Assembly: GCA_023701225.1 (NCBI GenBank)
Contig: JAMPXM010000006.1
Coordinates: 1 to 32,444 of the forward strand
DNA from: Pseudobdellovibrionaceae bacterium
GTDB lineage: Bacteria; Bdellovibrionota; Bdellovibrionia; Bdellovibrionales; JAMPXM01
DNA: 32,444 nt
Reading direction: 5' to 3'
Both the position numbers and the translations under genes were made by a program. The notes beneath the pieces were generated by a model. It searched no databases, was not told the origin of the DNA, and was given only the letters and a program-made list of their open reading frames with translations. Shown piece after piece: positions 1 to 32,444 of this stretch (the stretch's first letter is position 1; the number at the start of each line of letters is the position of its first letter).

Positions 1-1
1 C

Positions 2-598
2 ATCACGGTCCAGGGAAAGGTCAAGCGAGGATCCGCGCCGTCACAAGCCGCCGTTTTGGCGACCTATGAGAGCAAACCTTTGGCGTTGATTGTCGCGGAC
101 ATGGCGAAGTTTTCTAATAACTACGTTGCCGAAATGCTCGTGAAAAATCTTGCGGCCGAGAACGGAGTGGTTCCGGCGACGATGCCGGCCGGAATGGCCC
201 AGCTGGAAAAATATCTCACGGATGTTGGCTTCAAAAAGGGCGAGTACGCCTTTATCAACGCTTCTGGACTCTCGCGCGAAAATCGAATGTCGCCGGCGCA
301 GCTCGGTCGTCTTTTAGAAGCCATGCGCGAAGACTTCACATCGTATCCCGAATTCCTCACCTCGCTGCCGATCGGTGGCGTCGATGGAACACTCAAGAGT
401 CGCATGAAGAATACCGGAGCGGAACGATGGGTCCGCGCCAAAACCGGTCTCTTGAATGGCGTCGTGGGCCTTGCCGGGTACGCTGGCCGGTCCAACGGCA
501 CAGTGCGTACTTTCGCGTTCATTTACAATGGTGGTGGGCGCGAAGACCAGGCACGTGCTCTGTTTGACCGCATGGCCGCAGCCTTAGCGGAGGACTGA
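2..598 (+). CDS. dacB: D-alanyl-D-alanine carboxypeptidase, PBP4/DacB type (peptidase S13), 5' truncated
   Basis: This is the C-terminal part of a penicillin-binding protein of the S13 family. These periplasmic enzymes remove the terminal D-Ala from peptidoglycan stem peptides or cleave cross-links. The frame is open from position 2 to the TGA at 596-598, so the gene begins outside the window; a TTG at 56 is internal, not a start. Two family motifs are visible: SNN (in SNNYVAEML, about 110-135), which is the SxN active-site motif, and KTG at 440-448, followed by the Gly-rich GLLNGVVGLAGY strand. The SxxK catalytic serine lies upstream and cannot be checked. The stop is 5 bases before the next ATG, so this gene and the transglycosylase downstream are probably cotranscribed. 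Family assignment is firm; the exact paralogue is not. Confidence 0.88.
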   Translation: MTVQGKVKRGSAPSQAAVLATYESKPLALIVADMAKFSNNYVAEMLVKNLAAENGVVPATMPAGMAQLEKYLTDVGFKKGEYAFINASGLSRENRMSPAQLGRLLEAMREDFTSYPEFLTSLPIGGVDGTLKSRMKNTGAERWVRAKTGLLNGVVGLAGYAGRSNGTVRTFAFIYNGGGREDQARALFDRMAAALAED

Positions 599-603
599 AT
601 TTC

Positions 604-2610
604 ATGCGCAGATTCACTCTTGTTCTCATGATCGCCTCTTTCGCATCTGCTCTTGCGAGCGCACCGGCCTTCGCGACCGAGACTATCGCCGAGTCGGCGC
701 CATCAGCGGCCGAGGAACCGGCCGGTCCATCGCCTGACTCCCAAAAGGAGATGGTTTCCACCGAGCCAATTGACGAGCCAGCGGACGGAAAGGACAAGGT
801 CCCGGCGGCAGAGGTTGCAACAGACGAAGCTATCGGCACGAACTCAGAAACGCCGGCTTCGACTCCGATGCCATTGGCGGCGCCTGATTCGACATCGCCC
901 GCACAAGCGAGCCCGAAACCTTCGATCAACGTGACCGCTCCGGAAGTGCAACCTGAACTTTCCCCGCCAGCGGCCGATCCCGTACCACCGGTGGTGACAC
1001 CAGGAAAACCCGCACGCAGCGGGTTCGTACGTTTTTTTCGACGTTTTTTCGGCCTGGAAAAGGATGAGGAAAAAACGGGCGCGGAGCCTCCGGAGACCGA
1101 AGACTCACAGGCCGGTACTCCCGACCTTCTCACTCCCGAAGGCGATACCGGAAGCCCATCGGAAGAAGTTCTCTCCGAGGAATACCGCTCAGCTTCGCGG
1201 GCCTGGGAGGCGCCAGAGTACTCCGGACAAGAGCGAGCATTGGACTGGAGCCCTGAGACGTTTCAAGTGCCGGCCGGTTTGCGCGCGAGAGTGGATTTTT
1301 GGAAAGCGATTTATTCGCGTTATTCCACGCACCAGGGTGTGCTGCACGACTCGGTTCACCTTCACGTCATTTACCAACCCATCGACTTCACTGAGATCAT
1401 GAAGGAGCAGTCGCTGACACCCCGTCAGAAGGCCAAGAAGCGCGAGGGCCTCGTGGCGGCGCGCCGAAAAGAGTACGAAGAGCGGCTGCGGAGATTGGCG
1501 ACGTTGAAGTCGGCGGACGGCTTAACCGGCGAAGACCTGCGCATATGGAAACTATTCGAATCCATTCAAGAGCCAGACAAGTTCGCTGCCGCCGCGAGGA
1601 GGGCGCGGGTTCGTTTTCAGTTGGGTCAGCGGGACCGTTTCGTTCTCGGTCTCTATTACTCTGGTCGTTACATCCGGGAAATGGAGCGGATTTTCCGCGA
1701 CGCCGGATTACCGATTGAGCTGACGCGTCTTCCATTCGTTGAAAGTTCGTTTAATATTTTCGCGCGTTCGAAAGTCGGAGCGAGTGGCGTTTGGCAGTTC
1801 ATGCGCCGAACGGCACGACCGTATATGCTGGTCAACAATCAGGTTGACGAACGAGATGATCCCATCGAATCCACACGTGCATCGGCTCGGATGTTGAAGG
1901 CCAATCATCAGATGCTCGGAGCGTGGCCGTTGGCGGTAACGGGATACAACCACGGGCCGAACGGTGTTGCGCGGATCGTGAAAAAAACGGGAACGCGGGA
2001 CTTGACGGAAATTATCAACCGCTATTCATCGCGGACTTTCGGATTTGCGAGCGAAAATTTTTACGCCTGTTTTCTGGCCGCGTTAGAAGTGGAAAAAGAC
2101 GCGCGTCGGTACTTCGGCGACGTGAAATGGAGCACGGCTTTCGATGGTGTCGAGATTCAAGTCTCACGCCCGATCGTTCATCGCGCTTTGTTGGAGTGGT
2201 ATGACGGCGACGAATCCATGGCACGCTTACATAACTTCCACTTGAAGACCCCGGTTTTAAAAGGCCGAGTTCCGATTCCGCGAGGCACGTTTATTCGGGT
2301 TCCGCGAGCGAAGCGCGAGAAGGCTCTGGCTTATATGAATGGCACGATCGGGCTTCCGGACCAGGCCACCTTGTTAGGGGATCGGAATTTGAAACGATCA
2401 GCGGAAAGCGCCGCGGCGGCACATTCCGTGTCGGGGCCCACGCTCGCGGCCGACCGTGCGGAGGGACGTCGCCACCGCGTACGGTCGGGTGAGAGTCTTT
2501 GGACGATCTCACGTGACTACGGTGTCTCTTTGAAAGAACTCAAAGACGTCAATGATCTCAATGACCGTTCCGTATTGCGCCAAGGGCAGTGGCTCGAAAT
2601 TCCTGACTGA
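604..2610 (+). CDS. MltD-like membrane/periplasmic lytic murein transglycosylase with LysM domain
   Basis: A 668-residue exported enzyme predicted to cleave the MurNAc-GlcNAc bond of peptidoglycan with 1,6-anhydro formation. Residues 1-24 are a signal peptide (MRRF start, hydrophobic core, APAFA). Residues 25 to about 200 are a Pro/Ala/Glu-rich low-complexity linker. The catalytic SLT domain follows, with the putative acid/base E380 in LPFVESSFN, then the GVWQFM and AVTGYNHGP signatures of the MltD group. One C-terminal LysM repeat (about 624-667, starting HRVRSGESLW) should bind glycan. The gene is longer than E. coli MltD at the N-terminus and has one LysM where MltD usually has two or more. 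It follows the carboxypeptidase by 5 bases, suggesting a peptidoglycan-remodelling operon. No lipobox is evident, unlike classic MltD. Confidence 0.85.
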   Translation: MRRFTLVLMIASFASALASAPAFATETIAESAPSAAEEPAGPSPDSQKEMVSTEPIDEPADGKDKVPAAEVATDEAIGTNSETPASTPMPLAAPDSTSPAQASPKPSINVTAPEVQPELSPPAADPVPPVVTPGKPARSGFVRFFRRFFGLEKDEEKTGAEPPETEDSQAGTPDLLTPEGDTGSPSEEVLSEEYRSASRAWEAPEYSGQERALDWSPETFQVPAGLRARVDFWKAIYSRYSTHQGVLHDSVHLHVIYQPIDFTEIMKEQSLTPRQKAKKREGLVAARRKEYEERLRRLATLKSADGLTGEDLRIWKLFESIQEPDKFAAAARRARVRFQLGQRDRFVLGLYYSGRYIREMERIFRDAGLPIELTRLPFVESSFNIFARSKVGASGVWQFMRRTARPYMLVNNQVDERDDPIESTRASARMLKANHQMLGAWPLAVTGYNHGPNGVARIVKKTGTRDLTEIINRYSSRTFGFASENFYACFLAALEVEKDARRYFGDVKWSTAFDGVEIQVSRPIVHRALLEWYDGDESMARLHNFHLKTPVLKGRVPIPRGTFIRVPRAKREKALAYMNGTIGLPDQATLLGDRNLKRSAESAAAAHSVSGPTLAADRAEGRRHRVRSGESLWTISRDYGVSLKELKDVNDLNDRSVLRQGQWLEIPD

Positions 2611-2656
2611 GTCGGAGCGGCTGGATTCAGGGTGGGCGTTCGTGTTAGGTTGCTGT

Positions 2657-3757
2657 ATGCCTTCGCGTCCCAGAAGTGAGGCCGGCACGGCCTTAATTGT
2701 CATTGATCAAGAGCCGATTCGTCGCCAAGCCGCGGACGAAGTCCATCGTCTCTTTCAGCGTCTACGCCAAGCGCGCCATCGAGTGGAAACATTTGAAGCC
2801 GTCGATCGTCCGGCTTTCGCACGATGGTTGCATTCGGAGTTTCATGAGTCGCTGCACGAGACTCAAAAGTTACAAGCGAAAGTGTTTGAAGCGGAAAGTT
2901 TGGTTCATGATGTGCAGATGATCCGTTTTGCCACCGGCTGCAGTTATTACCAAGCGTATGTCAATGTCATGGAACGTCGTCGTTTGGAAGAGCTCGTGGA
3001 CGATGCGTTCGGTGAGGACTTTGGCGACGGCGATGAAAATGAACGTGAGGAGTCCTCCCGCGAACGTGCGAATCGAAACGGTCGGGCTCGACAAGAGTTC
3101 GAAGACGAGGATGAGAGTGACTTCGAGGATGACGAAGAGACGAGTTCGCGATCCTCTTCCGCTCGAGCGAAGGGTACGGGTGGCAATCGGATTGACGGCG
3201 ACGACGACGGTGATGGAACGGATGAAGGGCTGCTGCGCAAAACTCGACGGGCCTTCGCCAGCGTATCGGATTCACTGAAACAGAAGTACCGTGAATTGGC
3301 GCGTCTCTTACATCCCGATCTGCGTTTTGGCGGTGATGAGTGGACTAATGATCTCTGGGCTCGCGCCCAGGCCGCCTATTCTGAGCAAAATGTGCGAGAG
3401 CTCGAGGATCTTCTGATTCTCAGTCGCGTTTCGTTGGGAGAGAACGCGGGCCAGGAGTCGATTTCAGATATGCAGAGCGCGACCCGATTTTTGAAAAAGT
3501 CCCTCGCCGCTGTTCGACGGCAGGTCACGCGATTGAAAAACGATCTTGCCTGGGACTTCAATGCTCTTAAAGATCGCACGCGTCTGCAGCGGAGAATCTC
3601 ATATGATTTGGAGATGGAAAGCGACGAGCTGCGCGAGCGCTTGGATGTCTTAGAGGCGCAGCTCGCTCGTTGGTCCGTTCCTCCGCGTACGCGGGATCGT
3701 GGCACGAAGACGCGTCGCTCTCCTCGGCGTCGATCCTCTTGGGATCTCGACTTTTAA
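2657..3757 (+). CDS. J-domain-like protein with acidic linker
   Basis: A soluble protein of about 366 residues. I chose ATG 2657 (MPSRPRSEAG) because the frame upstream runs into the transglycosylase gene; an ATG at 2552 would overlap that gene by about 60 bases. An AGG lies about 8 bases before 2657. The N-terminal part (to about residue 120) is helical and charged. Residues about 125-190 are a strongly acidic Asp/Glu/Ser-rich linker. Residues about 195-260 resemble a J domain, with KYRELARLLHPDL carrying the HPD tripeptide (H219-P220-D221) that stimulates Hsp70 ATPase in DnaJ proteins. The C-terminus is a probable coiled coil ending in a basic Arg-rich tail. There is no Gly/Phe region or zinc domain, so it is not DnaJ itself. 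The partner Hsp70 and the role are unknown. Confidence 0.7.
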   Translation: MPSRPRSEAGTALIVIDQEPIRRQAADEVHRLFQRLRQARHRVETFEAVDRPAFARWLHSEFHESLHETQKLQAKVFEAESLVHDVQMIRFATGCSYYQAYVNVMERRRLEELVDDAFGEDFGDGDENEREESSRERANRNGRARQEFEDEDESDFEDDEETSSRSSSARAKGTGGNRIDGDDDGDGTDEGLLRKTRRAFASVSDSLKQKYRELARLLHPDLRFGGDEWTNDLWARAQAAYSEQNVRELEDLLILSRVSLGENAGQESISDMQSATRFLKKSLAAVRRQVTRLKNDLAWDFNALKDRTRLQRRISYDLEMESDELRERLDVLEAQLARWSVPPRTRDRGTKTRRSPRRRSSWDLDF

Positions 3758-3776
3758 TACGTCATACGCTGCCATT

Positions 3777-5426
3777 TTATTTCTGCGTCAGCGGACATGA
3801 AAATAGGCCTAGTAATGGTGGGCCCAGAGGCTCGATTCGCTCCGCGGGAGCCTCGTAGCGCTCAGTCACATATGGCAAGTCTTCTTCATTCATTTCCGAT
3901 TTCAGATCCGAAACCGCCGGTCCGTTGATGAGCTTTCCCATGGGATCAAAGCGTGAACCGTGGCAGGGGCAGTCCCAGCTTTTCTCCGCTTCGTTCCAAT
4001 GCACATAACAGCCTAAGTGCGGACAAACGGGTGAGAGCAGATGCATTTGCCCGACAGGGTCGCGATAGGCCGCGACCTTCTTGCCTCCGACGCGAACAAG
4101 TGCACCTTCGTTTTCGCGGATGGCGGTCATCGAGGGTTCCTCGGCGGGCGTCAAACGGTCCGAAATCAGGTGCGTCGGATAGTCGACGTTTTCGGAGAGG
4201 TAGGAGCGTACAGCTGCCCACGGCTTCACGCGAGTCGCATCAAAGAGCGGTTCCCAGGGATTGGACTGGCCAAGGATCATGTCAGAGAGAAGCATTCCAG
4301 CGACGGTTCCAAACGTCATACCCGTTCCCGAATATCCCGTTGCGACGTACACATGATCAGCAAGAGAATTGCGACCGATATAGGGGAGACCATCAACGGG
4401 GTGGATAATTTGGCCCGACCAGCGATCGGAGACCTGATCGAACACAAACCGTTCTCGGCACCAGGCCTCAAGCTTCTTGTAATGGGTTTCGGTGTGATCG
4501 TCCTGGCCGGTTTTATGATCTTCTCCCCCGACGATCAGGTAAATATCGCCATTGATGTCTTGGCGACGGATGTAGTGATATGGACGATTCATATCCCAGA
4601 AAAGATGATTGGACTCCCATGCGGGACGGCATTTGAAGGCGATCACATACGAGCGGTAGGCGGCGATTTTGCTGATCAAAAGGAACTTGTTCAAAATCGG
4701 CACGTTCGCCGCCACGATCACGTCTTTCGCGCGCACGGTGCCACGCTCTGTGATCACCTGGCAAGGGCTGCCGTCTTCGATTTCTAAAACGCGTGTGTTC
4801 TCGAAAACGAACGAGCCTCCCGCCGTGACTTCATTGGCCAAGGCGCTGATGTATTTCAGGGGATGGAATTGACCTTGATGATCCAAGCGCATGGCGCGTT
4901 CGATCCGAAAGGGCAATGGCGTATCGTAAACAAGCGAGTTCGGCACACTCAATTGAATGGCTGCCTCGGACTCCGCTTCCAAATCCTCGATGTCTTGAAC
5001 ATCTTCGGTGAACTTCCAGCCCGGTATTCGCATGAAGTCGCAGTCGATTCCATAGGAAAGTACATTGGCCTCGATCCGTTGAATCGCTTTACGGCTTGCC
5101 TGGCAAGCGAGGCGTCCGCCCTCGAGGCCAAACTTGGAAATCAGATCACGATAGGAGATGTCGAAGAGTTCCGTGAGATGCGCAGTCGTGTGCCCAGTCT
5201 CGCCCTGACCGACTCTTCCCAGATCAATCACGGCGACGCGCTTCCCGGACCGGGTCAATAAGTCGGCCGCGGTGAGTCCCGTGATTCCCGCACCGACGAT
5301 TGCGACATCAACGGTGAGATCACTCTCCAGGCAAGGGAACCGCTTGACGGGGCCGGTCTTCAGCCAAAGCGATTGCGTCTGTGACAATTCATGGTGAATC
5401 AGTGGATGCGTCATCTGATGCGTCAA
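3777..5426 (-). CDS. FAD-dependent oxidoreductase (DAO family) with C-terminal Rieske [2Fe-2S] domain
   Basis: A 549-residue fusion. The N-terminus has the FAD-binding dinucleotide fold AIVGAGITGLTAADLL (GAGxxG, about residues 45-50), and the later GYSGTGMTFG segment is typical of DadA/glycine-oxidase-like flavoproteins. The last 80 or so residues carry a Rieske cluster site: CPHLGC and, 13 residues on, CPCHGS (two Cys and two His ligands), then FDPMGKLINGP. Such fusions probably pass electrons from a substrate amine or acid to an unknown acceptor; the substrate is not known. Start choice: a TTG at 5426-5424 has AAAGGAG 7 bases upstream, better than ATG 5414 (spacing 19) or the in-frame ATG at 5477. 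It converges with the J-domain gene, with only 19 bases between stops. No signal peptide is seen, so it is probably cytoplasmic. Confidence 0.87.
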   Translation of the reverse strand: MTHQMTHPLIHHELSQTQSLWLKTGPVKRFPCLESDLTVDVAIVGAGITGLTAADLLTRSGKRVAVIDLGRVGQGETGHTTAHLTELFDISYRDLISKFGLEGGRLACQASRKAIQRIEANVLSYGIDCDFMRIPGWKFTEDVQDIEDLEAESEAAIQLSVPNSLVYDTPLPFRIERAMRLDHQGQFHPLKYISALANEVTAGGSFVFENTRVLEIEDGSPCQVITERGTVRAKDVIVAANVPILNKFLLISKIAAYRSYVIAFKCRPAWESNHLFWDMNRPYHYIRRQDINGDIYLIVGGEDHKTGQDDHTETHYKKLEAWCRERFVFDQVSDRWSGQIIHPVDGLPYIGRNSLADHVYVATGYSGTGMTFGTVAGMLLSDMILGQSNPWEPLFDATRVKPWAAVRSYLSENVDYPTHLISDRLTPAEEPSMTAIRENEGALVRVGGKKVAAYRDPVGQMHLLSPVCPHLGCYVHWNEAEKSWDCPCHGSRFDPMGKLINGPAVSDLKSEMNEEDLPYVTERYEAPAERIEPLGPPLLGLFSCPLTQK

Positions 5427-5793
5427 TGTCGTACTCCTTTGGGGGGCCGCAATGGCCCAGGCGACGAGAAAACACACCCTAGCATTCAGGGCCTTTCACG
5501 CAGTTGGGAGTGGTTGAAGTTTTTGTGCACCTTCCATGATTGTCGAATGGCTGAGGCATCTCGCCCGGATGAAATTGGCATTCGCTTGCAGGTGCGTCAT
5601 GGTGCGAGAGCAAAATTGGAGGCCAGGAGTCTCGATTGTTTTCGAAATTGCCACAAAACCACTTCGAAAAATCGCGCCTTTGTGACCTGACGTACATGAA
5701 AACAACACCTCATTGGAAGGTGCAAAGTCGTTGTCATCAGGGGCAAGGCTCCTCATGATCGCGTTCTGGATTTTGCTCTGGAGGGAAAAGCGG
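5427..5793. other. Divergent intergenic region between the FAD-Rieske gene and the sigma-54 activator
   Basis: About 367 bases that must hold the promoters of both flanking genes. I see no convincing sigma-70 or sigma-54 promoter. A sigma-54-like TGGCA...TTGCA at 5576-5590 has 9 rather than 10 bases between the GG and GC, so it is not called. Two short ribosome binding sites flank the region. No RNA gene is apparent. Confidence 0.5.
5434..5440 (-). promoter_or_regulatory. Ribosome binding site deciding a TTG start
   Basis: The minus strand reads AAAGGAG here, 7 bases before the TTG at 5426-5424. This placement is near ideal and argues against the longer ATG-initiated reading frame of the FAD-Rieske gene. 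Confidence 0.6.
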
Positions 5794-7296
5794 ATGCAGA
5801 CGCAATGGGCTGATAACATCAGTCGACTCAGTTATAATGTATTTCAAAATAACATCACGAGCGAAAGCGCCCCATTCCGGGTATCGACCGAGCAGACGAA
5901 AATCGTGCCTAAGCGAATACTGATGATCGATCCGGAGCCGGAAAGTCACGTGGTTGCACAGGACGTCCTATCGGCACATGGATATGAAGTGCTTTCCTCT
6001 TTGGATGTGAACGAGGCGGTCCAACTGCTACAGCGTCATTGTCGTGATTTGGATTCATTGGCGGGAATTTGCTGTGCGCTCGTACTTCCTGCGAATCGTG
6101 GGCTTCAGGTCTTCACGCAAATCCGCCAACTCGCGCGTCGAGTCCCGCTTTTTCTCCTAGCGTCGCATGAATCGATTGAAGCCGCTAAAACTGCTGTGCA
6201 GCTCGGAGCGGATGGCTATCTGCTGAAACCGTTCCGAGGCATAGAGCTCCTTTCGCGCTTGGAGCCCAACGTCGAACATCGGGAAATGGAGAGTGTCGAC
6301 CGTCCGGCTGGCCAAGTTCGAGAGGTGGTTCGATCATCGGATCCGCTCGAATCTTTGATTGGCACCGCTCCAGGCATGCAGAAAGTGTTTGCCCTGATTC
6401 GGAAGGTCGCGCCCAGTGATGTCAATGTGCTGATTACAGGAGAGAGCGGATCAGGAAAAGAAATGGTGGCCGCGGCGATTCATCGTTGTAGTCCGCGGGC
6501 GAAGAAGCCATTCGTCGCGATCAATTGTGCGGCCATTCCCAAGGACCTTCTTGAATCCGAACTGTTCGGACACGCGAAGGGAGCATTCACGGGCGCACAT
6601 GCGTCTCGGCGTGGTTTATTTGAAGAGGCACACGAAGGCACTGTTTTACTGGATGAGATCGGCGATCTTCCCCTGCCTCTGCAAGCGAAAATTCTTCGTC
6701 TTCTGCAAACCAAAGAAGTGAGACCGCTCGGTTCGAACACCGTGAAAGAGGTGAACGTGCGTATTATTTCGGCTACGCACAAGAACCTCAAGAGCCTCAT
6801 TCAGAAGACGGAGTTTCGCGAAGATCTTTACTATCGACTGAACGTCATGCCCATTCACTTGCCGCCGCTTCGAGAGCGTCGGGAGGACATTCCGATACTG
6901 GCGAGGTATTTTTTTAAAAAACACTCCGCGGTTGTCGGCCGTCGGCTGATCGGATTCAGTCGTTCCGCCTTGCAAAAGCTCCAATCCATGACATGGAAAG
7001 GAAATGTTCGGGAGCTGGAGAACACCGTGGAACGGGCGATGGTCTTGGCGGATGGCGGCGAAATCGAAGACAAAGACATCCTCGTCGACGAAAGCGACAT
7101 GCCGATGGGATCCGAGGCACAGGATTTGCTCAATAGCGGATTGAGTCTTCGTGACATCGAACGTGAATATATCAAGCATATTTTGGTCAAAACGGGGAAC
7201 CGCAAAGAAGCGGCGACAAAAATTTTAGGAATCGACCGGAAGACACTGTACCGAAAAGAAAAGTTATATGGCCTACGCTCGACCCTTTCCCATTAG
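5794..7296 (+). CDS. Sigma-54-dependent transcriptional activator with degenerate receiver domain
   Basis: A 500-residue NtrC-family protein: receiver-like domain (about 40-155), AAA+ ATPase (about 190-420), C-terminal Fis-type helix-turn-helix (about 455-495). The AAA+ part is complete: Walker A GESGSGKE (216-223), GAFTGA sigma-54 loop (263-268), Walker B VLLDEIGD, and the FREDLYYRL arginine-finger region. The receiver keeps a lone IDPE acidic start and the LLKPF lysine, but the phospho-acceptor position in strand 3 reads CALVLP, with Ala95 where Asp is expected. It is therefore probably not regulated by classic phosphorylation. The start ATG 5794 is preceded by GGAGG with 9 bases of spacing; an upstream TTG (5713) would add an unlikely hydrophobic N-terminus. 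No kinase gene is adjacent. Target genes are unknown. Confidence 0.88.
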   Translation: MQTQWADNISRLSYNVFQNNITSESAPFRVSTEQTKIVPKRILMIDPEPESHVVAQDVLSAHGYEVLSSLDVNEAVQLLQRHCRDLDSLAGICCALVLPANRGLQVFTQIRQLARRVPLFLLASHESIEAAKTAVQLGADGYLLKPFRGIELLSRLEPNVEHREMESVDRPAGQVREVVRSSDPLESLIGTAPGMQKVFALIRKVAPSDVNVLITGESGSGKEMVAAAIHRCSPRAKKPFVAINCAAIPKDLLESELFGHAKGAFTGAHASRRGLFEEAHEGTVLLDEIGDLPLPLQAKILRLLQTKEVRPLGSNTVKEVNVRIISATHKNLKSLIQKTEFREDLYYRLNVMPIHLPPLRERREDIPILARYFFKKHSAVVGRRLIGFSRSALQKLQSMTWKGNVRELENTVERAMVLADGGEIEDKDILVDESDMPMGSEAQDLLNSGLSLRDIEREYIKHILVKTGNRKEAATKILGIDRKTLYRKEKLYGLRSTLSH

Positions 7297-7451
7297 TGTC
7301 GAGCGCGGCTCGGAAGCTCTTCACCGTCAGGGCAGGGTTTAGTGCCGGCCGAGTAAGCTCCGTAGCAAAGGCCATTTTCGTTGGCGATGGCAAAGAACTG
7401 TAGCGTGCGTTTGACAGGAATGTTCCGTGCTTTGGGAAAGTCGTCGTCCAT
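7293..7451 (-). CDS. Possible small protein, third gene of the higBA operon
   Basis: A 52-residue open frame (MDDDFPKARN... ending LPSRARH) starts 25 bases after the higA stop on the same strand. A GGAAG lies 7 bases before its ATG. It has two cysteines (GLCYG and KPCPDGEE) and no signal peptide or membrane segment. Its stop overlaps the last bases of the convergent sigma-54 activator gene. I do not recognise it. Its position suggests cotranscription with the toxin-antitoxin pair, but it could be a chance frame. Confidence 0.35.
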   Translation of the reverse strand: MDDDFPKARNIPVKRTLQFFAIANENGLCYGAYSAGTKPCPDGEELPSRARH

Positions 7452-7476
7452 TTTTCGACTTCCAGTGGGTCGTCGA

Positions 7477-7785
7477 TTATGCTGCTTCTGTTTCCGCTAG
7501 CCAAATATCAAGCTGTGTCTGGAGGCTCATCCACATGCGAGGATTTGTTTTGAGAACCTTACTAATGAGAACTGCAAAGTCTGCGCTCATTGCGCGCTTT
7601 CCGTTGATGATTTCGTTGAGCTTAGTTTGCATTGTTGATTTCTTGATGCGGCTTTTGGAGGCGGCAACAAGTTGCTCAGCAAAGTGAGATTGGGTGTATC
7701 CGAGTTCACCCAGCCAAAGATCCTTTAGAATTTCACCAGGGTGAGACGGTTTGCGCGTAGGCCGCTCTTTTTTTATTTTCCCCAT
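7477..7785 (-). CDS. higA: HigA-family antitoxin (XRE helix-turn-helix)
   Basis: A 102-residue DNA-binding antitoxin. The HPGEILKDLWLGELGYTQ segment is the hallmark of the HigA/VapI family, followed by a helix-turn-helix (TQSHFAEQLVAASKSRIKKS) and the NEIINGKRAMSADFAVLISKVL helices with the NPRMWMSLQ end. It should bind and neutralise the HigB toxin encoded just upstream and repress their shared promoter. AAGGAG, overlapping the toxin stop codon, lies 9 bases before its ATG, so the two genes are translationally linked with a 13-base gap. The basic N-terminal tail (GKIKKERPTRK) is slightly longer than in many homologues. Confidence 0.9.
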   Translation of the reverse strand: MGKIKKERPTRKPSHPGEILKDLWLGELGYTQSHFAEQLVAASKSRIKKSTMQTKLNEIINGKRAMSADFAVLISKVLKTNPRMWMSLQTQLDIWLAETEAA

Positions 7786-7798
7786 TGACCTGATCTCC

Positions 7799-8095
7799 TT
7801 AGTGATAATCTTCGATCTTCACATCGAAGAACTCTTTTTGTCCGAAGCGAAACGTAATACGCCAACCCGAGGTCTTGTGAATGTCGATCGCCCATTCTCC
7901 CTTTCGAGCGCCGCGAAGAGGATGAAGACGAACGCTGGGCGGAAAACCTCCCGAAACCAAATCGTCAAGAGAATCGACTGCCTCCATAACCTCTAGCAGA
8001 TGCACGGCTCGTTTCCAGAACGGCCTGGGTAATTGGCGAGTACAGCCATGATGGAAAAGCTCCGCGGCAGCTTTATTGCCAAAATCTCGTATCAA
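7799..8095 (-). CDS. higB: HigB-family toxin (RelE/ParE-like mRNA interferase)
   Basis: A 98-residue toxin of the type II RelE superfamily; HigB proteins cleave mRNA in the ribosome. Diagnostic segments are IRDFGNKAAAELFHHG at the N-terminus, the RLHPLRGARKGEWAIDIHKTSGWRITFRF core with conserved Arg and Trp, and the VKIEDYH end with a C-terminal His typical of HigB. It starts at TTG 8095-8093, with AGGAG (8101-8105) 5 bases upstream. The toxin-first order, higB then higA, is the usual arrangement of this family. The gene looks intact, so the module may be active. Confidence 0.9.
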   Translation of the reverse strand: MIRDFGNKAAAELFHHGCTRQLPRPFWKRAVHLLEVMEAVDSLDDLVSGGFPPSVRLHPLRGARKGEWAIDIHKTSGWRITFRFGQKEFFDVKIEDYH

Positions 8096-8114
8096 GCCGG
8101 CTCCTGATCAACAG

Positions 8115-8143
8115 ATTATACTATATTACGGTTAATCAGTAAA
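8115..8143 (-). promoter_or_regulatory. higBA promoter and likely operator
   Basis: On the minus strand TTTACT (-35, 8138-8143) and TATAAT (-10, 8115-8120) are separated by exactly 17 bases, directly upstream of the higB ribosome binding site. The -10 lies in a short TATA-C-TATA-like symmetrical sequence, a plausible HigA operator. The AT-rich stretch stands out from the flanking DNA. Confidence 0.65.
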
Positions 8144-8228
8144 GACGTAAAGTCAATCCCCGGGTTTGTGTAGGGACTTTCTTGAATTTGGCACGGTGCT
8201 CAAATGAGGCGCCCCTCGGGCACACAGT

Positions 8229-9227
8229 TCAGACTTCGGGTTCTGGCACCGGTTCCGGAGTCGTTCCCGTGTCGGGTGTTGGTGTCGGAGTCGGAGCCGC
8301 ATCCGGTTCCGGTGGCGGAGGCTCGTCGCCCGTCGGAGGTTTCGCTCTGTAGGGGCAAACTTTCATGTCTTGTCGGACGAAGCTCTCGCGCAGCCGCCGA
8401 AGATCCGATACTTGCGCTTGAACCAAACGCGGTCCGTCCGAATTGATATCCAAACCCGCGGTGCCATTGACGGAAGATACGCTCACGGCAAGTGCGGAAG
8501 GATGCGCGGCGAGGGGCCGCATCGCGTGCTCCAGATAGCTTGCGTCCACTTCAGCTGTCGCAGATTGAGTCAAGAAGTCAGCCGGTCCCCATTGCAAGGA
8601 TTGGGTTTTCTCCACTTGGATGGATTTGTAGTTTGGACAGAAATCCATGGCAGAGTAGCGGGAGCGGATTCGCAATTCGCGTGCGGCGACCCATTCGAAC
8701 TCAAGTGTCATGGAGTCTTTCGTGGGATCGTTCACGTCAACGGCGGTCCCGAGCCGAATGGACGTCGGCGAAAATGCGCGGATGGTCCAGTCTTGTGCTC
8801 CGACATTTGGTTCGGTGATGCGGACGTTCGCACAGGAGTTCTGCTCGATCGCGCCGATTTCGTTTCGAAACTCAGCCATTTTCAATTCAGAAAATTCAAA
8901 CGAAGCGAAGGCGAGGACGGATAAAAAATTGGTTCGAGGTTTTGAACCATCCTCATTGAGATCTGAAGGTTGAAGCGAAATCGTATGGCGTCTGACTCCG
9001 GTGTCCGACGGCAACGCCCGGAGACGCGTAAAAAAATCCGCGACATCTGGACAGCCTTCTTGCCTGAGAAGAATTGAAACGTCATGCCCAAGGACGGTGG
9101 TCGTCGTGGAGCCTTTGTCTTTGGTACTTTCGGTCAAACTCAAAATTCCTTTTTGGGACGAACAAGACAACAGACCGCACACGAGGGCTGCGGAAAGCAT
9201 CGTCGAATATGTCACGAGTCGTTTCAT
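8229..9227 (-). CDS. Lipoprotein of unknown function
   Basis: A 332-residue predicted lipoprotein: residues 1-21 form a lipoprotein signal peptide with the lipobox GLLSC and lipidated Cys22. The mature part begins with a Ser/Thr-rich spacer, then an undivided domain of about 250 residues with five scattered Cys that could form disulfides (for example QEGCPDV, NSCANV, DFCPNY, KVCPYR). The C-terminus is a Pro/Thr/Glu-rich tail (PEPDAAPTPTPTPD and on). I recognise no family. The start ATG 9227 is preceded by AAGGAG with 10 bases of spacing. A good sigma-70 promoter lies upstream at 9290-9318. It is divergent from the KDEG-repeat lipoprotein. Confidence 0.75.
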   Translation of the reverse strand: MKRLVTYSTMLSAALVCGLLSCSSQKGILSLTESTKDKGSTTTTVLGHDVSILLRQEGCPDVADFFTRLRALPSDTGVRRHTISLQPSDLNEDGSKPRTNFLSVLAFASFEFSELKMAEFRNEIGAIEQNSCANVRITEPNVGAQDWTIRAFSPTSIRLGTAVDVNDPTKDSMTLEFEWVAARELRIRSRYSAMDFCPNYKSIQVEKTQSLQWGPADFLTQSATAEVDASYLEHAMRPLAAHPSALAVSVSSVNGTAGLDINSDGPRLVQAQVSDLRRLRESFVRQDMKVCPYRAKPPTGDEPPPPEPDAAPTPTPTPDTGTTPEPVPEPEV

Positions 9228-9289
9228 TGGTTCCCTTCTCCTTGATGAAGTGGCGCGTTCAGTAAGATCGACGCCGATGTCGCGGAAAA

Positions 9290-9318
9290 ATTAAGGGTTG
9301 TCATGACCCGACGGTCAA
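9290..9318 (-). promoter_or_regulatory. Sigma-70 promoter of the 8229-9227 lipoprotein gene
   Basis: TTGACC (9313-9318) and CTTAAT (9290-9295) on the minus strand are 17 bases apart. The implied leader of about 55 bases ends at the AAGGAG of the lipoprotein gene. Confidence 0.5.
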
Positions 9319-9735
9319 TCCGCGTCTCAAGGGAGGATGACGGTCCATCAGCCGATCTTGAAGACATTTAAAAAAGTCCAACTTGCCCCGGCCGGCGGAA
9401 CCGATTGCGTGAGTCCTGCGAAATTCATGCAGCTGACTTCACATCTCTGTGAGGAAATAAAAATAAGTGTCTCCGCTGAAGAGTCCGAGTGCCTCTTGTC
9501 CGTGCAGTCGTGAGAGCTTTGGGGCAAATCGGAACACACAGACGGAAATTTGGATCTGAAGTACGTGCGTCGCTTCCGTCCGAACTCTCCGCCAATTGAC
9601 CGTCTACGCTAGGGCGATGGAGCGAAAAACACGCGACATTGAGCTCGATTATTACGGTTGGCCTAATGCTTGCTCAAGGCCCTTGGCATCGAGCTTACCG
9701 AGTTTATCGGTATTCTTAAACCCAAGGAGGAAGTG
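9319..9735. other. Upstream region of the KDEG-repeat lipoprotein
   Basis: About 400 bases with no gene I can support; a 63-residue minus frame at 9348-9539 has no recognisable features. A weak plus-strand promoter is possible: TTGAGC (9639-9644), 17-base spacer, CCTAAT (9662-9667), giving a leader of about 60 bases to ATG 9736. A second TTGACC at 9596-9601 lacks a -10 partner. Confidence 0.35.
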
Positions 9736-10632
9736 ATGTTCCTGAAAAAAACCGTACGTTCTGTATTCGCTTTGCTCGCAGTGATGACTTTCGCTGCTTG
9801 CTCGTCCAAGTCGGGTTCTCAACCTGGGGCAGTCGCGGCGGCTCAAGGCCCAGCGGCAGCCGCTGAAGGTGTTTTTGCACGCGCGACAGTTAGTATCGCA
9901 TCGATCACGGACGCGTCTGGCGCACAGTTGAAAGACGCGGACCTAGAAACGATGGCAGCCAACCCCGCGCTGCGCTCCGCGCGTGAAGTGACAATGGCGC
10001 ACATGTCGCGCGAAGGAGGATCGTATTTCATTGATCTGCGGACTCCGGCTGAGAGCGTCGCGAAATTCCGTGGCGATTCCACGTTCGTGAATGCGGAACT
10101 GGTCGCGAGCCGTGTGGAAATGCCCGGTGCGATCGCGTCCGCCAGCTTCGAGGGCGAAGTCGTTCGCACGTTGACGGTCTCAATCCCCGGTGAAAAAGCG
10201 GTCCATGTCACTTATGCATTTGTCCCGATGCAAGATCAGGACAACGGTCAGGATCAAGGACAAGGGCAAGGGCAAGATCAGGGCCAAGGCCAAGATCAAG
10301 ATCAGGGTCAAGAGCAACAGCAAGAACAGCAGCAGCAGCAACAGCAACAGCAAGAGCAGCAACAGGAGCAGCAGCAAGAGCAAGAGCAGCAGCAAGATGT
10401 GAAAGACGAAGGTAAGGACGAAGGCAAAGACGAAGGCAAAGACGAAGGTAAAGACGAAGGCAAAGACGAAGGTAAAGACGAAGGCAAAGACGAAGGCAAA
10501 GACGAAGGTAAAGACGAAGGCAAAGACGAAGGTAAAGACGAAGGTAAAGACGAAGGCAAAGATGAAGGCAAAGATGAAGGTAAAGATGAAGGTAAAGACG
10601 ACGGCAAAGAAGAAGGTAAAGACGCGAAATAA
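9736..10632 (+). CDS. Lipoprotein with Gln-rich and KDEG tandem-repeat C-terminus
   Basis: A 298-residue predicted lipoprotein. The start ATG 9736 has AAGGAGG 5 bases upstream; the reading frame extends further but the signal peptide begins here. The lipobox MTFAAC places the lipidated Cys at about residue 22. Residues about 40-160 form a small beta-rich globular region. From about residue 166 the protein is low complexity: a Gln/Asp/Gly then Gln/Glu run (about 57 residues), then 16 perfect KDEG tetrapeptides followed by KDDG, KEEG and KDAK. The tail is extremely hydrophilic and charged, likely disordered, and should project from the membrane. I do not recognise the globular part. A strong terminator follows. 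Repeat copy number may vary between strains, as the DNA is nearly exact 12-base repeats. Confidence 0.8.
   Translation: MFLKKTVRSVFALLAVMTFAACSSKSGSQPGAVAAAQGPAAAAEGVFARATVSIASITDASGAQLKDADLETMAANPALRSAREVTMAHMSREGGSYFIDLRTPAESVAKFRGDSTFVNAELVASRVEMPGAIASASFEGEVVRTLTVSIPGEKAVHVTYAFVPMQDQDNGQDQGQGQGQDQGQGQDQDQGQEQQQEQQQQQQQQQEQQQEQQQEQEQQQDVKDEGKDEGKDEGKDEGKDEGKDEGKDEGKDEGKDEGKDEGKDEGKDEGKDEGKDEGKDEGKDEGKDDGKEEGKDAK
10231..10400 (+). repeat. Gln-codon-rich low-complexity coding tract
   Basis: A run dominated by CAA/CAG, GAT and GGT/GGC codons encodes QDQGQGQ-type then QQQ/QQE-type sequence in the lipoprotein. It is internally repetitive but irregular. Confidence 0.85.
10402..10629 (+). repeat. 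12-base tandem repeat encoding KDEG units
   Basis: Sixteen units of the form AAA-GAC-GAA-GGY run from 10402 to 10593 (with AAG once, and GAT in some later units), then KDDG (10594), KEEG (10606) and the final KDAK (10618). Synonymous differences, mainly at the Gly wobble base and later at Asp, show that the array is not a recent perfect duplication throughout. Confidence 0.95.
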
Positions 10633-10724
10633 ATTTCCGAATCAACGTCTGAGCGGGGGTCCGCACTCCGTTCAGAAACTTACAGAACGTCACTCATTCC
10701 CGATTGAATGAAGGACGTGCGGTC

Positions 10725-10758
10725 GAGGAGGTGATGAAGAGTCACCTCCTCTTTTTTT
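10725..10758 (+). terminator. Strong intrinsic terminator abutting the next start codon
   Basis: GAGGAGGTGA (10725-10734) pairs with TCACCTCCTC (10742-10751) over 10 perfect base pairs with a 7-base loop, followed by seven T (10752-10758). It terminates the KDEG lipoprotein transcript. Unusually, a run of seven G and the ATG of the next gene (10769) follow immediately. Confidence 0.9.
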
Positions 10759-10768
10759 GGGGGGGAAC

Positions 10769-12415
10769 ATGTATCGCTCAGTTTCTTTCATTCGCTATCT
10801 GATCGTCGGTCTTATTTTCATTTTCAATTGCGCGGCGGTGGAGGCTGCTCGTGCAAGCCAAGAGGAAATTCGTGACGTTGGCGAGCATGGGCTCGGATCG
10901 ATGACGGCGCCCCTGGATGTGCGTCAATATCTTGTTGAGTTCCATAAGAACCCACGGCGCATCATGACCGCGAGGCTTGTGAAACGTGATGAAGATGGAG
11001 TCGTCGTTCATTCCACACAGAGTCTTTTCTCGGTCAGTGATATTCGCTCAGGAAAGTATCGAGTGTTCAGAGATGAAGTGCGCGCGCAGATGTGTCAACG
11101 CGCCGGAGTCGACTGTGCCGGGAAAGCGAGTTCAGAGGGAGTGGATCCCATGGTTTCGCCGGGTGAGAAGGATTCCATCGAGCAGTTTCTGACGACCATG
11201 CGTATTCTCCGAGAGCCAGCCGAGATGGAGCAGCTCGGGTTGATCCATCACACGCTTCAAGTGTCGCCCTGGTCGGATTCATTCTGGCCCGTGCAGAAGG
11301 GACTCACGGGGCGGCGTTTCGCGGACGGTGGTTATCCGAACAGTAAGTCTTGGTCGGACAATTTCGCATATATCAACGCGCGCCCGGCGTGGACGATTGC
11401 GCCCGACAACATGTCTCCCGCCGAGAAGTACGATTACCTGGTGGGTGATCGTTCATGGAAAATGACTCACTGGGTTTGGAACAAAGGTCAGAGATACATG
11501 AACCGGTATGGTTTCGTCCCGAGTTGGACAGGCCTTTGCCATGGTTGGGCGCCGGCTGCGATCATGACTCCATTGCCGAAACAGACGGTCACGCTCAAAG
11601 CCTACAATGGCGGCTCCGTGACATTCCTGGCGTCCGATATCAAAGCCTTGGCGTCCCAACTTTGGGGTGAAGCTCCGCCGATCGTGCGTTTCGCTGGAGC
11701 GCGCTGCAAGAAGTTCAATCCCCGTGAGGACGAAGTCGGGCGGATCACCGATCCCAACTGCTATGACATCAATCCGGGAACTTTTCACATGGCGCTCGTT
11801 AATCAAATGGGAGTCGCGAAACGCAGCTTCGTGATCGATTCGACCTTTGATTTTGAAGTGTGGAATTACCCGATGTACGCCTACCAATATCACTATTTCA
11901 ATCCGCAAACATTGGCGGTCTCGAAATCAATCTCGGGGAGTGTGGTGTCTCGGGATCGCTTCACGATCGACAAATTCAAGCGTTACCGGAATCCAAAAAC
12001 GAAATCGTTCGTCGGTATCGCGATGGATGCGACTTATGCGATCCCCACTCAGCCTTCGCGCAAAGTCATCAATCGCCAAAGTTATCACACGGTTCGCTAC
12101 GTGTATGACTTGGAGCTGGACGAGAATGGCGTCATTGTCGGCGGCGAGTGGTATTCGAACTTTCATCCTGATTTTTTGTGGAACCCAACACCCGAGAGTC
12201 GAGCGATGTCTCAGGTCGAAAAGAGCCGTGAGACGCCACTGCAATGGGACGGCGACGGCGCGATCTCCGACGAAGTCCACGAAGCCGCGATGCGAGCCTC
12301 CGGTCGTGGAGAGCCGCTGGCCGTCGTGATCGAACGTCTCGTACAATTGGCGGCCACGGTGCCCACCGAAACGACTCCTGCGAATTCCCAACCGGCGGCT
12401 CCCGCTCGCGATTGA
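10769..12415 (+). CDS. Secreted transglutaminase-elicitor-like protein
   Basis: A 548-residue exported protein resembling the TGase-elicitor (Phytophthora GP42) family, which cross-links Gln and Lys side chains. Residues 1-26 are a signal peptide (hydrophobic YLIVGLIFIFNCAAVEA). The putative catalytic site is Cys257 in TGLCHGWAPAAIM, His340 in NPGTFHMALVNQMG and Asp357 in FVIDSTFDFEVWNYP. These three segments occur in the order Cys-His-Asp expected of a papain-like transglutaminase fold. The C-terminus is a Thr/Pro/Ala tail. The assignment is from motif memory, not a search, so a related amidase or protease is possible. ATG 10769 follows a GGGGGGG run 3 bases away; a TTG at 10757 lies in the terminator T-run and is unlikely. 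It is followed by a GC-rich hairpin and a subtilisin-like lipoprotein gene. Confidence 0.6.
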   Translation: MYRSVSFIRYLIVGLIFIFNCAAVEAARASQEEIRDVGEHGLGSMTAPLDVRQYLVEFHKNPRRIMTARLVKRDEDGVVVHSTQSLFSVSDIRSGKYRVFRDEVRAQMCQRAGVDCAGKASSEGVDPMVSPGEKDSIEQFLTTMRILREPAEMEQLGLIHHTLQVSPWSDSFWPVQKGLTGRRFADGGYPNSKSWSDNFAYINARPAWTIAPDNMSPAEKYDYLVGDRSWKMTHWVWNKGQRYMNRYGFVPSWTGLCHGWAPAAIMTPLPKQTVTLKAYNGGSVTFLASDIKALASQLWGEAPPIVRFAGARCKKFNPREDEVGRITDPNCYDINPGTFHMALVNQMGVAKRSFVIDSTFDFEVWNYPMYAYQYHYFNPQTLAVSKSISGSVVSRDRFTIDKFKRYRNPKTKSFVGIAMDATYAIPTQPSRKVINRQSYHTVRYVYDLELDENGVIVGGEWYSNFHPDFLWNPTPESRAMSQVEKSRETPLQWDGDGAISDEVHEAAMRASGRGEPLAVVIERLVQLAATVPTETTPANSQPAAPARD

Positions 12416-12437
12416 ACAGAACTTTTGATCTTATTTC

Positions 12438-12460
12438 GGGCGCGCCTTCACGGCGCGCCC
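12438..12460 (+). terminator. GC-rich hairpin after the transglutaminase-like gene
   Basis: GGGCGCGCC pairs perfectly with GGCGCGCCC around a TTCAC loop, 22 bases after the stop. The 3' flank (GCCGAACTTTCT) has no clean U-tract, so termination efficiency is uncertain. Confidence 0.5.
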
Positions 12461-12787
12461 GCCGAACTTTCTCCACGTGTCGGAACAAGGCGTGGCAATC
12501 CATCTCAGTTGAAATCAAAATGTTCAAACATGTGGTGTTTTGCCGCGATCGCGTTTTCGAACCCGCATGCGATGAGCGTCACTGCGCCACAGTTGTATTG
12601 ATGGATTGAATTTCGTGAGTTAGGCGCAGCCTGACTGCCAGATTCAAATGAGAGCACATACAAAAACCTACAAATTTGTCGGGTCGACTCGACTCGCTTC
12701 ATATGCATAGATGAATGAAATTATTTTTCTGTGAAGTTCTGGGCACAGAACAACGAGCAATTGTTTCGATTTCATCATGGAGGTGCC
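12461..12787. other. Intergenic region before the subtilase gene
   Basis: About 330 bases without a supported gene. The AT-rich part near 12690-12735 (around CATATGCATAGATG) probably contains the subtilase promoter: TTGTCG at 12676 with an 18-base spacer to CATATG is a weak candidate only. Confidence 0.35.
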
Positions 12788-14326
12788 ATGAAGCATAAGG
12801 TTGTGCTTTTCACAGCGTTGTTGGGTTTGTCCGCCTGTTCATCCGGCGGTGGAAGCGGAGGAGCAGCTCCCGTCACGACGTGCTCTGCGTCGGGGGAAGC
12901 TGCAGTTAACAAAGTGCAAGTGGGAGATCCGGGCGTTACATTCGACCCGAATACCAATTTCGCTCTTGCCCTGAAAACGTCCACTGGAGCGGACAAGGAA
13001 ATTCCGGCAGGAACGAAGCTGACTGCTGTCGTTCGTAATGCGTGTGAGCAACCAGGTCCCATCACGACGGATGTTGAGAGAGCCGAAGAAGCGGCGGGAC
13101 TGCCGGGTGTTCGTTCCTATGCATATGTTTTGATGCGTTCGATGACGCGCTCCGAGCTTGAGCGGCTTGCCGAGCAAGATGAATGTGTCGAACGACTTGC
13201 CGATTCGACGATTGATTATGCCTCGTCGTTGCCATCGGATCCTCTGGCGAAAAGTCAGGGTCATTTGGCTGCCCTCGGCGGTTCGGATGCGTATCCCGTA
13301 TTTTTCGATCCGACGCTCGGAAAACGAAAGCCGGTCGTGATCGCGATTGTGGACACAGGTGTGGACATCGATCATGAGGATCTTCGTGAAACACTTTGGG
13401 TGAACACGGACGAAGTGCCGGGCAATGGCATCGATGATGACAAGAACGGCTATATCGATGATGTGAATGGCTTCAATTTCGCCAGCAAGATCGGCAATCC
13501 AAAATTGCAGGGCACATGGAAAGGAAACTACCATGGGACGCACGTGGCTGGATTGGCGGCGTCAAAGGGATATAACGGAAAAGGCGTCAGCGGCGTGATG
13601 GGCGCGGGCGCGAAAGTCATGGCACTGAATGTGTTCGGCGCGGATCCAGGTGCCTTCAGCTATCATACAGAGAATGCGATTCGTTATGCCGCCGACAATG
13701 GCGCGGACGTGATCAATCTGAGCATCGGTGGCAGTTCCGCTTCCGCGAGTTACAAAGCCGCGATTCAATACGCGGTCTCAAAAGGCTCGAGCGTATTTGC
13801 CGCAGCCGGAAACGAGCGCCGCACATTAGGCCCAGATTACTTTCTGACTCCCGGCGCCTACGGAGAGTCGATCACGGGTATGATGACGGTGGGCTCGGTG
13901 GATTCCTCCGACAATGCGTGGAGTGCTTATTCCAATTACAGCCCGACGTACGTGGAGATCGCGGCGCCCGGTTCGCAGGATTCTTCCAATTACGTGGGCT
14001 TGCTGTCGACGATGCCGAAAAACGCATACTCGCGCCTGCAGGGAACGTCGATGTCGACACCGGTGATGTCGGGCGCTGCAGCTCTCGCGATTCAGCTTTT
14101 GCGTGCTCGCGGATACGCGGCCACTCCGAATCGCATCGAGACGATCATGAGCGAGTCGGCCATTGCCGTGGCGGAGCTCGCAAAGAAAGTGAACGGTGGA
14201 CGTATCTTGAATTTGAAATCATTGGCGGACTATATCGCAAGCCGTTATCCGAAGCGGGCGGCGCCGGAACCAGGAGTCGATTTGAGTCCAGGAGAAGGAT
14301 CCGCGCCGTTAGTTCCCTGTACTTAA
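12788..14326 (+). CDS. Subtilisin-like serine protease, lipoprotein (peptidase S8)
   Basis: A 512-residue secreted protease. The signal peptide has the lipobox LGLSAC, followed by a Ser/Gly spacer, so it is probably membrane-anchored. Residues about 75-150 look like a propeptide or N-terminal domain. The S8 domain has the complete triad: Asp189 in IAIVDTGVD, His249 in HGTHVAGL and Ser421 in GTSMSTPVMSG, plus the oxyanion Asn in FAAAGNE. An insert NGIDDDKNGYIDDVNGF after the first motif resembles a calcium-binding loop seen in many bacterial subtilases. ATG 12788 follows GGAGG by 4 bases; the frame extends to a GTG at 12731 but the signal peptide starts at 12788. Substrate is unknown; degradation of extracellular or prey protein is speculative. 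A terminator follows. Confidence 0.92.
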   Translation: MKHKVVLFTALLGLSACSSGGGSGGAAPVTTCSASGEAAVNKVQVGDPGVTFDPNTNFALALKTSTGADKEIPAGTKLTAVVRNACEQPGPITTDVERAEEAAGLPGVRSYAYVLMRSMTRSELERLAEQDECVERLADSTIDYASSLPSDPLAKSQGHLAALGGSDAYPVFFDPTLGKRKPVVIAIVDTGVDIDHEDLRETLWVNTDEVPGNGIDDDKNGYIDDVNGFNFASKIGNPKLQGTWKGNYHGTHVAGLAASKGYNGKGVSGVMGAGAKVMALNVFGADPGAFSYHTENAIRYAADNGADVINLSIGGSSASASYKAAIQYAVSKGSSVFAAAGNERRTLGPDYFLTPGAYGESITGMMTVGSVDSSDNAWSAYSNYSPTYVEIAAPGSQDSSNYVGLLSTMPKNAYSRLQGTSMSTPVMSGAAALAIQLLRARGYAATPNRIETIMSESAIAVAELAKKVNGGRILNLKSLADYIASRYPKRAAPEPGVDLSPGEGSAPLVPCT

Positions 14327-14332
14327 CAGATT

Positions 14333-14380
14333 GGGCCGAGCATGACGTGACATACGTTCTTCGCTCGGCCCTCTTCTTTT
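14333..14380 (+). terminator. Intrinsic terminator of the subtilase gene
   Basis: GGGCCGAGC (14333-14341) pairs with GCTCGGCCC (14363-14371) around a 21-base loop that has a small internal ACGT stem, followed by TCTTCTTTT. It sits 6 bases after the stop, between convergent genes. Confidence 0.75.
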
Positions 14381-14426
14381 CACGATTGTATTCACGATCA
14401 GGTCTGGCGCTTTTTGGGCGCGACGG

Positions 14427-15059
14427 TCAATACCTCCGGCGGCGATCCAATTGAACGGCAATGGTTTCGATCGTCATATCTCCCATGATTTGCAGCTCAA
14501 GCGTGTTCACGCCCCAGCCGAGTTCGCGGTTGCCCGTGACGTGGAGATAATATTCCTGCGGATATGTGCCGACGGACATGATCGCGCTATTGGGTTGAAA
14601 GTTCGTGCGCAATTGCAGAGTGCCGTATCCAAACCGGCTACGCGCACGGACGATGACATATTCCACGTCGCGGCCGTTGTAGATCGACGTGATTCCCATG
14701 ATGCTGCGCAGATCGAGAATCTGATAACCCGTGAAGTTCATGTAGAGATTGCGCGCAAAGAAATCCTGCTCATAGCCACCGGGCGGAGGATAATGCGGTG
14801 GCGGTGTTGGGTACGGATACCGCGGCGGCGGAACTGGCCGAGGGTATCTCGGTGGCGGACCCGGGCGCGGGCGACGGTGCCTCGCATCTGGAACAGGCCT
14901 CGGCCGATAAGTTGAGTGTTCGGAAGGGCGCGGCAACGTGGCCACATGGCCACCTCGGCCGTGATTGGCCATTGCCCGCTGGGGCAATGCCGTCGATACG
15001 ACCAACGATCCTGTGAAAATAGATCCCACCAAGAGCAACGAAAGGGATGTCGATTTCAT
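14427..15059 (-). CDS. Secreted Pro/Arg-rich protein with C-terminal beta domain
   Basis: A 210-residue exported protein. Residues 1-31 are a signal peptide (hydrophobic SLLLVGSIFTGSLVV, end AMA). Residues about 33-95 are Pro/Arg/Tyr/His-rich with repeats such as PPPRYPRP and PPPHYPPP, giving a basic, extended, probably wall- or surface-interacting segment. The C-terminal 110 residues contain alternating hydrophobics typical of beta strands, including YVIVRARSRFGYGTLQL. I recognise no family. ATG 15059 is preceded by GGGGGAG with little spacing. It lies downstream of the SLT/hypothetical pair, 170 bases away, so it may be separately transcribed. Confidence 0.7.
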   Translation of the reverse strand: MKSTSLSLLLVGSIFTGSLVVSTALPQRAMANHGRGGHVATLPRPSEHSTYRPRPVPDARHRRPRPGPPPRYPRPVPPPRYPYPTPPPHYPPPGGYEQDFFARNLYMNFTGYQILDLRSIMGITSIYNGRDVEYVIVRARSRFGYGTLQLRTNFQPNSAIMSVGTYPQEYYLHVTGNRELGWGVNTLELQIMGDMTIETIAVQLDRRRRY

Positions 15060-15229
15060 TTCTCCCCCAAATCAAAAAGTGGATCAGCAGGCGCGAAAAG
15101 ACACCAAGCTGAATAGAAAACTCATGCACAGCAGGCAAGTAGCAAGCTGTGTACCAGCAAGATTGGGAGCAGAGAGACACCAGTGATCGCTTTCAAGCAA
15201 AGAAGAGAAGGTTCGTTCGGAGCGGAGAG

Positions 15230-15751
15230 TTACGGATTTGCCGAGGCGGGCGGCTTGGACAACGAGGGATTTTGACACACAGCCGAGAGGAACTTCAGAG
15301 ACTCCAGGACAAAGTCCGGAAGACTGCCACGGAAGCCGGAGCCGGAGGCAAATTTGTAAATCATTTTTTCGCGAACCGTCTGACAGGATTTTTTGGAATT
15401 CAGATCAGCTTTGCTTTCAAACAGGGGTTCCAACGCCACTTGAAAGCGAATCGCCGAATCAGTTGGCTCTGGCTTCGCGTTGTTAGCTTCTTGCAAGTAG
15501 GATTCGAGATCATCGATCGCTACACGGCGGGCCGGCCAATTCTTTTCCGCCATCACTGTCTGTGTCGTGGAGCGGATCTTTTCAAGCACGGCGTCTGTCG
15601 TCGTTGAAATGGCTTTCACAGTCGTCTTCGAGTGGCCTGGTACAAACGTGGGCGCAGAAGACGAAGCGGCGGCATTTTCGTTCGCCCAAGCGAAGGGATG
15701 AACGAAAAACGCGAGTTTCAGGAAGACTGCAATCATAATCATTCGACGCAT
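15230..15751 (-). CDS. Small exported hypothetical protein coupled to the SLT gene
   Basis: A 173-residue protein with a signal peptide (MRRMIMIAVFLKLAFFVHPFAWA) and a mostly helical mature part containing two Cys (KKSCQTV and SAVCQNP), likely a disulfide. I do not recognise it. The ATG at 15751 lies inside the end of the upstream transglycosylase-like gene (13-base overlap with the stop at 15739), with AAGGGG upstream, so the two are translationally coupled. This suggests a periplasmic partner role, but nothing in the sequence shows one. It ends in SKPPASANP. Confidence 0.65.
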   Translation of the reverse strand: MRRMIMIAVFLKLAFFVHPFAWANENAAASSSAPTFVPGHSKTTVKAISTTTDAVLEKIRSTTQTVMAEKNWPARRVAIDDLESYLQEANNAKPEPTDSAIRFQVALEPLFESKADLNSKKSCQTVREKMIYKFASGSGFRGSLPDFVLESLKFLSAVCQNPSLSKPPASANP

Positions 15752-17295
15752 GAGTCGATCCCCTTGTGTCGAATTGTCGGATTTTCCTTCTTGATCATCT
15801 CGAGGTCATTGTCGACCTTGTCGGCGAACGTGCGGACGCCGTCTTTTCCGGATGCATTCCAGCCTTCCGTTTGTAAAGCGGCTCGGAAGTCTTCGGCGCC
15901 CTGAAAACTCATCCCTTTGGTCCGTCTGAAAGCGGTCTGCATATTGCCGATGCCCCAATTGTGACAGACAGCAACGAGGTCGTAGAAAACGCGCTTTCGA
16001 TCCGCATGCGCGAGGGGGGAATTCGGATCTTTTCGAATGGACGCGATACGCGAAGCCACTCGTGATGAAACCAATTCCCGATAGGCGAGCGTCTGACATG
16101 AGTTTAAGTTGCTGAGACCAATAATCATGTGCACACCGATCGCATCGGGATGCGTGACTGAACATTTCCACGTCGTCGATTTGAAGCGCGTGTATGTGTC
16201 CACTTGAGCTTTGAACGGAGCACACTCGGGTTTGTCGCGGACCGCGTCCCAATATTGGCTGATACCCCAGTTCGGATTGGTGAAGTCCTTGACGGGACTC
16301 GTAGTGAGCTGCATGAAGCCGTTTCCGATGTGGCTCGTCGCATTCATATTCCAGCCGGATTCGTGGTTGATCAGAGCGAAAACGAATTCCGAATCCAAGG
16401 TCAAATGCTCTTTGGACGCGTTCTGCGAGCCCGTCGGATCCATGCATTTGAGCGCGGCATTGGACCATTCGTACAGAAAGTTGACTAACTTTGGAGTCGG
16501 ACAGTGCGGCTGCGCTTCTGGCCGGCCCTGGCGTCGGTTGCCGTTCTGCGGAGTGCTTTCGGGCGAAGCGCACGTACTGAAGTTATTGCTGGAGCGATAG
16601 CTGTGTCCCCGCTGGAGAGACCGAGCGATACATTCGCGCCTTATTTTTTGAAACGGCATGTTCTGCGTGACCAATTGGCTTTCGCCCATGTCGGGATGGA
16701 AAATTTCTTTCAGGCGTGCATTCGCCAATGGATTGAGAACGGACAGTTTCTGCGTGAGTTGCGCGAGCACGCCCATCACATTTTGAGAGCGGCTGCGAAG
16801 AGAGCATGTCAAACAGGTCTCCAAGTCCGCGAGAGCTGCGGCTTGTGCAGTGGGCGAAACGGGGAGTCGGGGAAGTTCCAGGTCCTTTTCGTAGTACCGG
16901 TCCGATCCGTCCAGGCGGCATGCACGCAGGGCGCGCGGGTCTTCGATGCGTCCGAGAAGAGGATCGGTGATGTCAGGGAGTTTGAACTCCGAATTGTGTG
17001 CGAACGGAGTCGCAACTCCCTCTTCGGTATAGTTCACAAAGCAAATCTCGAGGTCACATTCCGGCGTCGTTCGCAGCTTCGTTTCGATATCGACTGCGTT
17101 CGCGGTCGAAGCGATATTTGTGCGAGCGTGTCTCGGAGCGACTGCTTTGACTTTCGTTTTCGGCTTCGCCTTGCCGGATACGGCCTTGCGTTGGGCCGCC
17201 AACGCTAACTCTGGCCAATGCGTGGACAGACCCAGCGTGAACACCGCGGTGAGCAAGACGAGAGTCTGGGTTTTCAATCGAATTCGACCTAACAT
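15739..17295 (-). CDS. Predicted lytic transglycosylase-like (SLT-fold) exported protein
   Basis: A 518-residue protein. Residues 1-34 contain a signal peptide (TLVLLTAVFTLGLSTHWPELALA), followed by a Lys/Ala-rich basic stretch. The N-terminal half has many Cys and is unrecognised. The C-terminal half has an SLT-like core: FALINHESGWNMNA, with candidate catalytic Glu312, then HIGNGFMQLTTSPV and a helical Trp/Tyr-containing bundle. These match the ESxxNxxA and GLMQL signatures of transglycosylases in weakened form. ATG 17295 has no good ribosome binding site. The gene lies 40 bases after the Lgt-family gene on the same strand, and its stop overlaps the next gene, consistent with one operon from ileS onward. 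Confidence 0.7.
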   Translation of the reverse strand: MLGRIRLKTQTLVLLTAVFTLGLSTHWPELALAAQRKAVSGKAKPKTKVKAVAPRHARTNIASTANAVDIETKLRTTPECDLEICFVNYTEEGVATPFAHNSEFKLPDITDPLLGRIEDPRALRACRLDGSDRYYEKDLELPRLPVSPTAQAAALADLETCLTCSLRSRSQNVMGVLAQLTQKLSVLNPLANARLKEIFHPDMGESQLVTQNMPFQKIRRECIARSLQRGHSYRSSNNFSTCASPESTPQNGNRRQGRPEAQPHCPTPKLVNFLYEWSNAALKCMDPTGSQNASKEHLTLDSEFVFALINHESGWNMNATSHIGNGFMQLTTSPVKDFTNPNWGISQYWDAVRDKPECAPFKAQVDTYTRFKSTTWKCSVTHPDAIGVHMIIGLSNLNSCQTLAYRELVSSRVASRIASIRKDPNSPLAHADRKRVFYDLVAVCHNWGIGNMQTAFRRTKGMSFQGAEDFRAALQTEGWNASGKDGVRTFADKVDNDLEMIKKENPTIRHKGIDSCVE

Positions 17296-17335
17296 CGCAC
17301 GCTTTATCGGTCTCGCGCGCGAGGCCGTTGAGGGC

Positions 17336-18175
17336 TTAATGTCTGGTTTTCACCTTTGAATTTTTGGTTTGAACGGATCTTAACTGTTGGAGCGACCACG
17401 CTACGGCGGCAAGGATCGCCAGCAGGCTCAGAATGATCGAGAGACTCCAGCCGCCAAGGGTCGGTCCTCTGTCGTCGCCACGAAACATCTCCATCACGAT
17501 TCGACCAAAGCCGTGCGCCAAGACCCACACGGCGAACAGTAAACCGGGATTCGACAGCCAGATCGGTTGAGACCTCGGGCGCTTGGCTGGAAGTTGCCTG
17601 GTGCGGCGTTTCTCGAGCCAGAGCAATCCGCACATGGTCGAGAGTTCCCAGACGACGGCAAAAGCTTGTGTCGGATAACGAAACTGCGTTCCCGACGCGA
17701 GCGTACAAACCGCGCCATGGCAGCAGCCCGTGAGAAGGCACGCCACCCGACCAAGAGCGTAGCCGCCGGCCGCGATCGGCGCGAACACGTCTAGCCACGG
17801 GCCTAAAGTCCAGCCGCGCCATTTTAAAAATCCCACACCCGCAGCGAAGCCGCCGAGCGCTCCCCCGTACCAAACGAATCCGCCCTCCCAAAACCGCCAA
17901 ACGCGTTGGGGTTCGGCCAAATAAATTTCCGGAGCTTCATAAAGGATATGCAGACCTCGCGCGCCGAGAAATCCAGCGACCATCACGACGAACGCGGTGT
18001 CCATTGTGGTCGTTCGCGGCAAGCCCGCGGCCTCGGATCTTCGACTCAGCCAGATCACGGCAACGCAGAAGGCAAAACTGATGATGAGGTAATACGTGGG
18101 AATCGCAAACGCGTCTCCCTCTTGCAAAACGGGCACTTGCAAAAGGGGCCACCATCCGCTCGTTTCAATCACCAT
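17336..18175 (-). CDS. lgt: Prolipoprotein diacylglyceryl transferase family protein (divergent, GCCHG type)
   Basis: A 279-residue polytopic membrane protein with about seven hydrophobic helices. Lgt transfers diacylglycerol to the lipobox Cys of prolipoproteins. Recognisable landmarks are FLGARGLHILYE, GGFVWYGGALGG, YALGRVACLLTGCCHG and RIVMEMFRGDDRG. Compared with E. coli Lgt, the HGG histidine is Tyr here and the GRIGNFINGE motif reads GRVACLLTGC, while the Arg is kept. This places it with the Cys-Cys Lgt-like subgroup, so its activity is less certain than its family. AGGA lies 7 bases before ATG 18175. It sits between lspA and the SLT gene; ileS-lspA-lgt order suggests cotranscription, with the 98-base gap to lspA containing 15-base repeats. 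Confidence 0.8.
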   Translation of the reverse strand: MVIETSGWWPLLQVPVLQEGDAFAIPTYYLIISFAFCVAVIWLSRRSEAAGLPRTTTMDTAFVVMVAGFLGARGLHILYEAPEIYLAEPQRVWRFWEGGFVWYGGALGGFAAGVGFLKWRGWTLGPWLDVFAPIAAGGYALGRVACLLTGCCHGAVCTLASGTQFRYPTQAFAVVWELSTMCGLLWLEKRRTRQLPAKRPRSQPIWLSNPGLLFAVWVLAHGFGRIVMEMFRGDDRGPTLGGWSLSIILSLLAILAAVAWSLQQLRSVQTKNSKVKTRH

Positions 18176-18200
18176 GTCCAGATCCTCGCAAACAAGGGAC

Positions 18201-18260
18201 CCGTCTCAAGACGCCCTTTCTCAAGGCGCCACATTTCAAAACGTCACATTTCAAAACGTC
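18201..18260. repeat. Four 15-base degenerate tandem repeats in the lspA-lgt gap
   Basis: Plus-strand units are CCGTCTCAAGACGCC, CTTTCTCAAGGCGCC, ACATTTCAAAACGTC and ACATTTCAAAACGTC. The last two are identical and the first two share the TCAAGRCGCC part. The array fills most of the 98 bases between the lspA stop (18274) and the lgt start (18175). Confidence 0.8.
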
Positions 18261-18273
18261 ACAGTGCACGTCC

Positions 18274-18810
18274 TCATGGGGAAACGTCTGCCGTGGGCTC
18301 TCGAAATTTGGAGAATTCGAGGTGGATCAAAATCCCGACGCCGACGACGATACCGATGTCTGCGACATTGAACGCCGGCCAATGGTAACCCTTGACGTGG
18401 AAATCGAGGAAATCAACGACATGGCCTAGGCGAAGGCGATCGATGTAGTTGCCAATCGCGCCGCCGAAAACCGAGGAGAGAGCCACGATACCGGCGCGAT
18501 CGCTATCGGCGAAAGTTCGCATCAGGGCCAGAATGACGAGCAAGGCGATGGGTGGCATGCTCAAAAAGAAAATTCGACGCAATTCATCCTTCGCCTGCGA
18601 AGCATCGTCGCCCCTGGCGAAAATACCGAACGCAGCACCCGTGTTATGCACGTGCGTGACGTTGAAAAAACCAGGGATGACGACGATATCTTCCGCCGCT
18701 TGATATTCGGTCGGCGGCTCCAGGTGGGTCAGGACCCACATTTTCGTCAATTGATCCGCCGTGATCACCGCGCCGGCGATCGCGCACAAAAGCAAATACT
18801 TGATTTTCAT
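18274..18810 (-). CDS. lspA: Lipoprotein signal peptidase (signal peptidase II)
   Basis: A 178-residue inner-membrane aspartyl protease that cleaves signal peptides from lipidated prolipoproteins. It has four hydrophobic segments and the family motifs ITADQLTK, NTGAAFGI, GGAIGNYIDR, VVDFLDF and FNVADIGI. The expected catalytic pair is D133 (VVDF) and D151 (NVAD). The start ATG 18810-18808 overlaps the ileS stop in an ATGA arrangement; an earlier in-frame ATG at 18837 would lie inside ileS. An insertion of about 12 charged residues (ARGDDASQAKDEL) in the periplasmic loop is a little unusual. ileS-lspA coupling is common in bacteria. It supports maturation of the lipoproteins seen in this window. 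Confidence 0.95.
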   Translation of the reverse strand: MKIKYLLLCAIAGAVITADQLTKMWVLTHLEPPTEYQAAEDIVVIPGFFNVTHVHNTGAAFGIFARGDDASQAKDELRRIFFLSMPPIALLVILALMRTFADSDRAGIVALSSVFGGAIGNYIDRLRLGHVVDFLDFHVKGYHWPAFNVADIGIVVGVGILIHLEFSKFREPTADVSP

Positions 18811-21596
18811 GCCAGAGCCTTCGCGCATTTGGGGCAAACGCCGGGGAAGCGAGCGTCCGAGCCGGTCTTCTCGTCGAAGTACCAGCAGCGCTCACACTTC
18901 TCGCCGCTCGCTTGACCAGTTCTTACGAAATAGCTTCCCATTTTCAGTTCCACTTGGGAAACGATAAAAAACTCGCTGAGCAGGCTTTCATGGCGTTTGA
19001 GCGTTTCGCCGCGCAGTCCGTCGGCGGTCACGGTGACTTTCGCATCCAGACCGCTGCCGATGACTTTCTCACGTCGCAGCTCTTCCAGAGATTTTGAAAC
19101 ATCGGCCCGGACCTCAAAGAGCTGGGCGATGTCGCTAGCGAGTTTCTCGTCGTCCCATTCCGGTCGCGGACGAGGCATGTCGGTCAGGAATACGCTTTCC
19201 GCTTTTTTGCCTGGAATGTAGCTCCACGTCTCCTCGGCGAGGAACGACGTGATCGGCGCCATGAGCCGCGTCAGATGGTCGAGCAACGTGTACAGAACCG
19301 TCTGGGCGGAGCGGCGTTCGATGCCGTCTTTTTTCCAAGTGTAGAGGCGGTCCTTGAGCATGTCGAGGTAGCCGGCCGAGAGGTCCACGGTGAAGAACAA
19401 GTTGAGCGCGTGGTACACCTTATAGAACTCGTAGGCTTCGAAACCGTCATGGACCGTGCGGATCAGTTCGTTCAAACGGCCCATCGCCCAGCGATCCAGA
19501 GGCGTCAACTTTTCAAACGGAACCATGTGCTGAGTGGGATCGAAGTCCGGGATATTGCCGAGCAGGAAACGCATTGTATTGCGGAAGCGCCGATAGGTTT
19601 CCGTGACCCGCGCGAAACCTTCTTCATTAGCCGATGTGTCTTGACCGAAGTCCTCGTGCGCCGCCCACAGGCGCAAGATCTCGGCGCCTTGCTTGGTCCA
19701 TACCTTTTCCGGTTCGACGGCATTGCCGGCCGATTTGCTCATCTTCACGCCTTTGGAAACGAGAACGAAGCCGTGCGTGACGAGCGAACGAAACGGTGTT
19801 TCTCCGTGCGAGCCGAGAGCCGAAAGCAGCGAGGTCTGGAACCATCCGCGATGCTGGTCGCTTCCCTCGAGATAAATGTCGGCGGGAACCTTCAAGCCTT
19901 TGCGCCGTTTCTGAACGGCCGCATGGCACACGCCCGAGTCAAACCACACGTCGAGAATGTCGAGACCGCGGCGGAATTCCGTGTGACCGCAAGATCCGCA
20001 TGCATGACCTTTTGTGAATTCGCTCTCCGGGTGGCGATGATAGGCTTCGATACCATCTTCTTTTTCCATCGCATCGGCGACGCGGTTCATGACATCTGCG
20101 TCGGCCAGGGCCCAATCGCACTTTTTGCAATAAAAGACTGGGATCGGCACACCCCAAATCCGCTGGCGCGAGAGCACCCAGTCAGGGCGATTTTCAACCA
20201 TTCCTCGCAGGCGGTTTTCCCCCCATTCAGGAATGAACTTGATCTCGCGTACGATTTTGAGCGCCTTGTCGCGAATGTTGTATTCTTTTTTGTCCATCGC
20301 CATGAACCACTGCGCGGTCGCGCGGAACATGAGCGGTGTTTTCGATCGCCAATTGTGCGGGTACTGGTGTTCGAACATCTTGTGAGCGAGCAGCTTGCCG
20401 TCGGCCTTGAGGCGTTCGACGACGAGAGTGTTCACATCCCAAATGCTTTGTCCTTCGTACTCAGGCACGTCTTTCGTGTATCGGCCAGCGGGATCGACCG
20501 GGCTATAGATCTTCAAACCGTACTTCAGGCCAACCTGATAGTCTTCTTGGCCGTGGCCAGGTGCTGTGTGCACGATGCCGGTGGCGTCCATCGTGACATG
20601 ATCGCCCAGCACGAACAGCGAGGGACGATCATAAAACGGATGACGGGCCTCCATGCGTTCGAGGTCGGTCCCTTTGACTGTGACGCCGATGGAAACCAGT
20701 GAGAGTCCGGTTTCTTTTTCCACCGACTCCTTGAGGTCGCGCGCGATCATCAAAATGTCGCTGCCGCTGTCGAAGAATTCATAAACAAAATCCGGATGAA
20801 CCGCGACGCCGAGATTGGCGGGTAAAGTCCACGGTGTTGTGGTCCATATGACAACCGAGACGGGTTTTGCGTTCGCGGCTTTGGCGAGAATCGGACTCAG
20901 TTTCTCCAAGCCGGATTTCATAGCGAACTTCACAAAGATCGAGTGCGATGTTTTCGGGTGATACTCGACTTCCGCTTCGGCCAGAGCCGTCTGCATCGCC
21001 GGACACCAATACACCGGCTTTTCGCCGCGATAGAGGACGCCGTTCTTCAAGGCGCGCGCAAGTTCACGAACCTCTTCGGCTTCGTACTCCGCTTGCATCG
21101 TCAGATAGGGATTTTGCCAATCCGCGAGAATGCCCAGCCGCACGAACTGTTCGCGCTGCTTGTCGATCCACTTGTTCGCTTCTTGGCGACACAGCGCGCG
21201 GATGTCTGCATCGGTTTTCTCTTTCCGTTTCGGGCCGAGCTCTTTGGTGACCTTGTGTTCGATCGGCAACCCATGACAGTCCCAACCGGGGATGAACACG
21301 GCCGAATGACCCGACATGTTTTTATACTTGATCACGAAGTCTTTGAGGCACTTGTTGAGAACGTGGCCGATGTGAATATTGCCGTTGGCGTAGGGTGGGC
21401 CATCGGGCATCGAAAAGTTCGGCCGGCCATCGTTCTTGGCGAGGATGCGTTCGTAGAGCTTTGTCCGCGTCCATTCGGCGATCATCTGCGGCTCGCGCTC
21501 AGGTAAATTCCCTTTCATCGGGAACTCAGTCGCTGGCAGCTGGATGGTGTCTTTATAGTTGGGCTTCTCTGGTGGCGTCTGCGAGGTCGTAGACAC
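18807..21596 (-). CDS. ileS: Isoleucyl-tRNA synthetase
   Basis: A class I aminoacyl-tRNA synthetase of about 929 residues that charges tRNA-Ile, with an editing domain against Val. Signatures are GNIHIGHVLNK (HIGH about residues 75-78), GWDCHGLPIE, WTTTPWTLPAN in the editing domain, WFDSG, and KMSKSAGN (K about 618). The C-terminus has the zinc-binding CERCW...CPKC of the bacterial type. Start: GTG 21596-21594 has GGAG 6 bases upstream, whereas GTG 21608 lacks one; either is possible. The stop overlaps lspA by ATGA. It is full length compared with E. coli IleS (938 residues). Confidence 0.97.
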   Translation of the reverse strand: MSTTSQTPPEKPNYKDTIQLPATEFPMKGNLPEREPQMIAEWTRTKLYERILAKNDGRPNFSMPDGPPYANGNIHIGHVLNKCLKDFVIKYKNMSGHSAVFIPGWDCHGLPIEHKVTKELGPKRKEKTDADIRALCRQEANKWIDKQREQFVRLGILADWQNPYLTMQAEYEAEEVRELARALKNGVLYRGEKPVYWCPAMQTALAEAEVEYHPKTSHSIFVKFAMKSGLEKLSPILAKAANAKPVSVVIWTTTPWTLPANLGVAVHPDFVYEFFDSGSDILMIARDLKESVEKETGLSLVSIGVTVKGTDLERMEARHPFYDRPSLFVLGDHVTMDATGIVHTAPGHGQEDYQVGLKYGLKIYSPVDPAGRYTKDVPEYEGQSIWDVNTLVVERLKADGKLLAHKMFEHQYPHNWRSKTPLMFRATAQWFMAMDKKEYNIRDKALKIVREIKFIPEWGENRLRGMVENRPDWVLSRQRIWGVPIPVFYCKKCDWALADADVMNRVADAMEKEDGIEAYHRHPESEFTKGHACGSCGHTEFRRGLDILDVWFDSGVCHAAVQKRRKGLKVPADIYLEGSDQHRGWFQTSLLSALGSHGETPFRSLVTHGFVLVSKGVKMSKSAGNAVEPEKVWTKQGAEILRLWAAHEDFGQDTSANEEGFARVTETYRRFRNTMRFLLGNIPDFDPTQHMVPFEKLTPLDRWAMGRLNELIRTVHDGFEAYEFYKVYHALNLFFTVDLSAGYLDMLKDRLYTWKKDGIERRSAQTVLYTLLDHLTRLMAPITSFLAEETWSYIPGKKAESVFLTDMPRPRPEWDDEKLASDIAQLFEVRADVSKSLEELRREKVIGSGLDAKVTVTADGLRGETLKRHESLLSEFFIVSQVELKMGSYFVRTGQASGEKCERCWYFDEKTGSDARFPGVCPKCAKALA

Positions 21597-21632
21597 TGGG
21601 CTCTCCACGGAAAATAAGAAGTGGAAAAGCTC

Positions 21633-22448
21633 TTAAGTTAGCAGGTTTCTGACCTTTTTGTAAGCGAGTGCGACCATCATATTGAGGACCTCGGTATCCG
21701 AGCTCAGATTTAGCGCCGTTTTGACTTCCTGAATCATGGCCTGGGAACTCGCATTGAGCTGTTCTACGGGAGAGCCGCCTGCGGCCGAGGTCACGGTCAC
21801 GGTCGTCGTCGTTGCCGTCGAAGTCGTCGTCGCTGTCGCGGCGACAGACGAATTGACAGACGAATTGACAGACGAACTGACGGACGGGCCGGCAGACGGG
21901 CCTGTCATCGGGCCCGATGACAGGCCGACGGAGGAAACCGAGGGCGACACGTTCGAATGACCGGGCGAATGACCTATCGGTGCGGCCGCCGTTGCGGGAG
22001 ACGCCAGAATCGGCTTAGCCATCGGAGCTTGGAAGCTCGAAGGCGCAGGCGTGGCTTCACGTGGCCTCGGCCCAAGTTCAAGCGCAGTAGGCAAGGGGAC
22101 CGCGGGACGAAACTGTGGTCGCGATTGTGGCGAGAGTTGGTGGGGCCTTGGCACTTGGGATTCGAGAATCGGAGTCGCAAGCGTCTCGCCGGGCTCGCTA
22201 CGATCGAACTGTTTTAAGCCTTCAGCGAGGTTTTTTAAGTCATTGACGAAATTTTGGGATGTCACAGGAGCGTCAGCCTCCGGGGATGCATGACCGTAGC
22301 GTTGCGCGCGCAAATAAAGCCCGACCAGCGCATCTGGTGATTGCGCGAGCCTTTTGATCGATTCCGGCTGGCTTTGCAGCCAGTTGAACGCGACCGCGAG
22401 GATCTCTCGCGTGTAAGCTTGAGGAGGCAATGTCGGGCCATTCGCCAT
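21633..22448 (-). CDS. Hypothetical protein with a long low-complexity linker
   Basis: A 271-residue protein of unknown function. Start ATG 22448 (MANGPTLPPQ) is chosen over an upstream TTG (22487), though neither has a good ribosome binding site. Two helical ends frame a disordered middle: residues about 8-60 (YTREILAVAFNWLQSQP and RLAQSPDALVGLYLRAQ) and the last 45 or so (SSDTEVLNMMVALAYKKVRNLL). The latter resembles a ribbon-helix-helix or dimerisation segment but I cannot assign it. The centre is Pro/Ala/Ser/Thr-rich, with SVNSS-type repeats encoded by 12-base DNA repeats. No signal peptide is seen. It lies directly upstream of ileS, 36 bases away, and may share its transcript. Confidence 0.65.
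   Translation of the reverse strand: MANGPTLPPQAYTREILAVAFNWLQSQPESIKRLAQSPDALVGLYLRAQRYGHASPEADAPVTSQNFVNDLKNLAEGLKQFDRSEPGETLATPILESQVPRPHQLSPQSRPQFRPAVPLPTALELGPRPREATPAPSSFQAPMAKPILASPATAAAPIGHSPGHSNVSPSVSSVGLSSGPMTGPSAGPSVSSSVNSSVNSSVAATATTTSTATTTTVTVTSAAGGSPVEQLNASSQAMIQEVKTALNLSSDTEVLNMMVALAYKKVRNLLT
21843..21902. repeat. Five 12-base tandem repeats inside the linker-rich gene
   Basis: Plus-strand units GACAGACGAATT (twice), GACAGACGAACT, GACGGACGGGCC and GGCAGACGGGCC run in phase, encoding the SVNSS/SAGPS part of the minus-strand protein. Confidence 0.75.
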
Positions 22449-22572
22449 AGAGGGAGCGAAATTACAGGTGCTGAAAGGGCCGAGCAAACGAAAAGCTCGA
22501 TGTGATGATCAATTCAGCACACCAAAAGAAAAACTTCGCGCGCCGAAAAAATCTATGATTGACATAAGTTAC

Positions 22573-22601
22573 ATCTCTTCTCCGTTTTATGGGGAAGAGA
22601 T
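22573..22601. repeat. Inverted repeat, hairpin A
   Basis: ATCTCTTCTCC pairs with GGGGAAGAGAT (11 positions, one G-T) around GTTTTAT. On the minus strand it lies 69 bases after the stop of the 22673-23227 gene, just beyond hairpin B. No immediate U-tract follows; a T-rich stretch starts about 18 bases on. Confidence 0.6.
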
Positions 22602-22604
22602 ATC

Positions 22605-22643
22605 CACATTCGGTGTGCTTAAACTATAAGCACACCGAATGTG
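22605..22643. repeat. Perfect 17-bp inverted repeat, hairpin B
   Basis: CACATTCGGTGTGCTTA and TAAGCACACCGAATGTG are exact reverse complements around an AACTA loop, 29 bases after the minus-strand gene stop at 22673. There is no U-tract on either strand, so it may be an unusual terminator, a processing site or a protein-binding site. Confidence 0.8.
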
Positions 22644-22672
22644 CAACAGATGTTCGCCGGACGAGCCGTGTC

Positions 22673-23227
22673 TTATCGCCTCTGCGAAGGAGCCGCGTAC
22701 AATTGATTGAAGGGCAATCCGCGGAAATAGGACGTATATGTGAGGTTTCTGGGATCGTTCGCCTTTTTCAACGTGTATTTCACTTCAACCGGGTATGGGT
22801 TCGTATCCGCCACGCTCTCGCATTGGCTCGCGCTGCGATCCACGATCGAGAGAATTTCCAAATTGCCGCCCACCGAACGTTGATCGTTTTTGGCAACGTA
22901 ACGAATCGTTCCGCAACCGCCATCCGTTTTGACTTGCACGATCTGAAATCGAACGATCCGCGGCATCGGACGAACGACGGCGGGACAAATTTGACCAGGA
23001 GGGCAGTAGGGAATGTCGGAATCCAGAACAAGCGTTGCTGCTTTGGATACGACATTGATGGAGACGTGACCGATTTGGAAATCAGGATAGTTGAGTCGCT
23101 CGTCGATGTGGATTTCCGCGAATTGCGAGATTCTCGTGAATGTATCGGGATGCAGGCTGCGCGCGAATGAGGACGTTGAAACCAACAGCGATAGCGCAAC
23201 GAGGGCAACGCGGATCGAATTTATCAT
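22673..23227 (-). CDS. Small exported protein of unknown function
   Basis: A 184-residue protein. ATG 23227 is chosen because AGGAG lies 7 bases upstream and a clean signal peptide follows (MINSIRVALVALSLLVSTSSFA); a frame extending to 23305 adds a non-signal N-terminus. The mature part is beta-rich, with Cys in PYCPPGQICP, GGCGT and SQCES, suggesting disulfides in the periplasm. I recognise no family. It is bounded by long hairpins on both sides and appears to be a single-gene transcript. Confidence 0.7.
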   Translation of the reverse strand: MINSIRVALVALSLLVSTSSFARSLHPDTFTRISQFAEIHIDERLNYPDFQIGHVSINVVSKAATLVLDSDIPYCPPGQICPAVVRPMPRIVRFQIVQVKTDGGCGTIRYVAKNDQRSVGGNLEILSIVDRSASQCESVADTNPYPVEVKYTLKKANDPRNLTYTSYFRGLPFNQLYAAPSQRR

Positions 23228-23461
23228 TTCAAAACTCCTGAAAAAGTCCCGCAGGACTGGATGATGTTTGAGATCGGAACTCGGCATGAGCAAGCGGCGG
23301 GCCACGCGGAGTGCGCGTCAGTCTGCCTGAGTGAGGAGGTACTGACCGCCCGGGCTCTTTGTGGATTCGATCTGAAGATGGGACGATATAAAAATTATTT
23401 AGTGTCGTGAGATCGAGAGGCGAGGGAGAAGGTCTCAATTCGGGCCGAAGGTTCCAGTTTG

Positions 23462-23492
23462 GGATGAGGCTCGCGGCCAGCGAGCCTCATCC
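23462..23492. repeat. Perfect 13-bp inverted repeat after the response regulator gene
   Basis: GGATGAGGCTCGC and GCGAGCCTCATCC flank a GGCCA loop, starting 27 bases past the minus-strand stop at 23519. Position suggests a terminator for the histidine-kinase/response-regulator operon, but no U-tract follows on either strand. Confidence 0.6.
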
Positions 23493-23518
23493 TCAGCCGC
23501 ATTCTCGGGAGGCAGACC

Positions 23519-25009
23519 TTAGCGTGGCTCTGCGAAGTCTTTGGCGACGATTCCGTATTTTTCGATTTTACGGAGCAACGTCTTCTTCGGAATATTCGCG
23601 TGCAAAGCCGTTTGGTTGATGCGTCCTTTAAACGTCTTCAGAGCCTTAATGATGAACTCACGCTCAAATGCTTCTTTATGTTTATTGAAATCGAGGCTGT
23701 CACCATTGATCGAGACCATTTCGCCGGACGCCTCGGCGCTCTCGTCCGCGTCGTCTGCGCCGTCCGTATCGGAGAATTCGTCACCGTTATCACCCATCAC
23801 AAGATCGGCCGGGACCGACATGGATGCGAGGTTCACTCCCGCCTGCGCCAAGACGGACTCGGGCAATGAGCCCAACGTGAGCAGATTCGAGTTCTCCAAG
23901 ATGAACGCGTGTTCGACCACGTTTTCAAGTTCGCGAATATTGCCGGGCCAGGTGTATTTTTTGAGGCAAGCCATCGTTTCGGGCGTGATGCCGATCATGC
24001 GTTTGTTGTGCGCCTTATTGAACTTCTTGATGAACGTATTCACCAGGTGCTCGATATCGGTTTTACGTTCCGCGAGCGGCGGCAAAAAAATTGGGATGAC
24101 GTTGAGGCGGTAGAACAAGTCTTCGCGGAAACGACCGTCTTTGATCATCTCCTCTAGCGGGCGATTGGTGGCCGCGATCACACGCACGTTACTTTGGATT
24201 TCGCGGTTGCTGCCAACCGGAGTGAAGAGCTTCTCTTGAAGCACACGCAGGAGTTTGACCTGCATCATCACCGGCATATCGCCGAGTTCGTCGAGAAAGA
24301 GCGTGCCTCCTTCAGCGAATTGAAACTTGCCGATCTTGCGTTCATGGGCGCCCGTGAACGAGCCTTTCTCGTGGCCGAAGAGCTCGGACTCGAACAGGTT
24401 TTCGGGGATCGCCGAGCAGTTGATCGCGACGAATTTTTCATCTTTGCGCGCGGAATTGAAGTGGATCGCGCGTGCGACGAGTTCTTTGCCAGTGCCGGAA
24501 GCGCCACGAATCAAAACCGGTGTATCCACTTTGGCCAGACGGTGGATGATGTTGAACACCTTCTGCATCTCGGCCGAACCGCCGATGATCTTGCGTCCGG
24601 CATCCATGAGAACGGGTGCGCTGGCGGCGACTGACGAGATCATGGTTTGCGCGCTCATCGCGCGTTCGACCAGGCGCACGAGTTCCTCGCCTTTGACGGG
24701 CTTGGAGAGATAGTTGTAAGCGCCTTCTTTTACCGCGCGGACAGCATCATCGATCGTCGCGAATGCGGTCATGATGATGACGGTCGCCGAAGGGTCATGT
24801 TCTTTGATGAGTTTCAGAGTTTCAAGACCGTTCAAGCGCGGCATGTCGACGTCAAGGAGCACGACATCGTAGTGCTTCGCTTTGACCTTTTCCATCGCAT
24901 TGATGCCGTCGAACGCTTCGTCGATTTCAAACGCGCCGGCTTGAGCGAGCGTTTCGCGAACGGAGAACCGAAGTCCCTGATCGTCGTCGACAACCAAAAT
25001 GCGCAACAT
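23519..25009 (-). CDS. NtrC-family sigma-54-dependent response regulator
   Basis: A 496-residue regulator: receiver (about 1-120), AAA+ (about 140-370), Fis-type helix-turn-helix at the C-terminus. The receiver is canonical, with VVDDD (8-10), phospho-acceptor D53 in VVLLDVDMP, T81 and K103 in YLSKP. The AAA+ domain has GASGTGKE (Walker A), GSFTGA where GAFTGA is usual (a tolerated Ser variant in known proteins), LFLDELGD (Walker B) and FREDLFYRLNV. A Glu/Asp-rich linker precedes the DNA-binding end. The start has GAGGAG 5 bases upstream. It follows the CHASE2 histidine kinase by 49 bases and is the likely phosphorelay partner. Target genes need RpoN and are not known. Confidence 0.93.
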   Translation of the reverse strand: MLRILVVDDDQGLRFSVRETLAQAGAFEIDEAFDGINAMEKVKAKHYDVVLLDVDMPRLNGLETLKLIKEHDPSATVIIMTAFATIDDAVRAVKEGAYNYLSKPVKGEELVRLVERAMSAQTMISSVAASAPVLMDAGRKIIGGSAEMQKVFNIIHRLAKVDTPVLIRGASGTGKELVARAIHFNSARKDEKFVAINCSAIPENLFESELFGHEKGSFTGAHERKIGKFQFAEGGTLFLDELGDMPVMMQVKLLRVLQEKLFTPVGSNREIQSNVRVIAATNRPLEEMIKDGRFREDLFYRLNVIPIFLPPLAERKTDIEHLVNTFIKKFNKAHNKRMIGITPETMACLKKYTWPGNIRELENVVEHAFILENSNLLTLGSLPESVLAQAGVNLASMSVPADLVMGDNGDEFSDTDGADDADESAEASGEMVSINGDSLDFNKHKEAFEREFIIKALKTFKGRINQTALHANIPKKTLLRKIEKYGIVAKDFAEPR

Positions 25010-25058
25010 GCGTTCTCCTCTGGCCGAGCGGAGAAATCTCCGGAAGTCCCAGCCTCAC

Positions 25059-26933
25059 TCAAGGTTCTTGAAGGTCGGTCGGAAGCTCCACCGTGAACGT
25101 CGATCCCGCGCCTGGGGCCGAGTCCACGGAGATGGTTCCTTTATGAAGTTCCACGAAGTATTTTGCAAGGTACAAACCCAAACCTGAACCCTTTATATTC
25201 GAATACTTAGCGTCCTTCGACCGGTAAAATTTGGAAAAGACCTGCCCGATTTCGTCCTCGAGGATGCCAGGCCCTTGATCGGCCACTTGTATGACCACCC
25301 GGCCATGGGCTTCTTCGGTCGAGACCAGAATGCGAGTGCCTTCCGGGCTGTATTTGATAGCGTTCTCCACGAGGTTCGCGATCACTTGGCGGATCAGGTC
25401 CACGTCCATTTTGATGGAGAACATCGGCTCCAGTTCGATCATCAGTGAGATGTTCTTACTCTTCGCCAGGTACTCGAATTTACCGGCGATCTCCTGGATG
25501 AGCTGATTCGGGTCCTTGCTCTGCAAGTGCAGGCGCAATTCTTTGCTCTCAATGCGGCCCAAATTTAGGATCGAAGTCACGAAATCCAGTAGTTCGTGCG
25601 AAGACTTCTCCAGCGTCTGAAGAGCTTCTCTTTGCCGTTCGCTCAGTGGGGTTGGGTCTTTGAGAACGATGTCGGTCATGCCTTGGATTCGCGCGATCGG
25701 TGTTTTTAAGTCGTGCGACATCATGCTGAGAAAGTTCGTTTTCAGCTCTTCGACCTGCGTGAGTAAACGGTTTTTCTGTAGGTATTCCCAGCTTTTGCGG
25801 TTTTCCATGATAAGGCGATAGGGGATGAAAAAGTAATAGCAGATGAATGCCGCCAAGAGCGGATGCGCCATCACGACCCAGATCGTGCCCCACCAGAAAA
25901 GCAGATAGGACAGCAAACTGAAGGAGAGCACCGAGCCGCCCAAGAGGAGGAGCCCGCGGGTCGGCTTCAGAGCCAGGACCACGTAGACGGTCAGGATGGA
26001 GATCACGGTGGTCAGGAAAATATTCACCCAGTCGGGGAGCTTGTAATAGCCGTTATTGAGAATCAGCGTATCGAGCATATTCGCGTGCATCTCGATCGCA
26101 GTCATCGCGTTGATTTCACGAGAATAGGGTGTGCGGATATAGTCTTTGACGGTCGTGCGCAGGTCACGTCCGACGATCACGATCTTGTTGCGAAGATCGT
26201 CTTTCTGCCAGCGCCCTTCCAGACCATCGATAAAGCTGTGGACGGGGTAGCTGCCGGCCGGCCGAAAATCGATGAAGACCTGGCGCGCATCGAGGAAATC
26301 GAAAATTCCATGGATTCGGTTTTCGTCGCGGATCTTCGGATTGAAGAGCGCGGCGAGTTTGACGTGCAAAAATGTCTGGCCTTGATAAGACGTGAACATC
26401 CGACGCGTGACCACGTCGCGGGCGAAGAGGTTTCGATCGCTGGTGGAAGGAGCTGCGTCGGCTTTGAGGCTTTCAAACGGAGGAGAGAGCCGGAAGGCTT
26501 CCTCGGCTCCTTTCATCGGCACGTCGTCCACTGCGATGACGAAGCCGGGGACTTGCGCTGCCGTTTCGGCCCACGCTTTTAATTCCTCATAGGAACCGAC
26601 CAACTCGCTCGGATGGATGAGGTACATCACCGCCTTGGGTTTCTGCTCCAGCATGCGCTCCAGCAGCCGCGTATGGTCTTTTGCGTCCGGCGCGCGATGC
26701 AATCGATCAATGGTCTTGGGATCGATCGCGACCGTGGTGATATGGCCTGAAACGGTCGGAGCCGGGCGCAGGCGCATGCGTCCGTCGTAGAGGAGGGCTT
26801 CGATGTAATCGAATTGAAATCGCGTGACGAGAAAGGCGATGACGAAAGCGAAGCCCAAGCGAATGAGCGGCTGATAGGAGATCCGCGCGAACCGTACCAG
26901 CTTTTGATTCAAATTTGGCTCACGCGAAGTCAA
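25059..26933 (-). CDS. CHASE2-domain sensor histidine kinase
   Basis: A 624-residue inner-membrane kinase. It has one N-terminal membrane helix (about 22-40), an extracytoplasmic CHASE2 domain (about 45-310), three further helices (about 310-375), HisKA with the phospho-accepting H407 in MMSHDLKTPIARI, then HATPase_c (N box NLVENAIKYSP, DQGPG, GSGLGLYLAKYF). CHASE2 ligands are generally unknown. Start: TTG 26933-26931 has GGAG (26941-26944) 7 bases upstream; a longer frame to 27056 would run through the terminator of the preceding operon and is rejected. The gene lies directly upstream of the NtrC-like regulator, so this is a two-component pair signalling to sigma-54 promoters. Confidence 0.93.
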   Translation of the reverse strand: MTSREPNLNQKLVRFARISYQPLIRLGFAFVIAFLVTRFQFDYIEALLYDGRMRLRPAPTVSGHITTVAIDPKTIDRLHRAPDAKDHTRLLERMLEQKPKAVMYLIHPSELVGSYEELKAWAETAAQVPGFVIAVDDVPMKGAEEAFRLSPPFESLKADAAPSTSDRNLFARDVVTRRMFTSYQGQTFLHVKLAALFNPKIRDENRIHGIFDFLDARQVFIDFRPAGSYPVHSFIDGLEGRWQKDDLRNKIVIVGRDLRTTVKDYIRTPYSREINAMTAIEMHANMLDTLILNNGYYKLPDWVNIFLTTVISILTVYVVLALKPTRGLLLLGGSVLSFSLLSYLLFWWGTIWVVMAHPLLAAFICYYFFIPYRLIMENRKSWEYLQKNRLLTQVEELKTNFLSMMSHDLKTPIARIQGMTDIVLKDPTPLSERQREALQTLEKSSHELLDFVTSILNLGRIESKELRLHLQSKDPNQLIQEIAGKFEYLAKSKNISLMIELEPMFSIKMDVDLIRQVIANLVENAIKYSPEGTRILVSTEEAHGRVVIQVADQGPGILEDEIGQVFSKFYRSKDAKYSNIKGSGLGLYLAKYFVELHKGTISVDSAPGAGSTFTVELPTDLQEP

Positions 26934-26940
26934 AGTTCCG

Positions 26941-26944
26941 CTCC
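26941..26944 (-). promoter_or_regulatory. Ribosome binding site deciding the TTG start of the kinase
   Basis: GGAG on the minus strand lies 7 bases before the TTG at 26933-26931. Together with the terminator just upstream it favours this start over longer frames. Confidence 0.5.
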
Positions 26945-26989
26945 ATACTCGGTGTTTGTTCCGGTGTTGTACCCGGGAAACATCCCTAG

Positions 26990-27020
26990 AAAACAAAAGG
27001 GCCCAGCACTTGCCAGGCCC
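26990..27020 (-). terminator. Intrinsic terminator of the radical SAM/peptide operon
   Basis: On the minus strand a 22-base palindromic element (27020 down to 26999) forms a GGGCC/GGCCC stem extended by two G-T pairs and a GCA/TGC stem, followed by TTTTGTTTT (26998-26990). It lies 75 bases past the peptide stop and separates that operon from the kinase gene. Confidence 0.75.
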
Positions 27021-27095
27021 CCACTTCGAATCTCTCGGCATGCGCTTCCCGTTCATCCGCCCAACCCCCGTCGGGCGCGGAAAGCTCGCGTCGGC

Positions 27096-27245
27096 TCAGT
27101 CGCTATGCTGTGGCAAGCAAGGCATGCCGTACGCTTTCGGCGCGGCCTTGTCGGCTGACGAATTGGCCTTCACACCTGCTTTGGAATTGTCCTGCGCGGT
27201 GGCCGCCTTCGCGGGATTGGCTGTGACCTTTTTGATGTATTTCAC
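27096..27245 (-). CDS. Candidate RiPP precursor peptide
   Basis: A 49-residue peptide starting at GTG 27245-27243, with AAGGAG (27252-27257) 6 bases upstream, 2 bases after the stop of the radical SAM gene. It begins MKYIKKVTAN, continues as a Lys/Ala/Asn-rich leader-like stretch, and ends YGMPCLPQHSD with its only Cys at position 43. Upstream ATGs at 27269 and 27284 give the same frame overlapping the enzyme gene; the GTG has the best ribosome binding site. A terminator follows. Small size, low-complexity N-terminus and the compact aromatic/Pro/Cys tail beside a SPASM enzyme fit a RiPP precursor (leader then core). No homologue is recognised, so it could also be an unrelated small protein. 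Confidence 0.55.
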   Translation of the reverse strand: MKYIKKVTANPAKAATAQDNSKAGVKANSSADKAAPKAYGMPCLPQHSD

Positions 27246-27246
27246 G

Positions 27247-28602
27247 TCAGTCTCCTTGTCCGTGTTCATAACGCGATTGCTCATAGTATTCAATCCCCCT
27301 AGCAATGATGTGTCGTGTGCGATTGCAAAATTCTGTGTCCTTGCGATGTTTATCACCCGTTCTCAGCCGATTCACGAACATACAGCCGCCACCGCAGACA
27401 TGGCGAGCCCAGCAGCTGCCGCAGTTGTTGAGTTCGATGAGTGAGGGAGCGAATTTTTCAAGAGCGGCTTTGTCGAGCGTGAGATCTTCGCCAACCTCTT
27501 CTTCTTTGACATTGGTCCACCAGTTACAAGCGTAGAACTTACCTGAGGTATCCACTTGCAAAAGCGTTTTGCCGGCGCCGCAGTGATTGTGGATGCGGCT
27601 TTTCCCGTCGAGGATTCGGAAGAGATGATCGAACTGCGAAATGCGGCGGAGCTCGGCTTCGCCGCCAATTTCAAATGCGCGCGCGGCGACCGTGGCAAGC
27701 CCTTGAGCATAGCGTGGACTGTACACAGCGTCATCGGGACCCGCCGCGTACCCGAGATAAATCATGTCCCACGGATACTGGCGCAGGAAGTTCCAAGAAC
27801 CGACGACATCCGTATTGTGCGCGCCGAAAACAGCGTTGCAGGCGAGCGCTCCCAAACGGTCTTGGACGACCAAGAGGCGTTCGACGCCCTGGAGTGCGAG
27901 TGCGGAGGAGCCTTTGCCGCTCGCAAGCTTGCGATCCAAATCGTTCGTCTCGGGCGGACCGTCGATACTGACGGTGACGAACGCACGCAGATCGGCGAGC
28001 ATTTCGGCGATTTCAGGCGTGACCAGGGTTGCGTTGGTGGTGATCTCAAAGCGCAATTTCAAGTCGCGTGGTGTAGCCCATTCGCGCGCGTCGTCGGCGA
28101 TCGCTTGAATGGTTTTTGGATAAATCAGCGGTTCGCCGCCAATGAAGTTGATCGTGAACTTGCCTCCGTCAGGCACGCGGTCGAGCAACATTCTCATTTG
28201 CGCTTTGAATTTTTCAAGATCGATATGGGCCGTTTTGGAGCCGCGGGCGCCATACGTACCGTCGCCGCCGGCAGCACAGTAGGAGCAACGCATATTACAA
28301 ATTTGTGCGACGTTGACGCTCAATGTGCGGATACCGTTTGGAGCTCGGCCATCGGTGACCTCGGGGTCGCGTTCGGCGTTCCACTCAAGAACTTCGGCTT
28401 TCACGTCATTGCGGACTTGGCTGGGGTCTTCGAGCGCTGTCCATACTTGTTCGTCGAGGCGCGCGACCTGCAAATTGACCGCATGGAAGCCGACGACGCG
28501 GCCGTCCTGAGTCTTGATCGCCAAAATGTTGTCAAAGCGCGCCAGGGACAAAACGAAACCTCGAGTGTTGAACCCCACCAGAAGAAGCAATTCCGAGACC
28601 AC
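27247..28602 (-). CDS. Radical SAM/SPASM peptide-maturase-like enzyme
   Basis: An enzyme of about 451 residues. The radical SAM site is ICNMRCSYC (CxxxCxxC for the 4Fe-4S cluster), followed by FIGGEPLIYP. The C-terminus is a SPASM domain: NHCGAGKTLLQVDTSGKFYACNWW, then CGSCWARHVCGGGC and a final Cys in TEFCNRT, binding auxiliary clusters. The N-terminal 70 or so residues (NILAIKTQDGRVVGFHAVN) may be a PqqD-like/peptide-recognition element. SPASM enzymes with this C-terminal Cys pattern often make thioether or other crosslinks in ribosomal peptides. The GTG at 28602 lacks a good ribosome binding site; TTG 28551 has GAGG 7 bases upstream and may be the real start. The next gene encodes a small peptide starting 2 bases after its stop. 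Confidence 0.85.
   Translation of the reverse strand: MVSELLLLVGFNTRGFVLSLARFDNILAIKTQDGRVVGFHAVNLQVARLDEQVWTALEDPSQVRNDVKAEVLEWNAERDPEVTDGRAPNGIRTLSVNVAQICNMRCSYCAAGGDGTYGARGSKTAHIDLEKFKAQMRMLLDRVPDGGKFTINFIGGEPLIYPKTIQAIADDAREWATPRDLKLRFEITTNATLVTPEIAEMLADLRAFVTVSIDGPPETNDLDRKLASGKGSSALALQGVERLLVVQDRLGALACNAVFGAHNTDVVGSWNFLRQYPWDMIYLGYAAGPDDAVYSPRYAQGLATVAARAFEIGGEAELRRISQFDHLFRILDGKSRIHNHCGAGKTLLQVDTSGKFYACNWWTNVKEEEVGEDLTLDKAALEKFAPSLIELNNCGSCWARHVCGGGCMFVNRLRTGDKHRKDTEFCNRTRHIIARGIEYYEQSRYEHGQGD
27252..27257 (-). promoter_or_regulatory. Ribosome binding site of the peptide gene
   Basis: AAGGAG on the minus strand is 6 bases before GTG 27245-27243 and lies inside the last codons of the radical SAM gene, indicating translational coupling. 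Confidence 0.65.
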
Positions 28603-28632
28603 CTGTCAGAATCTAAAATAAGCTGTTTTTAG

Positions 28633-28655
28633 GGGCTTATCAGCAATTTAAGCCC
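28633..28655. repeat. Inverted repeat upstream of the radical SAM gene
   Basis: GGGCTTA and TAAGCCC flank a 9-base loop, 31 bases upstream of GTG 28602. The region 28605-28660 is AT-rich and likely holds the operon promoter, but I cannot fix a -35/-10 pair. Confidence 0.5.
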
Positions 28656-28699
28656 AGATGAGCGGATTTGGCGGGGCAGGACAGGTCGGTTCCGGTGCG

Positions 28700-28734
28700 A
28701 AAAGATACCAGGGTTGAGGAGATTCCTCACACCC
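28700..28734 (-). terminator. Terminator of the 28742-30403 gene
   Basis: On the minus strand a hairpin of GGGT plus TGAGGA pairing with TCCTCA plus ACCC (one bulged base, 3-base loop) starts 8 bases after the stop and is followed by TGGTATCTTTT, a short imperfect U-tract. Confidence 0.55.
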
Positions 28735-28741
28735 GGTCACT

Positions 28742-30403
28742 TTATCGCGTGGCCGACGAGAAGAGACTCATGCACTGGTGGGCCTGAGATTTGAGAGAGG
28801 GCGGCCGAGGTATTTCTCGATCCAGCTCACCGAACATGTCAACGACCTGAGACCGAAAGGGAGTACTTGCGATGGCAAGGCGGCTATGAAGGTCCACCAG
28901 TATCTGCGTGAAGTAGCCGGCCTCTGAATACGTATGAAGGTAGTCCTCGGTGCCGACAGGCTTGGCTCCAATTGAAATCCAATGGAGGAGCCCTTCCTGA
29001 TAGTTCAGGTTTTTTAACAGGCTTGCGTCCAGAATGACTTCGCTATCGAGGAAAGGGATAATGTAATTGTGTTTAGGTGAATCCACGACCAGCTGTTTGA
29101 GAAGCTTTTGGCGTCGCTTCGGGTCTAACCTGCGAAGTAAAGGAGACAGTGACACGGGAGATCGTATGCCGAAAGCCTTCGCATTGTCGCTGACCCACGC
29201 GATGGCCTCTTCGTAACGCTCAGATGCGATCAAGGCTTCGACATGAGAGACGAACTTTAAAGAAAGTTGATGTGCTTGGTTTTGGATTTTTTCGTAAGAG
29301 GCGGCGTCAACGGGCTGCCCGTTGTGACTGAGTAGTGTCATGCGGCGAACGTCGGAACGATCGGCGATGACGATTTCCTTGCCCATTCCAATACCGGCAT
29401 CCATAAAAATCGTGGCGCGAAACATGGATGCGCCGAAATAGCTCATCAGTCCGAGGAAAGGTTTGGAAATAAGAAGGCGTGCGGACGGGGTCAAACGAGA
29501 TTTATAGGATTCCGGCATAATGGTCAGAGCGTAGTTGGCTTGAACGACTCGGCGTTTGAGGTCTCCGTTGGGCACGTCGAATACCAATGCATCTGGGGAC
29601 GGTTCGACTTTTAGAACCGCCGCGTTTTCCTTACGGGAGGCATCCAACCCCATGTTCTTGGCTTTCACCAAACCCCAATTCAATGAGTTGTTGAAAACCG
29701 AAGTCGTGAAAATACCACGCTCTATTTGATGAGAACCGGGCGGTCCGTAAGCCATTCCATCGCGAAATCCAGTGCTTTGAATCGGTAAGACGTCGATCGA
29801 CAAAAAGCCAGAATACAATTCCAAATTTGGCGCGTATTTGTGGATGGGCGAGATCGAAAGTTCACGGATTTGATCGACGTCGAAGCTTCGTGTTTTGAGA
29901 TATTCACGGATGATGTCACGGTCCGAGGAGGTGAGGCCCGATCGATAGAGCGCGGATTCCTTTTCCGCTAAAATGTCATAGAGATGACCTTGGCCATTTA
30001 AGTTTTGATAAATTTGGTGGAGATTGAAGAAGTGAAACTCGGAGAGAAACGTCTCGATATTTTCAACGGATAGTTTGGACTTGAAGAGTTCATCCACAGC
30101 AATTTTGAGAGACGCGGCCTCCGCAGGGGAGAGCGTTTGCAAAATCGGCGCGCGATTTAAACTCCAATTTAAGATTTCATAGCGCAATTGATCCGGCAAT
30201 TCTTGGCCGTTGACCAGGCGCTCGAGAATCGAGAGAAAGTGAATGCCCTCAGGGCGCAATTGCGACTGGTGGGACTCCGGTCTGTGCGTGATCGTCGGCT
30301 CATGAGTTCGCTTGGCGCCAAGAGTGTTATGCGAAAAGATCGTGAGCGTGAGGGCGAATCCAATGGTGAGTACGTTTTTCGCTCGCTTTAATATCGCGGT
30401 CAT
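28742..30403 (-). CDS. Large exported protein of unknown function
   Basis: A 553-residue protein starting at ATG 30403 with AGGAG 6 bases upstream; the frame runs on to 30727 but the signal peptide (about residues 1-29, NVLTIGFALTLTIFSHNTLG) begins here. The N-terminal 150 residues are helical and charged. The middle has a beta-rich segment (GPPGSHQIERGIFTTSV and GASMFRATIFMDAGIG). The C-terminal third is helical again. No Cys cluster, lipobox or transmembrane region follows the signal peptide. I recognise no family or active-site motif. It is divergent from the radical SAM gene at 30792 and just upstream of the SPASM operon on the same strand but separated by a terminator. Confidence 0.7.
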   Translation of the reverse strand: MTAILKRAKNVLTIGFALTLTIFSHNTLGAKRTHEPTITHRPESHQSQLRPEGIHFLSILERLVNGQELPDQLRYEILNWSLNRAPILQTLSPAEAASLKIAVDELFKSKLSVENIETFLSEFHFFNLHQIYQNLNGQGHLYDILAEKESALYRSGLTSSDRDIIREYLKTRSFDVDQIRELSISPIHKYAPNLELYSGFLSIDVLPIQSTGFRDGMAYGPPGSHQIERGIFTTSVFNNSLNWGLVKAKNMGLDASRKENAAVLKVEPSPDALVFDVPNGDLKRRVVQANYALTIMPESYKSRLTPSARLLISKPFLGLMSYFGASMFRATIFMDAGIGMGKEIVIADRSDVRRMTLLSHNGQPVDAASYEKIQNQAHQLSLKFVSHVEALIASERYEEAIAWVSDNAKAFGIRSPVSLSPLLRRLDPKRRQKLLKQLVVDSPKHNYIIPFLDSEVILDASLLKNLNYQEGLLHWISIGAKPVGTEDYLHTYSEAGYFTQILVDLHSRLAIASTPFRSQVVDMFGELDREIPRPPSLKSQAHQCMSLFSSATR

Positions 30404-30605
30404 ATCTATCTCCTGGCCGGTATGACTCTGCTTTTCTGGAGCATGGTTCGTGCCTCGACTTTCTGAGCAGGGCAAAGTGACCGGATATCTATAAATGATT
30501 GAAAACACTGCTGAAGTTAATGATCCGGGAGGATGTGGCAAATTCTGCTGATATGCGAATTTTTGAGCAAAAAGGGTGAGGGCGGAATTTCGACTGACGG
30601 CTGTC

Positions 30606-30634
30606 AATGAGTTAAGCACAAATGAGTTAAGCAC
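30606..30634. repeat. Tandem direct repeat AATGAGTTAAGCAC
   Basis: Two exact 14-base copies (30606-30619 and 30621-30634) with 15-base spacing, in the divergent regulatory region. Candidate operator. Confidence 0.8.
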
Positions 30635-30671
30635 GTTGAGTTTGTGACCTGTAGGGATTGTCGCCTGTGCT

Positions 30672-30692
30672 TCTCCACCGTCCGGGTGGAGA
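30672..30692. repeat. Inverted repeat in the divergent region
   Basis: TCTCCACC and GGTGGAGA flank a GTCCG loop, 8 perfect base pairs. No U-tract on either strand. Confidence 0.6.
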
Positions 30693-30791
30693 GGATGTAA
30701 ATCCAGAAATTCCGGTGCGAAGGCCAATTCTATTTTGGGTGTTTAGATAATCAGTTACTGTTGACCTCAGATTCGATTGCGGAGGTCATGG

Positions 30792-32444
30792 ATGACGAAC
30801 CGGGTTTGGCTGATCAATCTTTTTGGGACTCCTTGCGCACCGAGCGCGTTTCATCCGGATAACTCATTGGCGGCCCTGGCCGGTTCGCTGAAGCGAGGTG
30901 GATTTTCTCCGCTCATCATTGATTTTCAAAACGTCAGCTTTTGCTCGTCTTTGGTCCCCGAACACCTGGGGCGTCGCTCGTGGGACTTGATGAGTCGCGT
31001 GTCCAAGCAAGCATTGACAGCCGCGGATCACGAAGAGATCGCGGATTTGAACGATGAGTTGGGCCGACATCAGAGGGCGATCATCGATCGTGAAGCGGAC
31101 GTGTTGATACGAAAGGCCGAGAGTGAGAAGCCACTCTTGATCGGCCTCAAGCTCTACTCCGGCGAAGGTTCGCTGCATTCTCGTCAGTTAGCGCGCAGGC
31201 TGCGGGAGCGATTGAAGATCCCAATTGTCGGAGGAGGTCCTCTGATTCGCGTCGTCGGTGCTAAGTATCTTGAGTTCTACGATGAGTTCGACTTTCTCTT
31301 GGACGGGGAGGCGGATCGGAGCCTTGTCGCGTTCGCCCGTGCTTTGCGCGACGGCGTCGACGTCACGGGCGTTGCGGGATTGGTTTATCGTCATCCACGC
31401 ACGGGTGCCGCGATGAAAAATCCGATTGATGCGATCACGAATATGTCGGAAGTCGCCGATCCCTGTTACGACCCAGACGTGTATCCCGTGCTCTATGAGA
31501 AAGATGAAAAGATCCACGTCTTTCAGTTGGATGAGAGTCGTGGCTGCCCGAATCAATGCCATTTTTGCGTGCATCCGATCATCAACGGACAGCGCTTCCG
31601 GACCACGATGGTGGATCGCGTGATTCATCAGATCAAGGAGTTGCAGGAGCGCTTTGGCGCGGTCGCGTTCCGCTTCACAGGTTCGAACACACCCAAGAAG
31701 TTTCTGCGGACATTCGCCGAGGAAATCCTCAGAGAAGGTCTCGAAATCCGATACTCTTGTTTTGCGTCCGTGAACACGACCACCGAGGATTCGATCGAAC
31801 TGTTTCGTCGCAGCGGCTTGGCCGGCGTCTTTATTGGCGCGGAAACGCTTGATCAAGGCGTGCTCGATGATGTGTTCAATAAACGTGGGCAGCCGCCCGA
31901 GAAAACGCGATCGTTGGTGAAAGCGTTTTTGGATGCGGGCATTTATACGACGACGAGTTGGATCTATCCGATGCCGAACTACACGCATCGCATGCGAAAC
32001 GAAGTTCGTGACTTCATCTTGGAAGCTTATGGGGGGCGAGATCAAGAAGCGGGTAGCGTCATCCTTCTGCCGGCGGCGCTGGTGCCAAACACCGAATGGT
32101 TTTTGAACTTTAAAAAATATGGCTTTGATGTTCCGGATCTCGATGCCTACTACAGGGGATACATCGAATTGGTCATGAAGTTTTATGTGCCCCGTCAGGT
32201 GATATCCAAGTGGACCTTCACGATGCAAGGAAAGACGTTCGACGAACTGGCCGCCGAGACAGACGATCTCGCGCGTGAAATCGCGGTCGCGGATATTTGC
32301 CTGGGAGTATCAGATGATTGGATGCTGGCGGGTCAACTCTCGGGTCGGCCGATGAAGCAGTTTCGAGACGAAATGGTTCGGGCCTTCATCCTCGGAGATT
32401 ACGCTGAAGTTCGACGAACGGTCGCGACCGTCAACGAAAACTCC
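30792..32444 (+). CDS. Radical SAM protein of the B12-binding type, 3' truncated
   Basis: The frame is open from ATG 30792 to the window end (551 residues so far), with GGAGG 6 bases before the start. The N-terminus has a Rossmann-like region (MTNRVWLINLFGTP; IVGGGPLIRVVGAKY; FLLDGEADRSLVAFA) as in cobalamin-binding radical SAM proteins, though the classic DxHxxG B12 motif is not evident. The radical SAM cluster motif is CPNQCHFC at residues 252-259 (CxxxCxxC), followed by FRFTGSNTPKKF and GVFIGAETLDQGVL typical of the TIM-barrel core. Such enzymes methylate or rearrange diverse substrates; this substrate is unknown. It is divergent from the exported protein gene. Confidence 0.8.
   Translation, partial: MTNRVWLINLFGTPCAPSAFHPDNSLAALAGSLKRGGFSPLIIDFQNVSFCSSLVPEHLGRRSWDLMSRVSKQALTAADHEEIADLNDELGRHQRAIIDREADVLIRKAESEKPLLIGLKLYSGEGSLHSRQLARRLRERLKIPIVGGGPLIRVVGAKYLEFYDEFDFLLDGEADRSLVAFARALRDGVDVTGVAGLVYRHPRTGAAMKNPIDAITNMSEVADPCYDPDVYPVLYEKDEKIHVFQLDESRGCPNQCHFCVHPIINGQRFRTTMVDRVIHQIKELQERFGAVAFRFTGSNTPKKFLRTFAEEILREGLEIRYSCFASVNTTTEDSIELFRRSGLAGVFIGAETLDQGVLDDVFNKRGQPPEKTRSLVKAFLDAGIYTTTSWIYPMPNYTHRMRNEVRDFILEAYGGRDQEAGSVILLPAALVPNTEWFLNFKKYGFDVPDLDAYYRGYIELVMKFYVPRQVISKWTFTMQGKTFDELAAETDDLAREIAVADICLGVSDDWMLAGQLSGRPMKQFRDEMVRAFILGDYAEVRRTVATVNENS

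Follow-up and report, generated by a model that had tools for sequence, protein, structure and literature searches.

The window analysed here (the whole stretch of 32,444 nucleotides) carries on its minus strand four consecutive genes, which code for a radical SAM/SPASM enzyme, a 49-residue peptide with a single cysteine, a CHASE2 sensor histidine kinase and an NtrC-type response regulator (Table 1). This gene unit is best read as an autoregulated sigma-54 signalling operon that includes a RiPP-type peptide of a new, single-Cys kind. The original prediction had described a compact two-gene operon consisting of a SPASM maturase and a small peptide. The coordinates and reading frames which it gave for the two genes are correct, on the minus strand; the pair itself proved to be the front half of a longer unit that also possesses the CHASE2 kinase, the sigma-54 regulator and a promoter element.

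Table 1. Genes and sequence elements of the operon in the window
Feature	Position	Strand	Remarks
Sigma-54 (-24/-12) promoter-like element TGGTCTCGGAATTGCT	28586..28601	-	5′ of enzyme
Predicted radical SAM/SPASM peptide maturase	27247..28551	-	434 aa, probable TTG start
Precursor-like peptide, MKYIKKV...YGMPCLPQHSD	27096..27245	-	49 aa, GTG start, conserved head, single-Cys C-x-P tail
Terminator-like hairpin with T-run, possible partial terminator	26997..27022	-	Between peptide and kinase
CHASE2 sensor histidine kinase (HisKA + HATPase_c)	25059..27056	-	True start probably within ORF
NtrC-type response regulator (receiver, sigma-54 activator AAA with GSFTGA, Fis HTH)	23519..25009	-	Domains from Pfam

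The enzyme and peptide genes

The enzyme ORF, whose stop codon ends at 27247, has CNMRCSYC as its radical SAM motif and CGSCWARHVCGGGC as its SPASM motif, with a match of 60.9 bits to the Pfam model Radical_SAM (PF04055, cut-off 29.5). Ten cysteines are invariant across 41 homologues, these being the CxxxCxxC set and the complete seven-Cys SPASM set (C324, C342, C377, C380, C386, C390, and C409). Judged by these residues the radical SAM/SPASM enzyme is complete, which agrees with the SPASM maturase with auxiliary-cluster motifs that had been predicted. The predicted ORF and its stop also stand, although translation probably begins at the TTG at 28551 and not at the GTG at 28602 that had been proposed. 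The TTG is favoured by an in-frame stop 5′ of this point in the 79%-identical sister, by the homologues, which start there with an ‘xLxRFxxI’ motif, and by the position of GTG 28602 at the sigma-54 promoter element (28601-28586). The N-terminal domain of the enzyme is conserved, and for 41 homologues Pfam gave no match to a PqqD-type RRE. An AlphaFold model of the enzyme, made from five sequences, was too poor for an RRE to be read from it (mean pLDDT 56.9, N-terminus below 50).

Two further ORFs occupy the window on this side. Directly 5′ of the enzyme there is a 661-aa ORF (28742-30727, minus strand) which has no Pfam match and whose place is not kept in relatives. A second radical SAM protein (30765-32444, plus strand, PF04055 match at 31536-32018) runs off the end of the contig; by eye it resembles the B12-binding type, and it is transcribed divergently from the enzyme operon.

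The GTG of the peptide gene (27245) lies 1 base past the enzyme stop and its own stop codon ends at 27096. A GTG is kept before the K[HFYL]IK head in 11/11 members of the window's family that were read, most of which also have AGGAG or a similar sequence just 5′ of it. Its constant position in these eleven supports the GTG start of a 49-aa peptide, as in the original prediction.

Seventy-six loci were fetched, the assessable set being 76 with the window, and a short ORF is found 3′ of the enzyme in all of these (76/76, window included). No enzyme homologue without a conserved peptide nearby was therefore seen in this set, and a separately encoded, precursor-like peptide is kept with the enzyme throughout, as is characteristic of a RiPP system. 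The maturase precedes the precursor, an order that had been noted as less common and is the fixed one throughout this enzyme-peptide family. The peptides have a common architecture, with a basic head (consensus KHIKKVKP) conserved across loci in the manner of a leader motif, a variable middle and a single-Cys tail. One Cys is present in the peptides of 74/76 loci, 3-12 residues before the C-terminus, and in 69/76 the residue at Cys+2 is Pro (C-x-P). As the other seven loci have CPE (6) or CEI (1), the proline is not universal. The CPE endings (L053, L059, L062, L070, L077, and L119) belong to f4, in which many relatives are without the enzyme, and these peptides may represent a divergent branch with a different chemistry. 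The expectation that the tail would be kept beside the enzyme holds across the order for a single Cys with Pro two residues on, whereas the exact ending YGMPCLPQHSD is specific to the genus.

A regular expression for the peptide matches 73/76 loci, the remaining three having been recognised by eye, against 1.2 matches expected in dinucleotide shuffles and two on the reverse strand. The pattern is thus beyond chance, and by this measure the peptide is a real gene. The pN/pS ratio, pooled over 17 related peptide pairs that are not independent of one another, is 0.30, which indicates purifying selection on the peptide, and a value of 0.26 was obtained for the window peptide and that of its sister. 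With a peptide profile, the operon gave the best match in 9/9 genomes tested, as a single copy and with nothing else convincing. One locus (L087) has two tandem peptide genes, MNTKTQHIKKVKPVKAIATSTTGLSCIPIG and MKTTTTKHVKKVKPSKKSSSSTTGLACIPSGLPNSSSN, between enzyme and kinase. There is also an HD100-like enzyme-peptide pair, the peptide of which has MTQQTHIKKIKPLKPKPSSTTKLAGPGGGTGEGCIPVR. No Sec-type hydrophobic signal was found in the peptide, five peptide sequences searched against the NCBIfam precursor models matched no family at E<=0.5-1, and comparison of the peptide profile with the PDB found no leader chain.

Operon organization and distribution

The kinase ORF matches the Pfam domains CHASE2 (1.9e-26), HisKA (1.1e-15), and HATPase_c (3.9e-28), and the regulator matches Response_reg, Sigma54_activat, and HTH_8, all six being over cut-off. 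Synteny extends across the order: in all assessable loci the peptide gene is followed by that of the kinase, and in 69/71 assessable operons the kinase gene by that of the regulator; the two exceptions are L094, where the regulator is located elsewhere, and L112, where it is upstream and divergent. A PPQAYT-containing protein (21633-22487, minus strand) lies 3′ of the regulator in the window and has a homologue in the HD100-like locus L069 (10120-10734); going by its position, it seems to be the neighbouring gene that 59 loci have kept. On the other side no conserved upstream partner gene was found, the genes 5′ of the enzyme varying between lineages. No exporter, immunity or protease gene was found adjoining the enzyme-peptide pair, so the earlier statement that neither exporter nor protease is adjacent was correct, and the conserved neighbourhood yielded no cofactor-pathway or cofactor-user enzymes.

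The pattern TGG-N8-[TC]TGC[AT], the -24/-12 form of a sigma-54 promoter, was sought 5′ of the enzyme, near its start, and is present in 59/74 loci, where 0.7 would be expected. Other spacer lengths gave 0-5 loci each, the signal being found only at the exact spacing. A related pattern occurs 5′ of the kinase in 13/33 operons lacking the radical SAM enzyme, and RpoN is encoded in 9/9 genomes tested, including the window's own. As the regulator of the operon is itself of the sigma-54 activator class, the simplest interpretation of these elements is that the operon is autoregulated through its own sigma-54 activator. A terminator had also been predicted after the peptide. A terminator-like hairpin is indeed present (27022-26997); in the small number of relatives inspected there was no clear sign of its being kept.

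Enzyme homologues were identified in 81/141 genomes of the Bdellovibrionales, the kinase in 114/141 (E<=1e-90) and the regulator in 117/141 (E<=1e-150), with about 30 genomes keeping the kinase and regulator without the enzyme. In the region 5′ of the kinase, the peptide pattern was found in 0-1 of the 32 kinase-regulator operons lacking the enzyme; the single match (L142) was discounted, being absent from the sister locus L143 and at the level of chance. The kinase tree requires at least seven changes between presence and absence of the enzyme, four of them forced by well-supported branches, and every change is shared by the peptide. Given that enzyme and peptide change together on this tree and the kinase-regulator pair persists alone, the tree indicates that the kinase and regulator are the older pair, with the enzyme and peptide as a module attached to this two-component system. 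Repeated loss of the module is suggested by the same pattern, with transfer as the alternative.

Some enzyme-less operons have other short ORFs 5′ of the kinase. In L134 (G086) a Cys-less ORF of 42 aa, MKKMNQENQAPSFAQSWNGNGKPPFNLDPNGNGGGGTKPPFT, sits in the same place and is a possible replacement peptide, and short basic Cys-less candidates were observed in L138, L139, and L163 (e.g., MEFKSKIKKEAVKKPKGMISTSPSEYF).

Apart from a single, more distant homologue within the phylum, the enzyme family is practically restricted to the class. This homologue, from another class (L171, genome G147), has the radical SAM gene at 1658-2905 on the minus strand followed by an ORF, MKHVKKVKKLKKVANQSPKKDTKKRPEGEPKACSWMSDG, which starts with MKHVKKV and has a Cys close to its end and no C-x-P. 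With regard to spread of the enzyme on plasmids, only general SPASM relatives of about 30% identity were found.

Comparison with known systems

By profile, the nearest solved structure to the enzyme is CteB (PDB 5wgg/5why, E 6.6e-51). The SCIFF/CteB system resembles the operon in having a SPASM enzyme, a small separate precursor and Cys donors. However, enzymes of the family described here score 104.3 and 136.2 bits with the SCIFF maturase model TIGR03974, for which the cut-off is 425, the SCIFF precursor has six Cys in 45 whereas the peptide has one (74/76), and the genes here are linked to a CHASE2 kinase and a sigma-54 regulator. Membership of the SCIFF group was rejected on the maturase score, the single Cys and the lack of any match to TIGR03973 at the operon. 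The best NCBIfam model for the enzyme is PapB (NF047865), which matches its core domain with 168.6-188.9 bits; both of these end scores are below the cut-off of 340, and assignment as a PapB ranthipeptide maturase was likewise rejected. CX3D repeats, the motif of PapA, are absent from the peptide with its one Cys and C-x-P tail. By sequence comparison the enzyme is closest to the thioether-forming maturases CteB and PapB.

Homology is also detectable, across the radical SAM and SPASM domains, to the maturases of Nif11-like peptides and of the QhpD type (TIGR04064, TIGR03906). The enzyme is below the cut-offs of both models, however, and there is neither a nif11 leader nor an adjoining quinohemoprotein dehydrogenase. 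No NCBIfam family claims the enzyme or the peptide, and as far as could be tested the single-Cys peptide family and its partner enzyme appear to be undescribed, in line with the original proposal of an undescribed maturase with its own small precursor. No description of an enzyme-peptide-kinase-regulator operon was found in a literature search of open-licence papers.

The CHASE2 kinase and NtrC-type regulator have the same domains as known pairs of this kind, but here they share one operon with a peptide and a maturase. The operon has the gene content of a peptide quorum-sensing two-component system, together with a promoter element, and resembles such a system in layout only; neither an adjacent exporter for the peptide nor a secretion signal on it was found here. 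A part in quorum sensing has been reported for SCIFF-derived ranthipeptides, the products of CteB-type enzymes (Chen et al. 2020, as cited in PMC8326336), and these may serve as a precedent for the peptide in function only.

Possible function and alternatives

We hold with roughly even confidence that the four genes constitute one autoregulated sigma-54 signalling operon, the front half of which makes a modified peptide that feeds the adjacent kinase-regulator circuit. By analogy with other such pairs, the peptide would be the substrate of the enzyme. The radical SAM/SPASM enzyme would recognise the peptide by its basic, KHIKKVKP-like head and install a radical modification in the C-terminal tail. 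With a single obligatory Cys in this tail, a Cys-based crosslink would be the simplest chemistry, and the Cys is the likely site, most simply of a thioether from its sulphur to a residue nearby, the type of link found in ranthipeptides and sactipeptides. Once matured, and probably cleaved off, the tail would then act on or with the adjacent CHASE2 sensor kinase, which would control the sigma-54 activator-type response regulator. By analogy the regulator would act at the sigma-54 promoter of the operon itself, and presumably at others, giving positive feedback. The thioether, the cleavage, the export and the product as kinase input are steps that we infer. Since many relatives retain the kinase and regulator but have no such peptide, it cannot be the only input of this pair.

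It also counts against this reading that CHASE2 is an extracytoplasmic domain and that no exporter, peptidase or Sec-type hydrophobic signal accompanies the peptide. A more specific and more tentative proposal, which we would put somewhat below even confidence, is that the cells themselves make the mature C-x-P peptide as an extracellular signal read by CHASE2, i.e., an order-wide autoinducer made by a radical SAM enzyme, with sigma-54 positive feedback and a place in the near-core genome of Bdellovibrio-like bacteria. It is held lower because the search for an exporter or a signal sequence was negative.

The same lack of an export signal or transporter would suit a modified peptide that acts inside the cell, either as a small modulator of the kinase or regulator or as a redox- or iron-sensitive reporter read by the pathway. 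In the latter case maturation would work only with Fe-S enzymes and SAM available, and the enzyme does require Fe-S clusters; the gene order, in addition, keeps the peptide with the kinase. However, no cytosolic target is known, and the conserved Cys near the C-terminus lies in a tail resembling a cleavable core, for which reasons we regard an intracellular role as unlikely, albeit the strongest of the alternatives.

Less probable still is another extracellular job, with the peptide being an antimicrobial, a prey-directed factor or a metal binder that is merely expressed under the kinase and regulator, much as some bacteriocin clusters have a two-component system of their own. Antimicrobials are numerous among the peptides made by SPASM enzymes (PMC8326336) and the operon, if its promoter is real, is under its own activator. 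Such a role fits poorly with the absence of exporter, immunity and protease genes, with the single copy of the peptide gene, and with a tail that is conserved and not diversifying. Retention is also stable and vertical-looking in most of two families and is not of patchy spread.

The small conserved motif in the C-terminal core could also point to a redox cofactor or carrier derived from the peptide, comparable to PQQ or mycofactocin, such cofactors being known products of SPASM enzymes. We consider this very improbable, as the conserved neighbourhood holds no further cofactor-pathway or user enzymes and the enzyme is closer to the thioether maturases. The weakest alternative, that the short ORF regulates the kinase gene as a leader, by ribosome arrest or attenuation, and is not an enzyme substrate, could draw on the conserved residues near the stop codon and the hairpin 3′ of the peptide in the window, but it can be set aside with some assurance given the strongly conserved N-terminal head, the two copies in L087 and the absence of the ORF wherever the enzyme is missing and the kinase still present.

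Returning to the peptide as a product of the operon that feeds its own kinase and regulator, the finding adds a family of single-Cys peptides whose partner enzyme is clear. Most sequenced Bdellovibrio-type genomes have it, whereas the family libraries tested do not contain it. One of the operon-bearing genomes is, we presume, that of B. bacteriovorus HD100, which would make the operon open to study in a genetically tractable strain. The fixed place of the peptide in a sensor-kinase operon, together with the sigma-54 promoter element, makes it a candidate internal or cell-to-cell signal; to our knowledge, no peptide signal has been described in Bdellovibrio-type bacteria. CHASE2 is a widespread sensor domain for which we know of no ligand. 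The operon also offers a route toward finding one, and if the peptide is indeed read by CHASE2, it would be the first ligand for a receptor of this type.
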